Shown here piece after piece: positions 1-64,000 of a stretch of DNA of 64,000 bases. Made by a program: the position numbers and the translations under genes. The notes under the pieces were generated by a model. The model made no database searches, was not told where the DNA came from, and worked only from the letters and a program-made list of their open reading frames with translations. This DNA is from Pseudomonas sp. S35 (GTDB taxonomy: Bacteria > Pseudomonadota > Gammaproteobacteria > Pseudomonadales > Pseudomonadaceae). The stretch lies in contig NZ_CP019431.1 of assembly GCF_009866765.1 (NCBI RefSeq), forward strand, positions 6,547,403 to 6,611,402. Direction: 5' to 3'. Numbering within the stretch: position 1 is the first letter of the stretch; every line of letters starts with the position of its first letter.

Positions 1-1
1 G

Positions 2-265
2 GGCGACCGCGTATTCATCGGCTTCAACAGCGTGCTGTTCAACTGCGCCGTGGGCGATGGCTGCGTGGTGCGCCACAACTCGGTGGTCGATGGCCGCGAC
101 CTGCCCGCCGCGTTCTATGTGCCCTCCACCACCCGCATCGGGCCCAACACCGACCTGTCGCAATTCCCGCCGGTGAGCGTCAGCGCCTCGGAGTTTTCCG
201 AAGACGTGGCGCGGACCAACGTTGATCTGGTGCGCGGCTACAAAGCCCTGCAAAACGAGTTCTGA
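2..265 (+). CDS. Gamma-carbonic-anhydrase-like hexapeptide-repeat protein, C-terminal part
   Basis: The reading frame is open to the left edge, so only the last 87 codons are present. The visible part has alternating short hydrophobic turns (VFIGFNSVLFNCAVGDGCVV, then RHNSVVDG) typical of a left-handed beta-helix hexapeptide repeat, followed by a C-terminal helix ending YKALQNEF. The gamma-class carbonic anhydrase/acetyltransferase-like superfamily has this build. The metal-binding histidines cannot be judged from this fragment. The stop lies 3 bases before the dihydroorotase start, so the two genes are almost certainly cotranscribed. Confidence 0.6.
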   Translation, partial: GDRVFIGFNSVLFNCAVGDGCVVRHNSVVDGRDLPAAFYVPSTTRIGPNTDLSQFPPVSVSASEFSEDVARTNVDLVRGYKALQNEF

Positions 266-268
266 ACC

Positions 269-1606
269 ATGAGCCGCCTGTTGATTCGTAACGCCCGCCT
301 GGTCAATGAAGGCCAGGTTTTCGACGCCGACGTGCTGGTCGCCAATGGCCGCATCGAAAAGATCGCCAGCAGCATCACCGGGTGTGACGCACCGCTGGCC
401 ATCGACGCCAAGGGCCAATGGCTGTTGCCGGGCATGATCGATGACCAGGTGCATTTCCGTGACCCCGGCGCGCCGGACAAAGGCAGTTTCTACAGTGAGT
501 CCCGGGCGGCGGTGGCGGGCGGCATTACCAGCGTGATGGACATGCCCAACACCAGCCCAGCGACCCTGAACCTGGAGGCCCTGGCCGATAAAAAACGCCG
601 TGCGGCCCTGCATTCGGTGGCCAACTATGGGTTTCACTTCGGCGTGAGCAACGACAACCTGGACACCGTCGCCGCCCTCGACCCGAGCCAGGTGGCCGGG
701 GTCAAAGTGTTCATGGGCGCCTCCACCGGCAACATGCTGGTGGACGATCCACGGATCCTGGAGCGGCTGTTTGCCCACGTGCCGACCATCCTCCTGGCCC
801 ACTGCGAACACACGCCGAGCATCCAGGCCAATGAACTGCGCCTGCGTGAGCGTTTCGGCGATAACATCCCCGCCGTCGCCCACCCGCTGATCCGCGATGC
901 CGAGGCGTGCTATCGCTCGTCGTCCTTTGCAGTGGAATTGGCCAAGCGCCACGGCACGCGCCTGCACGTGCTGCACCTCACCAGCGCCCGCGAGCTCGAA
1001 CTGTTCGAAGACAAGCCCCTGGCCCAAAAACGCATCACGGCCGAGGTGTGTGTGCACCACCTGCTCTTCGATGACCGCGACTATCACCGCCTCGGCCATC
1101 AGATCAAATGCAACCCGGCGATCAAGACCCGCGCCGACCGCGACGCGCTGCGCCAGGCGTTATTGAGTGATCGTCTGGATGTGATTGGCACAGACCATGC
1201 GCCGCATACCTGGGCGCAAAAGCAACTGGCGTATCGCGAAGCACCGTCAGGGTTGCCCCTGGTGCAACATGCGTTGCCGGCGTTACTGGAGTTGGTGGCA
1301 GACGGGCTGCTGCCGCTGACCACGTTGGTCGCGAAGACCAGCCACCGGGTCGCCGACCTGTTTGCGATCCCGGACCGTGGCTATCTGCGTGAAGGGTATT
1401 GGGCCGATCTGGTGCTGATCAAACCCGAGCCCGACGGCAAGCCGGTTGCCGACGAGCCAATCCTGGCCCGCTGCGGTTGGACGCCCTTTGCCGAACGGCG
1501 CTTTCGCCACAGCGTCAGTACCACCTTGGTCTCCGGCCACCTGGCCTGGCACAACGGCCAAGTAGTCGATAGCTGCCAAGGTTTACCCCTGCATTTCCTA
1601 AGGTAG
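269..1606 (+). CDS. pyrC: Dihydroorotase (class I-like amidohydrolase)
   Basis: A 445-residue amidohydrolase that would interconvert carbamoyl-aspartate and dihydroorotate in pyrimidine synthesis. Visible family motifs are DDQVHFRDPG near residue 59, the GGITSVMDMPNT strand, KVFMGASTGNML with the lysine that is usually carboxylated, the metal histidines in AHCEHTP and HVLHLTS, and the catalytic aspartate in IGTDHAPH. The first metal motif reads Q-V-H where most dihydroorotases have H-V-H. I recall this Q variant in a bacterial subfamily annotated as dihydroorotase, so it may be a subfamily trait rather than a lesion. It follows the carbonic-anhydrase-like gene with a 3-base gap. An allantoinase or hydantoinase-like role cannot be excluded by eye. 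Confidence 0.85.
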   Translation: MSRLLIRNARLVNEGQVFDADVLVANGRIEKIASSITGCDAPLAIDAKGQWLLPGMIDDQVHFRDPGAPDKGSFYSESRAAVAGGITSVMDMPNTSPATLNLEALADKKRRAALHSVANYGFHFGVSNDNLDTVAALDPSQVAGVKVFMGASTGNMLVDDPRILERLFAHVPTILLAHCEHTPSIQANELRLRERFGDNIPAVAHPLIRDAEACYRSSSFAVELAKRHGTRLHVLHLTSARELELFEDKPLAQKRITAEVCVHHLLFDDRDYHRLGHQIKCNPAIKTRADRDALRQALLSDRLDVIGTDHAPHTWAQKQLAYREAPSGLPLVQHALPALLELVADGLLPLTTLVAKTSHRVADLFAIPDRGYLREGYWADLVLIKPEPDGKPVADEPILARCGWTPFAERRFRHSVSTTLVSGHLAWHNGQVVDSCQGLPLHFLR

Positions 1607-1628
1607 GCGCGAGCTTGCTCGCGCCTAC
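1603..1628. repeat. REP-like hairpin between convergent genes
   Basis: A perfect 11-bp inverted repeat (gtaggcgcgag / ctcgcgcctac) with a 4-base cttg loop overlaps the dihydroorotase stop codon and precedes the end of the convergent DUF3617 gene. The 'gcgagcttgctcgc' core matches the common fluorescent-Pseudomonas REP type. It probably also ends transcription from one or both sides. Confidence 0.75.
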
Positions 1629-1631
1629 GGG

Positions 1632-2153
1632 TTAAGCGCGGGGTTTGACCGTACCGCACTCGTTGCCCAACCACTGCGCGTGAGTGTCCAGGCTGCCCTT
1701 CTGCTGGATGCCGGTGGCATTGAAGGTGCCGTTGACGGTGGTGGTGAATTCTTTCTGGCTTTGGAACGTGGCGACACCGGTGCCCTGGGCTTTCGGGCAA
1801 CTGAAGCGGAATTTCCACTGGTTGCCGGTTTTGTCGGTGACTTGCTGTTTGCAGCCCGATTGCGGGTCGGTCAGGGGAATCGAGTCAGACGCGACCTGCG
1901 CGGGCGTGAGGCACATCTGTACGCCTTTGCCGGCCATGGTGATGCCTTGTTTCTCCAGCATGGCGCGTTGTTCAGGGGTCATCTGTTGCTTGAGCTGACC
2001 GAGGATCAGCGACAAATCCGGCAGGTCCTGGTTATCGACTTTCATATTGCTGGTGGTCAATTCCCACAAGCCCGGCGCCAGCATCTGCGCCTGTGCTGCC
2101 ACCGGCAGCGACAAACCAACAACTATGGATAAACAGAGCAGACGAGCATTCAT
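1632..2153 (-). CDS. Secreted DUF3617-family protein
   Basis: A 173-residue protein of unknown function. It starts with a classic signal peptide (MNARLLCLSIVVGLSLPVAA, cut after AQA) followed by LAPGLWELTTSNMKV, the hallmark opening of DUF3617 proteins. Two Cys pairs are visible (MCLTPAQ, GCKQQV, FSCPKA, ECGTV), suggesting periplasmic disulfides. I chose the inner ATG at 2153 because AGGAG lies 7 bases upstream; the frame stays open 18 bases further to 2171. It is monocistronic, convergent with pyrC and divergent from the cardiolipin synthase gene. Confidence 0.8.
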   Translation of the reverse strand: MNARLLCLSIVVGLSLPVAAQAQMLAPGLWELTTSNMKVDNQDLPDLSLILGQLKQQMTPEQRAMLEKQGITMAGKGVQMCLTPAQVASDSIPLTDPQSGCKQQVTDKTGNQWKFRFSCPKAQGTGVATFQSQKEFTTTVNGTFNATGIQQKGSLDTHAQWLGNECGTVKPRA

Positions 2154-2283
2154 CGGGTAACTCCTGGGCAATTGTGGGCGTTAGACGCTGCAAAGGCGCC
2201 AGTGTTGCACGCCAAATAAAATAGCGACATTCACAGCCGAACATGGTCTGTTAGGCATTGGATTGCCTGGAGTACCGTCGTCC

Positions 2284-3723
2284 ATGGATTTCTTTGGCCC
2301 GCACCTGCTCGCCTACTTCATTGCCACGTTGCACTTTCTCGGGACACTGGCCGCGATCCATGCGGTGCTGACCGTCAGGACCGCCCAAGGCTCTATCGCC
2401 TGGGCCTTGTCGCTGATGTTCATGCCCTACCTCACGCTGATCCCCTACCTGATCTTCGGCCGCAGCACCTTCGACGCGTACATCCAGGCCCGTCGCCAGG
2501 CCAACCAGGAAATGCACACCGCCATCACCGAGCTGAACTGGCGCCCCTGGGTCGAAGAGGCCCTGGCCGCGCGCAATTCCAGTGCCTACGCCTCGTTGCG
2601 CGCCATGCCCAAACTGGGGCGCATGCCGTGCCTGGCCAACAATGAAGTGCGCCTGCTGGTGAATGGCGACGCCACCTTCAGCGCGATCTTCGACGCGATC
2701 CGCCACGCCAAGACGGCGGTGCTGTTTCAATTTTTCATCATTCATGACGACGACCTGGGCCAGCAACTTCATGCGCTGCTGAAGGAAAAAGCCGCCCAAG
2801 GCGTGAGCATCTACGTACTCTACGACCGCATCGGCAGCCACGCCCTGCCCCATCGCTATGTGCAATCGCTGCGCGACGCCGGCGTGCAGGTCAAGGCCTT
2901 CGCCACCCGCAGCGGCTGGCTCAACCGCTTCCAGGTCAACTTCCGCAACCATCGCAAAATCGTGGTGGTGGATGGCCTCACCGGGTTTGTCGGCGGGCAT
3001 AACGTGGGTGATGAATACCTGGGCAAGAAACCGCCATTGGCGCCGTGGCGCGATACCCATGTGCAGGTCACGGGCCCGGTGGTGGCGTGCCTGCAGGAAT
3101 CGTTTGCCGAAGACTGGTTCTGGGCCGCACGGGAACTGCCGCCGCTGATCCTGCCGGACGCGTATCCCGAAGACGGTGTGCTCTGCCAGCTACTCGCCAG
3201 CGGCCCGGCCGATCCGTACGAAACCTGCTCGCTGTTTTTTGTCGAGGCCATCCACGCGGCGACCGAGCGGGTGTGGATCACCAGCCCGTATTTCATCCCC
3301 GATGAAGCAGTGTTCGCCGCCCTGCGCCTGGCGGTGCTGCGCGGTGTCGACGTACGTCTGCTGCTGCCCTCGCGCCCCGACCATCGCATCGTGTATGCCG
3401 CCTCCAGCCTCTACGCCATCGAAGCCGTGCGCGCCGGGGTGCGCGTGTTCCGCTACACGCCGGGCTTTCTGCACCAGAAGGTGGTGTTGGTGGACAGCGA
3501 AATCAGCGCCATCGGCAGTGCCAACATGGACAACCGCTCGTTCCGGCTGAATTTTGAAGTGATGTTGCTGACCGTCGATGAAGCCTTCGCCAAGGAAGTC
3601 GAACAGATGCTGCTGGACGACTTTGCCCTGGCCCATGAAGTCAGCCAGGAAGAAAGCCGCGAAACCCGGCGCCTGCAGCAACTGGGGATGCGGGTGGCGC
3701 GTTTGATCTCACCAATCCTTTAA
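2284..3723 (+). CDS. clsA: Cardiolipin synthase (ClsA type)
   Basis: A 479-residue inner-membrane phospholipase-D-family enzyme that joins two phosphatidylglycerols into cardiolipin and glycerol. Two N-terminal membrane segments ([18 protein letters not shown] and [20 protein letters not shown]) are followed by two HKD motifs: HRKIVVVDG from His223 with GGHN downstream, and HQKVVLVD from His397 with GSANMDNRS downstream. Length and order fit ClsA. I prefer the ATG at 2284, with GGAG 11 bases upstream; a TTG at 2263 in the same frame would add 7 residues. It stands alone between a divergent gene and a convergent one. Confidence 0.93.
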
Positions 3724-3744
3724 CCCGACAACACAAAACAAAAT

Positions 3745-3770
3745 GTGGGAGGGGGTTTACCCCCTCCCAC
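3745..3770. terminator. REP-like bidirectional terminator hairpin
   Basis: A perfect 11-bp stem (gtgggaggggg / ccccctcccac) with a 4-base loop fills the gap between the convergent cardiolipin synthase and cfa-like genes. It ends one base before the cfa stop codon. It resembles a single REP unit and can serve as a terminator for both genes. Confidence 0.7.
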
Positions 3771-4955
3771 TCAGCGGTACAGATCCTCGCGCGTCCACGG
3801 CAGTTCATGGCTGCCATCGGCATGGGGTTTGACCGCGAGGATCTGGTGCAGGTTGATCCAACCCCGCGCAAACGCATACGCACAACCCGCGAGGTAGAGC
3901 CGCCAGATCCGCAACGCCTGTGCCGGCACCAGCTTCGCCGCGGCTTCCAGGTTGTCTTCCAGGCGCTCGCTCCAATGGTCCAGGGTGCGTGCGTAGTGCA
4001 AGCGCAGGCTTTCGACGTCGACCACTTCCAACCCGACTTCGCTGATCTCGGCGGTCATCATCGCCAGGTGCGGCAGCTCGCCGTTGGGGAACACGTAACG
4101 TTCGATAAACTCACCTGCGCCTCGGCCTACCGGGCGGCCGTCGGTGTGCTTGGCGGTGATGCCGTGGTTCATCACCAGGCCACCTTCACGCACCGCGCCG
4201 AACAGGGTCTGGCAATACTGCGCCAGGTTGGCGTGGCCGACGTGTTCGAACATGCCCACGCTCACCACTTTGTCGAAACGGCCGTCCTGGGGCAGGTCGC
4301 GGTAGTCGAGCAGTTGCAGGTCGACCTGATCCGCCAGGCCCTCGGCTTTTACCCGTTCGCGAGCCAATGCCAACTGCTCCTTGCTCAGGGTGATGCCAAA
4401 CACTTTCACCCCGAACTCCCGCGCCGCAAACCGCGCCAGCCCGCCCCAGCCGCAGCCGACATCCAGCAAATACTCGCCCGGCTGCAAGCGCAGCTTGCGG
4501 CACAGGTGACGGAATTTGTCTTGTTGGGCTTGGTCGATGGATTCGCTGCCGGTTTCGAAATAACCGCAGGAGTACGCCATGTCCTGGTCCAGCCACAGCT
4601 GGTAGAAGGCATTGGACAGGTCGTAATGGTAGGAAATGGCCGCGGCGTCCGTAGCCTTGTCGTGGATCGAGCGCACCGGATGGCTGCCGCCATCGTCCTC
4701 GATCAGGGCATGGCTCAGCTCATCACAGACCCGGATCACTTCACTGATGGAGCCTTCCAACTCCAGTTTGCCCTCGACGAAGGCTTCACCCAATGCGTCG
4801 AGCGTGGGATGGGTCAGTTGCGAGACGACCGTGGGGTCCTTCACCACGATGGTCACGCTGGGCTCGGGGCCCAGGTTGAATTCATGGCCGTCCCAGAGTC
4901 GCAGACGCAGCGGTAGCTGAAGATTCTGTAAGGCCGGTGGAAGTTGCGCGAGCAT
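3771..4955 (-). CDS. cfa: Cyclopropane-fatty-acyl-phospholipid synthase family methyltransferase
   Basis: A 394-residue SAM-dependent enzyme of the CFA synthase family, which adds a methylene bridge to unsaturated acyl chains of membrane phospholipids. The N-terminal lipid-binding half (FVEGKLELEGSISEVIRV) leads to AISYHYDLSNAFYQLWLD, MAYSCGYF, and the SAM-binding LLDVGCGWGGLARFAA near residue 163. Further on come FDKVVSVGMFEHVGH and FIERYVFPNGELPH. All are family signatures. The start has a strong purine-rich GGGGGGA site a few bases upstream. Pseudomonads often carry several paralogues, so this may be the secondary one. Confidence 0.88.
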   Translation of the reverse strand: MLAQLPPALQNLQLPLRLRLWDGHEFNLGPEPSVTIVVKDPTVVSQLTHPTLDALGEAFVEGKLELEGSISEVIRVCDELSHALIEDDGGSHPVRSIHDKATDAAAISYHYDLSNAFYQLWLDQDMAYSCGYFETGSESIDQAQQDKFRHLCRKLRLQPGEYLLDVGCGWGGLARFAAREFGVKVFGITLSKEQLALARERVKAEGLADQVDLQLLDYRDLPQDGRFDKVVSVGMFEHVGHANLAQYCQTLFGAVREGGLVMNHGITAKHTDGRPVGRGAGEFIERYVFPNGELPHLAMMTAEISEVGLEVVDVESLRLHYARTLDHWSERLEDNLEAAAKLVPAQALRIWRLYLAGCAYAFARGWINLHQILAVKPHADGSHELPWTREDLYR

Positions 4956-4972
4956 GAGTAGTCCCCCCTTGT

Positions 4973-4986
4973 TTCAGACGTCTGAA
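4973..4986. promoter_or_regulatory. Perfect 14-bp palindrome upstream of the cfa-like gene
   Basis: ttcagacgtctgaa is an exact palindrome starting 18 bases before the cfa-like start codon. This position would suit an operator or a 5'-UTR hairpin. No known binding protein is assigned. Confidence 0.35.
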
Positions 4987-5017
4987 GTGAGGGTAGACCA
5001 TCCCAATAAAAGTAGGA

Positions 5018-5036
5018 GGCTATCGATTTGATAGCC
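5018..5036 (-). terminator. Terminator-like hairpin after the bufferin operon
   Basis: ggctatc / gatagcc with a 5-base loop lies just past the last gene of the minus-strand buf operon. On that strand it is followed by a T-rich stretch (cctactttta). It fits a weak intrinsic terminator. Confidence 0.5.
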
Positions 5037-5041
5037 CTCTT

Positions 5042-5830
5042 CTATGGGGCTCGGCGTTCGAGCAAACCGTCCTGGACCCACTGTTTCAGCCATGTAACAG
5101 CCTGCAGCGGCGCACCCTCTGCATAAGTGACTGCCAGTTGTTCGCACAGTTCGGCAAAGGTCCAACCGGTCGTCACCATGCCCATCAGGGCAAAGGCTTC
5201 TGCGGGTTCCAGGCTGCGGTAGTGGCAGCCATTCTGATGGCGCCATACCAGGCAGATCTGGGGGAGTTCCAGGGAATGGCTGCCGGGGAAATCCACCCCA
5301 TCCTTGCTGGCACGCCAGAGGGCCACGCTGTTGAAGTGGCACAAACGCTGCTGCACGGACGGCGTCAGGGCGAACTGCAAACCCGGCCAATCTTCGGGCT
5401 GCAGCAGCGCCATGTCACTCAGGGCCAACGGCTCACCTTGCGGCGCATCGAACGCCAGGGTAAACGCCCACTCCAGCTGGGCCAGTTCCGCCAGCGCCAT
5501 ACTTTGCTCGGCCACCAAGTGCTCGTGGATAAACGTCGCAAACCGTTCGCCCAACCAACGCAGGCTGAAATGGGCCGACGGGTAACGGCGCACATACGCG
5601 TGGGTCAGCGCCGCAAACTCATCATCCCCCAGCCAATAGAGGATGGCGCTGAAGTCATGCCGCAACACGTCCTGCAACCGCGCGATATAGGCGTTGTGGT
5701 AGATCGCCAGGCCGGTGTCGACATCCAGCGTCGGCCCACCCAACAAGGTGGCGGCGAAGCCACTGTCGGCGTCAGGCGTTGGGGCCAATAAATGCTGTTC
5801 GAAGGCCAACTGCCAATCGGTCAGGCGCAT
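5042..5830 (-). CDS. bufC: DUF2063 protein, partner of the MNIO RiPP enzyme (BufC/HvfC type)
   Basis: A 262-residue protein opening LTDWQLAFEQHLLAP and continuing GLAIYHNAYIARLQDVLRHDF and HFSLRWLGERFATFI. These are the signature stretches of DUF2063, often labelled 'DNA-binding domain'. In studied MNIO systems the partner presents the precursor peptide to the DUF692 enzyme, so a binding role is more likely than DNA binding. Its start overlaps the end of the DUF692 gene by 10 bases, which indicates translational coupling in the order precursor, enzyme, partner. Confidence 0.82.
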   Translation of the reverse strand: MRLTDWQLAFEQHLLAPTPDADSGFAATLLGGPTLDVDTGLAIYHNAYIARLQDVLRHDFSAILYWLGDDEFAALTHAYVRRYPSAHFSLRWLGERFATFIHEHLVAEQSMALAELAQLEWAFTLAFDAPQGEPLALSDMALLQPEDWPGLQFALTPSVQQRLCHFNSVALWRASKDGVDFPGSHSLELPQICLVWRHQNGCHYRSLEPAEAFALMGMVTTGWTFAELCEQLAVTYAEGAPLQAVTWLKQWVQDGLLERRAP

Positions 5831-6666
5831 GCCGCTCTCCTGGCCAAGGCCGTGGCGCCGAGTTCGCGTGCCTTGCTCAACTCGGTGAGCAGCTCTTCGA
5901 ACGGCGGGAAATGGTCATCACGCTCCAGCAGCGTCGAAACCGGCCCCAGGTGTTCCAGGGTCTGTTGATACAGCGCCCACACCGGATCACACACCGGATG
6001 ATCGTGGGTATCGACCACGTAGTCGCCATAGTCCACATGCCCGGCCAGGTGCAGTTGGCGGATGCTTTCTTGCGGCAGGTTGCGAATAAAGGTCCAGGCA
6101 TCGAAGCCGTGGTTGCGCGAGCTGACGTACACATTGTTCACGTCGAGCAACAACTGGCACCCCGACAGATGGGCCAGGGCGTTGAGAAATTCCCACTCGG
6201 TGAATTCATCCGCCTTGGCGCGCACGTAGCTGGAGACGTTTTCCAGCACCAGCGGGCGCTGCAACACGTCCTGCACTTGGCGTACGCGACCGGCCACGTG
6301 GTAGAGGCTTTCTTTGGTGTAGGGTAGCGGCAGCAGGTCATGCAACTGGTGCGCACTGCCGCGGCTCCAGCACAGGTGATCGGAAACCCAGGCCGGCTGG
6401 ATACGCTCGGCGAGCTGTTTGATCTGTTTCAGGTAGTCGCTATCGAGGGCGTGCGGCCCGCCAATGGACAAGGACACCCCGTGCATCACCAGGGGATAAC
6501 GCTCGGCTATCGCGTCCAGGAAGTACAAGGCTTTGCCGCCCTGCACCAGATAATTCTCGGAGATCACCTCGAACCAATCCACGGCCGGCGATTGTTCCAG
6601 GATCTGCTGGTAGTACTCACTGCGTAAACCCAGGCCGTAACCCAGACTTGGAAGGGAAGCGGACAT
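5821..6666 (-). CDS. bufB: DUF692 multinuclear non-heme iron oxidase (BufB/HvfB type)
   Basis: A 281-residue TIM-barrel enzyme of the MNIO family, which oxidises cysteines of a precursor peptide to heterocycles such as thiooxazoles. Visible signatures are LGYGLGLRSEYYQQILE, DWFEVISENYL, LVMHGVSLSIGG, WVSDHLCWS, LVLENVSSYV, LLLDVNNVYVSS and HLAGHVDYGDYVVDTHDHPV. These carry the His, Glu and Asp iron ligands of the family. I start it at 6666, where AGGAG sits 6 bases upstream; the frame runs 33 codons further up. It lies 67 bases after the precursor gene, across a hairpin. Confidence 0.9.
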   Translation of the reverse strand: MSASLPSLGYGLGLRSEYYQQILEQSPAVDWFEVISENYLVQGGKALYFLDAIAERYPLVMHGVSLSIGGPHALDSDYLKQIKQLAERIQPAWVSDHLCWSRGSAHQLHDLLPLPYTKESLYHVAGRVRQVQDVLQRPLVLENVSSYVRAKADEFTEWEFLNALAHLSGCQLLLDVNNVYVSSRNHGFDAWTFIRNLPQESIRQLHLAGHVDYGDYVVDTHDHPVCDPVWALYQQTLEHLGPVSTLLERDDHFPPFEELLTELSKARELGATALARRAACA

Positions 6667-6688
6667 GACTGACTCCTGGGGAAAGTGT

Positions 6689-6716
6689 CCGCAGCGCAGG
6701 GGGGCTGGCGCTGCGG
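6689..6716. other. Intercistronic hairpin between RiPP precursor and enzyme genes
   Basis: ccgcagcgc and gcgctgcgg form a perfect 9-bp stem with a 10-base loop in the short gap between the precursor and the DUF692 gene. In the precursor-enzyme arrangement such a hairpin can stabilise the upstream message or attenuate the downstream genes. That would give more peptide than enzyme, but this role is inferred. Confidence 0.6.
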
Positions 6717-6733
6717 TTGCACTCGCTTGCCGG

Positions 6734-6985
6734 TTATTCGCCGACTTTACCGCCAGCCGCGTCACAGGCTGCCTTGGTCATGGCCTTGAAACCCATGCCT
6801 TTGCAGGCGCCTTGACCCTTGCACGCGTTGTCCTTGGTCTTGCAGTCGTTCATGCCTTTGCAGGAGGTCACGCCGTAGCAATGCACTGGCGCGTCAGCCG
6901 CTTGTACCTGGGTGGCAACACCGGCAAACATGGTAGCGGCGGCCATCGCCAGAGCAGCACCAGCAGCAGCGGATTTAATGTTCAT
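6734..6985 (-). CDS. bufA: Bufferin-type Cys-rich precursor peptide (BufA/HvfA-like)
   Basis: An 83-residue precursor. It has a long Ala-rich Sec-type signal ([20 protein letters not shown], with a cut expected after VQA) and a core with six cysteines in the contexts VHCYG, TSCKG, NDCKT, NACKG, GACKG and AACDA. The family is found with MNIO enzymes and, in characterised cases, binds copper in the periplasm after Cys modification. I start it at 6985, where GAGGAA lies upstream; in-frame ATGs at 7000 and 7045 would remove or mask that site. It heads the three-gene operon. Exact subfamily (BufA1 or BufA2) is not settled by eye. Confidence 0.82.
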
Positions 6986-7019
6986 TGTGGTATTCCTCAT
7001 GATCGGTGGTGGAGTCGGT

Positions 7020-7078
7020 CTGAACGGATTGTTCAGTCTCGACACACCACTAGAGTGAGCCCCCCCAGCGGCGTTACA
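7020..7078 (-). promoter_or_regulatory. Possible ECF-type promoter and inverted repeat before bufA
   Basis: Read on the minus strand, a TGTAACG element (7072-7078) resembles the 'AAC' -35 of extracytoplasmic-function sigma promoters. A plausible -10 (ctctag, 7051-7056) lies about 15 bases on. Between it and the gene is ctgaac-ggatt-gttcag (7020-7036), a 6-bp inverted repeat that could be an operator or leader hairpin. No sigma-70 promoter is obvious. Read-through from the ATPase operon, which ends at 7103, is also possible. Confidence 0.35.
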
Positions 7079-7102
7079 GCCGTGTGCAAATATTTCTGAA
7101 AA

Positions 7103-8989
7103 TTATTCGTCGAGCTTCAACAGCGGCTCGTGGAAGCGCAACAGACGCCCGGCGTTACCCAGCACCAGCAGCGTGCTGAGGTTGTGCAACACCGCCGCAA
7201 TCATTGCGCCGGCCGCACCCAACCAGCCAAACGCGGCGAACACCACGATCGCCAGCGTCCAGCCCAGACCGATGATCACATTGACCTGCAACGTGTGCCG
7301 GCACTGGCGACTCAAGCGCACACAGGTGCCCAACCGTCGCAAGTCGCTGCCGATCAACACCACGTCCGCCGAGGCCAGCGCGATATCCGCCCCGCCCGCC
7401 CCCATCGCCACGCCCACCACGCCGGCCTTGAGCGCCAGGGAGTCGTTGATCCCATCGCCCACCACCATTGGCCGGAAGCCGCTGCCGATCTCCCCCAGCA
7501 CGCGGTTGAGCTTGTCCTCGGGCAACGCCTGGGCGTCGACATCGCTGATGCCTACATCCAGCGCCAGTTTGTCGGCCACGCTCTGACGGTCGCCGGTCAA
7601 CAGCAACTGGCGCCCAAGTCCCAGCTCGCGCAGTTCCTGCAAAGCTTGGCGCGCTTCCGGCTTGACGCTGTCGGCCAACAGCAGCCAGGCGAGAAATTGC
7701 CCGTTCAGCGCCAACCCGGCAATCGGGCCGTCATGGTTGGGCACCGCCGTGGTGGCGATGCCCAATTGCCCGAACAGCTCCGGCCGTCCAAGCGCGGCTT
7801 CGCCCTGTTCGGTCTGGGCCACCACGCCCAGACCCTGGCGTTCGCGGATGTCAGTCAACCCCAACTGCTGTGCCTGAGTCGCCAACCCCGCCAGCGCGCG
7901 GCTGACCGGGTGGCTGCTCGCCGAGCCCAGGCTGGCCGCCAGGTTTAGCAGCGCCTGGCGATCCGTCGACGAGGTCTCGATGGACTGCAAACGCAACGTG
8001 CCAAACGTCAGGGTGCCGGTCTTGTCGACCACCAGCGAGGTCAAATCCGCCAGCTCTTCGAGGAACGCCGAGCTGCGAATCAGAATCCCATGGCGCGCCG
8101 CCACGGCAATGCCGGCAATCGCCGTGGCCGGCGCCGACAACACCAGCGCACACGGGCATGCCGCCACCAGCACGGCGAGCATCGCCTGGGCATCATGGGT
8201 CACAAACCAGGTGACCGCCGCCAGCAGCAGCACCAACACCATATAGCTGCCCGCATAACGCTCCAGCAGCCGCGTGATCGGCGGCTTGGACCGCTCGGCG
8301 TTCTGCATCAGCGCGATGACCTTGCCCAAGGTCGATTCGTTGCCGGTACGCGTCACTTCAAGGCGCAGCAGACCGTCGAGGTTGATCGCCCCACCGAATA
8401 CCTGCACACCGACACTGGCTTCCAGCGGTACCGACTCACCGGTGATCGGCGCCGTGTCCAGGCTCGCCTGCCCCGACAGCACCACACCGTCGGCAGGCAC
8501 GCGGTCACCGGCGCGCACTTCGACGATATCGCCGGTGTTCAACAGGCCGTTATCCACTTCGACAATGCTGCCGTCGGCCTGCACCCGCCGTGCATGGCTG
8601 CGGGTCAATTTGCCCAGGGCGTGGATCGCCTCCTGGGAGCCGATCACGCTGCGTTCTTCCAGCACATGGCCGAAGATCATGATGATCGGCAGCAACGCGG
8701 CGGTCAGCAGGTCGCCGGTGGCCCAGGCGCCCAGCATGGCCAGGGCGATAAGTTGGTCGGTGATCCCATGCAAACTGGGGAACCGCAGGCTGTACCACGC
8801 CGAACGCATCACCGGCACGGCCACCAACAGCGATGCCACACCCAGCAACAGCTGACTGACGCCCGTCTGGTCCGGCGCCAGCCAGCGCCACACCAGGCCG
8901 AGCACGAGCAACCCCAAGGCCAGCATGGCCAGGGTGAGTTGGCGGGCAGCGCTGCGCTGCTCGGCGGAGGTCAACATAGGTGCGCTCAT
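7103..8989 (-). CDS. P1B-type heavy-metal-transporting ATPase without N-terminal HMA domain
   Basis: A 628-residue inner-membrane P-type ATPase that moves a soft metal cation. Motifs in order are TGES (183-186) in the actuator domain, the intramembrane ACPCAL with Cys279 (CPC at 278-280), DKTGT with the phosphorylated Asp322, SSHPVSRAL (the P1B 'HP' motif) and VGDGINDS. The usual N-terminal metal-binding domain is absent: the protein begins directly with membrane segments. CPC fits the Cu or Zn/Cd classes; the flanking SAPATAIAG is not a clear copper signature. Its ATG overlaps the preceding SPFH gene by 4 bases, so it is the last gene of that operon. Confidence 0.88.
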   Translation of the reverse strand: MSAPMLTSAEQRSAARQLTLAMLALGLLVLGLVWRWLAPDQTGVSQLLLGVASLLVAVPVMRSAWYSLRFPSLHGITDQLIALAMLGAWATGDLLTAALLPIIMIFGHVLEERSVIGSQEAIHALGKLTRSHARRVQADGSIVEVDNGLLNTGDIVEVRAGDRVPADGVVLSGQASLDTAPITGESVPLEASVGVQVFGGAINLDGLLRLEVTRTGNESTLGKVIALMQNAERSKPPITRLLERYAGSYMVLVLLLAAVTWFVTHDAQAMLAVLVAACPCALVLSAPATAIAGIAVAARHGILIRSSAFLEELADLTSLVVDKTGTLTFGTLRLQSIETSSTDRQALLNLAASLGSASSHPVSRALAGLATQAQQLGLTDIRERQGLGVVAQTEQGEAALGRPELFGQLGIATTAVPNHDGPIAGLALNGQFLAWLLLADSVKPEARQALQELRELGLGRQLLLTGDRQSVADKLALDVGISDVDAQALPEDKLNRVLGEIGSGFRPMVVGDGINDSLALKAGVVGVAMGAGGADIALASADVVLIGSDLRRLGTCVRLSRQCRHTLQVNVIIGLGWTLAIVVFAAFGWLGAAGAMIAAVLHNLSTLLVLGNAGRLLRFHEPLLKLDE

Positions 8990-10020
8990 TGCTCGGCTCC
9001 CTGGATGATCAAGCGGGAGTCGTCTTTAGGGTCGACCGTGGTCACGGAGCCCGCCTGGCCGAGAATCTTCGGCAGGCGCTCGCGGTAAAGCCGCAACAGC
9101 AAACCTGGGTCTTTGACCTGGGCGAGGCTGGCGACCGTGGCGGTTTGCGCCTTGGCATTGGCCAAGCGCTCGCTGGCCTGGGCGTGGGCCACCTGCACCA
9201 CGCGATCCGCCTCCTGGTTGGCGGTTTGGGTGAGCTTTTCGGCGTCGGTACGCGCGTTGGCTACGGCTTTATCGGCTTGCTGGCTGGCCGTCAGCACCGC
9301 ATTGAACGCGTTCACCGCCGGGCCCGGCAAACTCGATTGCACATCCACGCGCGTGACTTCGATACCCAAGCCCAAGCCGCTGCCGGTCAACGCCGCCAGC
9401 CGCTGATTGATGCCTTGCACCAGATCACCGCGTAACCGCTCGCGACGTTCGGCGGCGCCGTTGTCGCTGCCGATCAGTTCGGGGCGCGCCACCAGAATCG
9501 TGTCCAGGTCCCGCGCTGCCGTCAGGGCCACGGCGCTGCGCGTGACCAGGCGATCCAAGGCCGGCAACACGTGCGCGCCCTGCAACACAAAGGAGTACGG
9601 TTCGGTGACCTTGTAGAACACCCGCACATCCAGTTGCACCACCCCGGCATCGCCGGTCAGCAGGTAACCGGAACCGGCCAGCGCATCGCTCAGCGGCGTG
9701 GCGAAACTGGCCACGCGGTCGGCCTGCACCGCCGCATCGGAACGCAGCAGGTTGTCTACTCGACGCTCGATCACACGGTCGGCGGCGGGCAGCAACACCA
9801 CCTGCTCGAACGGCTGCGGCCAGGCCAACAGCAAGCCCGCATTCTGAATGCGGTCGAGGGCGCCGAAGTGCAGCACCACGGCGCGGTTCTGCGGGTCGAT
9901 CTGGCGCACATTGGAAAACGCCCAGGCCAACGCCGCCAACACCGTCACCGCGTACAGCGCCATGAAGGTCAGGCGCCCGGCCTGGATCCACGGGCTGTCC
10001 GGGCTGTCACGCTCGGTCAT
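8986..10020 (-). CDS. SPFH/Band-7 membrane protein, HflK/HflC-like
   Basis: A 344-residue protein with one N-terminal membrane helix (LTFMALYAVTVLAALAWAF), then the SPFH domain (NRAVVLHFGALDRIQNAGLLL, YLLTGDAGVVQLDVRVFYKV) and a long Ala/Glu-rich coiled coil (ADKAVANARTDAEKLTQTAN). Classical HflK and HflC form cages around the FtsH protease. This copy belongs instead to a metal-ATPase operon, so it probably scaffolds or protects that transporter; this is inference. It overlaps both neighbouring genes by 4 bases. Confidence 0.85.
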   Translation of the reverse strand: MTERDSPDSPWIQAGRLTFMALYAVTVLAALAWAFSNVRQIDPQNRAVVLHFGALDRIQNAGLLLAWPQPFEQVVLLPAADRVIERRVDNLLRSDAAVQADRVASFATPLSDALAGSGYLLTGDAGVVQLDVRVFYKVTEPYSFVLQGAHVLPALDRLVTRSAVALTAARDLDTILVARPELIGSDNGAAERRERLRGDLVQGINQRLAALTGSGLGLGIEVTRVDVQSSLPGPAVNAFNAVLTASQQADKAVANARTDAEKLTQTANQEADRVVQVAHAQASERLANAKAQTATVASLAQVKDPGLLLRLYRERLPKILGQAGSVTTVDPKDDSRLIIQGAEQ

Positions 10021-11003
10021 GGCTGGGCGTCCTTCGGCCCGTCCACCAGCGCACGGAACGGCGCGGCGTCGGTGCGCAGGATGATCTTGGTGCCAGGCGT
10101 CACCACCGTGCCCAAGGTGTCCAGCGAGCGCAGCAGGTTATACAGCTGCGGATTAGCGGCGTAGGCCCGCCCGTAAATCTGCGCGGCCTCAACCCGCGAT
10201 TGCGCTTCGATATCGGCGGCTTTCACCGTGGCGTCGGCCTGCACGATGCGCGCGTCGCGCTCGGCGGCAGAACGGATCTGCGCCGCTTCGCGCTTGCCCA
10301 CGGCGGTGCGTTCGGTGGCGATGGTTTCGCGCTCGGCACGCATGCGGTCGACGGTGGCAGTCAGCGTCACCGACGGCAACGTGAGGCGCTCGATACCGAC
10401 CTGGGCCACGCGTACGCCATAGGTGGTGAGCAATTGTTGATCAATCTGCTGGCGCAACTGCGCCTCGAAATCGGCGATGCGTACCTGGCTGGCGTCGGTG
10501 TTGATCAGGCTGGACAGGTCAAAACTGGCCGCCGTGGTTTCCAGCGCCGAGCCAACGAAGGTGCGAATCTGCCGCGCCGCTTCATCGGGCTGGTTCTGCA
10601 CCGCGCGCATAAAGCGCTGCACATTGTCGGCGTCGCCCTGCACCTGCCACGCCACATAGGCCTGCACGATGATGCGCAGGCCGTCGCGCGTGCCCACGTC
10701 CTGCAAGCCGCTGGAGGTGGTGCGCAAGCGCAGGTCCACCGGGATCGCCGCTTCGAACGGCGCCGGCCAGCGCCAGCCCAGGCCCGGTTCCAGCAACACC
10801 CGCGACGGGTTGCCAAAGCGGGTGATCACCGTGGCTTCGCCGGAACGCACCTGCACCAGGCTGGCCGCCGCGACCGCAAACAGCACCAGCAACACGGCCC
10901 AAGCCATGCGCCGCCAAGGGAAGGGGCCAGCAGCGTGCTCGTCACCGTGATGGTGGTGGCCGTGATGATGGTGATGACCGTGATCGTGAGAATGAGCGCT
11001 CAA
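10017..11003 (-). CDS. SPFH protein, HflC-like, with poly-His N terminus
   Basis: A 328-residue Band-7 protein. The first 23 residues contain 12 histidines (the run HDHGHHHHHGHHHHGDEH), then a membrane helix (MAWAVLLVLFAVAAASLV), the SPFH domain (GEATVITRFGNPSRVLLEPG) and an HflC-like coiled coil (MRAERETIATERTAVGKREA). The His cluster lies before the single membrane segment, so on the cytoplasmic side if topology follows HflC. There it could bind zinc or a similar ion. It is the second gene of the operon. Confidence 0.85.
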   Translation of the reverse strand: MSAHSHDHGHHHHHGHHHHGDEHAAGPFPWRRMAWAVLLVLFAVAAASLVQVRSGEATVITRFGNPSRVLLEPGLGWRWPAPFEAAIPVDLRLRTTSSGLQDVGTRDGLRIIVQAYVAWQVQGDADNVQRFMRAVQNQPDEAARQIRTFVGSALETTAASFDLSSLINTDASQVRIADFEAQLRQQIDQQLLTTYGVRVAQVGIERLTLPSVTLTATVDRMRAERETIATERTAVGKREAAQIRSAAERDARIVQADATVKAADIEAQSRVEAAQIYGRAYAANPQLYNLLRSLDTLGTVVTPGTKIILRTDAAPFRALVDGPKDAQP

Positions 11004-11015
11004 CAGACAGACTCC

Positions 11016-12920
11016 TTATTGAACGGCTTTACGCGGCACCGAGGGATCGGCCGGCAAGGTAAAAGAACGCAGATCGATCGTCGGTGCGCCATCGGCGCCC
11101 AGGCGATGATCCAGAATCAACAGCTTGGCGTGGGCCAGGCCCTGGCTGAGTTGGCCCAGGTACTGCTCCAGCACGAAAGCCTGGCCAGCACTGGCGTAGG
11201 CCTTTTGTTCGGCAGTGAACCGCAGGTTCGCCGCCTGGGCGCCGGCATTCACTTCATGGGCCGTGGCCGTGGCGTGATCGCGGGCGGTGCTGGCTTGCAG
11301 CAGGGCTTGGTTGGTCTGCTCGCTGGCCGCGCCACGTTCACGGGAGATCAGCGCCTGGGCGCCGATCTGCGCGGCCTGCACGCCGTGATAGGCATTAGCG
11401 GCGCCGGCCGGTGGGTGGATGGCTTCCACCACCGTGGCGAGGATTTCCACGCCGCTGTCGAGTGTTTGCAGGTCGGCTTGCACGGCGCGACCGATTTCAT
11501 CGGCCAGGCGGGTGCGTTGTTCGCCGAGCAATTCGTCCAGGGTGCGCGAGGCAAAGTCGTGCACCAGGATGCGACTGGCGGTGCTGCGGATCAGGGTCGG
11601 CACATCCGCGCTGTTATAGGTGGCGGCCAGCGCGGCCTGATCGGTCAGGCCGATGCGGTAGACGAAGCGCACATCCATGTTGACGATCTGAAAGCTCTGC
11701 TTGTCGCCGCTGCTGCTGGCGATGACCTGGGACTTGTCATTCACATGGCTGGCATCCCACAGGCGGTTGGCGATGGCCGGCGGCGGGCCTTCGGCCGGGG
11801 CCAACTGCGGCGCGGTGGCTTCGCTGACGCTGGTGGCCAGTTCGTGCACCACGCCGTTTTCCACCTTGATCACACGGCCCAACGGCCACGGCAGCCCGGC
11901 ATGCAGGCCAGGGCCGAACACCTGCACCGGTTTGCCGAAGCGCTCATAAATCCCACGGCCTTGCAGGGGCACTTCATGCACGCCGGTCAGCGCCCAGCCG
12001 ACCGCCAGCACCACCAGCACCACCGGCAAGAATGCGCGGCGCATGTAGGTAAAGGCCCAGATCTGGCGCAAGTCGATACCGAAACGGTTGTGCAGTTCGT
12101 GCTGCAACGCCAGCAAAGGTTGTGGCGGCCAGCGCAGTAGGCCGGCGATAAAGCTTTGCGCCATCAGGCGCGGTTCGAGGTGCGGTTGGCGCGGGCTGAA
12201 CAGCGACAGCGCGGCCCTGAGCAGAAACTCCAGCGCCACCAGTGCCGGCAGCACGCCAACCAGCACCGCCAGGCGCAACGGCCACACCGACTCGGCGCTG
12301 GCAAACAGCAGGCAAATCGCGCTGACGACCAGGCACATAATCGCTACCCGGCTCAACTGCGCCAACTGCGACGCTTCCGGCCACTGCGCAGTGGTTTCCT
12401 GGGCCAGCCGCCGCTCGAACACCAACAAGCCAAACGCCAGGGCCAACCCCAGCCCGGCGCCGATGCTGGCGGACTGGCCCACAGCCGCGGCCGGCAGCGC
12501 CAGGTTCCAGAATTCGATGATGCTGACCAGCACCAGCAGCGACCACCCTGTGAGCCACAACACCGGCGTACCGATCTGCCGGCCAAAACGCTCCAGCAGG
12601 CGTGCGTACCGGCCCGTTACATAAACCGGCAATTGAGCCGCCGGCGCTTCCAACGCCTGGGCACGCCAATCCGCCACCCACCATGCCGACTGCAAACAGG
12701 CCACCAGCACCAGCAACGCTGACGCACAGTTGATCAACACCACCGGCCAGATCGACAACGGCGCAAACAGCGCGACAAACAGCGCCAACACCCAACCGCC
12801 CACGGCCAGGACCGTCAGGCTGATACCGGCCTGGCGCAACCGACGGGCATGGAACATGCCCTGCTGAAAACGCGGAAGGCCTTCCACCGAAGCGCCTTCA
12901 GCTGCTAGATCCACTTGCAT
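11016..12920 (-). CDS. HflK-like SPFH protein with extra N-terminal membrane domain
   Basis: A 634-residue protein, much longer than ordinary HflK (about 400). The first 300 residues hold roughly six hydrophobic segments (SLTVLAVGGWVLALFVALFA, VVLINCASALLVLVAC, TGWSLLVLVSIIEFW and others). The C-terminal half is an SPFH domain (LQGRGIYERFGKPVQVFGPGLH) plus coiled coil. The frame is open to 13010, but I start it at the ATG at 12920, because the upstream part would run through the promoter and the Zur-like site; the ribosome site there is weak. It is the first gene of the SPFH/P-ATPase operon. Confidence 0.78.
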   Translation of the reverse strand: MQVDLAAEGASVEGLPRFQQGMFHARRLRQAGISLTVLAVGGWVLALFVALFAPLSIWPVVLINCASALLVLVACLQSAWWVADWRAQALEAPAAQLPVYVTGRYARLLERFGRQIGTPVLWLTGWSLLVLVSIIEFWNLALPAAAVGQSASIGAGLGLALAFGLLVFERRLAQETTAQWPEASQLAQLSRVAIMCLVVSAICLLFASAESVWPLRLAVLVGVLPALVALEFLLRAALSLFSPRQPHLEPRLMAQSFIAGLLRWPPQPLLALQHELHNRFGIDLRQIWAFTYMRRAFLPVVLVVLAVGWALTGVHEVPLQGRGIYERFGKPVQVFGPGLHAGLPWPLGRVIKVENGVVHELATSVSEATAPQLAPAEGPPPAIANRLWDASHVNDKSQVIASSSGDKQSFQIVNMDVRFVYRIGLTDQAALAATYNSADVPTLIRSTASRILVHDFASRTLDELLGEQRTRLADEIGRAVQADLQTLDSGVEILATVVEAIHPPAGAANAYHGVQAAQIGAQALISRERGAASEQTNQALLQASTARDHATATAHEVNAGAQAANLRFTAEQKAYASAGQAFVLEQYLGQLSQGLAHAKLLILDHRLGADGAPTIDLRSFTLPADPSVPRKAVQ

Positions 12921-12946
12921 CCCAACACGCCCGCTCGCACACAATT

Positions 12947-12961
12947 CGTTACGATATAACA
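12947..12961 (-). promoter_or_regulatory. Zur-box-like palindrome before the SPFH/ATPase operon
   Basis: On the minus strand this reads TGTTATATCGTAACG, matching 12 of 15 positions of the gammaproteobacterial Zur core TGTTATANTATAACA. It lies 26 bases before the start codon I chose for the first operon gene. Zur represses zinc-acquisition genes when zinc is plentiful. The match and position are seen; regulation by Zur is inferred. Confidence 0.5.
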
Positions 12962-13016
12962 CGCAGCGTGAAATTTTTGTTCGTAAACACCGCTTTTGAA
13001 TACAACACACATCCCC

Positions 13017-13105
13017 TGTGGGAGGGGTCTTGCCCGCGATAGCGCTGGGTCAGCGGCACATACATCAACTGACAGACTGCTATCGGGGGCAAGCCCCCTC
13101 CCACA
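13017..13105. repeat. REPIN: two inverted REP units
   Basis: Two REP sequences face each other about 30 bases apart: tgtgggaggggtcttgcccg at the left and its near-inverse, cgggggcaagccccctcccaca, at the right. They share 'gatagc/gctatc' extensions. This is the doublet arrangement mobilised by RAYT transposases. It lies in the 318-base gap (12921-13238) between the divergent SPFH and lipid operons. Apart from this REPIN and the Zur-like site, I see only presumptive promoters there. Confidence 0.8.
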
Positions 13106-13238
13106 TTTGTCCCCCAGCGCGCTGCAGATCGTGACTAAACCCCCATAAACACGCGCCATCACTGGTGAAGGCCGTGATTAATCGGCACACTCCGAAACAG
13201 TTTTTCGCGGGCTCACGGACAAGGAAGCGTCATCCCCC

Positions 13239-13856
13239 ATGATTTCGATCTATCAGCTCAAACCGCGTTTTCAAAACCTGCTGCGGCCGCTCGTGCAGCG
13301 CCTCTACGACAACGGCACCACCGCCAACCAGATCACCGTGCTGGCCGGGGTGATTTCCCTGCTGGTGGGCCTGCTGATCGCCAGCTTCGCCCACCACCTG
13401 TGGCTGTTTGCGCTGATCCCGCTGTGGATGATTGCGCGCATGGCCCTCAATGCCATCGACGGCATGCTCGCCCGGGAATTCGGCCAACAGTCGCGCCTGG
13501 GCGCCTACCTCAACGAACTGTGCGACGTGATTGCCGACAGCGCGCTGATCCTGCCCTTTGCGCTGATCCCTGGCGTGAGCCTGGCGCCGGTGTTGCTGGT
13601 GGCGTTGCTCGCGGTGTTCAGCGAATACGCCGGTGTGCTCGGGCCTATGGTCGGCGTTTCGCGGCGCTACGACGGGCCGATGGGCAAAAGTGATCGGGCC
13701 TTTGTACTCGGCGTGCTGGCCACTGGCGTGGCGCTGGGCTGGCTCGGCGCGGGTTGGGTCGACACGGTGATGTGGCTGGTCGCCGCCCTGCTCGCCTACA
13801 CCCTGGTCAACCGTGTACGCCAAGGCCTGAAAGAAACCCCTTCCCCTTCTGCATAA
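13239..13856 (+). CDS. CDP-alcohol phosphatidyltransferase family protein (YnbA-like)
   Basis: A 205-residue integral membrane enzyme of the family that transfers a phosphatidyl or similar group from a CDP-alcohol. The signature is NAIDGMLAREFGQ followed by GAYLNELCDVIAD. It follows D-x2-DG-x2-AR-x8-G-x3-D-x3-D, but the first and third Asp are replaced by Asn. Six hydrophobic segments are visible. It is the first gene of a plus-strand operon whose other members match E. coli YnbC, YnbD and YnbB by domain content. Substrate and product are unknown. An AAGGAAG ribosome site precedes the ATG at an 11-base distance. Confidence 0.85.
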   Translation: MISIYQLKPRFQNLLRPLVQRLYDNGTTANQITVLAGVISLLVGLLIASFAHHLWLFALIPLWMIARMALNAIDGMLAREFGQQSRLGAYLNELCDVIADSALILPFALIPGVSLAPVLLVALLAVFSEYAGVLGPMVGVSRRYDGPMGKSDRAFVLGVLATGVALGWLGAGWVDTVMWLVAALLAYTLVNRVRQGLKETPSPSA

Positions 13857-13866
13857 GGATTTTGCG

Positions 13867-15621
13867 ATGCGCGAACAGCAAGCACACACCTTCACTACCC
13901 ATGATGGCGTCGAGCTTTTTTACCGACACTGGCCGGCCACTTCCCCTGTGGATGGCGAGCCACGCCAGGCGATCGTGCTGTTCCATCGCGGCCACGAGCA
14001 TTCGGGGCGCATCGCCCATCTGGTCGATGAGCTGAACCTGCCGCACTTCGACTTCTTCGCCTGGGACGCCCGTGGCCACGGCCAGTCCCCCGGTGAGCGC
14101 GGTGACAGCCCCAGCTTCGCCACCAGCGCCCGCGACGTGCAGACCTTCTGCGACCACATCGGCGCCGCCTATGGCATCGAAGAGGAAAACCTGGCCGTCA
14201 TCGCCCAAAGCGTCGGTGCGGTGATCGCGGCCACGTGGGTGCATGATTACGCGCCGAAAATCCGTGCGCTGGTGCTCGCCTCGCCGGCGTTCAAGGTCAA
14301 GCTGTACGTACCGTTCGCCCGTCCGGGGCTGGCGCTGATGCGCAAGTTTCGCGGCAATTTCTTCGTCAACAGTTACGTCAAGGCCAAGTTCCTCAGCCAT
14401 GACCCGGAGCGGGTGGCGTCCTACGACAGCGATCCGCTGATCACCAAGGCGATTTCGGTGAATGTGCTGCTGGGCCTGTACGAAGCGGCCGACCGGGTTG
14501 TAGCTGATGCCCAGGCGATCCAGGTGCCGACTCAACTGCTTATCTCCGGCTCCGACTTCGTGGTGCATCGCAAACCCCAACAGCAATTTTTCGACCGCCT
14601 CGGCAGCCTGAAAAAAGAGCTGCACATCCTGCCCGGTTTCTTCCACGACACCCTCGGTGAACGCGACCGCGCCGTGGCCGTGAGCAGCGCCCGGCGTTTT
14701 ATCCTGCAAAACTTTGCCCACCCGCTGGACCGCGCCTCCCTGCTCGACGCCGACAAACTCGGCGCTACCTGCGCCGAGTCCGAATCCCTCGCCGCGCCCT
14801 TGCCGCGCAATTCCCTGCGCGACCTGTACTGGCGCATGACCCGCGCCAGCATGGGCCTGGGCAAAAACCTGTCGGAGGGGGTGAAACTGGGCTTCGACAC
14901 CGGTTTCGACTCCGGCAGCACCCTGGACTACGTGTACCGCAACACCCCTACCGGCAAAGGCGCGCTGGGCCGGATGATCGACACCAACTACCTCAACTCC
15001 ATCGGCTGGCGCGGCATCCGCCAGCGCAAGCTGAACGTCGAGGAACTGCTGCGCCTGGCCATGGCCAGGTTGCGCGACGAACAGCGTGAAGTGCGTATCG
15101 TCGACATCGCCGCCGGCCACGGCCGCTACATACTGGAAGCCTTGCAGGGCGTGTCGCCGTTGCCGGAATCGATCCTGCTGCGCGACTACAGCGACATCAA
15201 CGTGCGCGACGGTGGCGCGCTGATCCGCGAAAAAGGCCTGGGGGATATTGCACAGTTCGTCAAAGGCGATGCATTTGACCGCGCCGATCTAGCCGCGCTG
15301 GAACCCAAGCCAACCTTGGCGGTGGTATCCGGGCTGTATGAGTTGTTTGCCGATAACAGCATGGTTGGCGGTTCGCTGGCCGGCCTCGCCGAAGCCGTCG
15401 AACCTGGTAGTTACCTGGTGTACACCGGCCAACCGTGGCACCCGCAACTGGAACTGATCGCCCGCGCATTGACCAGCCATCGCCAAGGCCAGGCCTGGGT
15501 GATGCGCCGTCGCAGCCAAGCGGAAATGGACCAACTGGTAGAGGCCGCCGGTTTCCGCAAGATCACCCAACGTGTGGATGAGTGGGGCATCTTTACCGTG
15601 TCCCTGGCGCAGAAGATCTGA
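13867..15621 (+). CDS. Bifunctional alpha/beta-hydrolase and SAM methyltransferase (YnbC-like)
   Basis: A 584-residue two-domain protein. Residues 1-290 form a monoglyceride-lipase-like alpha/beta hydrolase: HRGHEHSGR, FFAWDARGHGQSPG, the nucleophile elbow IAQSVGA (Ala in place of the usual first Gly), an acid in SGSDFV and the His in GFFHDTLGE. Residues 320-584 are a class I methyltransferase with VRIVDIAAGHGRYILEAL as the SAM motif and LLRDYSDINV after it. The start has AAGGA 7 bases upstream, and the gap to the gene before is 10 bases. A joint role on a lipid or lipid head group is likely but unproven. Confidence 0.88.
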   Translation: MREQQAHTFTTHDGVELFYRHWPATSPVDGEPRQAIVLFHRGHEHSGRIAHLVDELNLPHFDFFAWDARGHGQSPGERGDSPSFATSARDVQTFCDHIGAAYGIEEENLAVIAQSVGAVIAATWVHDYAPKIRALVLASPAFKVKLYVPFARPGLALMRKFRGNFFVNSYVKAKFLSHDPERVASYDSDPLITKAISVNVLLGLYEAADRVVADAQAIQVPTQLLISGSDFVVHRKPQQQFFDRLGSLKKELHILPGFFHDTLGERDRAVAVSSARRFILQNFAHPLDRASLLDADKLGATCAESESLAAPLPRNSLRDLYWRMTRASMGLGKNLSEGVKLGFDTGFDSGSTLDYVYRNTPTGKGALGRMIDTNYLNSIGWRGIRQRKLNVEELLRLAMARLRDEQREVRIVDIAAGHGRYILEALQGVSPLPESILLRDYSDINVRDGGALIREKGLGDIAQFVKGDAFDRADLAALEPKPTLAVVSGLYELFADNSMVGGSLAGLAEAVEPGSYLVYTGQPWHPQLELIARALTSHRQGQAWVMRRRSQAEMDQLVEAAGFRKITQRVDEWGIFTVSLAQKI

Positions 15622-15623
15622 AC

Positions 15624-16922
15624 ATGCGCGAACCCGGTTTACTGAAGCCCGCCGTCCTTTGGCTGCTGCTGTTGGCGCCGCTGTTTTTCAGCACCTACGG
15701 CTTTGCCACCTGGGTCACCAGCCAGCGCAGCGACGTGGGCACGTTGGTGTTCGGCTGGGAAACCCATATGCCGTTCTGGGCCTGGACCATCGTGCCCTAC
15801 TGGTCCATCGACCTGCTGTATGGCTTCTCGCTGCTGCTGCCCAACACCCGCCACGAACTCAAGCAACATGCGCTGCGCCTGCTGAGTGCCCAAGTGATTG
15901 CGGTGAGCTGTTTCCTGATCTGGCCGCTGCGCTTCACGTTCGAGCGGCCGGAGCTGGATGGCGTGTTTGGCTGGCTGTTTGCAGTGCTGGCGGGCTTCGA
16001 TAAGCCGTTCAACCAAGCGCCGTCGCTGCATATCGCACTGCTGGTGATCTTGTGGGTCATGTTCCAACGTCATACCCAAGGTGTCTGGCGCTGGCTGGTG
16101 CATGGCTGGTTCGCGTTGATCGGGCTTTCGGTGCTGACCACTTATCAACATCACTTTATCGACTTACCCACAGGCGCCCTCGCCGGCTGGCTGTGCGTGT
16201 GGTTGTGGCCGCTGGAACATCCGAGCCCGCTGTTGAATGCACGGCTCACCCGAGACACGAAGCGCTGGCGGCTGGGCGTGCGTTACGGCCTGGGCGCGCT
16301 GGCGTTGATCATCCTGGCATTTAGCCTTGGCGGGTGGTGGCTGTGGCTGCTGTGGCCGGCGGTTTCCCTGGGTTTGATCAAGGCGAATTATTTCGTGCTG
16401 GGCGCGGCGGGTTTCCAGAAGCGCGCCGACGGCCAGCTCACACCCGCCGCTCGCTGGTTGTATGCGCCCTATCTGGCGGGCGCCTGGATCAACTCCAGGC
16501 TGTGGACGCGTCAGCATCCGCAGCCCGACCGGGTTGTGGATAACGTTTGGCTGGGGCGAATTCCTACCGCAAAGGAGCAGGTTTCATTCAGCGCCATTGT
16601 CGATCTGTGCGCCGAATTGCCGATTAATCCACAGGGCCGTGCGTACCAGTGTGTCCCCGTGCTGGACCTGATCGCGCCGACACCCGCCGAATGCCTGCAA
16701 GCAGCCCAAGCCATCGAACGCCTGCGTGCACAGGGCCCGCTGTTGGTGTGCTGCGCCCTCGGTTACTCACGCAGCGCCACTGCTGTCGCCGCCTGGCTGT
16801 TGCACAGCGGACGAGCCACGACGGTGGACGCAGCGCTGACTATTATTCGTACAGCGCGGGCCGATGTGGTCCTGCACCCCGCTCACCGTGAAGCGTTGGA
16901 GGGTTTACCCCATGCCTGCTGA
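15624..16922 (+). CDS. PAP2 / dual-specificity phosphatase fusion membrane protein (YnbD-like)
   Basis: A 432-residue membrane protein. The N-terminal two thirds is a PAP2 phosphatase: several membrane helices, then KPFNQAPSLHIALL with the catalytic His and YQHHFIDLPTGALAG with the second His and Asp. The C-terminal 130 residues are a dual-specificity (Cys-dependent) phosphatase with the CX5R loop CCALGYSRSATAVAAW. Two phosphatases of different mechanism in one chain suggest removal of a phosphate on each side of the membrane. The ATG follows the previous stop by 2 bases; 14 codons further upstream are open but lie inside the preceding gene. Confidence 0.88.
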   Translation: MREPGLLKPAVLWLLLLAPLFFSTYGFATWVTSQRSDVGTLVFGWETHMPFWAWTIVPYWSIDLLYGFSLLLPNTRHELKQHALRLLSAQVIAVSCFLIWPLRFTFERPELDGVFGWLFAVLAGFDKPFNQAPSLHIALLVILWVMFQRHTQGVWRWLVHGWFALIGLSVLTTYQHHFIDLPTGALAGWLCVWLWPLEHPSPLLNARLTRDTKRWRLGVRYGLGALALIILAFSLGGWWLWLLWPAVSLGLIKANYFVLGAAGFQKRADGQLTPAARWLYAPYLAGAWINSRLWTRQHPQPDRVVDNVWLGRIPTAKEQVSFSAIVDLCAELPINPQGRAYQCVPVLDLIAPTPAECLQAAQAIERLRAQGPLLVCCALGYSRSATAVAAWLLHSGRATTVDAALTIIRTARADVVLHPAHREALEGLPHAC

Positions 16923-17355
16923 TATGGAACTCCAGGTTGTCGCCAGCCTGTTGCGTCGTGGCCGTTCGCTGGATCAGTTATCCACAGGCCTGACCGTGGC
17001 CGGTGTGTTGTTCGGCCTGGCGCAGTTGCTGATGCCAAGTGTTACGCCGATCTGCCTGCTGCTCAGCGTGTGGATGATTATCCTCGGGCTGCTGCAAAAG
17101 TACTGGGCGCTGCGCGTGGCCTTCGACGCCGACCTGTTCGCCCTGCTGGCCCGTGACACCGAGCGCACCGGCGACCTCGACCAGGCCCTGCAAACCCTCG
17201 GCCTGCAATCACCCAAGCGGGCCGGCCGACCCTGGACCGAGCGCCGTCGCGGCGCCCTCAAACTGTTGCGCAAACAAGCCTGGCTGCTGGGCGCGCAAGC
17301 GCTGCTGACCTTGGGCGTGATCCTCGCCAGCCCTTGGCTGCCTTTCGCCGGATAA
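16912..17355 (+). CDS. Small membrane protein of the lipid operon, unknown function
   Basis: A 147-residue protein with three hydrophobic segments (LTVAGVLFGLAQLLM, ICLLLSVWMIILGLL, AQALLTLGVILASPWL) around a polar loop. I recognise no family. The ATG at 16912 has GGAGGG 8 bases upstream and overlaps the phosphatase gene by 11 bases. Coupling in the middle of the operon points to a subunit or chaperone of the neighbouring lipid enzymes. Confidence 0.75.
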   Translation: MPADMELQVVASLLRRGRSLDQLSTGLTVAGVLFGLAQLLMPSVTPICLLLSVWMIILGLLQKYWALRVAFDADLFALLARDTERTGDLDQALQTLGLQSPKRAGRPWTERRRGALKLLRKQAWLLGAQALLTLGVILASPWLPFAG

Positions 17356-17364
17356 GGAATCCCC

Positions 17365-17985
17365 ATGTTCGAACCCGTGGTCGCCACGTTGATTACCTCC
17401 ATGGCCCGCACCGTCACCGGCGCCCGTAGCCTGTGGCTGGGGTGCGCGCCGGTGCCGGTGCAACGCATCTACTTTGCCAACCACAGCAGCCACGGCGACT
17501 TTGTGCTGCTGTGGGCCTCGTTGCCACAAAACCTGCGCAAGTTCACGCGCCCGGTGGCCGGCAGCGATTACTGGAATAAAAGCGCGCTGCGCCGTTACAT
17601 CATCAACCGCGTGTTCAACGGCGTGCTGATCGACCGCGAACGCAAAGAACCTGTGGATAACCCGTTGCAGCCAATGCTCGCTGCCCTGGAAGGCGGCGAT
17701 TCGCTGATCATCTTCCCCGAAGGCACGCGCAATCTGGAGGACGGTTTGCTGCCGTTCAAAAGCGGCCTGTACCACCTGGCAAAAAGTTACCCACAGGCCG
17801 AACTGATCCCGGTGTGGATCGCCAACCTCAACCGGGTCATGCCCAAGGGGCGCGTCTTGCCGCTGCCGTTGTTATGCACCACCAGCTTCGGTGCACCGCT
17901 GCAACTGGAGGACGGTGAAGACAAGGCGCTGTTCTTGGCCCGCACACGTGACGCCTTGCTCGCCCTCGCCCCGGAGCATGTCTGA
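17365..17985 (+). CDS. 1-acyl-glycerol-3-phosphate acyltransferase family protein (PlsC-like)
   Basis: A 206-residue acyltransferase. It has the catalytic NHX4D motif in NHSSHGDF (His and Asp five apart), IDRERKE as the second block and IIFPEGTRN as the third. It would add an acyl chain to a lysophospholipid-type acceptor at the inner membrane. AAGGAA lies 6 bases before the ATG. E. coli ynbABCD does not contain such a gene as far as I recall, so this is an expansion of the set. Confidence 0.87.
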   Translation: MFEPVVATLITSMARTVTGARSLWLGCAPVPVQRIYFANHSSHGDFVLLWASLPQNLRKFTRPVAGSDYWNKSALRRYIINRVFNGVLIDRERKEPVDNPLQPMLAALEGGDSLIIFPEGTRNLEDGLLPFKSGLYHLAKSYPQAELIPVWIANLNRVMPKGRVLPLPLLCTTSFGAPLQLEDGEDKALFLARTRDALLALAPEHV

Positions 17986-17986
17986 C

Positions 17987-18919
17987 ATGGATAGCCAAAC
18001 CCTGATGTTGTTCGGCGGGATCGGCGCGATCCTGGTGCTCGCCTCGCTGATCGGCCTGATCCTCAAACTGCGCACCCGTGGCACGCCAAACGCGGTGATC
18101 GACAACCTCAACGCCCGCATCAACGCCTGGTGGGTCATGGTGGTGGTGATCGGCATCGCCTTCTGGCTCGGCACCGGTGCGTTGATCCTGTTGTTCTACG
18201 CGGTGTCGTTCTACGCCCTGCGCGAATTCCTCACCCTCACCCCGACCCGACGCAGCGACTACCCGGCCTTGGTGGCGGCGTTTTACCTGGCGTTGCCGCT
18301 GCAGTACCTGCTGATCTACGCCGACTGGTACGGGTTGTTCTCGATCTTCATCCCGGTGTACGTGTTTTTGCTGCTGCCGATCCTCGCCTCCCTGGGCGGC
18401 GACACCACGCACTTCCTGGAACGTGCCTCGAAAGTGCAATGGGGCTTGATGATCGCGGTGTTCTGCGTGTCTTTCGTGCCGGCATTGCTGACGCTGGACA
18501 TCCCCGGCTACGAAGGCCGCAACCTGCTGCTGATCGCCTACCTGGTGATCGTGGTGCAGCTGTCGGACGTGCTCCAGTACGTGTGTGGGAAATTGTTCGG
18601 CAAACACAAGATCGCGCCCAACCTGTCGCCGTCGAAAACCGTGGAAGGCTTTGTCGGCGGGATTTTGCTGTCATCGCTCATCGGTGCGGCGCTGTGGTGG
18701 ACCACACCGTTCAACCCGTGGCAGTCATTTTTGATTGCGCTGTTGATCAACCTGCTGGGGTTTGCCGGTGGGATTGTGATGTCGGCGATCAAGCGTGATC
18801 GGGGGGTTAAAGACTGGGGCCATATGATCGAAGGCCACGGCGGAATGCTGGATCGCCTGGATTCGGTGTGCTTCGCCGCGCCGATCTTCTTCCACCTGGT
18901 GCGCTACTGGTGGACGTGA
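17987..18919 (+). CDS. Phosphatidate cytidylyltransferase family protein (YnbB/CdsA-like)
   Basis: A 310-residue membrane enzyme that makes CDP-activated lipid from CTP and a phosphatidic acid. About eight membrane segments are visible. The C terminus carries the family signature SAIKRDRGVKDWGHMIEG followed by HGGMLDRLDSV. I start it at 17987, with GGAG 10 bases upstream and one base after the previous stop; an ATG at 17978 has its GGAG too close. It closes the operon and would supply the CDP-lipid used by the CDP-alcohol transferase at its start. Confidence 0.88.
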   Translation: MDSQTLMLFGGIGAILVLASLIGLILKLRTRGTPNAVIDNLNARINAWWVMVVVIGIAFWLGTGALILLFYAVSFYALREFLTLTPTRRSDYPALVAAFYLALPLQYLLIYADWYGLFSIFIPVYVFLLLPILASLGGDTTHFLERASKVQWGLMIAVFCVSFVPALLTLDIPGYEGRNLLLIAYLVIVVQLSDVLQYVCGKLFGKHKIAPNLSPSKTVEGFVGGILLSSLIGAALWWTTPFNPWQSFLIALLINLLGFAGGIVMSAIKRDRGVKDWGHMIEGHGGMLDRLDSVCFAAPIFFHLVRYWWT

Positions 18920-18968
18920 CCCCACCGTTCGCAGCATCAACGATGCTTAAAGGCTGACCGATAACCCT

Positions 18969-19011
18969 TGTGGTGAGCGGGCTTGCCCGCGCTGGGCTGC
19001 GCAGCAGCCCC
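18969..19011. repeat. REP-like element
   Basis: tgtggtgagcgggcttgccc followed by gcgctgggctgcgcagcagc contains the REP core gcgggc/gcccgc and a second hairpin gggctgc/gcagccc. It follows the lipid operon and probably helps end it. The rest of the 205-base gap shows only a presumptive promoter for the next gene. Confidence 0.65.
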
Positions 19012-19124
19012 TAAACCAGACGCTGAGTTCCAACAGAAAGATCCCGCCGTGCGGCGTATATCGGCGTCATCTTTTGTATCAAAGACCCTGTAAGATACGC
19101 CGCACTTAGCCAGGGATGCTCACC

Positions 19125-22100
19125 ATGCTCGATTCGCTCAAAGCCATCAGCCGTCGTGTTGTCGGCGTGTTTCTGACCGTGGTGGGGGCCGTTTTCGGCC
19201 AATGGCATCCTCCGCTGTGGCTGCGGGCTCTTGGCCGTGGTGTGGCGAAGTTGGGTGGTAAAGCCCGCGCTTACCCGCGCCAGACGGCTGCCGGGATGCT
19301 CGGGCTGGTACTGCTCGCGGCGGCGGGCTTCTACGGCTGGCACTGGTATTCGAACCTGCCGCAGCCGCATACCGCGAGCTACTCGCTGCACAAGCCCAAC
19401 CTGACCGACTACACCCAGCCAACGCCGGTTGTGGATAACTTGCAGGTGCGCTTCGCTGAGTCCGTGGCGCCGCTTGCGGCGATCGGCAAACCTGTCACCG
19501 AGGGCATTACCCTCAAGCCTGAGGTCGCGGGCACCTGGCGCTGGGCGGATGACCGCAGCCTGCTGTTCGTGCCGGAAAAAGACTGGCCCATCGACGCCCA
19601 TTACACCCTCGAGTTGGCCAAGAAAAACCTGCTGGCAGACGGCGTATTGCTGGATCAGTACAGCACCCAGTTCTCCACCCAACCGTTCCGCGCCACCCTG
19701 GCCGCCAACGAGTTGTACCAGGACCCATCCAACCCGACGTTGAAACAGCTGGTGGCGACCTTCCGGTTTTCCCACCCGGTGGATGAAGACAACCTACGCA
19801 AGCGTGTAACCGTGACCCTCGGCAAAGGCCTGGCCTACCGCGACGCCCAGTTGCCCAATCGCCCGGAAATCACCTTCGACGAGAAAAAACTCAACGCCTA
19901 CGTACGCTCTGCCGCCCTGGCCACGCCGCTGGAAAGCACGCCGGTCAGCGCCAGGCTCGACGAAGGCATCAAGGCCCGCGACGGCGGCAATGCCAGCGCC
20001 GCGCCACTGGTGGCCGAAGTCACCGTACCCGGCCGCTATCGCCTGACCTTTACCGGTGCCGACGTCAGTTTTGTGGATAACGAACGCGCCGAGCCTGAGC
20101 CGGTGCTGATGTTCAGCAGTTCCAGCGCCGTAGCCGATGACACCATTGCCGGTAAGGTCCAGGCCTGGCTGTTGCCGGAAAAAGCCCAGGACGACACGCG
20201 CCCTTACACCACCAACGACATCGACGACGCCCTGCTCGCCCGCAGCACCAAGGTCAACCTGACCCACGTACCCAGCGTCGAACCGCTCAACACCCTGCAC
20301 GCCTTCAAGTTCAAGGCCCCGGCCGGCCGTGCGTTGTATGTGCGCGTGCCTGCCAACCTGGAAGCCATCGGCGGCTATCTGGCAAAAAATCCTACAGCGT
20401 CGCTGGTGAGCATGCCGGCGTATCCGCGCACCTTGCAGTTCCTGTCTGACGGCGCCCTGCTCAGCCTCACCGGCGAAAAACGCCTGGGCTTCATGGCCCG
20501 TGGCGTGCCCGGCGCCCACGTGGAAATCGCCCGCTTGCTGCCCAACCAATTGCAGCACTTGGTGGACCAGAGCAGCGGCAGCTTTGCCCGGCCGAACTTC
20601 GGCAATGAGTACTTCGATCGCATGGTCGAGCGTCAGTCCCTGGACATTACGCTGTCATCCAATGACCCAGCCAAAACCGTCTACGACAACGTGGACTTGA
20701 GCCACTACCTCACCGCCAACGGCGGCCGTCGCGGCATTTTTGTGCTCAAGCTCAGCCCACAGGATGAACCGGCCGAGCGTACGTTCGACTACGACCGCAG
20801 CAGCACCAGCGACCTGCGGTTTATCGTGGTGACTGACCTGGGCATCATCGCCAAGCGCTCCAGCGACGGCAGCCATGATGTGTATGTGCAGTCCATCGGT
20901 AATGGTTCGCCGGTGGCCGACGCGCAAGTCGACATCATCGGTCGCAACGGTCTGCCGGTGAGCAGCGGCCACACCGACGGCGAAGGCCATGTGCATTTCG
21001 CCAAGCTGGATGAACTGCGCCGTGAGAAAACGCCGCTGATGTATGTGGTCAGTCGCGGTAACGACCAGTCGTTCCTGCCGATTGCCCGTCAGTCCCAGCA
21101 GCTGGACTTGTCGCGCTTCGATGTAGGCGGTTTGGAAGAAGACGGTGCGATTGATCGCCTCAGCGCCTACCTGTTCACCGACCGCGGCCTGTACCGGCCT
21201 GGTGAAACCGCACACCTGGGCATGATCGTGCGCAGCGGCAACTGGAAAGGCGCCCTACAAGGCCTGCCGGTGGAACTGCAAATCACCGACCCACGTGGTC
21301 TGGAAGTGATTCGCCAGCCGCTGAAGCTGTCCGCGAGCGGGTTTGAAACCTTTGATTTCCCCAGCAGCGAAGTCGCCCCCGCCGGGGAGTACACCGCGAC
21401 GTTGCAGTTGATTGGCCAAAAACAGACCCGCACCGACCTGGGCAGTGTCAGCTTCAAGGTCCGCGACTTCGAGCCGGACCGCATGAAGGTCAGCCTGAGC
21501 CTGCATGACACCCCGGTGCCGGGCTGGATTCCCCCGGACCAGGTGGTGGCTAAAGTCACCGCGATGCACCTGTTCGGCGCCCCGGCGTCGGGCCGTCGCG
21601 TCACCGCGAAAATGTCCCTGAGCCCGACGCTCGCGGCCTTCGACCGCTACCCCGACTACCGCTTCCGCCTCAATGATTCCCTGGAAGACGCCAGCACCGA
21701 AGACCTGGCCGAAACCAGCGTGGACGATAACGGCCAGGCCGTGCTCGACCTCAACCTGCAACGTTTCGCCAACAGCACCTATCGCTTGCAAGTGATGACC
21801 CAGGTGTTCGAGGCCGAAGGTGGCCGCAACGTGGCGGCGCAAAGTGCGTTGCTGGTGTCGTCCGCGCCGTACCTGGTGGGTGTGAAAAGTCAGGACTCGC
21901 TGTCGTACGTTGCCAAGGATGCGCCACGCCAGGTGCAGTGGCTGGCCGTCGCGCCAGACCTTTCGCCGCTTGCGGTGGATGGCCTGACCAGCGAAGTGGT
22001 CGAGCACCGTTATGTGTCGGTGCTGGTGAAGCAATCCAACGGCACCTACAAGTACGAGTCGCGCATCAAGAACATCAACCAACCGGCTTCACCGCTGGTG

Positions 22101-24929
22101 ATGACCAAGGACGGCGCCAAGCAGACCCTCAACACCGGCACGCCAGGGGATTTCACCCTGCAAGTGAAGGACGCCAACGGCAACCTGCTCAACCAGATCG
22201 ACTACAGCGTGGCCGGGCGCGGCAACACCTCGCGCTCTCTGGAGCGTAACGCCGAGCTGCAACTGCGCCTGGATAAACGCAGCTACGCCACCGGTGATGA
22301 GATCGCCATCAGTATTCGCGCGCCGTACACCGGCGCGGGCTTGATCACCATCGAGCGCGACAAGGTCTACACCCAGCAGTGGTTCAAGGCCGACAGCACC
22401 AACAGCGTGCAACATATCCGCGTGCCTGCGGGGCTTGAGGGCAATGCCTACGTCAACGTGCAGTTCGTGCGGGACATCGGCTCGTCCGAGGTTTATATGA
22501 GCCCGCTGTCCTACGGGGTGGTGCCGTTCAGCATCAACCTGGATGCGCGGCGCATGGCACTGAAGGTCGAAGGCCCGGCGAAGATCGAGCCGGGGCAGAC
22601 CCTGGACATCAAGGTCAACGCCGACCGGCCGGGCCGCGCAGTGGTTTACGCGGTGGATGAAGGCATCCTGCAAGTGGCGCGCTATCAAACGCCGGACCCG
22701 TTGGGCTTCTTCTTCCAGAAGCGTGCGCTGGAAGTCGGCACCAGTCAGATCCTTGACCTGATCCTGCCGGAATTCAGCCGCCTGCTCAGTGGGGCAGCGC
22801 CGGGTGGCGATACGGAAGGCGCCCTGGCCAGTCATCTGAACCCCTTCAAGCGTAAACATCAGCCGCCCGTGGCCTGGTGGTCCGGGCTGGTGGATTTGCC
22901 GGCCGGTGAGACCGTGCTGCATTACCAGGTGCCCGACAGCTTCAACGGCAAGTTGCACCTGTTTGCCGTCGCGGTGGATACCGACAGCGTGGGCGTCAGC
23001 GAGGCCACGACCGACGTGCGCGGGCCGATTGTGATCACGCCCAACGTACCGGCCTTCGTGGCGCCGGGGGATGTGTTCAACGTCAGCGCCGGGGTCTTCA
23101 GCAACCTCGATGCAGCGGCGGATGTGAAGTTTGAAGTGCAGACCAGCGCCGGCCTCGTGGTGCAGGGTGACAAGGGCAGCACCCTGTCGCTGCAGCCGCG
23201 CAAGGAAGGCACTGCCGAGTTCAAGATCAAGGTCGGCGACACACTCGGTTCGGCGGACCTGCGTTTTGTCGCGGTGCTGCCGGATGGCAAGCGGATCCAG
23301 GTGGCAGAAACCACCTCGATCCGGCCATTGAGCGAGCATCGCGTGGCACTGAGCCTGGGCCGTTTCGACAGCGCCAGCAAAGAGCTCAAGCCCACCCGTG
23401 AACTGTTCAGCCAACTGCGTGATGTGCAACTGGGCGTGGCCGCCTCGCCGCTGGTGTGGGCCAACGGCCTCAAGCACTACCTGGATGACTACGGCTATGC
23501 GTGCACCGAGCAATTGGTCTCCAAGGCCATGCCGGCCTTGATCTGGGGCGGCACCGCACCCGAGGCTGAGCAAGCCTTCAACAGCGCGGTGCGCATGCTG
23601 CGCCAGCGTCAGAACCAGGCCGGTGGCTTTGGTTTGTGGGCGGCCAACCCGGACGTGGCGCCGTACGCCAGCCTTTACGCCACCGACTTCCTGATCGAAG
23701 CCAAGGAGCGCGGGCTGCCAGTGCCGGAAGACCTGCTGGTGCGTTCCAACGCGTATCTGACAGATCTGGCCAACGGCCCCAGCGAAGGCCTGTCGGAGTT
23801 GCGCAACCGTGCCTACGCCAGTTACCTGCTGAGCCGTCAGGGGATTCTGGTGAGCGGCGCGCTGAGCGATATCCGCGAGCGCTACGAGCGTTACTTCAAG
23901 GACAGCTGGCAAAACGACCTGGGCGCCGCTTACCTGGCCGCCAGCTACAAGCTGCTCAAGCAGGATCGCCAGGCCGATACGCTGTTGCGCAAAGTTCCGT
24001 GGCGTTCGCTGGTGGATAAGTGGGACAGCGACGGTCTGTATTACGACCCGCTGGTGCACGACGCCGAACACTTGCACCTGCTGGCGCGCCACTTCCCGGA
24101 ACTGATGGATGACGTGCCCACGGCGCTGCTGGACAAGCTCGGCAAACGCCTCAACGAGCAGCGCTACAACTCGCTCTCGGCTGCGCTGTTGCTGCGCGCC
24201 CTGGACAACTATGGCCAACGTGCGCAAAGCGACATGACGCTCAAGGCCACCGCGTGGCTGGGCGACAAGCAGCAACAATTGCTGGAGATGGCCGGCCAGC
24301 CACCGCGCGCCGCTGTACCAGGCGCCACGCAGAAGCTGGTGATGGAAAAATCCGATGGCCCGGCGGCGTTCTATATGCTCAGCGAAGCCGGTTTTGACAA
24401 GGGCGCCAAGCTCAAAGCCATCAACAACGGCCTGGAAATCATCCACGAATACCTCGACCTCAAAGGCGAGCCGGTGAGCAAGGTGGCCGTGGGCGATGAG
24501 TTCCTGGTGCGCTTGCGCCTGCGCGCGACCGACCGTGACCAGGTGCAGCAAGTGGCTGTGGTCGACTTGCTGCCCGGCGGTGTCGAGCCTCTGTATAACT
24601 TGCCGCCGGAGCCGCAAGCCGCGAGCAGCGAGGAAAGCGAGGGCGAAGAATCCGAGTACGTAGAAGCCAGCGAAGAAGAAGCCGACACCTGGCAGGCCCC
24701 CATCGGCGAAACCGAGTTGAGCAACTGGCAGCCAGACTACGTGGACGTGCGGGATGATCGGGTGGTGTTGTACGGCACTGCGCTGCGTGATGTAGGCACT
24801 TTTGTGTACCGCGTGCGCGCCACCAACGCAGGGACGTTCAATACGCCACCGGCCTACGCCGAAGGCATGTACGAAACCACCCTGCAAGGGCGCGGCAAAG
24901 TAGGCCAGCTTGAAATTACCAAACCTTAA
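19125..24929 (+). CDS. Bacterial alpha-2-macroglobulin with thioester and membrane anchor
   Basis: A 1934-residue periplasmic protease trap. After a basic start there is one membrane helix (TAAGMLGLVLLAAAGFYGWHW, about residues 61-81), then many macroglobulin domains. A bait-containing centre leads to the thioester motif CTEQ at Cys1460 within GYACTEQLVSKAMP. The last part holds an acidic run (SSEESEGEESEYVEASEEE) of unknown role. The thioester glutamine is intact, so covalent trapping is possible. The helix anchor differs from the lipoprotein anchor of E. coli YfhM. I start at 19125, where the purine-rich stretch sits at a better distance than for the ATG at 19116. pbpC overlaps its end. Confidence 0.9.
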   Translation: MLDSLKAISRRVVGVFLTVVGAVFGQWHPPLWLRALGRGVAKLGGKARAYPRQTAAGMLGLVLLAAAGFYGWHWYSNLPQPHTASYSLHKPNLTDYTQPTPVVDNLQVRFAESVAPLAAIGKPVTEGITLKPEVAGTWRWADDRSLLFVPEKDWPIDAHYTLELAKKNLLADGVLLDQYSTQFSTQPFRATLAANELYQDPSNPTLKQLVATFRFSHPVDEDNLRKRVTVTLGKGLAYRDAQLPNRPEITFDEKKLNAYVRSAALATPLESTPVSARLDEGIKARDGGNASAAPLVAEVTVPGRYRLTFTGADVSFVDNERAEPEPVLMFSSSSAVADDTIAGKVQAWLLPEKAQDDTRPYTTNDIDDALLARSTKVNLTHVPSVEPLNTLHAFKFKAPAGRALYVRVPANLEAIGGYLAKNPTASLVSMPAYPRTLQFLSDGALLSLTGEKRLGFMARGVPGAHVEIARLLPNQLQHLVDQSSGSFARPNFGNEYFDRMVERQSLDITLSSNDPAKTVYDNVDLSHYLTANGGRRGIFVLKLSPQDEPAERTFDYDRSSTSDLRFIVVTDLGIIAKRSSDGSHDVYVQSIGNGSPVADAQVDIIGRNGLPVSSGHTDGEGHVHFAKLDELRREKTPLMYVVSRGNDQSFLPIARQSQQLDLSRFDVGGLEEDGAIDRLSAYLFTDRGLYRPGETAHLGMIVRSGNWKGALQGLPVELQITDPRGLEVIRQPLKLSASGFETFDFPSSEVAPAGEYTATLQLIGQKQTRTDLGSVSFKVRDFEPDRMKVSLSLHDTPVPGWIPPDQVVAKVTAMHLFGAPASGRRVTAKMSLSPTLAAFDRYPDYRFRLNDSLEDASTEDLAETSVDDNGQAVLDLNLQRFANSTYRLQVMTQVFEAEGGRNVAAQSALLVSSAPYLVGVKSQDSLSYVAKDAPRQVQWLAVAPDLSPLAVDGLTSEVVEHRYVSVLVKQSNGTYKYESRIKNINQPASPLVMTKDGAKQTLNTGTPGDFTLQVKDANGNLLNQIDYSVAGRGNTSRSLERNAELQLRLDKRSYATGDEIAISIRAPYTGAGLITIERDKVYTQQWFKADSTNSVQHIRVPAGLEGNAYVNVQFVRDIGSSEVYMSPLSYGVVPFSINLDARRMALKVEGPAKIEPGQTLDIKVNADRPGRAVVYAVDEGILQVARYQTPDPLGFFFQKRALEVGTSQILDLILPEFSRLLSGAAPGGDTEGALASHLNPFKRKHQPPVAWWSGLVDLPAGETVLHYQVPDSFNGKLHLFAVAVDTDSVGVSEATTDVRGPIVITPNVPAFVAPGDVFNVSAGVFSNLDAAADVKFEVQTSAGLVVQGDKGSTLSLQPRKEGTAEFKIKVGDTLGSADLRFVAVLPDGKRIQVAETTSIRPLSEHRVALSLGRFDSASKELKPTRELFSQLRDVQLGVAASPLVWANGLKHYLDDYGYACTEQLVSKAMPALIWGGTAPEAEQAFNSAVRMLRQRQNQAGGFGLWAANPDVAPYASLYATDFLIEAKERGLPVPEDLLVRSNAYLTDLANGPSEGLSELRNRAYASYLLSRQGILVSGALSDIRERYERYFKDSWQNDLGAAYLAASYKLLKQDRQADTLLRKVPWRSLVDKWDSDGLYYDPLVHDAEHLHLLARHFPELMDDVPTALLDKLGKRLNEQRYNSLSAALLLRALDNYGQRAQSDMTLKATAWLGDKQQQLLEMAGQPPRAAVPGATQKLVMEKSDGPAAFYMLSEAGFDKGAKLKAINNGLEIIHEYLDLKGEPVSKVAVGDEFLVRLRLRATDRDQVQQVAVVDLLPGGVEPLYNLPPEPQAASSEESEGEESEYVEASEEEADTWQAPIGETELSNWQPDYVDVRDDRVVLYGTALRDVGTFVYRVRATNAGTFNTPPAYAEGMYETTLQGRGKVGQLEITKP

Positions 24930-27207
24930 ACGCCTGGCGCCACTGCTGGCAGCGGCGTGTGTACTGGCGGGGCTGCGGCTATGGCCCCATGCGCCGCTGG
25001 AACAGGCCGTCACTTCGTCGCGGGTGGTGTTGGCCGACGATGGCTCGTTGCTGCGCATGACCCTGGCGGATGACGGCCAATACCGCCTGTGGCTACCGCT
25101 GGAGCGCATCTCGCCGTCGTTGGTTGAGGCCCTGCTGCTCAAAGAGGACCGCAACTTCTACTGGCACCCGGGGATCAATCCCCCGGCGCTGCTGCGGGCG
25201 GCCCTGGCCACCTACAGCGGCGGCCAGCGCCAGGGCGGCTCGACCTTGAGCATGCAACTGGCGCGACGCCTGTGGGACCTCAACACCCGCCAAGTGCCCG
25301 GCAAATTGCAACAGATGGCGTTGGCGTTGTGGTTGGAAGCGCGCTACAGCAAGCACGACATCCTTGAGGCCTACCTGAACCTGGCGCCCATGGGCGGCAA
25401 TATCGAAGGGGCCGAAGCGGCCAGCCGTATTTACTTCGGTAAGTCGGCGGCGCAGTTGTCGTTGTCCGAAGCCTTGGCGCTGGCGGTGATCCCACAACAG
25501 CCGGGCCGGCGGGCGCGCTTCGGGCCTTCGCTGCAAAACGCCCGGCAGCGCCTGATGAATGACTGGCGTGCGACTTATCCACAAGACCCGCGCAATGACA
25601 GTTTGCTGGACTTGCCCCTGCAAGCCCGCAACCGCCAGCAGATTCCTTTTTTGGCGCCGCACCTGAGCGAACAATTGCTGGCATCCCAAGCCAGTAACGA
25701 GTTGAACAGCACCCTTAATCTGCCTTTGCAGCAGTTGCTGGAGCGCTTGATCAGCGGATTCATCGCCGAACGGCGCAGCACCGGTGTGGAAAACGCCACG
25801 GCGATCCTGATCGACAGCCGCGACCAGAGCGTCAAGGCCCTTGTGGGTTCGGCGGATTACTTATCCACAGGCATCCACGGGCAGGTCAACGGCGTGCTGT
25901 CGCGGCGCTCGCCGGGGTCGACGCTCAAACCGTTTTTATATGGCTTGGCGCTGGACCAAGGGGTGATCCACCCTATGAGCATCCTCAAGGACTTACCGAG
26001 TAACTTCGGCTACTTCCAACCGGAAAACTTCGACGGCAGTTTTGTCGGCCCGCTGACGGCGCGGGATGCGTTGATCCGTAGTCGCAATATCCCGGCGGTG
26101 TGGCTGGCCAGCCAGGTCAAATCGCCTTCTCTATACGGCTTGCTGCAACGCGCCGGCATCAAAGGCCTGCGCGACGAAAGCCATTACGGCCTGGCGCTGG
26201 CCCTTGGCGGCGGCGAGATGACCCCGCAGGAGCTGGCGCGCCTGTACGTGATGCTGGCGGGCGACGGGCATCTGCGGCCGTTGCGCTACTTGCAGGAACA
26301 GCCGCAAACCACCGGCGCGCAATTGCTCACGCCCCAGGCGGCGTTTATGGTGCGCGACATGCTGCGGCGCAACCCGCGTCCGGATGGCCTGCCTGGCCGC
26401 CATTGGCGCACCGCCTGGAAAACCGGCACGTCGTGGGGTTTCCACGATGCCTGGAGTGCCGGCCTGGTCGGCCCGTATGTGCTGGTGGTGTGGGTGGGTA
26501 ACTTCGATGGGCGGCCGAACCCGGCGTTTATCGGCGCCAAGACCGCCGCACCGTTGTTCTTTCGCATTGCCGACGCGTTGCCCCTTGCCTTGCCCAACGT
26601 CGCGATCAAGGCCGACAAGCCGCCCGCCGGCCTGGTGCGCATCGATGTCTGCGCCGCCTCCGGTGAGCTGCCCAACCGCTGGTGCCCGCAAACCCGCAAG
26701 ACCTGGTACATCCCCGGCGTCTCGCCGATTCGCGTGTCCAACCTGCACCGCCCGGTGCTGATCGACACCCGCACCGGCAAGGCCGCGTGCCCACCGTTCG
26801 AAGCGCAATACACCCGCGAGGAAGTCTTCGAATTCTGGCCAAGCGACGTGCAACGCCTGTACCGCGCCGCCGGCCTGCCCCGCCGCACACCGCCCAACGT
26901 GATGAAAAACTGCCAGCCCAACCGCATCACCGACCAGAGCGAGGCACCGCAGATTCGCTCACCGCTGACCCAAGTGAGCTACCAACTGCGCCTGTCCCAA
27001 CCCCAGGAAAGCATCCCGCTGAACGCCAACGCCGCCAGCGATGCGGCGACTCTGTACTGGTTCGCCGACCAAACCCTGATCGGCCAAGGCCCGCCACAAG
27101 CCACGCTGAACTGGCGGCCAGGCAAGTCGGGGGAGTATCGGTTAAGGGTCAGTGATGATCAGGGGAGGAGTGCGAGTCGGGGGTTGCGGGTGGAGTTTGT
27201 GCCATGA
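24910..27207 (+). CDS. pbpC: Penicillin-binding protein 1C
   Basis: A 765-residue bifunctional wall synthase. It has an N-terminal signal anchor, a glycosyltransferase domain (KEDRNFYWHPGINPPALLRA with the catalytic Glu, GGSTLSMQLARRL), and a transpeptidase domain (SPGSTLKP with the active Ser, SRNIPAVW, KTGTSWGFHDAW). It ends in the PBP1C-specific C-terminal domain (LYWFADQTLIG). The frame begins with a TTG at 24910, overlapping the A2M gene by 20 bases; I see no better ATG before the anchor. The A2M-pbpC pairing is conserved in many bacteria and is read as periplasmic defence plus wall repair. Confidence 0.9.
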   Translation: MKLPNLKRLAPLLAAACVLAGLRLWPHAPLEQAVTSSRVVLADDGSLLRMTLADDGQYRLWLPLERISPSLVEALLLKEDRNFYWHPGINPPALLRAALATYSGGQRQGGSTLSMQLARRLWDLNTRQVPGKLQQMALALWLEARYSKHDILEAYLNLAPMGGNIEGAEAASRIYFGKSAAQLSLSEALALAVIPQQPGRRARFGPSLQNARQRLMNDWRATYPQDPRNDSLLDLPLQARNRQQIPFLAPHLSEQLLASQASNELNSTLNLPLQQLLERLISGFIAERRSTGVENATAILIDSRDQSVKALVGSADYLSTGIHGQVNGVLSRRSPGSTLKPFLYGLALDQGVIHPMSILKDLPSNFGYFQPENFDGSFVGPLTARDALIRSRNIPAVWLASQVKSPSLYGLLQRAGIKGLRDESHYGLALALGGGEMTPQELARLYVMLAGDGHLRPLRYLQEQPQTTGAQLLTPQAAFMVRDMLRRNPRPDGLPGRHWRTAWKTGTSWGFHDAWSAGLVGPYVLVVWVGNFDGRPNPAFIGAKTAAPLFFRIADALPLALPNVAIKADKPPAGLVRIDVCAASGELPNRWCPQTRKTWYIPGVSPIRVSNLHRPVLIDTRTGKAACPPFEAQYTREEVFEFWPSDVQRLYRAAGLPRRTPPNVMKNCQPNRITDQSEAPQIRSPLTQVSYQLRLSQPQESIPLNANAASDAATLYWFADQTLIGQGPPQATLNWRPGKSGEYRLRVSDDQGRSASRGLRVEFVP

Positions 27208-27232
27208 GCAACCGCTGATCCAACTGGCAATA

Positions 27233-28348
27233 TCACTTATGCCGTGAAACCACCTGCGTATAGAGCTCGGAATAGGCCTGCCCCAAACTTTGTGCGGTAA
27301 ACACGTCGAGATAGCGCGTTCGAGCCGCCTCACCGTAGCGCTGCGCAAGGTTTGGGTTGTCCCAGAGCGTCTGCATGGCCAAGCGCAAGGCGCCAGCATC
27401 CATCGGCGGCACGACAATACCGGTGGTGCCGTGCAAGTTGATGAAGCTGGTACCTGTGCCTATTTCACAGCAAATCAACGGTTTGCCGAACATCGCGCCT
27501 TCCAGCAAGCCGATACCGAACGCTTCTGAACGTAGGTGCGAGGGAAACACCACTGAGTAGCACGCCTGCATCAGGTTGACCTTGTCCTGTTCATCGACAC
27601 TTCCGAGGAAGTGCACGTTGGTCAGTTGAAGGCGGGCGGCGACGCGCATGAGTTCCTGCTCCAACGGGCCAGCACCGACGATCAGCAAGGGCCAGGGCGA
27701 CGCTTTCATGGCCTCCAGAAGGTAGTGCAACCCCTTGTAGTAGCGCTGAACGCCAACAAAGAGGAAAAAACGCTCGCCATACCGCCGTCGCAAATCTGCC
27801 ACCGCAGCTGCGTCCGGCTCCGGGTACAGAGACTGAGCCAGGCCGATGGGAATCGCCTGGGCCTTGTCCTGGTAGCGCCGCAGCACCGTTGAGCTTTGAA
27901 GGTAATTGGGGCTGGTCGCCGCAATCGCGTCGACCCGCCCGAGGAACGCATGCATCAGCGGTCGGTAGACCTGTAGCAACACTTTCTGGCGCACGATATC
28001 GGAGTGGTAGGTGACCACACTCGGCTTACGCAGCCCTTTGGCCAGGTGAACCAAGTCCATGAACGGCCAGGGGTAGTGGTAATGGATGACGTCAGCCTCC
28101 TGCGCCAAACGGGCGAAGTCTGCAAACGCCGACCAAGAGAACCCCGTCCTGGCGAGGTTGAGGTTCTGTCGGGACTGGTACATGCGGTAGCTGGGCGTTT
28201 GCTGGGGTGGCAGTGGCTCATCTGCCAGGGAGAGCACCGTATTCTGATAGCCTTGGGCCGCTGTCGCATCCGTCAGGTGCCGGATGAACATCTCAACGCC
28301 CCCGAACTGGTCAGGTCCGAAGGTCTTGTAGAAGTGCAAAACTCTCAC
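27233..28348 (-). CDS. Glycosyltransferase family 4 protein
   Basis: A 371-residue GT-B enzyme transferring a sugar from a nucleotide donor, probably onto the glycan exported by the operon's ABC transporter. The N terminus has FGGVEMFIRHL and VIHYHYPW. The C-terminal donor-binding half has LFVGVQRYYKGLHYLLEA, LLIVGAGPLEQELMR and the E-x7-E motif in RSEAFGIGLLEGAMFGKPLI. It resembles mannosyl- or rhamnosyltransferases of Wzm/Wzt-dependent O-antigens; donor unknown. It is the last gene of the minus-strand glycan operon and converges on pbpC with 25 bases between. Confidence 0.87.
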   Translation of the reverse strand: MRVLHFYKTFGPDQFGGVEMFIRHLTDATAAQGYQNTVLSLADEPLPPQQTPSYRMYQSRQNLNLARTGFSWSAFADFARLAQEADVIHYHYPWPFMDLVHLAKGLRKPSVVTYHSDIVRQKVLLQVYRPLMHAFLGRVDAIAATSPNYLQSSTVLRRYQDKAQAIPIGLAQSLYPEPDAAAVADLRRRYGERFFLFVGVQRYYKGLHYLLEAMKASPWPLLIVGAGPLEQELMRVAARLQLTNVHFLGSVDEQDKVNLMQACYSVVFPSHLRSEAFGIGLLEGAMFGKPLICCEIGTGTSFINLHGTTGIVVPPMDAGALRLAMQTLWDNPNLAQRYGEAARTRYLDVFTAQSLGQAYSELYTQVVSRHK

Positions 28349-28370
28349 GAAAAAAGCGCTCCCGACCGCA

Positions 28371-28793
28371 TCAACCCTTTACCGACAATTTGGTCCACAA
28401 CCCATCCACTTTCTGGATCGGACATTGAGCGTTGAAACCATTTGTGTCGGTACGCACAGCCGTCAGCACCTTCGGATTGTCGTCGACTTTCGAGAAGGTG
28501 ATCACGCCACAATCCTTGATGCGCACGATCAGCGGGCTGACCTCTGGAAAGGTGTTCATCTTGGCGTTGAAACCTGGATAGCCACTGATGACCTTGCTCA
28601 CCTTGCCGATGACGCGGTGAGCTTCAAGGCGGGTCTCTCCGTCGGGCAACTGGTTGAAGCGCAGGTATTGGCCATCCTGTTGCGGGACATTGACCGCCAT
28701 TGGTTTGGCCGTGGCCTGAGGTGCCGGCGTGGTGGCTTTGTCACAGCCGACGAGGGTCAACAATACAGCGCCAACGACGAACATCTTGTTCAT
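28371..28793 (-). CDS. Small predicted lipoprotein in the glycan operon
   Basis: A 140-residue protein with a signal peptide and lipobox (MFVVGAVLLTLVGC, Cys at about residue 15), then a Pro/Ala linker and a compact domain (FNQLPDGETRLEAHRVIGKV, LIVRIKDCGVITFSKV). I recognise no family. The ATG at 28793 has AAGGAG 9 bases upstream, and the open 16 codons before it are ignored. It lies between two glycosyltransferase genes, 60 and 22 bases from them, and may be a surface or periplasmic helper of the glycan. Confidence 0.75.
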   Translation of the reverse strand: MNKMFVVGAVLLTLVGCDKATTPAPQATAKPMAVNVPQQDGQYLRFNQLPDGETRLEAHRVIGKVSKVISGYPGFNAKMNTFPEVSPLIVRIKDCGVITFSKVDDNPKVLTAVRTDTNGFNAQCPIQKVDGLWTKLSVKG

Positions 28794-28853
28794 GCGGCGA
28801 TACTCCTTGTGAGGATTGGAAAGAATAGGTTTGTCGATCATGGTGACGTGTAC

Positions 28854-29858
28854 TCAGGTACGTCCCGCACCGCAGAGGCGCCGATACCGATCACGCGCCG
28901 CCACGGCAATACGCGGCGAAAACGAGAACAACAGCAGCGAAGACGCGGACACCAGCCAGCGTCGACGAAACCAGCAGAGCGCGTATTTATTGAGCAACAA
29001 GTGCAGGTAGCGTCCCACCCTGTGCCGCCCCGAACGACGAGCGCGCAGGGTGCTGAGGTCATCTGCGGTCAGGATCGTTTCGGGTGCGTAAGGATCCGTG
29101 AGGAATCGCGCTGGCGGTGTCACGCCGAGACTCTGCCAGTCGTGGACTTCGAAATTGTCCAGCAGCAGGTCTTCCCATGCGCAGAACGCAGCGAAGCGGG
29201 TGTCCGAGATATGTTCAAGGTCCAGCGCCACGCCGCAGGTTTGTATGAAGCGCAGCAGGATGGCCTGCTCGGGCAGCAGCCGGAAAGAGGTGTAGCCCTG
29301 GAACGTGCCGATCGGATTGATCCGAGGGCCGCCTGCCAGGTAGACAAATTCAGCCGGTAGCGGACCGATGCTCCAGAGCCGCCGAAGGTCATCAGTGCGA
29401 CCAAACTGCAGCGTATCGCTCAGGTGAAACAGGTAGCAGAGTTTGATCGGATTGCGCAGGAACAGGTTAGAGACGCCAATCCTTGCGCCCAGCAGGTTTG
29501 CGGGTTGCTCCTCGCCCATCAGCGTCAGCAGCGCGTCGCTGCACAGCACGTGATCGGTGCGCAGTTTGAGTGAGAACTCCCGCGTCGCCAGGGCCATGCC
29601 ATTGGCGACGGAGCCAATGAGTTTGTTGACGTTATTGAGGTTGCCGTTGACGTCGTCGAAATGCCTGGGCGACGCATCGACGACGCACTGCACGCCCTCA
29701 TAGGCCACGTCGGTGCGGTCATCCGTGGTAGATAGGATGATCTGCGCCCCAGGCAGGTAGTGGCGCACCGACTGTATGGCGCGCGCGGCGATATCCACCG
29801 CGCCGTCCCGCAGAGGGCCTTGGAGAATGACCGAGAGCCTGCCTGCGTCGATGCTCAT
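28854..29858 (-). CDS. WavE-like glycosyltransferase
   Basis: A 334-residue protein matching the WavE lipopolysaccharide-synthesis family by its start LSVILQGPLRDG, then LPGAQIILSTTDD, the NLNNVNKLI block, FSLKLRTDHVL (R-D pair at the putative donor site) and the C-terminal WEDLLLDNFEV. It probably adds a core or chain sugar. Its ATG overlaps the GMC oxidoreductase gene by 4 bases. Confidence 0.8.
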   Translation of the reverse strand: MSIDAGRLSVILQGPLRDGAVDIAARAIQSVRHYLPGAQIILSTTDDRTDVAYEGVQCVVDASPRHFDDVNGNLNNVNKLIGSVANGMALATREFSLKLRTDHVLCSDALLTLMGEEQPANLLGARIGVSNLFLRNPIKLCYLFHLSDTLQFGRTDDLRRLWSIGPLPAEFVYLAGGPRINPIGTFQGYTSFRLLPEQAILLRFIQTCGVALDLEHISDTRFAAFCAWEDLLLDNFEVHDWQSLGVTPPARFLTDPYAPETILTADDLSTLRARRSGRHRVGRYLHLLLNKYALCWFRRRWLVSASSLLLFSFSPRIAVAARDRYRRLCGAGRT

Positions 29859-31333
29859 GCGCGTTCGTTCAAGGTGTTCGCCAACATCAGGGCAAGGGCG
29901 ACGACCGTCACTGTCGGGTTGCGTGACCCGCAGCGCGGAAACAACGAAGACCCGGCGACGTAGACGTTTTCAGTGCCCTTGACGCGAAAGTCCTTATCGA
30001 CCACCGCGTTGTCACCCGCGCTCATGTTCAACATGCCCACGAGGTGATGGGTCCCGAAGGCATTTTGATAATGTGCTTGTTCGGCTTCACGAACGGGCAA
30101 CACCCCAAGTGCTTCCATCTTTGCGTAGATCGCGGCAATTACCGCATCGTAGCGGTGTTTATTTCCGTGGTAGCCGTCGGTGTCCATGCGTACGGCACCG
30201 CCCTCATAGAACAGCGAAACGTCCCACTGCGGCGGAATTTCCAAGAGGATGTACAAGCTCAGGGTGCCGGCCAGTTCTTCAACCGATTCCTGTACCGCCC
30301 AGCTGTTCATCTTTTTCAGGTCCAGCGCGCCGGCCAGGGCTGCATTACTGGCCGATGTCATCAGGCCCAGCGTGGTGTACTCGATGCCATCCAGTTCACC
30401 AGAAAGCTCCGGGATCACCACCTGCGCGGCGGTATTGACCTGGAAGAACGGGATCTTCGCCTTAGGCAAGTGACAGGCCAGTTCGGCAACCGCGTGGTCC
30501 TGGCAGTAACGCCCGATGAACGCCTTCGGGGTTTGCGGCGGCAAGTTGCTTTTCCACAGCAGCTTCAACGATTCTACGCCGTGCGCCGCAATGACCACGC
30601 GATTGAAACGAATACTTAGAGGCCCCTTGGGTGTCTGGCAGATCGCCTCAACGGCCTTGCCGTCCTCGAAGCGCAAATGATCGACCAGCACCTCGTTCAT
30701 CACCTGTGCGTTGTTGCGGATATGCAGTGAACGGGTCTTGGCGTCCATCGGGCATAACTCGCAGTCGCCCGCCCCCATGCAGAGGCCTTGCCCATCGAGG
30801 TTTTCCACGGACAGGTTGTGCGCCTGCGCACCGATATAGGCTTGCGGAAAATAAGGCGACAAGGCTTGGTGCCAACGATGCGTGCCTTGGATTTCGGACA
30901 GCGAGTTGCGCTCGTCGGGGTCACGGGGGTCAGCACTGATGCGCAGCAGGCGCTCGGCATTGCGGTAATGAGGTTGCAACGTTTGGAAGTCGAATGGCCA
31001 ACGGAACCCATCGGCCGTCTGGTCAAACATCGACGCAGAAAGCCGGAAGCTCAACCCGCCCCAGTGGTTGGAACAGCCGCCATCGACCAGGATGTAGTCG
31101 GAGGCACAATCGGGCGGTAGCTCCTCGGGCATATTGAAGGCGTGCACGGACTCATAGGAACGGCGAATCAGCGCATCGTGGCGGTCGGCTTTTTCCATGG
31201 CGTTGAATCGAGCGCGTCGTTCAAAGATGTTGAACTTCTCACCGCGTTCAACGATGAGGCAAGGGCCCGTCAAACCATGCGCAACGGTACGTCCGGCAAA
31301 GCCGTTGCCGATAATCAGTGTTTCAACAAACAT
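29855..31333 (-). CDS. GMC-family FAD-dependent oxidoreductase (sugar dehydrogenase-like)
   Basis: A 492-residue flavoprotein. The FAD-binding IIGNGFAGRTVA is at residue 7, so there is no export signal of its own. SNHWGGLSFRLSASMF and a Cys-containing segment CMGAGDCELCPMDAKTRS follow, then AAHGVESLKLL. The family C terminus reads FGTHHLVGMLNMS and VAGSSLFPRCGSRNPTVTVVALAL, with the conserved Asn. Gluconate, sorbitol and fructose dehydrogenases share this build and travel to the periplasm with a Tat-signal small subunit. The gene just before encodes such a partner, overlapping by one base. A role in oxidising a sugar of the exported glycan is inferred. Confidence 0.83.
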   Translation of the reverse strand: MFVETLIIGNGFAGRTVAHGLTGPCLIVERGEKFNIFERRARFNAMEKADRHDALIRRSYESVHAFNMPEELPPDCASDYILVDGGCSNHWGGLSFRLSASMFDQTADGFRWPFDFQTLQPHYRNAERLLRISADPRDPDERNSLSEIQGTHRWHQALSPYFPQAYIGAQAHNLSVENLDGQGLCMGAGDCELCPMDAKTRSLHIRNNAQVMNEVLVDHLRFEDGKAVEAICQTPKGPLSIRFNRVVIAAHGVESLKLLWKSNLPPQTPKAFIGRYCQDHAVAELACHLPKAKIPFFQVNTAAQVVIPELSGELDGIEYTTLGLMTSASNAALAGALDLKKMNSWAVQESVEELAGTLSLYILLEIPPQWDVSLFYEGGAVRMDTDGYHGNKHRYDAVIAAIYAKMEALGVLPVREAEQAHYQNAFGTHHLVGMLNMSAGDNAVVDKDFRVKGTENVYVAGSSLFPRCGSRNPTVTVVALALMLANTLNERA

Positions 31334-31638
31334 TAGCCTGTAACTCTATAAAAACCGGGCGTACCCAACGTGCGGGTATAGGGCTCTACCACGAACAATG
31401 AACGGTTGTGGTGGACCAGATGGTGGAGGATGGCCTCTCGGTCTTCATCCTTGAGGTTGCGCGAATAAAGCTTGATCAGCAGATCGGGGGGCATGTGATG
31501 GAATTTCACCTGCGAATTGCCCTGCTGGAGCGCACGAAAATCAACGCTCTTGACCATCGATCGGCGACCCAGCCAGCCCCCTAGCGCTACGCCACTCGCG
31601 AATACACCTAGCCCCGCAACGAACTGTCTACGCTTCAT
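31333..31638 (-). CDS. Short Tat-signal partner of the GMC oxidoreductase
   Basis: A 101-residue protein starting MKRRQFVAGLGVFASGVALG, which fits the twin-arginine pattern RRxF followed by a hydrophobic stretch. The rest (HHMPPDLLIKLYSRNLKDED) is a small helical domain. Known GMC partner subunits (gluconate-2-dehydrogenase subunit 3 type) are usually 180-240 residues, so this is unusually short. Its stop overlaps the GMC start (TAATG), which strongly suggests complex formation and piggy-back export. Confidence 0.75.
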   Translation of the reverse strand: MKRRQFVAGLGVFASGVALGGWLGRRSMVKSVDFRALQQGNSQVKFHHMPPDLLIKLYSRNLKDEDREAILHHLVHHNRSLFVVEPYTRTLGTPGFYRVTG

Positions 31639-31642
31639 CGGC

Positions 31643-32260
31643 TCACGATCTCACGCGGACGATGCGTTGGTAGAAAAAGCGGGCCAGTTGGCGCAACTTG
31701 GAAACCGGCCACGCAATAAACGGCGAACTGAACAGGGCTTTCTCCAATATGGTAGAAAGCAGGAACAGTTGGTAGCGATCCGCATCCTGCGCAGCGTTGC
31801 CACCGCTGGAGGTGCTGTTGAACACGCCGTTGACTTGGCGTGCCATGTGGCCCAGTTGCAGGCGCGGCATCAACAGCACAATGTGTTTGTCACGCAGGGC
31901 GTTGGACAAAAACGTGAACGTCGCCAACTTGCGGATGAAGTCCTTGATGACCAGTTGTTCGTGCAGGCCGAAATCAATCAACAACCATGACTCGCAAGCC
32001 GCCCCCAGTTTTGAACGGATCACATTGGCATCGGACACAAACTCGCCATTGTTGACACTGCCTTTGTCGTGCAGGAAATCATCCAGCACAAACGCTCTGA
32101 CGGTCGGCGCAGGCTGTACCTGGGGCACCGACCATGTGCACTCATCGATCACCACGATCTGGGTGAGCAACGAGGACGGCTGTTCAACCTGTGACAGGAA
32201 GGTCACCAGTTGCACTTGCTGGCCGTGCGCTGCCTCTTGGGAAATCAGAAAAATGTTCAT
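31643..32260 (-). CDS. Unrecognised protein in the glycan operon
   Basis: A 205-residue protein beginning MNIFLISQEAAHGQQVQLV. It has alternating hydrophobic strands (TQIVVIDECTWSVP, ESWLLIDFGLHEQLVI, KHIVLLMPRLQL) and a basic C terminus (LARFFYQRIVRVRS), with no signal peptide. I recognise no family. Start at 32260 with GGAG 8 bases upstream; the ATGA overlap with the gene before shows coupling. A nucleotide-sugar-related or glycosyltransferase-like fold is possible but not shown. Confidence 0.7.
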   Translation of the reverse strand: MNIFLISQEAAHGQQVQLVTFLSQVEQPSSLLTQIVVIDECTWSVPQVQPAPTVRAFVLDDFLHDKGSVNNGEFVSDANVIRSKLGAACESWLLIDFGLHEQLVIKDFIRKLATFTFLSNALRDKHIVLLMPRLQLGHMARQVNGVFNSTSSGGNAAQDADRYQLFLLSTILEKALFSSPFIAWPVSKLRQLARFFYQRIVRVRS

Positions 32261-34032
32261 TTCCTGTGCTCCACATAGCGTTGGAACGGTGTGGAGTTGT
32301 AGATCGCGCGCACGCACTCACGAAAGCCCGAAAAATAGAAAACCTCGCCGTTTCGACGGTACAGCCTAATAGCCGACAGCAAGGTTCCAGGCACGCTCAG
32401 GAGGCGAGGATGGAAGTAGTCCTCCAACCCTTCATAGAACCAGCTTTGCAGCGGGCGCTGGCGCAGCATGTTACGGAACTCGGAGCTGCCGTAGACCAGG
32501 TTGCGCTTCGCCTCGCGGGGGTTCTCCATGAACTGGAAAGCAATCGACTCGACCATGGTGTTGGGCAATTGGTCCAGGAGCACCCATTTCTCAAAATCGC
32601 GGATGAACATCGTCACGGATTCCAGGTTATTGCCGAAACCACAGCCCTGCACCACTTCGTCCACCAACTTCAGCCAGGCCCGGGAGCTGATAACCTTCAA
32701 GCCGGTAGGGATATGAGGGACCGTGTCACCCATCGCATACTTATTGGCAAACCGCTGCAAGCGGATAAGCGCTTCGTTTGCCGACATGCGAATCAGCGGT
32801 TTCTTGCGCAAGAACGAAAACTGCGAAGGGCCTGTGCGGCCATAGCGACCGCTGCAGGATTCGACGGGCGATTCAGCACCGAGCAGTGCCCTGGACGTCA
32901 CCGATTGAGTGATGCCATACGGATTGACCCGCGTCGGCACGCCGCCCTTGGATGCACGAATGCCATGTTCGATATCTTCGAACTCGGCCCACAGCAGGGA
33001 CTCGTCAAGGGTGAACGCCTGCCACACTTCCTTGCGACAAATGTACAGGCTGCCGGTGGGGTAGCTGGCGTCTTTGGCGTATCGCACAGGGCTCGCAAAA
33101 CAGAAACCGGTACGTTCAATTTCCGCAAACAGCGCCGGGGCGATGCTGACCACTTCGTTGTCGCGTCGATGCATACCTTTCATGCCTTCGGCGATCACAC
33201 CCATCGCCATGCCGTAATCTGAATAGCGGCGCGGCCCGACGTTGCGCACATTGTCGAAGAACAGGCTTTGCAGTGTCATCAACGGGTAACGTGGGCCGAA
33301 GCGGCGGACCATTTCGCCGAAGTGCGTCGGCAAGAACACCCGATCATGCAAGATAACCAAGTTGTTATAGCGGGCTTCATCGGCGATGCGGTTCTTCTTC
33401 TTGCAGATCTGCACGGGTGGCGCGGTGATGTCTTCCCCCACGATGCGCACCTGATCGAAATAGCGGAAGTTCTTGCCTGGCGTGCCACACAGAAGGATTT
33501 CCTTGTTGGGGATATCCAGTTCAAGAATGCGCTGCACGACGGCATTGAGCACCGTGGCATCTTCGGGGCCCACCGGGATACCGAAGGTCCAACTGTCCAG
33601 ATCATCGTCTGTCTGTGCCGGCAGCAACCCGGCCTTGCGGTAAACCACGCGGTCGGCGCTACGCTCGACGCAGACCATGGCCGTGTTGAAGTAGGCGCGG
33701 TCCAGGTAGCTGTCTACCGAGGAGTCTTCAATGACGGTGAGTGTTTCGCCCACTGCCAGAAAGTGCGCGGCGTCCCACAACAGCAAGGGGCTCAGTTGTG
33801 AGTCGCTTTGCACACCGTAAAAGCAGTACGACCCGGGACCATAGATATCCAGCGGCCGTTTTGCTGCATGCAGCCCTTTGAGCGTGATATCAGGGCGGCC
33901 TTGCTCGAAGCGACGGAAGGAAAACAACGTCTGGTTGCCTTCCATCATGCTCAGGTCGGCCGGGAGCGCGCGCAGTTGTTTGGGCGCGAGGTAGCCCAGC
34001 TTCGGATCATGTTGCAGCTCTATCGTTTTCAT
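32257..34032 (-). CDS. Large putative glycosyltransferase of the glycan operon
   Basis: A 591-residue protein. The central region (ARYNNLVILHDRVFLP, with the His-Asp-Arg step, and LYICRKEVWQAFTLDESLLW followed by EFEDIEHGIRA) looks like a GT-A glycosyltransferase acceptor/donor block. The acidic 'EFEDIEHG' is typical of the catalytic-base region. The N-terminal 190 residues and the C-terminal 200 do not match anything I recognise, so extra domains are likely. There is no signal peptide. It overlaps both neighbours by 4 bases. Confidence 0.65.
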   Translation of the reverse strand: MKTIELQHDPKLGYLAPKQLRALPADLSMMEGNQTLFSFRRFEQGRPDITLKGLHAAKRPLDIYGPGSYCFYGVQSDSQLSPLLLWDAAHFLAVGETLTVIEDSSVDSYLDRAYFNTAMVCVERSADRVVYRKAGLLPAQTDDDLDSWTFGIPVGPEDATVLNAVVQRILELDIPNKEILLCGTPGKNFRYFDQVRIVGEDITAPPVQICKKKNRIADEARYNNLVILHDRVFLPTHFGEMVRRFGPRYPLMTLQSLFFDNVRNVGPRRYSDYGMAMGVIAEGMKGMHRRDNEVVSIAPALFAEIERTGFCFASPVRYAKDASYPTGSLYICRKEVWQAFTLDESLLWAEFEDIEHGIRASKGGVPTRVNPYGITQSVTSRALLGAESPVESCSGRYGRTGPSQFSFLRKKPLIRMSANEALIRLQRFANKYAMGDTVPHIPTGLKVISSRAWLKLVDEVVQGCGFGNNLESVTMFIRDFEKWVLLDQLPNTMVESIAFQFMENPREAKRNLVYGSSEFRNMLRQRPLQSWFYEGLEDYFHPRLLSVPGTLLSAIRLYRRNGEVFYFSGFRECVRAIYNSTPFQRYVEHRK

Positions 34033-34355
34033 TCTTCTACGACATATTTGTCATTCAGCGCGCCCGGCACTTTGACCACCACGGTCACCGCATCACTAAG
34101 TGCCTTGAAGGCCGTGATGTCGCCTGGTTCCAGCACGACGATCTCGCCGGCGCCCCAGGTCTTGCCACACATCTGGACTTCACCGGACAAGATCAGCGTC
34201 ACTTCAGTGGCGATCTTGTGATAGTGAGCCGCCTCAGCATCACCCGCCGAGTAAGGTTTGACGGCAACTTCACAGGCTTGTGTGCTGAATGCAGTAGGCG
34301 TGAAACCACCGACGAACCAGCCCTTGACCATGTCTTTCAGATTGGCGGAGTTCAT
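34029..34355 (-). CDS. Cupin-fold protein
   Basis: A 108-residue single cupin domain. Motif 1 is AAHYHKIATEVTLILSGEV and motif 2 is VLEPGDITAFKALSD, giving an H-x-H and Glu ligand set for a metal. In glycan clusters such small cupins often act as sugar isomerases or epimerases, or bind a nucleotide sugar. Which applies here is unknown. It overlaps each neighbouring gene by 4 bases. Confidence 0.78.
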   Translation of the reverse strand: MNSANLKDMVKGWFVGGFTPTAFSTQACEVAVKPYSAGDAEAAHYHKIATEVTLILSGEVQMCGKTWGAGEIVVLEPGDITAFKALSDAVTVVVKVPGALNDKYVVEE

Positions 34356-35083
34356 CTTGGACCTACATTCTCGAACGCATGTAACTGGTGATGGCTCTTG
34401 AGCGGGTGGTACTGGCTCGGATCCACGCGGTGGGTTCCGATCTTCTTGTGCAGCAGCACCAGTTCGTTGAGTGCCGGTGCAATGTAGAACGCATCGTTGA
34501 CCTTGAAGTCCTTGCGGATCATTTCCTTCACGGCCTCGACAAACACACAGCCTTTGGCGAACCAGTACAGGCCGGCCACGGCATGGTTGCTGATGGGGTT
34601 TTTCTCAGCCGCCTCGACCACATAACCGTGCTCATTCTTGCGCACGAACGAGTAGCGCGGGTGCAACGACTTGAAGACCACTACGCCGGCATCGCACTCA
34701 TCGCTACGGAAGTCTTCGACAATGTCGCCAAGCGCCGCGTCGAGCAGTTCGTTGCAGCTGAGAATCAGCAGTTCGTCGTCGTTGTCGATGCTCTCGGCCG
34801 CCAACAGTGCGGTGCAGGCCGCACCCATTGTCAACGCATGGACCGAGTGAATAGAGGCAATTGGACTCATCTGCTGCAGCATGTTGCGCAGGTGATACTT
34901 GGCCACGTCTGCCTTGGGTAGCATGCAGGAGATGCTGGAAGGTTGCAGTTCGAGGCATTTTTCAACCAGGTCCTGGATCAACGGAACGCCGTCACGCTCC
35001 GACAGGTAGCCCGGGTAGTTGCTTTCGGCCATGACCGAAGCGGTATCGCCCCCGGCCAGGAGTATGACGTTCAACTTGCGCAC
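34352..35083 (-). CDS. Divergent nucleotidyltransferase-like protein
   Basis: A 243-residue Rossmann-type protein resembling sugar-phosphate nucleotidyltransferases. It has an N-terminal NVILLAGGDTASVMAES in place of the usual GGxGTRL loop, a middle DDELLILSCNELLDAAL where the metal-binding Asp would lie, and a C-terminal FKVNDAFYIAPALNELVLL shared with the other nucleotidyltransferase of the operon. The altered loop raises doubt about canonical activity. It overlaps the HAD gene by 13 bases. Confidence 0.72.
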   Translation of the reverse strand: MRKLNVILLAGGDTASVMAESNYPGYLSERDGVPLIQDLVEKCLELQPSSISCMLPKADVAKYHLRNMLQQMSPIASIHSVHALTMGAACTALLAAESIDNDDELLILSCNELLDAALGDIVEDFRSDECDAGVVVFKSLHPRYSFVRKNEHGYVVEAAEKNPISNHAVAGLYWFAKGCVFVEAVKEMIRKDFKVNDAFYIAPALNELVLLHKKIGTHRVDPSQYHPLKSHHQLHAFENVGPR

Positions 35084-35724
35084 AACAATTTCTCCTGCTC
35101 TGACGCTTTATTGATCTGCTCGATCCGGGCAGTGATGTTGTCCAGGTTCACATCATTGACGTCCTCGACAACCAGCACGTGAGCACCGGAAGCACGCGCG
35201 GCACGAATGCCGTTCTCGTTGTCTTCCACGATCAGGCACTCTTGCGGCAGCAGTCCGAAGGACTCGATGGCCTTGATGTAGATGTCGGGGGCAGGTTTGG
35301 CGTGTTCCACGTCTTCGTTGGAAAACTTGAGGTCCAGATACTGATCCAGGCGCGACTTCTCCATCATCACCTCGACCGTGTTGGCAATCGAATTGGAGGC
35401 TACTGCCAGCTTGTAGCCGAGGCTCTTGAGCGACGACAACGCGTACTGGTGAATGAAGCTCGGCTTGCACTGTGCATAGACGATTTCCATCGTATACATC
35501 TGCTTCATCTCGTTGATGAAGGGGTGCAGTTCGATAGGCAAGTCACGCTCCAGGCTGAGTATGTCCAGCTTGCGTGAGGTTGGCAGACCGTCATAGGTGG
35601 TCAGGTGCTCGTGGCGGCTGATCGTGTGGCCGAAGAGGTTCAGCGCTTTGTTCAGCGCCTCGTAATGCCAGTCCTTCGCTTCGATCAACACGCCGTCCAT
35701 GTCGAAAATCACGGCTTTAATCAT
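35071..35724 (-). CDS. HAD-superfamily phosphatase (beta-phosphoglucomutase-like)
   Basis: A 217-residue HAD hydrolase with all four motifs: VIFDMDGVLIEA (nucleophile Asp9), VASNSIANT, HAKPAPDIY and CLIVEDNENGIRAA. The helical cap lies after motif 1. It would dephosphorylate or mutate a small phosphorylated sugar or polyol. Set between a GDPD-like gene and nucleotidyltransferases, it may make a building block of the glycan. Confidence 0.85.
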   Translation of the reverse strand: MIKAVIFDMDGVLIEAKDWHYEALNKALNLFGHTISRHEHLTTYDGLPTSRKLDILSLERDLPIELHPFINEMKQMYTMEIVYAQCKPSFIHQYALSSLKSLGYKLAVASNSIANTVEVMMEKSRLDQYLDLKFSNEDVEHAKPAPDIYIKAIESFGLLPQECLIVEDNENGIRAARASGAHVLVVEDVNDVNLDNITARIEQINKASEQEKLLCAS

Positions 35725-35728
35725 GATG

Positions 35729-36346
35729 TCATTCCTTGAAGAAAGTGCGAGCTGCTTCAGGCAGGTCGGTACATAACGTCAGGTTGTGGGAGCCCTGGAA
35801 TTCGGCGAGTAGTCGCCACAAGGGCAAATGTTCGCGACCGTGCAGTTCCGAGGACACCACACTGACCTGCTTGCCCTGACCCAGCAGGTCGGCGAGTTGG
35901 CCGGGCGAGTACCACTCAGCACCGAAGCTATCCAGCCAAACGCCGTCGGCTTCATGAAGCCAAGCCGGAACCGGCTCGACCTCACTCTGGCGGGTATAGG
36001 TGCACACACCGCTGGCGAGGTAACTGCGCATATCGGGCACGGCCATGTCGAAGACAAACCAATTGCTATGGCCATGGGCGTCGAACGCCGCCTTCAGCGG
36101 GGCGCAGAGTCCGTCAGCCTTGATATTCATGGCCAGCGGCAGGTTGCGCCCGGCCATGATCGCCAGCAGTTCGTCCAGCGGCATTTCGCTGCCGTCGGGC
36201 ATGTCGTGGGAAATGACCAAGCGCCCACCGATGTCGCGCACATCGGTTTCCGTGCCGAAGCCCAGGTCGAAGGAACGCTCGAAGGCGGCTTTCTGGTTAC
36301 GCTCGGGCTTTTGCAGCCAATAACCGCGGTGACTGATAATCTGCAT
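35729..36346 (-). CDS. Glycerophosphodiester phosphodiesterase-like protein
   Basis: A 205-residue GDPD-fold protein with the catalytic set in place: ISHRGYWLQKPERN at the N terminus, then FGTETDVRDIGGRLVISHD (Glu, Asp and His). It lacks a signal peptide, so it acts in the cytoplasm, and it is shorter than typical GDPD enzymes (about 250). Similar proteins in capsule or O-antigen clusters are thought to act on glycerol-phosphate-like or nucleotide-linked substrates. Gaps to its neighbours are 4 and 6 bases. Confidence 0.83.
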   Translation of the reverse strand: MQIISHRGYWLQKPERNQKAAFERSFDLGFGTETDVRDIGGRLVISHDMPDGSEMPLDELLAIMAGRNLPLAMNIKADGLCAPLKAAFDAHGHSNWFVFDMAVPDMRSYLASGVCTYTRQSEVEPVPAWLHEADGVWLDSFGAEWYSPGQLADLLGQGKQVSVVSSELHGREHLPLWRLLAEFQGSHNLTLCTDLPEAARTFFKE

Positions 36347-36352
36347 GACAGA

Positions 36353-37108
36353 TCAGCGCCCTGCACACGCTGCACGGCTGACCGGCAGATTGAGGAACAG
36401 ATCCAAGTCCGACGGGATGCCCAGGCCATACATACCCGCGCCTTCCGAACCCACGTTGTAATGGATGACCCGAGCCTGGTTCTTGATCATCTCGTTGTAG
36501 GCCGGTGCCACATAGAACTCGCCATTGACCCGCAGGTCTTTGTCGAACATCGCCTCGATGGCCGCGATCAGTTGACGACCGCTACGGAAGTTGTAGATGC
36601 CCACCGTGGCCTCATCGGAGATCACTTCCTTTTCAACCACGCACTCGATTCGCCCGTCTTGCGCGAAGCCAACGAAGGACCACTTCGGGTCGTTCGCCTT
36701 CATGGTCATGATCAAGCCATCAGCATTTTGTGCCTGCATGGCACTCAGGTACGCGTCGATGTTCACGTCAACGTATTGGTCACTGTTGGCGATCATTACC
36801 GGACTATCGGAGTCGATCAGATCCTTGGCCGCGTACACCGTGCAGGCCGCGCCTTCGGTAACGCCATCCAGCTCGACGATGGCGCAACCGGGCGCCCAAG
36901 CCTGCAACTTTTCGTTCAGACCGTAGGCTTCGACATGCGCTGCCTGGCAGATGAAGATGAAGCGGTGCTCGCAGGATGGCGTAAGGTTGTCGATAACGAC
37001 TTTGATCATCGGCACCGAGTGCACCGGAATCAGTGGTTTCGGATCGGTGTAGCCTGCAACTGCGAAGCGGCTGCCAGCACCTGCCATGGGGACGACTATA
37101 TTAAGCAT
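36353..37108 (-). CDS. Nucleotidyltransferase family protein (NTP-dependent)
   Basis: A 251-residue enzyme with the pyrophosphorylase start VVPMAGAGSRFAVAGYTDPK followed by PLIPV, the metal-binding segment PVMIANSDQYVDVN and EFYVAPAYNEMIK. It would activate a sugar or polyol phosphate with an NTP. I start it at 37108, where GAGGAA lies 7 bases upstream; the open frame goes 12 codons further. Eleven bases separate it from the upstream ABC ATPase gene. Confidence 0.85.
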   Translation of the reverse strand: MLNIVVPMAGAGSRFAVAGYTDPKPLIPVHSVPMIKVVIDNLTPSCEHRFIFICQAAHVEAYGLNEKLQAWAPGCAIVELDGVTEGAACTVYAAKDLIDSDSPVMIANSDQYVDVNIDAYLSAMQAQNADGLIMTMKANDPKWSFVGFAQDGRIECVVEKEVISDEATVGIYNFRSGRQLIAAIEAMFDKDLRVNGEFYVAPAYNEMIKNQARVIHYNVGSEGAGMYGLGIPSDLDLFLNLPVSRAACAGR

Positions 37109-37118
37109 TTGATTTCCT

Positions 37119-37820
37119 CTACCGGCGTACGAGGTACTGTTCATACGCGTCTATAACTTCACTGGCCGGGCCAATCATTTGTACCCGTCCATCCTTGAGC
37201 CAGCACACGCGGTTGCACAGTTCCCGGACGCGCTGGGAGTCATGCGAGACAAATACGACGGTCTGTTCGCCCATCATCATGTCTCGCATCGTGGCTTCCG
37301 CCTTTTCGCGAAAGTGGCCATCGCCGACGCTCAACACTTCATCCAGCAGGATCACATCGGGTCGTGAATACTTGGAGATGGCAAAGCCCAGGCGCGCTTT
37401 CATACCTGTGGAATAGCTGCGTACTGGCACTGCGGCGCTGATATGAAGCTCGGCGTAATCGAGAATCTCGTCGCTCAATTCGCGCATGCGTCTACGGCTC
37501 ATGCCCATCAACATGCCGCTGAGGACAATATTGTCTCGAGCATCAAGGTTCTCATCGAAGCCCAATTGCAGGTTGAGCAACGAAACACTGGAAACGGACT
37601 GGACCAGGCTGCCGCGAGTCGGCTGGTAGATCCCTGCCAACACCTTGAGCAACGTGCTCTTGCCCGCGCCATTGCTGCCGACTATCCCGAACGTATCGCC
37701 ACGTGCTATCGAAAAAGACAGATCGTGCAATACCGTGGTGGAGGCCCTCGACATCAATCGAAGACCGTTACGAAAGGTGAGCGACAGTGATTTCGTCGTA
37801 AGAGCGGCTGGCGCGTTCAT
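37119..37820 (-). CDS. wzt: ABC-transporter ATPase for polysaccharide export (Wzt/KpsT-like)
   Basis: A 233-residue ATPase with Walker A GSNGAGKST, the signature RSYSTGMKARLGFAI, Walker B DVILLDEVLSVGD and the switch His in FVSHDSQRV. These match the Wzt/TagH/KpsT subfamily. It ends soon after the nucleotide-binding domain, so it lacks the C-terminal carbohydrate-recognition domain found in many O-antigen Wzt proteins. It overlaps the permease gene by 4 bases. Confidence 0.9.
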   Translation of the reverse strand: MNAPAALTTKSLSLTFRNGLRLMSRASTTVLHDLSFSIARGDTFGIVGSNGAGKSTLLKVLAGIYQPTRGSLVQSVSSVSLLNLQLGFDENLDARDNIVLSGMLMGMSRRRMRELSDEILDYAELHISAAVPVRSYSTGMKARLGFAISKYSRPDVILLDEVLSVGDGHFREKAEATMRDMMMGEQTVVFVSHDSQRVRELCNRVCWLKDGRVQMIGPASEVIDAYEQYLVRR

Positions 37821-38614
37821 TTGCTCAGCGCCATGGCATAAGCGTTCTTGTTCCGTGCGAGGAACAGCACCGCCAGCATCAGCAGCCCTGACGCACCGCC
37901 GGCTAACGCCAGGAGATCGATCAGCACCGGCGCGCGTCCATACATCAATACATCGCGATACATTGAAATCAGCGCAGCCAACGGATTGATGTCGAGCAGA
38001 AAGCCCAATTCAGCCGGGATGTTGGCTTTGCTGTAAAACACACCGGAGGCAAACATCAGAAATTGCAGGCCTGTGGAGATAAGAATGCGCAGGTCCGGCA
38101 TGAATGGAATGAGTCCGGCAACGAATACGCCTAGCGCCGCAGTAATGATCAACTGCACAAGGGCAATGAGCGGAACATACAACCAAAGCCAACTCGGCAT
38201 CACACCGATAGCACAGAGAAGCAACAACAATAAAACAACGACCAGTGATTCTTTAACCAAGTCTTTGAATATCGAAGTCAGCGGAAAAATCAGAGGGTCA
38301 ACTTTGCAGTGCTCGAGAATATGCTTCTTTTCGTAAATGGCGTCTGTGCAGTTCATCACGCTCTTGTTGAACCATGTCCAGAATGTGACGCCGATGATCA
38401 GGAAAACCGCAAAGTTCTCAACCTGAATACGCAACAAGTGACCGAAGACGCTGTAGTAGATGCCCAACAGCAGAATGGGCTCCAGCACCCACCATGCGAA
38501 TCCAAGGCGGGTTCGCGTCGATTCCGACTTCAGCCCAAGTCTGGCACGCTCCACCGACACCTGTATCGTCGGGAAAATTCTGAGGCTTCCTTGTCGCCAG
38601 GGCATCGCACACAT
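37817..38614 (-). CDS. wzm: ABC-transporter permease for polysaccharide export (Wzm/KpsM-like)
   Basis: A 265-residue ABC-2 permease with an amphipathic N terminus (SVERARLGLKSESTRTRLGF), then six membrane helices, and the family blocks AWWVLEPILLLGIYY, ILEHCKVDPLIFPL and FASGVFYSKANIP followed by NPLAALISMYRDV. It is the first gene of the operon. Start is 38614 or the ATG 9 bases inside at 38605; neither has a strong ribosome site. Confidence 0.88.
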   Translation of the reverse strand: MCAMPWRQGSLRIFPTIQVSVERARLGLKSESTRTRLGFAWWVLEPILLLGIYYSVFGHLLRIQVENFAVFLIIGVTFWTWFNKSVMNCTDAIYEKKHILEHCKVDPLIFPLTSIFKDLVKESLVVVLLLLLLCAIGVMPSWLWLYVPLIALVQLIITAALGVFVAGLIPFMPDLRILISTGLQFLMFASGVFYSKANIPAELGFLLDINPLAALISMYRDVLMYGRAPVLIDLLALAGGASGLLMLAVLFLARNKNAYAMALSK

Positions 38615-39067
38615 CTCAACAAAAACAGCCGCGCACCATACACTGATAATGGCAATCAGCCCACCCAGCAGTACATTTTTCCTACATAATAGTTCAATTA
38701 AACATATTTCAAATTGTTACAAAACCAAAAAATCCATCAGCACCACGCTGTCGATACCGTCCTGACGAGCATTTTCTGAATGGTTTTTGAGGCCGTCTTA
38801 AGCAGCTAGTGGCGCCCTCCAACAACCTACGGAGTAGGGCATTACGCGAAAGGCCAATGGCGAATGGAAGGATTGTATAGCGGCAACCGTGCTATGGATT
38901 TGCCTTGCATCCATAAACAACGCTTTAACTAATTAGATACGCAAGCCGATTGAATAGTTAATAAGTACGCACACCACAACTGCCAAAAACATATTAAATT
39001 CGGTACTTATGAAACCAGCCTCTGCAAGATTAACTGCGTGCGCGGTTTGGCACTCAACGGGCGCATG
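38615..39067. other. AT-rich leader/intergenic region before the glycan operon
   Basis: About 450 bases without a convincing gene, markedly richer in A+T than the surroundings (long A/T runs at 38690-38735 and 38930-39000). It should hold the promoter of the divergent-looking, but same-strand, glycan operon. On the minus strand GCCACTAGCTGCTTAAG (38797-38812 region) recalls part of a JUMPStart element, and 38743-38758 weakly recalls ops. I see no gene in it. Confidence 0.5.
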
Positions 39068-39100
39068 AAAAAAACGCCGGATAGCTCAAAGTCTATCCGA
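39068..39100 (-). terminator. Intrinsic terminator of glmS
   Basis: On the minus strand a tcggatag/ctatccg stem with a short loop is followed by GCG and seven T. It lies about 90 bases past the glmS stop and fits a strong rho-independent terminator. Confidence 0.8.
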
Positions 39101-39185
39101 CGGTATTGAAGGCGTCTGCGAGAGTTAGAGGTACGATCTGCATCCCACAGAACGGACCACGCCGGGCCTCCAGGTGCGTGAGGAG

Positions 39186-41018
39186 TTACTCCACCGTCAC
39201 CGATTTGGCCAAGTTGCGCGGCTGGTCCACATCCGTCCCCTTGAGCACGGCCACGTAGTAAGACAGCAACTGCAGCGGGATGGTGTAGAGGATCGGCGAC
39301 AGGGTGTCGTTGATGTGCGGCATGTTGATGACGTGGGTGCCTTGCGCGTTGGTCATGCCGGCTTTCTCATCAGCGAATACCACCAGTTGGCCGCCACGGG
39401 CGCGCACTTCCTGCAGGTTGGATTTGAGTTTTTCCAGCAGTTCGTTGTTCGGCGCTACGGTGACCACTGGCATGTCGTCATCCACCAGGGCCAGTGGGCC
39501 GTGTTTGAGCTCGCCGGCCGGGTAGGCTTCGGCGTGGATGTACGAGATTTCCTTGAGCTTGAGGGCACCTTCCATCGCCACCGGGTATTGCGCGCCACGG
39601 CCGAGGAACAGGGTGTGGTTCTTGTCGGCGAACAGCTCGGCGACTTTTTCCACGACGCTGTCCATGGCCAGTGCTTCGCCCAGGCGGGTTGGCAGACGAC
39701 GCAGTTCTTCGACCAAGGTGGCTTCGACACCTTCGGCCAAGGTGCCGCGTACTTGGCCCAGGGACAGGGTCAGCAACAACAAGCCAACCAGCTGGGTGGT
39801 GAAGGCTTTGGTGGACGCCACGCCGATTTCGCGACCGGCCTGGGTCAGCAGGGTCAGGTCGGACTCACGCACCAGGGAGCTGATGCTGACGTTGCAGATC
39901 GCTAGGCTGGCGAGGAAGCCCAGCTCCTTGGCGTTGCGCAGGGCGGCCAGGGTGTCGGCGGTTTCGCCGGATTGGGAGATGGTCACGAACAGGGTGTCGG
40001 GTTGCACCACCACCTTGCGGTAGCGGAATTCGCTGGCCACTTCGACTTGGCACGGGATGCCAGCCAGCTCTTCCAGCCAGTAACGGGCAACCATGCCGGC
40101 GTGGTAGCTGGTACCGCAGGCGACGATCTGCACATTGCGCACGTTGGCGAACAGCTCGGCGGCCTGCGGGCCGAAGGCGTTGACCAGCACTTGCTTGTCG
40201 CCAAGGCGGCCTTCGAGGGTGCGTTGCACCACGGCCGGTTGCTCGTGGATTTCCTTGAGCATGAAGTGGCGGTATTCGCCTTTGTCGGCGGCTTCGGCAC
40301 CGTCGCGGTACTGCACGGCTTCGCGCTCGACGCAGTTGCCGTTCACATCCCAGATCGCCACGCTTTCGCGGCGGATGTCGGCAATATCGCCCTCTTCCAG
40401 GTACATGAAGCGGTCAGTCACCTGGCGCAGGGCCAGTTGATCGGAGGCAAGGAAGTTTTCCCCCAGGCCCAGGCCGATCACCAGCGGGCTGCCACTGCGG
40501 GCGGCAACCACACGATCAGGTTGGCTGGCGCAGACCACCGCCAAACCGTAGGCGCCGTGCAGCTCCTTGACGGTAGCCTTGAGCGCTACAGTCAGGTCGC
40601 CAAGGTCCTTGAGTTTATGGTGGAGCAGGTGGGCGATGACTTCGGTGTCGGTGTCCGAGGTGAACACATAGCCGAGGCCTTTAAGCTGTTCACGCAGCAC
40701 TTCGTGGTTTTCGATGATGCCGTTGTGCACCACCGCCAAGTCGCCAGAGAAGTGCGGGTGCGCGTTACGTTCACACGGCGCACCGTGGGTGGCCCAACGG
40801 GTATGCGCAATGCCTAAGCGGCCCACCAGCGGCTCGCCGGCCAGGGCCTGCTCCAACTCACTGACCTTGCCTGGGCGACGCATGCGTTCAAGCTTGCCGG
40901 CGTTGGTGAAAACCGCCACGCCGGCGCTGTCATAACCTCGGTATTCCAGGCGCTTGAGGCCTTCGAGCAGGATTGCGGTAACGTTACGTTCGGCGACTGC
41001 GCCAACAATTCCACACAT
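39186..41018 (-). CDS. glmS: Glutamine-fructose-6-phosphate aminotransferase
   Basis: A 610-residue enzyme that makes glucosamine-6-phosphate, the first step to UDP-GlcNAc. The N-terminal [12 protein letters not shown] carries the catalytic Cys2, [13 protein letters not shown] follows, and the C-terminal pair of SIS domains shows [14 protein letters not shown] and [12 protein letters not shown]. It ends TVE as in the family. AGGAG precedes the ATG. It lies 10 bases after a DeoR-type regulator gene and converges with nothing. Confidence 0.97.
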
Positions 41019-41028
41019 GGTGCTTCTC

Positions 41029-41796
41029 CTAGATGATTGCCGCGCATATCAGCGTAATGCCGCGGGCTTGGATCTGGTCGCGGGCCTCAAGCGGCAGGCG
41101 ATCATCGGTAATAAGGGTATGGACGCTGCTCCAGGGCAGTTCCAGGTTGGGAATCTTGCGGCCGATCTTGTCGGACTCGACCATCACCACCACTTCACGG
41201 GCGACCTCGGCCATCACGCGGCTCAGGCCCAGCAGTTCGTTGAAGGTGGTGGTGCCGCGCTGCAGATCGATGCCATCGGCACCGATGAACAGCTGATCAA
41301 AGTCGTAGGAGCGCAGCACTTGCTCGGCAACCTGGCCTTGGAACGAATCCGAATGCGGGTCCCAGGTGCCACCGGTCATCAGCAACACCGGCTCGTGTTC
41401 CAGTTCGCTCAAGGCGCTGGCCACGTGCAGGGAATTGGTCATCACCACCAGGCCGGGCTGGTGGCCCAGCTCGGGAATCATCGCGGCGGTGGTGCTGCCG
41501 CTGTCGATGATGATGCGGGCGTGCTCGCGCAAGCGCATCACCGCCGCACGGGCGATGGCACGCTTGTGGGCCGAGATCGGCTGGGCGGCGTCGCCGACCA
41601 GTTCCTGGGGCATGGTGATGGCGCCACCGTAGCGGCGCAGCAACAGGCCGTTGCTTTCGAGGGCGGCCAGGTCCTTGCGGATCGTAACTTCCGAGGTTTC
41701 GAAACGTTTGGCCAGTTCGTCCACGCTGACTTCACCCTGCTCGTTGAGCAAGGCCAGGATGTTGTGGCGTCGTTGGGGTGTATTTCGTTTCGACAT
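41029..41796 (-). CDS. DeoR/GlpR-family transcriptional regulator
   Basis: A 255-residue repressor with an N-terminal DeoR helix-turn-helix ([20 protein letters not shown], then [23 protein letters not shown]) and a sugar-phosphate-sensing DeoRC domain ([17 protein letters not shown]). I start it at 41796 ([10 protein letters not shown]); the open frame continues 13 codons upstream through a repeat that looks like an operator. Between glmU and glmS it is likely to sense an amino-sugar phosphate and control glmS; that is inference. Confidence 0.88.
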
Positions 41797-41820
41797 GGTG
41801 ATGATAAGTTTCGTTTCGAA
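41783..41820 (-). promoter_or_regulatory. Direct-repeat operator candidate at the DeoR-type regulator start
   Basis: TTTCGTTTCGA occurs twice, at 41783-41793 and 41809-41819, 26 bases apart and overlapping the start codon region of the regulator. Repeated TTTCGTTTC units are typical operators of DeoR-family repressors such as AgaR. This suggests autoregulation and joint control of glmS. Confidence 0.55.
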
Positions 41821-41895
41821 AGATAACGAAGGCAATCAAAACCTATTGAGAAGACATCGTCAAGCGCCTGGGACAGATTTTTCAAACAATACAGG

Positions 41896-41933
41896 CCCAC
41901 TGTGGGAGGGGGCTTGCCTCCTTCCACAGTGGG
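41896..41933. repeat. REP-like hairpin between glmU and the DeoR gene
   Basis: cccactgtggga / ttccacagtggg forms a nearly perfect stem around a core of ggggg-cttg-cctcc. It is a single REP-like unit in the gap downstream of glmU, where it could end glmU transcription. Confidence 0.65.
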
Positions 41934-41944
41934 CTGTGGATAAC

Positions 41945-43312
41945 TCAAGTTTTTGTGATTTTAACCGGGCGCTTCCAACCGTCGATGTTGCGTTGGCGGG
42001 CGCGGGCGACGCCGAGCTGCAAGTTATCCACATCCTGGTTGATAGTCGAACCGGCAGCAGTGGTCGCGCCGTCGCCGACCTTGACCGGCGCGACCAACGA
42101 GTTGTTGGAGCCGATGAATACGTCTTCACCCAGTACGGTCATGTGCTTGTTGGCGCCATCGTAGTTGCAGGTGATGGTGCCCGCGCCGATGTTGGTGCGA
42201 GCACCGATAACCGCATCGCCCAGGTAGGTCAGGTGGCCTGCCTTGGCGCCTTCACCGAGGTGGGCATTTTTCAGTTCGACAAAGTTACCCACATGGGCCT
42301 TCGCTTCCAGCACGCTGCCAGGGCGCAACCGTGCAAACGGGCCGGCGTCGCTGCCCTCGCCCATCACGGCGCCTTCGATATGGCTGTTGGCCTTGACCAC
42401 CACGCCTTTACGCAAGGTACTGTCCTTGATCACACAGTTCGGGCCGATCACCACGTCGTCTTCGATGATGACGCGACCTTCGAGGATCACGTTGATGTCG
42501 ATCAGCACGTCGCGGCCCACCGTCACTTCCCCGCGTACGTCAAAGCGTGCCGGGTCGCGCAGGGTCACGCCCTGAGCCATCAAACGACGGCCTTCGCGCA
42601 GCTGGTAGTGACGCTCCAGCTCTGCCAGCTGCTTGCGGTCGTTGGCGCCCTGCACTTCCATCGGGTCGTGGGGCTGTTCGGTGGCGACCAGCAGGCCATC
42701 ACTCACGGCCATCTCGATGACATCGGTGAGGTAATACTCGCCCTGGGCGTTGTTGTTGGACAGACGGCTCATCCAGTCAGCAAGCTTGTTCGCAGGGACG
42801 GCGAGAATCCCGGTATTGCCTTCGGTGATGGCGCGTTGGGCTTCGCTGGCGTCCTTGTGTTCAACGATGGCTGCGACCTTGCCGTCGGCATTGCGCACGA
42901 TGCGCCCGTAGCCGGTGGGGTCGTCCAGTTCAACGGTGAGCAGGCCCATCTGGCCAGGCACTACGTGCTTGAGCAGGCGTTGCAGGGTTTCCACTTCGAT
43001 CAGCGGTACGTCGCCGTAGAGGATCAGCACAGTGTCGGCCGTAATGAACGGTACCGCTTGTGCGGTCGCGTGGCCGGTGCCGAGTTGTTTGTCCTGCAAC
43101 ACGAAATTCAGATCATCCGCCGCCAGGCGTTCACGCACCACGTCAGCACCGTGGCCAATCACCACGTGGATGCGTTGCGGGTCCAACTGCCGGGCGCTGT
43201 GGATAACATGGCCAAGCATGGAGTTGCCGGCCACCGGGTGCAGCACCTTGGGCAGGGCTGAACGCATGCGGGTGCCCTGGCCTGCGGCGAGAATGACGAT
43301 TTCAAGAGACAT
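41945..43312 (-). CDS. glmU: Bifunctional N-acetylglucosamine-1-P uridyltransferase / glucosamine-1-P acetyltransferase
   Basis: A 455-residue enzyme giving UDP-GlcNAc. The N-terminal uridyltransferase domain has [20 protein letters not shown] and [10 protein letters not shown]. The C-terminal left-handed beta-helix has [38 protein letters not shown] and the coenzyme-A site. Length and ending ([10 protein letters not shown]) fit the family. It lies between the atp operon terminator and the DeoR gene. Confidence 0.97.
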
Positions 43313-43372
43313 GAATGGCTACCAATCCTGGGCGGTCCGGGTTCAGACCAGAGAAGTGTTTTGCAAAAAAAG

Positions 43373-43400
43373 AAAAAGGGTAGCCGAGGCTACCCTTTTT
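43373..43400 (-). terminator. Terminator of the atp operon
   Basis: A perfect 12-bp stem (aaaaagggtagc / gctacccttttt) with a 4-base loop. On the minus strand it is followed by a T-rich run (ttcttttttt). It lies about 35 bases after the atpC stop and ends the ATP synthase operon before glmU. Confidence 0.9.
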
Positions 43401-43435
43401 AATCAATCGCGCATGAAGCATGACGGCGTGGCCGC

Positions 43436-43852
43436 TTACTTCTTGCGGATCTGCTGGAGAGTACGCAGCTGGGCTGCGGCCTCGGCCAGACGGACTGCAG
43501 CAGCGCTGTAGTCGAAGTCTGCACCTTTTTCGTTCAGCGCCTTCTCGGCAGCCTTGACGGCTTCCTGAGCGGAGGCTTCATCCAGGTCGCCAGCACGTTG
43601 CACGGTGTCGGCAAGTACCTTGACCATGTTCGGCTGAACCTCAAGGAAACCACCGGAGATGTAAAACACCTCCTTTTCCCCGCCTTGCTTGGTCAGAGTG
43701 ATCGGACCTGGCTTCAAGCTGGTGATCAACGGCGCGTGGCCCAGGGCAATACCCAGGTCACCGAGTTCACCGTGTGCAATCACCATTTCTACCAGACCGG
43801 AGAAGATTTCCCCTTCCGCGCTGACGATATCGCAATGGACTGTCATAGCCAT
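43436..43852 (-). CDS. atpC: ATP synthase F1 epsilon subunit
   Basis: A 138-residue subunit of the rotor stalk that also inhibits ATP hydrolysis. The beta-sandwich half shows [16 protein letters not shown] and [16 protein letters not shown]. The C-terminal helical hairpin is the Ala-rich [14 protein letters not shown] and [21 protein letters not shown] lies 8 bases before the ATG. It is the last gene of the operon. Confidence 0.97.
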
Positions 43853-43896
43853 CTGATTGCCTCAACCTGATGAGCGCCCGTTGCCGGGCGCCTGGA

Positions 43897-45300
<1,404 letters not shown>

Positions 45301-46161
45301 TTAAACCGCGGCAGCGCCGCCGACGATTTCCGAGATCTCTTGGGTGATCGCAGCCTGACGCGCCTTGTTGTAGATCAGCTGCAAATCGCTGATCAGATCA
45401 CCGGCGTTATCGGTAGCGTTTTTCATCGCGATCATCCGCGCCGCTTGTTCAGCTGCGTTGTTCTCGACCACCGCCTGGTACACCTGCGACTCCACGTAGC
45501 GCACCATCAAGCCGTCAAGCAGCTCTTTGGCGTCTGGTTCGTAGAGGTAGTCCCAGTGGTGCTTGAGTTCCTGATCCGGAGTCGCCACCAGTGGAATCAA
45601 TTGCTCCACGGTTGGCTGCTGGGTCATGGTGTTGATGAACTTGTTGGATACCACGGACAGGCGGTCAATCCGGCCTTCCAGGTACGCATCCAGCATCACC
45701 TTCACACTGCCGATCAAATCATTGATCGACGGCTCTTCACCCAGGTGGCTGATAGCTGCTACGACGTTACCGCCGAAGTTGCGGAAAAAGGCCGCACCCT
45801 TGCTACCAACAACACACAGATCGATCTCGACGCCGTTTTCGCGGTTTACCGCCATGTCCTTGACCAGGGCCTTGAACAGGTTGGTATTCAGACCACCGCA
45901 CAAACCACGGTCACTGCTCACTACCACATAACCCACACGCTTAACTTCGCGGTCGATCATGAAGGGGTGGCGGTATTCCGGGTTGGCGTTGGCCAGATGC
46001 CCAATTACCTGGCGGATACGCTCCGCATAAGGACGGCTAGCAGCCATGCGCATTTGTGCCTTGCGCATTTTGCTGACCGCCACTTTTTCCATGGCGCTGG
46101 TAATTTTTTGCGTGCTTTTGATGCTCGCAATCTTACTGCGAATCTCTTTTGCGCCTGCCAT
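45301..46161 (-). CDS. atpG: ATP synthase F1 gamma subunit
   Basis: A 286-residue central shaft subunit. It has the N-terminal helix [36 protein letters not shown], and the C-terminal signature [20 protein letters not shown] followed by [19 protein letters not shown]. Confidence 0.98.
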
Positions 46162-46211
46162 GTAACACCTATCAGGTTAGCAAGCGGGAGCCTTGCGGCT
46201 CCCGCTGCGGC

Positions 46212-47756
46212 TTACCAGGTTTGGGTGGCCTTGAACTTCTCGATACCGGCTTTCATGCCAGCGTCGATATCGTCATTGAAGTCACCCTTCACGTTGATCT
46301 TCGCCATCAATTCGGCGTGATCGCGGTTGAAGTAAGCAATCAGCGCTTGTTCAAAGCTGCCGACCTTGGCGATTTCAACGTCGGTCAGGAACCCACGCTC
46401 AGCGGCATACAGCGACAACGCCATGTCAGCGATCGACATTGGGGCGTATTGCTTCTGCTTCATCAGCTCGGTAACGCGCTGACCATGCTCAAGTTGCTTA
46501 CGGGTCGCTTCGTCCAGGTCAGAAGCGAACTGGGCGAATGCCGCCAGTTCACGGTACTGAGCCAGAGCGGTACGGATACCACCGGAGAGCTTCTTGATGA
46601 TCTTGGTCTGAGCGGCACCACCCACACGGGATACCGAAACACCGGCGTTCACTGCAGGACGGATGCCCGAGTTGAACATGGCCGATTCCAGGAAGATCTG
46701 ACCGTCGGTGATGGAAATCACGTTGGTCGGAACGAACGCGGAAACGTCGCCAGCCTGGGTTTCGATGATCGGCAATGCGGTCAGGGAACCGGTTTTGCCG
46801 GTCACTGCGCCGTTGGTGAACTTCTCTACGTACTCTTCCGAAACGCGGGATGCGCGCTCCAGCAGACGGGAGTGGAGATAGAACACGTCGCCTGGGTAGG
46901 CTTCACGGCCTGGTGGACGGCGCAGCAGCAGGGAAATCTGGCGGTAAGCCACTGCTTGCTTGGACAGATCGTCATAAACGATCAGCGCGTCTTCACCGCG
47001 GTCGCGGAAGAATTCACCCATGGTGCAACCGGAGTACGGTGCCAGGAATTGCAGCGCAGGAGATTCCGAAGCACTGGCAGCCACGATGATCGTGTTGGCC
47101 AGGGCGCCGTTTTCTTCCAGCTTGCGAACCACGTTGGCGATGGTCGATTGCTTCTGACCAATAGCTACGTAGACGCAGAAAATGCCGCTGTTCTTCTGGT
47201 TGATGATCGCGTCGATCGCCAGAGCGGTTTTACCGATCTGACGGTCACCGATGATCAGCTCACGCTGGCCACGGCCGACTGGGATCATGGCATCGACAGC
47301 CTTGTAGCCAGTCTGTACAGGCTGGTCTACCGACTTACGCCAGATCACGCCTGGAGCAACTTTCTCGACCGCGTCGGTCTCGGTGTTGCCCAGTGGACCT
47401 TTACCGTCAACAGGGTTACCCAGTGCGTCGACTACGCGACCCAGCAGTTCCTTACCAACCGGAACTTCCAGGATGCGGCCTGTGCACTTGGCGCTCATGC
47501 CTTCAGCCAGACTGGTGTACGCGCCCAATACAACGGCACCTACGGAGTCTTGCTCCAGGTTGAGGGCCATACCGTAGACGCCGCCCGGAAACTCGATCAT
47601 CTCGCCGTACATTACGTCGGCCAGACCGTGAATCCGCACGATGCCGTCAGATACGCTGACGACAGTGCCTTCGTTACGGGCTTGGGAGGTCACATCGAGC
47701 TTGTCGATGCGGCCCTTGATAATTTCACTTATTTCGGAAGGATTGAGTTGCTGCAT
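46212..47756 (-). CDS. atpA: ATP synthase F1 alpha subunit
   Basis: A 514-residue nucleotide-binding, non-catalytic subunit. The P-loop variant is [14 protein letters not shown], and the ATPase alpha/beta signature is [13 protein letters not shown]. The start [17 protein letters not shown] is the usual one in Pseudomonas. Confidence 0.98.
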
Positions 47757-47777
47757 TGCTCTGCTGCCCCTTCAAAC

Positions 47778-48314
47778 TCAAGATTTCAATGCTTCGGCAA
47801 GATTCGCGAGTTTGCCGCGAATCGAGCCATCGATAACCAGGTCGCCGGCGCGAATGACAACACCCCCAATGAGGGATGGGTCTTCCGCAACTTGCAGGCG
47901 CACTTCCCGGTCGAGTCGTGCACTGAGAACCTTGGCGAGTTTGTCTTGCTGTTCTTGGTTCAATGCAAAAGCACTGGTCACTTCAACGTCTACCGACTTC
48001 TCTTGCTCGGCCTTGTACAGGTCGAACAGAGCGGCAATCTCCGGCAGAAGCAGGAGACGGTCGTTTTCGGCAATGACGTTGATGAAGTTCTGTGCCTTCA
48101 CATCAAACTTGTCGCCGCACACTTCAATAAAAGTGGCGGCCTTGTCTGCGCTCGTCAGTCGCGGGGCCTTGAGCACGCGCTGCATGGTGTCGTCTTGCGA
48201 CACTGCTGCAGCCAGGCCGAGCATGGCTGACCAAGAGGCCAGCTGCTGGTGGGCCTGGGCGTGCTCGAAGGCTGCCTTAGCGTAAGGTCGGGCCAACGTG
48301 GTCAATTCTGCCAT
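47778..48314 (-). CDS. atpH: ATP synthase F1 delta subunit
   Basis: A 178-residue stator subunit joining F1 to the b dimer. It has [20 protein letters not shown] at the start and [20 protein letters not shown] near the end, both family signatures. Confidence 0.97.
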
Positions 48315-48326
48315 GATCGCCCTCGC

Positions 48327-48797
48327 TTAAATTTCAGCAGCCAGTTTGTTAACCAGCTCCGCGTGCGCGTTTTGATCGATTGTGGCACCCAGGATCTTCT
48401 CAGCACCGCCGACGGCCAGAGCACCCAGTTGGGCACGCAGAGCGTCTTTGACACCGTTCAGTTCCTGCTCGATCTCGGCCTGAGCCTGAACCTTCACACG
48501 GTCAGCGTCGATACGGGCTTTTTCAACAGCCTCTTCAACGATCTGGTTACCGCGTTTCTTGGCTTGCTCAATGATTTCGGCTGCTTGAGCTTTCGCTTCG
48601 CGCAGTTGTTGACCCGCTTTATCTTGGGCCAACTCCAGGTCGCGAGCTGCTCGTGCTGCAGCGTCCAGTCCATCCGCGATCTTCTTCTGACGTTCGTGCA
48701 GAGCTGCGATGACCGGAGGCCATACGAACTTCATGCAGAAAACGACAAAAATCAAGAACGCTAAGGACTGACCAATAATGGTTGCATTAATGTTCAC
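48327..48797 (-). CDS. atpF: ATP synthase F0 b subunit
   Basis: A 156-residue peripheral stalk protein with one N-terminal membrane helix ([19 protein letters not shown]) and a long charged coiled coil. The start is a GTG at 48797, preceded by GAGG at 8 bases; the open frame extends 12 codons further but no site supports that. The length equals that of other Pseudomonas b subunits. Confidence 0.95.
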
Positions 48798-48853
48798 GCC
48801 AATACCTCGCTCATTCGTTGCACAACACACCAATCACTCGAAAAGACGAGTGA

Positions 48854-49126
<273 letters not shown>

Positions 49127-49199
49127 TTACGTCGTATGGTTTAGGTTTTTTAGATTTTAAAGCGGTAAAACAAATCGTTTCATAGCCCGGTAGGGCCTA

Positions 49200-49221
49200 C
49201 CTTCCCGTTTCACCGGGAAGG
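49200..49221. other. Hairpin in the atpB-atpE intercistronic gap
   Basis: ccttcccg / cgggaagg forms a perfect 8-bp stem with a 6-base loop in the 134-base gap before atpE. Subunit c is needed in many copies per complex, and an mRNA structure here could protect or raise expression of the atpE message. The role is inferred. Confidence 0.5.
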
Positions 49222-49245
49222 ACATCAGACTAGTCGAGACTGGTC

Positions 49246-50539
<1,294 letters not shown>

Positions 50540-50613
50540 CACTCTTGCTCCTCAATGGTCGGCTGCCGGAAATCAATAACTTGGCATAATTTGTGCCGAC
50601 AAAATGCGCGCAG

Positions 50614-50642
50614 AGTATAGGGGCGGTTCTGCCCCTATTCAA
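50614..50642 (-). promoter_or_regulatory. Sigma-70 promoter of the atp operon
   Basis: On the minus strand, TTGAAT (50637-50642), exactly 17 bases, then TATACT (50614-50619). Start would be near 50606, giving a leader of about 65 bases before atpI. No other good promoter lies in the parB-atpI gap. Confidence 0.75.
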
Positions 50643-50687
50643 CTGCCGGGTAGTGATTTCCGATCACGCGCTACATAAGCAAATGTT

Positions 50688-51560
50688 TCAGCGGATGTGG
50701 GCAAGGACGCCCTGAAGCTCGTCTAGCGAGTTATATCCGATGACCAATTGTCCTTTGCCCTTCTTGCCGTGGCGAATTTGCACCGCAGAGCCCAGGCGCT
50801 CGGCCAGGCGCTGCTCGAGACGCGCGATATCCGGATCAGGTTTGACGGTTTCGACCGGTGCAGGTTTGCCGCTGAGCCACTGGCGAACCAGGGCTTCGGT
50901 CTGACGAACGGTGAGCCCTCGTGCGACAACGTGTCGCGCCCCTTCAACCTGCTGGTTTTCCGGCAATCCGAGCAAAGCACGGGCGTGACCCATTTCCAGG
51001 TCGCCATGGGACAACATGGTCTTGATGACTTCCGGCAACGCGATCAGGCGCAGCAAGTTGGACACGGTCACACGGGATTTACCCACCGCCTCGGCCACTT
51101 GCTGCTGGGTCAGCTGGAATTCCTGCTGCAAACGCTGCAGGGCAATCGCTTCTTCGATCGGGTTGAGATCTTCACGCTGGATGTTCTCGATCAACGCCAT
51201 GGCGATCGCGGTTTCATCCGGCACATCGCGCACCATCGCCGGGATGGTCTCTTTGCCAGCCTGCTGGCTGGCACGCCAGCGACGTTCACCGGCGATGATT
51301 TCAAAGCGGCCGCCACCAATCGGGCGCACCACGATCGGCTGCATCACGCCCTGGGCCTTGATCGAGTTGGCCAGTTCTTCCAGCGCCTGGGGGTCCATGT
51401 CCCGGCGTGGCTGGTATTTGCCGCGCTGGATCAGGTCCAGCGGCAGGTGCTGCAGCTCGCGCTCGTCGGCCTGCACCGCTTGTTCTTCAAGCGATGTGAC
51501 GGTCGGACCACTCAACAGTGCATCCAGTCCACGTCCGAGACCTCGTTTCTTGACGGCCAT
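50688..51560 (-). CDS. parB: Chromosome-partitioning protein ParB
   Basis: A 290-residue parS-binding CTP-dependent clamp. It has the N-terminal KKRGLGRGLDALLS, the CTPase-type GGGRFEIIAGERRWRASQQA, the helix-turn-helix LTQQQVAEAVGKSRVTVSNL and a C-terminal dimer domain. I did not see a perfect parS site in this window. It lies 9 bases after parA. Confidence 0.97.
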   Translation of the reverse strand: MAVKKRGLGRGLDALLSGPTVTSLEEQAVQADERELQHLPLDLIQRGKYQPRRDMDPQALEELANSIKAQGVMQPIVVRPIGGGRFEIIAGERRWRASQQAGKETIPAMVRDVPDETAIAMALIENIQREDLNPIEEAIALQRLQQEFQLTQQQVAEAVGKSRVTVSNLLRLIALPEVIKTMLSHGDLEMGHARALLGLPENQQVEGARHVVARGLTVRQTEALVRQWLSGKPAPVETVKPDPDIARLEQRLAERLGSAVQIRHGKKGKGQLVIGYNSLDELQGVLAHIR

Positions 51561-51569
51561 GGGGATTCC

Positions 51570-52367
51570 TTAAGTTGGCTGGGCAGCAGCGGTGCGGGAG
51601 TTGCGGCGTTGGCGGCGAACCATCTCGCCGGCCAGTGCCAGGTAGGCAATGGCGCCACGCGATGATTTGTCGTACGCCAGCGCGGGCATCCCGTAGCTTG
51701 GCGCTTCGGCCAGACGGATGTTGCGCGGGATCACCGTGTCGTACAACTGGTCGCCAAAGTGTTCCTTGAGCTGGGCCGACACATCGTTCATCAGGCTCAG
51801 GCGCGGATCGAACATGGTTCGCAGCAGGCCTTCGATCTGCAGGTTCGGGTTGAGCAGCTCGGCGATGCGCTTGATGTTATCCACAAGGTCGCTCAAACCT
51901 TCCAGCGCGTAGTATTCGCACTGCATGGGGATAATCACCCCATCGGCAGCCACCAACGCGTTGAGCGTCAGCATCGACAGCGACGGTGGGCAGTCGATCA
52001 AGATGTAATCGTAGTTCTCGCGGATCGGCGCCAAGGCGCTGCGCAGACGGCTTTCTTTCATCTGCATTTCCAGCAGCACCACTTCCGCCGCGGTCAGATC
52101 GCGGTTGGCCGGCAGCAGTTGGTAGCCACCGTGCTCGGAGTAGTGCATCGCCTGGGCCAGGTCGCACTCGCCGATCAGCAAGTCGTAGACCGAGTTTTCC
52201 AAGCCGTGTTTATCCACACCGCTACCCATGGTGGCGTTGCCCTGTGGATCGAGATCGATCAACAGCACCCGGCGCTTGGTCGCGACCAGGGATGCTGCGA
52301 GGTTGATGCAGGTGGTGGTTTTGCCCACGCCACCTTTCTGGTTCGCTATCGCGAATACCTTAGCCAT
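51570..52367 (-). CDS. parA: Chromosome-partitioning ATPase ParA (Soj)
   Basis: A 265-residue deviant-Walker ATPase: KVFAIANQKGGVGKTTTCIN with the signature lysine, LLIDLDPQGNATMG and DYILIDCPPSLSMLT. The start at 52367 has a weak AAG-rich site. The ATG at 52385 would add six residues and lies right at the rsmG stop. Confidence 0.96.
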   Translation of the reverse strand: MAKVFAIANQKGGVGKTTTCINLAASLVATKRRVLLIDLDPQGNATMGSGVDKHGLENSVYDLLIGECDLAQAMHYSEHGGYQLLPANRDLTAAEVVLLEMQMKESRLRSALAPIRENYDYILIDCPPSLSMLTLNALVAADGVIIPMQCEYYALEGLSDLVDNIKRIAELLNPNLQIEGLLRTMFDPRLSLMNDVSAQLKEHFGDQLYDTVIPRNIRLAEAPSYGMPALAYDKSSRGAIAYLALAGEMVRRQRRNSRTAAAQPT

Positions 52368-52385
52368 TCTTGCTTGTGTTCCCAA

Positions 52386-53030
52386 TCATGCCGTGCGGCG
52401 CAGTATCAGCAGATGGCGTTGGCCTTGGCAACCGGGTACGGCCAAGGCGTGTTCGCTATCGAGGTGGAAGTCTGTCGGCAATGCTAACAGCTCATCGCTT
52501 GGATGGACGCCCTTCATTGCCAGCCAGCGGGTATCGCGGTCGCCCAGGTGGCGTGTCCAGTTGCTGAAGTTCTCCATGCTGCTGAACGCCCGGGAAACAA
52601 TTCCGTTGAAAGGCAGTTCAGGCGTGAACGCCTCGACACGGCTGTGGATAACGTGAAGGTTCTCCAGCTTGAGTTCGAGTTTGACCTGGGTGAGGAAGCG
52701 GGTTTTCTTGCCGTTGCTGTCCAGGCAGGTCACTTGGGACTCGGGAAACAGGATGGCCAGGGGAATACCCGGCATACCGCCGCCACTGCCCACGTCCAGC
52801 CAGCGACCGTTTTCGATGAAGGGCATCACGCTCAGGCTATCGAGCAAGTGCCGGGACACCATCTCGTCGGGATTGCGCACCGCCGTGAGGTTGTAGGCCT
52901 TGTTCCACTTGATCAACAGGGCCAGATAGCCCAGCAGCAAGTCGTGCTGGGCGGCGGTCAGGTCGACGCCCAACTGGCGTGCACCTGTGGATAACTCTTC
53001 GGCGTGTTGCGAGGTAACCAACGAACTCAA
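52386..53030 (-). CDS. rsmG: 16S rRNA (guanine527-N7) methyltransferase
   Basis: A 214-residue SAM enzyme. The SAM motif is [17 protein letters not shown], then [14 protein letters not shown] and [12 protein letters not shown]. It overlaps mnmG by 4 bases. Its start contains TGTGGATAA at 52986-52994, a perfect DnaA-type 9-mer. Confidence 0.97.
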
Positions 53031-54922
53031 GCGCTTTGCTCCAACTGACGGCCCGCGCCGCGTTTTTTCAAATGAATCATCAACAGCGAAATGGCTGCCG
53101 GGGTGACGCCGGGGATACGTGACGCCTGGCCCAGGGTTTCGGGTCGAGTTATCCCCAGCTTGCTTTGGATTTCTTTCGACAGCCCGGAAATCCCGGTGTA
53201 GTCGATATCCACAGGCAGCTTGGTGTTTTCACTGGCACGCAGTCGGGCGATCTCGTCCTGCTGGCGGTCAATGTAACCGGCGTACTTGGTCTTGATCTCG
53301 ACCTGCTCGGCAACCTGGGGATCGTCTGCACCGCCACCGGTCACTTCGACCAAGCCAGCGTAGTCGATTTCCGGACGCGACAGCAGGTTGAGCAGGTTGT
53401 ACTCGTGGGTCAGCGGCGTGCCGAATTTTTCGGCGATTGCGTCGCCCTGCTCAGTGCCCGGGCGTACCCAGGTGCTTTTCAGGCGTTGCTCTTCCAACGT
53501 GATGCTTTCGCGTTTTTTGCAGAAGGCTTCCCAGCGTGCGTCATCGACCAGACCCAGTTCGCGACCTTTTTCGGTCAAGCGCAGGTCGGCGTTGTCTTCA
53601 CGCAGGATCAGGCGGTATTCCGCTCGCGACGTGAACATCCGGTACGGTTCCTGGGTACCCAGGGTAATCAGATCATCAACCAGTACGCCGATATACGCTT
53701 CATCGCGACGCGGGCACCAGCTGTCTTTGCCCTGTGCACGCAGTGCCGCGTTGGTCCCGGCCAGCAAACCCTGGGCGCCGGCTTCTTCGTAACCGGTGGT
53801 GCCGTTGATTTGACCGGCGAAAAACAGGCCTGCGATGACTTTGGTTTCGAGGCTGTACTTCAGGTCACGCGGGTCGAAGTAGTCGTATTCGATGGCGTAG
53901 CCCGGACGCACGATATGCGCGTTTTCCATGCCACGAATCGATTGCACGATCTGGATTTGCACGTCGAACGGCAAGGACGTGGAAATCCCGTTCGGGTACA
54001 ACTCATGGGTGGTCAAGCCTTCGGGCTCGATGAAGACCTGGTGGCTTTCCTTGTCGGCAAAGCGGTGGATCTTGTCTTCGATCGACGGGCAATAACGCGG
54101 GCCAATGCCTTCGATCACCCCGGAATACATCGGCGAACGGTCGAGGTTCGCGGCGATTATTTCGTGAGTGCGAGCGTTGGTGTGGGTAATCCAGCAACTC
54201 ACCTGTTTGGGGTGCTGCTCTTTGGAACCCATGAACGACATCACGGGGATCGGTGTATCGCCGGCTTGCTCGGTCATCACCGAAAAATCCACAGAACGCC
54301 CGTCAATACGCGGCGGGGTCCCGGTTTTCAGGCGACCGACCCGCAGCGGCAATTCACGCAGGCGTTTTGCCAGGGCAATCGACGGCGGGTCACCGGCGCG
54401 GCCGCCGGAATAGTTCTGCATGCCGATGTGGATAAGTCCACCCAGGAACGTACCGGTGGTCAACACCACCGATTCTGCGAAGAAACGCAGGCCCATTTGG
54501 GTGACAACACCCTTCACCACGTCTTGTTCGACGATCAGGTCATCCGCTGCCTGTTGAAATATCCACAGGTTCGGCTGGTTTTCCAGGGTTTCACGTACCG
54601 CAGCCTTGTACAGGATGCGGTCAGCTTGTGCCCGGGTGGCACGCACGGCCGGACCTTTGCGGCTGTTGAGCACGCGAAATTGAATACCACCCTTATCGGT
54701 AGCCATGGCCATCACGCCGCCAAGGGCATCGATTTCCTTGACCAGATGGCTTTTGCCGATCCCGCCGATGGCAGGGTTGCAACTCATTGCACCGAGGGTC
54801 TCCACGTTGTGCGTGAGCAACAGGGTTTTTACGCCCATGCGTGCTGACGCCAGTGCTGCCTCGGTACCGGCATGACCGCCGCCGATGACGATCACTTCAA
54901 AACGGGAAGGGAAATCCACCAC
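53027..54922 (-). CDS. mnmG: tRNA uridine-34 carboxymethylaminomethyl synthase, FAD subunit
   Basis: A 631-residue flavoprotein acting with MnmE on the tRNA wobble uridine. The FAD motif is [20 protein letters not shown], then [20 protein letters not shown] with the family signature. Start is GTG at 54922 or the next GTG at 54919; GAGGT lies just upstream. Here MnmE is not next door: an iron-uptake module and about 4.5 kb separate them. Confidence 0.97.
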
Positions 54923-54991
54923 GCACCTCGTGCCTGCTTATGTAGGTAATCAGGAATTGTTTGTTGAAAGAGTTTTGGAGCTATGGCGGCA

Positions 54992-54997
54992 AGTATA
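54992..54997 (-). promoter_or_regulatory. Candidate -10 element for mnmG
   Basis: TATACT on the minus strand, about 70 bases before the mnmG start, matches a sigma-70 -10. The -35 at the expected distance is poor (TTCTTT). Confidence 0.35.
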
Positions 54998-55044
54998 GGG
55001 ACTTAGCCCTTCCTAAAGAACCCTTTGCACAAAATTTAACCAGC

Positions 55045-55334
55045 TGTGGATGAATCACGAACAATAGAAATTAAAAAGAAAGAAATTTATAAGATCTTTG
55101 TTTTTATGTTTATTTCTACTGAGCCACCTTTCTGTGGATAGATCTCTACAGGCCTTTATTTACTTTATGTACAGGGATTCAAAAGTCTGTGGTCAGGTGC
55201 CAATGAGGCCCTTGGATAAGTGCTTTAAGCCTGTGGATTAAACAGGTGGTTATCCACAGGGGCATTTGTATTCAGGTTTCAGGCCCTGTTATCAACTGGG
55301 CACAGGGGCGGTTATTCACAGGGCTTAATCCACA
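55045..55334. other. Origin-like intergenic region with DnaA-box cluster (mnmG side)
   Basis: The gap 54923-55485 (563 bases) holds no gene. DnaA-type boxes are TGTGGATGA 55045-55053, TGTGGATAG 55133-55141, TGTGGATTA 55232-55240, the perfect TTATCCACA 55250-55258, TTATTCACA 55312-55320 and TAATCCACA 55326-55334. Next to them is an AT-rich stretch (55062-55125) that could unwind. A second origin-type locus beside mnmG is known from other Pseudomonas. Origin activity here is inferred. Confidence 0.65.
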
Positions 55335-55445
55335 GAAATACGCAAATTCTGGTGAATTGCGCCCACGACGATGCCGCCGAAATCCTTCAGCACCATCAAC
55401 CTCACCGTAAAAAGACACCTATTGTGAGAAAACCATAGGGCAGTT

Positions 55446-55464
55446 AATAATAGCGATTATCATT
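55446..55464 (+). promoter_or_regulatory. Fur box before fecI-like gene
   Basis: aataatagcgattatcatt resembles the Fur consensus of three NATWAT repeats, with the right half gattatcatt nearly exact. It lies 21 bases before the start codon, so iron repression of the sigma factor is likely. Confidence 0.7.
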
Positions 55465-55485
55465 AAGCAGCCTTTTCTCGCCCCT

Positions 55486-55992
55486 ATGTCCCCTCCTTCA
55501 CACACGGCTGCCGTCCAGCACATCTACGAGCAACACCATTCCTGGTTGCACGGGTGGCTCAAAGGCAAGTTACACAACGCTTGCGATGCAGCCGATGTGG
55601 CGCACGATACGTTCGTGCGTATCCTGGGCGGCCGCCACGCCGCGCAGATCCTCGAACCACGGGACTATCTGGCGACCATTGCCAGGGGGCTGGTGATTGA
55701 TCGTTATCGCCGGCATGCCATCGAGCAGGCCTATCGGCAAACCCTGGCCGAACGCCCTGAGGCCACGGCCATCAGTGAAGAAGACAAAGCCATCATCATT
55801 GAAACCCTGGTAGCTGTGGACAAAGCCTTGGCAAGCCTTGGTGAACGGGCGCGGAAGATTTTCATGCTGTCGCAGATCGAGGGGCTGACTTATCAACAGA
55901 TCGCCGATCAACTGCGGGTTTCACTGACCACGGTGAAGAAGCACATGATTCGCGCGCTGACGGAATGTGCGCTGATCATGGCCAGCCTGTAA
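55486..55992 (+). CDS. FecI-type ECF sigma factor for iron uptake
   Basis: A 168-residue sigma factor with only regions 2 and 4: VQHIYEQHHSWLHGWLKGKL and DVAHDTFVRIL in region 2, DYLATIARGLVIDRYRR at its end, and LTYQQIADQLRVSLTTVKKH in region 4. It would direct RNA polymerase to the receptor gene when the siderophore signal arrives through the FecR-type partner. The ATG has no clear ribosome site. The stop overlaps the next start (TAATG). Confidence 0.9.
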   Translation: MSPPSHTAAVQHIYEQHHSWLHGWLKGKLHNACDAADVAHDTFVRILGGRHAAQILEPRDYLATIARGLVIDRYRRHAIEQAYRQTLAERPEATAISEEDKAIIIETLVAVDKALASLGERARKIFMLSQIEGLTYQQIADQLRVSLTTVKKHMIRALTECALIMASL

Positions 55993-56936
55993 TGGCCCCT
56001 CCTGATCGTAAGGTTTTCGAAGCCGCCGCGAGCTGGTACGTGCAGTTTCAATCCCAATCGCCCACCCCCGCTGAACGCCACGCCTGGCAGCAATGGCTCA
56101 ATGGCGACCCCGCCCATCTGGCCGCATGGAACCAGATGGAGCAGTTGCAGCGCAGTCTTGGCACCCTGCCCCCGGATCTGACGCGTCGTGCGCTGTCCAC
56201 AACCCAACAACGTCGTCAGGTGCTCAAGTGGATGCTGCTGCTTGGCGGCACCGGGTACTTGGGTTGGAACGTCCAGCAACACACATCCCTGGGCAATGCC
56301 TGGGCCGACTACCGTACCTCCGTGGGTGAACGTCGGCACATCGAGTTGGCCGATGGCACGCGGGTCGACCTCAACACCCACACCTCAATTGACGTGCTGT
56401 TCGATGGGCGCCAGCGGTTGATCCGTCTACGCGAAGGCGAGGTACTTATCCACACCGGCAAGTCGGGCGGGCAGACACCGTTTTACGTCGACACCCGCCA
56501 AGGCCGGGTGCAGGCGCTCGGTACTCGGTTTACCGTGCGCCAGCTATCGGACGCCACGCGCGTCGGGGTACTGGAAGACCGGGTCAGCGTGTCACCCGCA
56601 GATCAACCCGGGCACGGGCGCCTGCTCAACGCTGGTGAAAGCGCCGATTTCGACCGGCAGAATGTTGGTGTGAATCACCCGTATCGCGGCAGCCAGGCAG
56701 CGTGGGTGGAGGGCCAACTGATTGTGTTGGATGCCAGATTGGGTGATGTGATCGACGAACTCGCCCGCTATCGAGCAGGTGTATTGCAGTGCGATCCGGC
56801 CTCAGCGCGGTTGCGGGTGTCCGGGACGTTCCGGCTCGATTCCACCGACGCCGTGTTGGCCAATTTGCAAGCAACATTGCCGATTCAGGTGAAATACTTC
56901 ACCCGCTACTGGGTGTCGGTAAGACGAATCGGCTGA
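55992..56936 (+). CDS. FecR-type anti-sigma/sensor protein
   Basis: A 314-residue membrane regulator. The cytoplasmic N terminus has EAAASWYVQFQSQSPTPAER and WLNGDPAHLAAWNQME (DUF4880). One membrane helix (KWMLLLGGTGYLGW) follows, then the periplasmic FecR domain GERRHIELADGTRVDLNTHT and IRLREGEVLIHT. Length fits the family. The ATG is used in TAATG overlap with fecI; an upstream ATG at 55965 is less likely. Confidence 0.9.
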   Translation: MAPPDRKVFEAAASWYVQFQSQSPTPAERHAWQQWLNGDPAHLAAWNQMEQLQRSLGTLPPDLTRRALSTTQQRRQVLKWMLLLGGTGYLGWNVQQHTSLGNAWADYRTSVGERRHIELADGTRVDLNTHTSIDVLFDGRQRLIRLREGEVLIHTGKSGGQTPFYVDTRQGRVQALGTRFTVRQLSDATRVGVLEDRVSVSPADQPGHGRLLNAGESADFDRQNVGVNHPYRGSQAAWVEGQLIVLDARLGDVIDELARYRAGVLQCDPASARLRVSGTFRLDSTDAVLANLQATLPIQVKYFTRYWVSVRRIG

Positions 56937-57027
56937 GCAAAAAATAATCCACAGAGGGGTTATCTTTTTTTTACCTGGCGCGGCCCTACAGGTAATTACG
57001 ACGCAACCTTCCAGGGCTTACCCACCT

Positions 57028-59466
57028 ATGCGCCTTCCTACCAAGTTTCGCCAGCGACTCTCCTACCACGGCATCACCTATGGCTTGATGCTGGGCACTG
57101 CTGCCAGCACCGGTGTTGTGCTGTCGACCGGCGTCATGGCCGCCAGTGCGGTGCAACACTACGCAATCGCGGCTGGCCCGCTCGACAATGCCTTGAGCCA
57201 ATTTGCCGCCAAGGCCAATGTGATTCTGTCCTTCTCCCCCCAGCAAACCGCGCGTTTAAACACGCCGGGGCTGGAAGGCGACTATTCAGTTGAACAAGGC
57301 TTTGCACTGCTGCTGCAAAACTCAGGTCTGGAGGCCGTGGTCCAGGCCCCTGGCAGCTACGTGTTGCAAACAGCACCCGTTGGCCAACTCACCCTGTCGG
57401 CTACCACCGTCAGCACTTATCAACAGGGCGGTTTCAACCAAGAGATCGCCGGCGATGTAGGCTACAAAGCGCAAAACAGCCGCATTGGCACTAAGACCAG
57501 CACCCCGCTGTCGGAAACACCTCGCTCGGTTTCAGTGGTGACTGGCCAACGCATCAAGGACCAGAAATCCCAAACCCTCACAGAGGTGTTGGGCTATGTC
57601 CCCGGCATTTTTGCCCCGCCCTTTGCCGCTGGCGATAGCTTGGCGGGGGATTTGTTCTTTATTCGCGGCTTCAACGCCACGGACTACGGCTACGGCTTGC
57701 TGCGCGATGGCCTACGCGTCCAGGGCAATCGATACGACACCACCAGCGAGCCCTATGGTTTGGAACGTGTGGAAATCTTCCGTGGGCCCTCTTCCCTGCT
57801 TTACGGCGAAAATGCCCCAGGGGGCCTGGTGAACCTGGTCAGCAAACACCCCACCGCGACCCCACAGGGCGAAGTGCAGTTGGGTTACGGTTCGAACAAT
57901 CGCCGCCAGGTGGGTGTGGATATCTCCGGGCCGCTTAATGACAGTGGCAATATCCTCGGCCGGGTAGTGATGCTTGGGCGAAAGTCCGACACACAGACAG
58001 ACCACGTCCCCGATGACCGCCTCTACCTCGCGCCATCCCTGACCCTGAATTTCGACGACTACAACACCCTGACGCTGCTGGCCAACTACCAAAAGGACCA
58101 CACCAACCTGGAACTCGGCCTACCGGCTGCCGGTACTTTGCTCAGCAATCCCAACGGCAAGCTGTCCAAGCACACCATGCTCGGCGACCCGTATTGGAAC
58201 ACCTTTGAGCGCGAAGCCTGGAACGCCGGTTATGAGTTCAGCCACAGCTTCAATGACGATTGGCAGTTCCGGCAGAATTCGCGCTACATGCAGTCACGCA
58301 TCACCCGCCACGAAACCTGGCCGGGCGACCTGAACAACCAAGGCTTTGGTACGCAGTTGGGCATGTATGCCTACGACCGCTTCAACAAGTCGATGGTTTA
58401 CTCCCTGGATAACCAACTGGAAGGCAAATTCCAGCTGGGTGACGTGGACAACACCGTGTTGTTCGGCAGCAGCTACGATCGCATTTCGTTCAACCAGGAC
58501 TGGGATGCGGGTTTCGCCGGCACCATCAATGTGTATAACCCGGTTTACCTGCGTGAACCGACCACCCCGCTGGCGGTGCAAAACACCTTGCTCGAACAAC
58601 AGATGAAAGGGGTTTATGCACAGGTCCAGAGCAAGTACGACCACTGGCTGTTTCTGCTCGGTGGGCGTCAGGATTGGGTCGACAGCCAATTCCGGGACAA
58701 GGTGAAGCCCGCATCGGACTCCAGCACCACCGAACAGAAATTCACCTACCAGGGTGGCGTGATGTACCAGTTCGACAACGGCCTTACGCCGTATGTCAGC
58801 TACTCCACTGCGTTCGTCCCGGTTCAACAGATCTCGGTCACGGGTTCACCGCTCAAGCCAATCACCAGCCGTCAGTACGAAGTGGGTGTGAAGTACGAGC
58901 CGATCGGTTGGGACACGGCGATGACGCTGTCGGTGTATGACCTGCGCAAACAGGACGATACCTACCTCGACAGCACCACCAACACCTACCGCCAAGTGGG
59001 TGAAAGCCGGGCCAAGGGCGCAGAAGTCGAGATCAACAGCAACATTACTCCCAACCTGAATCTGACGGCGGCCTACACCTACACCGACGCGCGGATTACC
59101 AAGGACACCGCCGGTTCATTGGTCGAGGGACACCAGATGACCGGTGTTCCGCGCAACCAGGCGTCTGTGTGGGGCAAATACCGGTTCCTGGATGGCCAAC
59201 TCAAGGGGCTGTCCCTGGGCGGTGGCGTGCGTTACTTCGACAGCGCTTATTCCTACACCAAGCCGACGCTGTACGGGAAACTCGACCCTGGCAGCGTTAC
59301 GTTGGTGGATGCTGCCATCGGTTATCAGATCAATACCCACTGGTCGCTGGACCTGAACGCCAAGAACCTGTTCGACAAAGAATACGTATCCGGTTGCAAC
59401 GATGCAGGGCGCTGCTACTGGGGCGACAGCCGTACCTTGCTCGGTACGGTGTCCTACAACTGGTAA
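57028..59466 (+). CDS. TonB-dependent siderophore receptor with signalling domain
   Basis: An 812-residue outer-membrane transducer. It has a signal peptide ending near MAASA, an STN signalling domain (about residues 45-110: YAIAAGPLDNALSQFAAKAN), then a plug (TPRSVSVVTGQRIKDQ, FFIRGFNATDYGYGLLRDGL, VEIFRGPSSLLYGENAPGGL). A 22-strand barrel follows, ending in Trp of SYNW. The architecture is that of FpvA/FoxA/FiuA-type receptors; the siderophore cannot be named by eye. It is 91 bases after the fecR-type gene and converges on mnmE. Confidence 0.92.
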   Translation: MRLPTKFRQRLSYHGITYGLMLGTAASTGVVLSTGVMAASAVQHYAIAAGPLDNALSQFAAKANVILSFSPQQTARLNTPGLEGDYSVEQGFALLLQNSGLEAVVQAPGSYVLQTAPVGQLTLSATTVSTYQQGGFNQEIAGDVGYKAQNSRIGTKTSTPLSETPRSVSVVTGQRIKDQKSQTLTEVLGYVPGIFAPPFAAGDSLAGDLFFIRGFNATDYGYGLLRDGLRVQGNRYDTTSEPYGLERVEIFRGPSSLLYGENAPGGLVNLVSKHPTATPQGEVQLGYGSNNRRQVGVDISGPLNDSGNILGRVVMLGRKSDTQTDHVPDDRLYLAPSLTLNFDDYNTLTLLANYQKDHTNLELGLPAAGTLLSNPNGKLSKHTMLGDPYWNTFEREAWNAGYEFSHSFNDDWQFRQNSRYMQSRITRHETWPGDLNNQGFGTQLGMYAYDRFNKSMVYSLDNQLEGKFQLGDVDNTVLFGSSYDRISFNQDWDAGFAGTINVYNPVYLREPTTPLAVQNTLLEQQMKGVYAQVQSKYDHWLFLLGGRQDWVDSQFRDKVKPASDSSTTEQKFTYQGGVMYQFDNGLTPYVSYSTAFVPVQQISVTGSPLKPITSRQYEVGVKYEPIGWDTAMTLSVYDLRKQDDTYLDSTTNTYRQVGESRAKGAEVEINSNITPNLNLTAAYTYTDARITKDTAGSLVEGHQMTGVPRNQASVWGKYRFLDGQLKGLSLGGGVRYFDSAYSYTKPTLYGKLDPGSVTLVDAAIGYQINTHWSLDLNAKNLFDKEYVSGCNDAGRCYWGDSRTLLGTVSYNW

Positions 59467-59485
59467 GGCACTGTGGATAACTCGG

Positions 59486-60856
59486 CTATTTGCCGATGCA
59501 GAAACTGGAAAAGATCCGCCCCAGCAAATCATCGGAGCTGAATGCGCCGGTGATTTCTCCCAACAGCTGCTGCGCCTGGCGCAAATCCTCAGCCAGCAGC
59601 TCACCGGCCCCCGCCAAGGTCAGCTGTGCACGACCGTGTTCCAGCGCCGCGCTGGCGTGTCGCAGCGCCTCCAGGTGCCTGCGGCGCGCACTGAAGCTGC
59701 TTTCGGAGGTCTGCTCGTAGCCCATGCAGGCTTTGAGATGGTCACGCAGCAATTCCAGGCCATCACCGGCGGATTTCGCACTCAAGCTGATCGTCACATG
59801 CCCGTCGCCGCTGGTTTCCATGGCAATGGCTTCGCCCGTCAGGTCGGCCTTGTTGCGGATCAAGGTGACTTTGGCCGGGTCCGGCCGTTGTTCCAGGAAC
59901 TCTGGCCAGAGCGCAAAAGGATCCACAGCCTCAGGCGCCGTGGCGTCCACCACTAACAGCACACGATCCGCTTCGGCGATTGCCTTCAGGGCCCGCTCCA
60001 CACCGATTTTTTCTACCTGGTCGTCGGTATCGCGCAAGCCGGCTGTGTCGACCACGTGCAGTGGCATACCGTCGATGTGGATATGTTCGCGCAGGATATC
60101 CCGGGTGGTGCCGGCAATCTCGGTGACGATGGCGGCCTCACGGCCAGCCAAGGCATTCAGCAGGCTGGATTTCCCCGCGTTGGGGCGACCCGCAATCACC
60201 ACCGTCATGCCATCGCGCAGCAAGGCGCCCTGCCCGGCTTCACGCAGGACAGTGGATAACTCCTCGCGGACTTTATCCAGCATTGCCAATACATGGCCAT
60301 CGGCGAGGAAGTCGATCTCTTCCTCAGGAAAATCAATCGCCGCCTCTACGTAGATACGCAGGCTGATCAATTGCTCAGTCAAGTTATGCACACGCAGGGA
60401 AAATGCACCTTGCAGCGAGCGCAACGCATTGCGTGCGGCTTGCGCAGAACTCGCTTCGATCAAGTCTGCGATAGCTTCGGCCTGGGCCAGATCGAGTTTG
60501 TCATTCAAGAATGCGCGTTCGCTGAACTCACCCGGCCGTGCGAGACGACAGCCCAATTGCAGGCAGCGCTGCAGCAGCATATCCAGGACCACAGGCCCAC
60601 CGTGGCCCTGCAGTTCCAGGACATCTTCACCGGTGAACGAGTTCGGCCCAGGAAAATAGAGAGCCAGGCCCTCATCCAATACGCTGTGGTCCGCATCCAG
60701 AAACGGTCCGTAATGGGCATACCGAGGCTTTAATTCTCGGCCGCTGATGGCCTGGGCTGCTACGCCGGCGAGCGGCCCGGAAATACGAACGATACCGACA
60801 CCACCACGGCCTTGAGCGGTGGCGACAGCGGCGATGGTTTCACGAGGAGCGCTCAT
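59486..60856 (-). CDS. mnmE: tRNA uridine-34 modification GTPase
   Basis: A 456-residue enzyme acting with MnmG. The N-terminal tetrahydrofolate domain has [20 protein letters not shown]. The inserted G domain has [24 protein letters not shown] and RNKADL. The C-terminal CIGK carries the conserved Cys. I start it at 60856, which gives the family length; the open frame adds six codons. Confidence 0.97.
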
Positions 60857-60891
60857 CAGCAGGTTCCAGAACAAAAGTGACGGAAAGCAAA

Positions 60892-60910
60892 ACGCCCCAC
60901 TAGGGGGCGT
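60892..60910 (-). terminator. Terminator after yidC
   Basis: acgcccc / ggggcgt with a short loop, followed on the minus strand by TTTTGCTTT. It ends the rpmH-rnpA-yidD-yidC operon before mnmE. A perfect TTATCCACA (60920-60928) lies next to it. Confidence 0.75.
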
Positions 60911-60935
60911 CTTGAGTGGTTATCCACAGAGTAAA

Positions 60936-62618
60936 TTACGCCTCGGCTTTTTTGGTAGCCGCTTCGATTTTACGTGTGATGTACCACTGTTGAGAGATCG
61001 ACAATACGTTGTTGACCACCCAGTACAGAACCAGGCCCGCAGGGAACCACAGGAAGAAGAAGGTGAAGATGATTGGCATCATTTTCATCACTTTGGCCTG
61101 CATCGGATCCGGCGGTGTTGGGTTCAGACGCTGCTGGATAAACATGGTCGCGCCCATGATGATCGGCAGGATAAAGAACGGGTCTTTGATCGACAGGTCA
61201 GTTATCCACAGCATGAACGGGGCCTGGCGCATTTCCACGCTTTCCAGGAGTACCCAGTACAGCGACAGGAATACCGGCATCTGCACAAGAATCGGCAAGC
61301 AACCACCCAGCGGGTTGATCTTCTCTTTCTTGTACAGCTCCATCATGGCCTGCGACATTTTCTGCCGGTCATCGCCATGTTGCTCTTTCAGCGCGGCCAG
61401 TTTCGGGGCCACTGCACGCATGCGCGCCATCGACTTGTAGCTGGCAGCCGACAGTGGGAAGAAGATCCCCTTGATCAGCATGGTCAGGAAGATGATCGAG
61501 AAGCCCCAGTTACCCACAATGCTGTGGATATGTTGCAGCAGCCAGAAGATCGGCTGGGCAATGAACCACAGAATGCCGTAATCCACAGTCAGTTCCAGAC
61601 CTGGGGACAACTCTTTCAGGACTGCCTGGCTTTTCGGGCCGGCGTACAGGGTAGCGCTGGTTTCAGCCTTGGCGCCTGGTGCGACGGTCAACGCCGGGCC
61701 AGTAAAACCAATGATGTAGTTGCCTTGGCTGTCTTTACGGGTCTGAACCAGGTTGGCTTCAGCCTTGTTCGGAATCCATGCGGTCACGAAGTAGTGTTGC
61801 AACCAGGCAACCCAACCACCCTGGACTGTCTCTTTCAGCGCGCCTTTGTCGATATCTTTCATCGACACTTTTTTGTACGGCTCGTTACTTGTCCACAGGG
61901 CTGCGCCCAGGTAAGTCGCTGTGCCGGTGGCGGTGCTGGAAGAAGGATCGGAGCTGCCATCACGCTTGAGCTGGGCAAACAGGTTGCCGCTCCAAGGTTT
62001 TTCGCTGGTGTTGTCGATCAGGTAAGTGACCTTCAAGTCGTACAAACCGCGAGTGAAGCTGAAACGCTTGATGTAGTTCACGCCGTCGAGGCTGAATTTC
62101 AGGTCGACGTTCAACTGGTTCTGGCCATCAGCCAGTTGATAACTCTTCTGTTCGGTCGAATAAACCGGACGACCGGTAGCACGCGCATCCGGACCATTGG
62201 TGCCGGTCAGGCCGCTTTGTGCCAGATAAGTACGTTCACCACCGTTATCGAACAGTTGGAACGGAACATCCGGATGGTCTTGGCGACGTGGATACAGCGG
62301 CAGTTTCAACTGCGCGATATCACCACCTTGCGGGTCGATAGCCAGGTCGAGCACATCCGTTTTCACGTGGATGAGGTCTTTGTTGGTGACCACTGGCGTT
62401 TCTAAAGGGGCGCTTGTCTCGCCATTCGCGCTGGGAACATCGGCACTCGCGGACGCATTGTTACCCAGCGGGGTGTCCGGAATAGCCGGCGCAGCCTGGT
62501 TGGTAGCAACATTCTGAGTCGGCAGGGCAGCTTGGCCGTAGTCCTGGTTCCACTTAAGAACCATGACGTAGGACACGATTGCCAGGGCGACGATCAGGAT
62601 CGTGCGTTTAATATCCAT
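60936..62618 (-). CDS. yidC: Membrane protein insertase YidC
   Basis: A 560-residue inner-membrane insertase. N-terminal helix RTILIVALAIVSYVMVLKW, a Pro/Ala linker and the large periplasmic beta-domain lead to five core helices with WGFSIIFLTMLIKGIFFPLS. The stretch NPLGGCLPILVQMPVFLSLY is a family signature. It starts two bases after the yidD stop codon. Confidence 0.97.
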   Translation of the reverse strand: MDIKRTILIVALAIVSYVMVLKWNQDYGQAALPTQNVATNQAAPAIPDTPLGNNASASADVPSANGETSAPLETPVVTNKDLIHVKTDVLDLAIDPQGGDIAQLKLPLYPRRQDHPDVPFQLFDNGGERTYLAQSGLTGTNGPDARATGRPVYSTEQKSYQLADGQNQLNVDLKFSLDGVNYIKRFSFTRGLYDLKVTYLIDNTSEKPWSGNLFAQLKRDGSSDPSSSTATGTATYLGAALWTSNEPYKKVSMKDIDKGALKETVQGGWVAWLQHYFVTAWIPNKAEANLVQTRKDSQGNYIIGFTGPALTVAPGAKAETSATLYAGPKSQAVLKELSPGLELTVDYGILWFIAQPIFWLLQHIHSIVGNWGFSIIFLTMLIKGIFFPLSAASYKSMARMRAVAPKLAALKEQHGDDRQKMSQAMMELYKKEKINPLGGCLPILVQMPVFLSLYWVLLESVEMRQAPFMLWITDLSIKDPFFILPIIMGATMFIQQRLNPTPPDPMQAKVMKMMPIIFTFFFLWFPAGLVLYWVVNNVLSISQQWYITRKIEAATKKAEA

Positions 62619-62620
62619 GA

Positions 62621-62866
62621 TTACTCGGCCATCGAAGAAGAACGGGAGGTAGGGATAGGCGGAACCGGGTCATAACCACCGGGATTCCACGGATGACAGC
62701 GACCTAAACGACGAAAGGTCAGCCAGCCACCGCGCAGAAGACCATGATTTTCTATGGCCTCTAACGCGTAGCAGGAACAACTGGGGTAGAAACGACAGTG
62801 ACTGGCCATCAGGGGACTAATGGCATAGCGATAAAACTGGATCGGAACGAGTGCCAGTTTACGCAT
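62621..62866 (-). CDS. yidD: Membrane protein insertion efficiency factor
   Basis: An 81-residue protein with the family signatures [20 protein letters not shown] and [13 protein letters not shown], then [16 protein letters not shown]. It starts inside the last codons of rnpA with an 8-base overlap. Confidence 0.95.
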
Positions 62867-63263
62867 CGGTGCTGTCTACCCCTACAGTTTCGGTGCTGAC
62901 TGCTGGTGCTGGTTTGTTGGTACGCGCCAGACGTTTCCAGAGCTTGCCGAAATGCTGAATCAATTCGGGGTTTTCTACATCCCCCAAGCCTTTGCGCGCG
63001 ACGATAACAATATCCCAACCAACCAGAGTGTCCTGGTGGAGGCGAAACGATTCGCGCATCAGACGCTTGAGGCGATTGCGCTCAACGGAGAGCTTTACGC
63101 TCTTCTTGCCAATCACCAACCCGAGACGGGGGTGATCAAGATCGTTGTTACGCGCAAGGAGCAGGAGATTTTTCCCCGGAACCTTGCCGGTGGGGGAGTC
63201 AAAGACTGCCTTGAAATGCCGGGGGGTTAGCAGACGCTTTTCCCGACTGAAGTCCTGACTCAC
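62859..63263 (-). CDS. rnpA: Ribonuclease P protein component
   Basis: A 134-residue RNA-binding protein of RNase P. It has [20 protein letters not shown] and the RNR motif in [21 protein letters not shown] start it at a GTG at 63263, because homologues begin (M)[12 protein letters not shown]. The frame stays open to 63359, but that part runs through rpmH on the same strand. It lies 16 bases after rpmH. Confidence 0.93.
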
Positions 63264-63279
63264 CACCAGTACCGGATTA

Positions 63280-63414
63280 TCAAACTGCCAGACGCGCACG
63301 ACCTTTGGCGCGGCGACGCGACAGGACAGCACGGCCGTTCTTGGTAGCCATGCGAGCACGGAAGCCGTGGGTACGGGCGCGTTTGATGGTGCTTGGTTGG
63401 AAAGTACGTTTCAT
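63280..63414 (-). CDS. rpmH: 50S ribosomal protein L34
   Basis: A 44-residue ribosomal protein reading [20 protein letters not shown] then [20 protein letters not shown] and ending RLAV, with TGA at 63280-63282. This is the universal L34 sequence. It overlaps the open frame of rnpA and would be missed by a length cutoff. It is the first gene of the rpmH-rnpA-yidD-yidC operon. Confidence 0.97.
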
Positions 63415-64000
63415 GGCGTTGTTACCTGGTTCGTCCACAACGGGCCGGAATGGCCCCCGTTTTAAGAGACCGGCGATTCTAGAGAAAGCAAGCCTCTAGG
63501 TCAATTTCCAACCAGCTTTTCCTTCAATTAGATCTCTATAGGCCTAAACGCGCTTTCCTGTTCGCTCGGCTTCCACGGGCAATCCCATAGATATAAAAAT
63601 AAAGAAGGAAGTTATTTAAAGCTTTTCAGTAAAGCTTATAAAAGCTAGGCAGGCCTTCATCTGTGGATAACTGACTTAAGGCCTTATTCTACGTGGTGTA
63701 CAGAGAATGACAACACGGGGGAGAAACCGTGCTCTGCCTGTGCTGCGCTATCGGATAAGCTGTGTGTGGAATGGCACTTTATCCACAGGCCAGTTACCCA
63801 CAGACTTTCTACCCCACTTGTACAACGAGCTTAGGTGTGCTTATCCACAGAGCTTATGCACAGACCGCTGGTCGCATTTTCCAGGGGTAACGCATTGATT
63901 TTGGCTGGTCTGCGAGCAACCTACATGTGGATAAGTGGACGGCTGGCCGCTACAATGGCGGCTGTTTTTGCCTCACCGGCTTTCAACTTAGGGGATATCC
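63415..64000. other. oriC: Chromosome origin region (rpmH-dnaA gap) with DnaA boxes
   Basis: 586 bases with no gene. Perfect DnaA boxes are at 63662-63670, 63779-63787, 63841-63849 and 63926-63934. One-mismatch boxes are TTACCCACA 63794-63802 and TTATGCACA 63854-63862. An AT-rich stretch (63585-63650) could be the unwinding element. This is the canonical Pseudomonas oriC position. The window ends with aggggatatcc, a good ribosome site for dnaA starting right after 64000. Confidence 0.88.

Follow-up and report, generated by a model that had tools for sequence, protein, structure and literature searches.

A GMC Flavoprotein and a Small Twin-Arginine Protein in a Wzm/Wzt Glycan Operon of Pseudomonas sp. 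S35: A Candidate Periplasmic Glycan Dehydrogenase

What might a GMC flavoprotein accomplish in an operon for the export of a surface glycan, and how would it reach its substrate? This question is raised by a locus of Pseudomonas sp. S35 in a window of 64,000 nucleotides (NZ_CP019431.1, positions 6,547,403 to 6,611,402), i.e. the whole stretch of DNA that was analyzed. With a rough probability of 0.55, we propose that the flavoprotein (GMC) and a 101-residue twin-arginine protein (Tat101) form a two-subunit, cytochrome-less γ-α FAD/3Fe-4S dehydrogenase that was recruited to the operon and acts in the periplasm on the exported glycan. This proposal builds on family, cofactor-site residues, fold, pairing and linkage to a glycan module, all of which were observed or computed.

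Organization of the Operon

In the list of open reading frames (ORFs) of the window, 14 ORFs constitute one minus-strand Wzm/Wzt glycan operon that runs from 38614 to 27233:

37817..38614, minus strand: Wzm-like ABC-2 polysaccharide exporter permease, 265 aa (PF01061, ABC2_membrane, E 1.3e-13)
37119..37820, minus strand: short Wzt-like ATPase, 233 aa (PF00005, E 1.7e-20)
36353..37144, minus strand: NTase1, sugar-phosphate nucleotidyltransferase-like (PF00483, E 1.1e-10; nearest solved structure 4evw, E 7.3e-18)
35729..36346, minus strand: small GDPD-like phosphodiesterase, 205 aa (no Pfam match; weak PDB match 3no3, E 0.086)
35071..35724, minus strand: HAD hydrolase, β-phosphoglucomutase/sugar-phosphatase type (PF13419, E 8.4e-32; TIGR02009 below cut-off)
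34352..35083, minus strand: NTase2, second nucleotidyltransferase-like protein (PF00483, E 7.6e-07)
34029..34355, minus strand: cupin, 108 aa (PF07883 weak, E 0.0015, below cut-off)
32257..34032, minus strand: 591-aa protein with GT2-like central part, probable glycosyltransferase (PF13641 weak, E 3.1e-4, below cut-off)
31643..32317, minus strand: p224, no assigned family, likely start at the Met at residue 20
31333..31638, minus strand: Tat101, twin-arginine protein, proposed export escort (hitchhiker) of GMC
29855..31333, minus strand: GMC, putative catalytic subunit, 492 aa, with FAD, a predicted 3Fe-4S cluster on C185/C191/C194 and catalytic H430/N472
28854..29858, minus strand: WavE-family protein, probable glycosyltransferase (PF07507, E 1e-34)
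28371..28841, minus strand: putative lipoprotein (from sequence), possible start at MNKMFVVGAVLLTLVGC
27233..28348, minus strand: GT4 glycosyltransferase (PF00534, E 1.4e-28)

The sequence-only reading of this DNA had described 14 genes on one strand, mostly overlapping or within about 10 bases and led by ABC polysaccharide exporter genes. Both points are borne out: with the starts set by the ORF caller, 11 of the 13 junctions overlap or span at most 10 bases, while the remaining two gaps measure 12 and 22 bases, and the leading genes encode the Wzm permease and a Wzt with an ABC domain. An ABC-2 permease, a Wzt-type ATPase and glycosyltransferases are thus united in one operon, as is characteristic of ABC (Wzm/Wzt)-dependent glycan export. 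Three of these 11 junctions are long overlaps (61, 26 and 13 bases with the same starts), two of which become normal if a later in-frame Met is used, leaving an overlap of 4 bases between p224 and the 591-aa gene and placing the start of NTase1 10 bases after wzt. If the Met before the hydrophobic stretch is the start of the putative lipoprotein, its upstream gap grows from 12 to 60 bases. The GC content drops to 0.54-0.60 over the operon, yet it stays at 0.54-0.61 up to the window end and hence gives no sign of a foreign origin.

The operon's Wzt has no Wzt_C match in Pfam, and its best NCBIfam match, galactan_ABC_ATP, scores 174.8 bits, under the cut-off of 400. NTase2 shares about 26-30% identity with the NTase1 proteins of related loci. 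The 205-aa protein carries an HRG/ETD/HD pattern, which we take to be GDPD-like, and its orthologues on two plasmids are annotated as "phosphodiesterase". For p224, neither Pfam nor NCBIfam returned a match.

The GMC Flavoprotein

A GMC_oxred_C domain (PF05199, E 1.2e-16) places the 492-aa protein in the GMC oxidoreductase superfamily. Its closest relatives by both profile and fold are FAD/3Fe-4S catalytic subunits, with the Burkholderia FAD-glucose dehydrogenase first and fructose dehydrogenase second, and its fold is that of the α-subunit of γ-α FAD/3Fe-4S sugar dehydrogenases. C185, C191 and C194 align with Cys212, Cys218 and Cys222 of FAD-glucose dehydrogenase, the ligands of its 3Fe-4S cluster (PMC6719666). 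In addition, the FAD-contacting histidine and the catalytic His/Asn pair align with FAD-glucose dehydrogenase and fructose dehydrogenase. G9, G11, G14, H430 and N472 are invariant across 33 aligned GMC sequences. Among 49 homologues (54 protein homologues minus the five weakest), all carry the HH...NPT motif and 47 the Cys motif, the two exceptions being 306-aa pieces. In the structural model, the cysteine loop (182-184, 186-198) has a pLDDT under 50. As judged from sequence and model, GMC is probably the catalytic subunit of a dehydrogenase of the γ-α FAD/3Fe-4S type (FAD-glucose and fructose dehydrogenase) with a predicted Fe-S cluster. Mycofactocin dehydrogenase MftG, the best NCBIfam match, was rejected as an identity, since its score of 53 bits falls short of the cut-off, 387.

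The N-terminus of GMC is the Rossmann strand itself (MFVETLIIGNGFAG), and with the protein beginning directly there, no signal peptide is seen. CxxCH motifs are absent from the 14 operon proteins, and none of the operon genes encodes an electron acceptor; the multi-haem cytochrome c β-subunit of a DET-type FAD dehydrogenase complex is thus missing. Likewise, plus-strand ORFs of at least 80 aa in the module stretch of nine loci (see below) contain no CxxCH. Elsewhere in the genome there are 21 PF00034 matches, which might serve as electron carriers for GMC. A PF12318 search of the same genome gave no match, but its controls were likewise silent, so that this result carries no weight on its own.

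The Small Twin-Arginine Protein Tat101

Tat101 begins with MKRRQFVAGLGVFASGV and ends at 31333, the start of GMC; the predicted one-base overlap between a 101-residue twin-arginine protein and a GMC flavoprotein without export signal is thereby confirmed. As a separate small twin-arginine protein encoded beside the GMC gene, Tat101 is a candidate small subunit. R3 and R4 never vary among the 11 aligned sequences, which include that of the window and reach down to 30% identity. Of 42 relatives, 35 carry an RR pair within their first 12 residues; the other seven start after the usual RR position, and four of these are pieces of 56-88 aa.

Tat101 belongs to no Pfam family, with no match to FAD-SLDH (PF12318) or Gluconate_2-dh3 (PF13618) at E <= 10. 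Comparison by hhalign with these γ-type families gave probabilities of 0.2-0.9%, and with γ-type subunits and other mini Tat partners 0.2 to 18%, the 18% covering the RR motif only. A Tat101 profile found only chance-level matches among PDB chains (best E 0.05). By analogy, Tat101 may work like a γ-subunit rather than belong to its family. As a lead only, a C-terminal P-G-F-aromatic sequence is common to Tat101, where the tail reads PGF[Y/F]RV, and γ, where it is Pro156-Gly157-Phe158-Trp159 and lies beside the cysteine loop (PMC6719666). A model of a Tat-GMC fusion was poor (pLDDT 62.8, with the Tat part mostly under 65), and its fold matches only repeat those of GMC.

Distribution and Genomic Context

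GMC and Tat101 occur in exactly the same four of 398 Pseudomonas genomes and lie side by side at all nine loci with context, where they are part of the same nine-gene module. The nine-locus counts leave out L012-L016 (five of 11 loci), which hold distant GMCs only (25-45% over the best segment). The slot of the pair, between p224 and wavE, is constant at 9/9 loci, and both p224 and the 591-aa gene are present throughout; the GT4 gene is found at four and the putative lipoprotein gene at three of the nine. The module is kept while Wzm/Wzt are swapped (20%/36% identity). The joint search across genomes suggested in the sequence-only reading thus reveals co-inheritance, and the constant company of wzm/wzt that it anticipated holds for wzt at 9/9 loci but for wzm at 8/9. 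The arrangement it had named as contrary evidence, in which close homologues would neighbor a cytochrome gene and lie outside any glycan cluster, is not seen at the nine loci, with most of the 54 GMC protein homologues known without genomic context.

A class-wide search of 369 genomes returned the window's own genome as the sole match at E <= 1e-30, and the viral contigs searched contained no relative. Two of the module loci lie on plasmids, and glmS adjoins the cluster at some loci only, which suggests that the cluster is mobile. A GMC-less core, GDPD-HAD-NTase-(cupin)-NTase-WavE, occurs in alphaproteobacteria, which argues that oxidation is optional for the biosynthetic core. Distant GMCs of Acidiphilium and Caballeronia have no small partner annotated alongside, and no RR is present where the small subunit of Methylobacterium is annotated to start.

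The locus of Pseudomonas sp. 21 (L011) suggests that Tat101 and GMC were exchanged jointly. In trees of the core genes, wzm/wzt, wavE and the 591-aa gene, L011 groups with the window, L006 and L007 (support 100). Tat101 of this locus clusters with the other group (100/100), as does its GMC (100/99.9 in a tree including outgroup rows), which is 60% identical to the window's group, the between-group identity being 69%. When L011 was forced to join the window's group, with the five others set apart, the test did not reject this constraint (p between 0.36 and 0.44 for GMC and 0.11 for Tat101). Requiring P0042, P0038 and P0046 to stay beside L011, apart from every other row, yielded p 0.015. A rejection at p 1.5e-7 is void, because that constraint separated L011 from its sister P0042.

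Proposed Role and Alternatives

In the proposed mechanism, complex, export, substrate and acceptor are the parts that we infer. GMC would acquire FAD and an Fe-S cluster as it folds in the cytoplasm, and would then bind Tat101, whose twin-arginine signal would carry it through the Tat pore. Since no evident signal-peptidase site was seen, Tat101 may then remain as a membrane anchor. On the periplasmic side, GMC would oxidize a hydroxyl of the Wzm/Wzt-exported glycan or of a lipid-linked form, and electrons would pass from FAD via the Fe-S cluster to a carrier whose gene lies outside the operon. Several results weigh against this reading: the lack of detectable homology between Tat101 and γ-type subunits, the poor fusion model, the low pLDDT of the cysteine loop, the absence of an acceptor gene from the operon, the core that exists without the pair, and the distant GMCs that have no annotated small partner or one that lacks RR at its annotated start.

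Alternatively, GMC could stay in the cytoplasm and act on a nucleotide- or phosphate-activated precursor supplied by the NTase/HAD/GDPD/cupin module, with Tat101 some exported or membrane protein that has nothing but its transcription in common with GMC. The missing signal, the adjoining precursor genes and the poor fusion model fit this scenario. Yet we consider it unlikely, given the shared occurrence and strict adjacency of the two genes and the fact that a small Tat protein followed by GMC, together with the Fe-S site, is the arrangement of exported dehydrogenases. An Fe-S route to respiratory carriers would also be of little use to a sugar-nucleotide enzyme in the cytoplasm, and the existence of the core without GMC indicates that GMC is not a required precursor step.

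Similarly improbable is an ordinary respiratory role in the periplasm, in which the pair would oxidize free sugars or polyols and be carried as cargo in the glycan cluster. The closest solved relatives are indeed free-sugar dehydrogenases, and the apparent mobility of the cluster would suit cargo. The invariant position inside the operon and the restriction of the pair to so few Pseudomonas genomes argue against it, as does the lack of CxxCH in the operon and in the module stretch, whereas a three-CxxCH cytochrome gene adjoins 3/3 PF12318-type relatives. Chain control normally takes place in the cytoplasm, ahead of ABC export, so that an oxidase in the periplasm would come too late to cap growth. 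Oxidation of only the chain end or a decoration (a cap, or a handle for ligation or anchoring) instead of every repeat is therefore very improbable. In its favor, the short Wzt without Wzt_C match would, from known Wzt systems, require any chain-end control to lie elsewhere, but nothing in the data speaks directly for this option.

Returning to the exported glycan as substrate, a wider reading is put forward tentatively, namely that a polymer is oxidized after ABC export by a Tat-escorted Fe-S flavoprotein that delivers electrons to the respiratory chain. Such a solution was possibly invented more than once, as the RR partner in a Methylobacter cluster is another protein, without BLAST match to Tat101. 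Known tailoring of exported O-polysaccharides consists mostly of acylation, glucosylation, methylation and phosphorylation. Among the literature matches listed, from which subscription papers are largely absent, post-export oxidation was found described for no Wzm/Wzt glycan, and no report places a GMC protein in a Wzm/Wzt cluster. Two candidate descriptions were discarded: OBC3 of Pseudomonas protegens occupies a different site, flanked by aer_2 and a CPBP protease gene, and the available main text mentions no oxidoreductase, wzm or glucosamine (PMC10715155); the accessible part of PMC9213528 mentions neither wzm nor an oxidoreductase. If the proposal is true, a respiratory-type flavoprotein couples surface chemistry to electron transport, and carbonyl or acid groups are installed outside the cytoplasm. 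Tat101, with 101 aa, no detectable γ homology and co-inheritance with its presumed cargo, would offer a minimal system for studying the specificity of Tat hitchhiking.

Comparison with Known Systems

The alphaproteobacterial core (L024, L026, L027) comprises genes homologous to those in the middle of the operon (46-64% for GDPD and HAD) without GMC or a Tat101 match, and the rest of these clusters differs. In the Wzm/Wzt cluster of Methylobacter luteus (L015), a GMC gene likewise adjoins one for an RR protein, with MKRRKFLGL near its start. However, this GMC is of another branch and by eye lacks the Cys motif, the RR protein is larger and encoded downstream of GMC, Wzt has Wzt_C, and the NTase/GDPD/HAD module finds no match. 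The same genome as the window harbors a PF13618-type dehydrogenase operon with an RR small subunit, a GMC-type ORF and a three-CxxCH cytochrome in a row; it differs from the glycan operon by this cytochrome and a 250-aa small subunit, and is separated from it by 6.5 Mb in the record. Gluconobacter fructose dehydrogenase (7W2J, 8JEJ), the second-best profile and fold match, is 15-18% identical to GMC; it oxidizes a free sugar and has a cytochrome subunit.

The closest parallel is the FAD-glucose dehydrogenase of Burkholderia cepacia (6A2U, 8GRJ), which shares the GMC subunit fold, the three aligned Fe-S cysteines, the FAD-contacting and catalytic residues, and a separate small Tat protein, whose escort role is proposed here for Tat101. 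In contrast to that enzyme, GMC is only 19-21% identical, has CX5CX2C in place of CX5CX3C and no counterpart of Cys213, and belongs to a Wzm/Wzt operon without a cytochrome c β-subunit; the escort has 101 aa, whereas γ residues up to 163 are cited. In FAD-glucose dehydrogenase, a small Tat "hitchhiker" γ-subunit encoded just upstream exports the signal-less catalytic subunit (PMC6719666). The Tat-GMC pairing itself is therefore not new. The sequence-only reading had missed this precedent when it named no described system with such a gene set, although its interpretation gains from the co-inheritance of the pair, its linkage to wzt and mostly wzm, and the lack of CxxCH at the nine loci. What is new here is the glycan setting, together with a tiny escort without detectable homology.

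Layout and site of the operon

The sequence-only reading had placed fourteen genes on one strand, and all 14 open reading frames were confirmed. Eleven of the 13 junctions overlap or leave at most 10 bases; the remaining two measure 12 and 22 bases, the former becoming 60 if the lipoprotein gene takes a later start.

38614 to 27233, minus strand: operon, in the order wzm, wzt, nucleotidyltransferase-like NTase1, GDPD-like, HAD, NTase2, cupin, 591-residue glycosyltransferase-like protein, p224, Tat101, GMC, wavE, lipoprotein, GT4
31333..31638, minus strand: Tat101, 101-residue twin-arginine (RR) protein adjoining the GMC flavoprotein
28371-28841, minus strand: putative lipoprotein gene near the operon end

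The operon is flanked by glmS upstream and by pbpC and an alpha-2-macroglobulin gene downstream, in a genome of one 6.6 Mb contig; at this locus, the nearest relatives with a name belong to Pseudomonas. A close relative (G017, pbpC 96% identical) carries a different cluster between pbpC and glmS, including a homologue of wzt (38%, and 41% against the wzt of the other locus group) and a Wzm-like ORF (E 0.003). Another relative, G004, has a metal-efflux-like gene set, named by eye from sequence, by pbpC. The same module occurs on P. alcaligenes and P. aeruginosa plasmids. The glmS-pbpC interval (window 38615-39185; locus L043) is a variable surface-glycan locus.

Linkage of GMC, Tat101 and the glycan module

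GMC was found in four of 398 Pseudomonas genomes, including that of the window, and Tat101 in the same four. Gene context was compared in nine loci (the window, L006-L011 and the plasmid loci L022 and L023), of which L006, L007 and L009 are contigs of three of the four GMC-positive genomes, so that locus and genome counts are not independent. The order wzt, NTase1, GDPD, HAD, NTase2, cupin, 591-residue protein, p224, Tat101, GMC, wavE is shared by all nine; wzm (8/9), GT4 (4/9) and the lipoprotein gene (3/9) are variable members. On the P. aeruginosa PA83 plasmid, an IS30-family transposase gene occupies the expected wzm position (L023:3322-4395) with the remaining module intact, and export capacity may hence be absent from this copy.

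Between the two locus groups, identity is low for wzm (20%), wzt (36%) and wavE (36%) and higher for GMC (69%), the five precursor genes (62-78%) and the 591-residue protein (65%); Tat101 (42%) and p224 (31%) are fast-evolving. Across these dissimilar exporters, the module has thus been retained, GMC and Tat101 included. Trees suggest that Tat101 and GMC may have been swapped jointly in Pseudomonas sp. 21 (L011), formal tests being mixed.

The core without the pair

The operon proteins were searched by tblastn against four stretches. Ruegeria and Roseinatronobacter plasmids encode GDPD, HAD, NTase, cupin and a second NTase in operon order; Azospirillum and Rhizobium encode GDPD, HAD and NTase-like repeats with no separate cupin. 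WavE comes after these genes in Ruegeria and Azospirillum, and annotation places it there in Roseinatronobacter too. GMC and Tat101 gave zero matches in all four. A same-class genome (L020, G1084) likewise holds wzm, wzt, GDPD, HAD, cupin, NTase1, wavE and a 591-residue homologue (38% identical), with no separate NTase2 and no Tat101 or GMC match. The core can therefore occur without an oxidation step, which GMC/Tat101 appears to add. GDPD-like/HAD/NTase/(cupin)/NTase/WavE is a conserved polysaccharide core recurring in proteobacteria (L020 and the alphaproteobacterial L024, L026 and L027); the literature searches made gave no description of its activated product.

The proposed escort family and other small partners

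Tat101 matched no Pfam family. RR and a C-terminal PGF[Y/F]RV are invariant across 11 aligned sequences. A profile search returned 42 proteins, counting the window's own and its four first relatives; RR falls inside the first 12 residues in 35, and PGF-aromatic-R ends 41. A Tat-GMC fusion model, built by reading past the native stop in L009 (15 unpaired rows, two-residue linker), reached pLDDT 62.8, the Tat part lying mostly below 65.

A GMC match was present in 29 plasmid records, of which six were examined besides the two Pseudomonas ones, the distant GMCs matching at 24-25%. A small subunit immediately precedes GMC in Halarchaeum (with RR) and Methylobacterium (annotated, no RR at its annotated start); in Thioclava, the small neighbour is a 176-residue protein without RR, and Acidiphilium and Caballeronia have no small partner annotated beside GMC. 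The sixth record, from Rhizobium, carries no gene annotation.

A Wzm/Wzt (Wzt_C) cluster of Methylobacter luteus contains a GMC from a different branch, with a larger RR protein, MKRRKFLGL..., directly behind it (L015:9764-12267). Ten relatives of this GMC occur in nine of 339 genomes, four of them with an RR protein right behind, within the 1.5 kb covered (L045, L046, L047, L054); one of them (L061) resembles a glycan cluster, having asparagine-synthase-like and epimerase-like genes, by eye. Behind distant GMCs of alphaproteobacteria come RR proteins of about 120 residues with a conserved C-terminal W..PE....LCALAA:

L013:6573-6935: RR partner
L014:7235-7594: RR partner
L016, ORF 2862-3470: RR partner, RR at about 3114

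A similar ending (GW.LS.TE..LCAL) is seen in the L061 and L062 partners, and together these look like a second mini Tat partner family.

Overall reading and comparison with known dehydrogenases

Overall, Tat101-GMC reads best as a FAD/Fe-S dehydrogenase of gamma-alpha type that is fixed in a Wzm/Wzt glycan operon and has a minimal proposed Tat escort, for which no ancestry was detected. That it works like an exported hitchhiker dehydrogenase has a probability of about 0.8; the exported glycan is a slightly favoured candidate for its substrate. No published description of such a system was found among the matches listed in literature searches.

CxxCH is absent from the 14 operon proteins and, at the nine loci, from plus-strand ORFs of at least 80 residues in the module stretch, so the pair is cytochrome-less. 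The three Pseudomonas relatives that have a PF12318 small subunit (of 57 searched) differ: each has an adjacent three-CxxCH cytochrome gene, and their GMCs carry CX5CX3C. In the PF13618 locus of the genome that holds the window, a small-subunit gene is followed by a GMC-like ORF and then by a three-CxxCH cytochrome. Electrons from GMC would pass to an acceptor encoded outside the operon. Comparison by hhalign gave no homology support between Tat101 and gamma-type subunits or other mini Tat partners. According to PMC6719666, the C-terminal loop of the gamma subunit of Burkholderia cepacia glucose dehydrogenase, packing near the Fe-S cluster, holds Pro156-Gly157-Phe158-Trp159; its resemblance to the PGFY of Tat101, spotted after the fact, is a lead only. 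The same study describes gamma-alpha without the cytochrome c subunit beta as active with dyes (PMC6719666).
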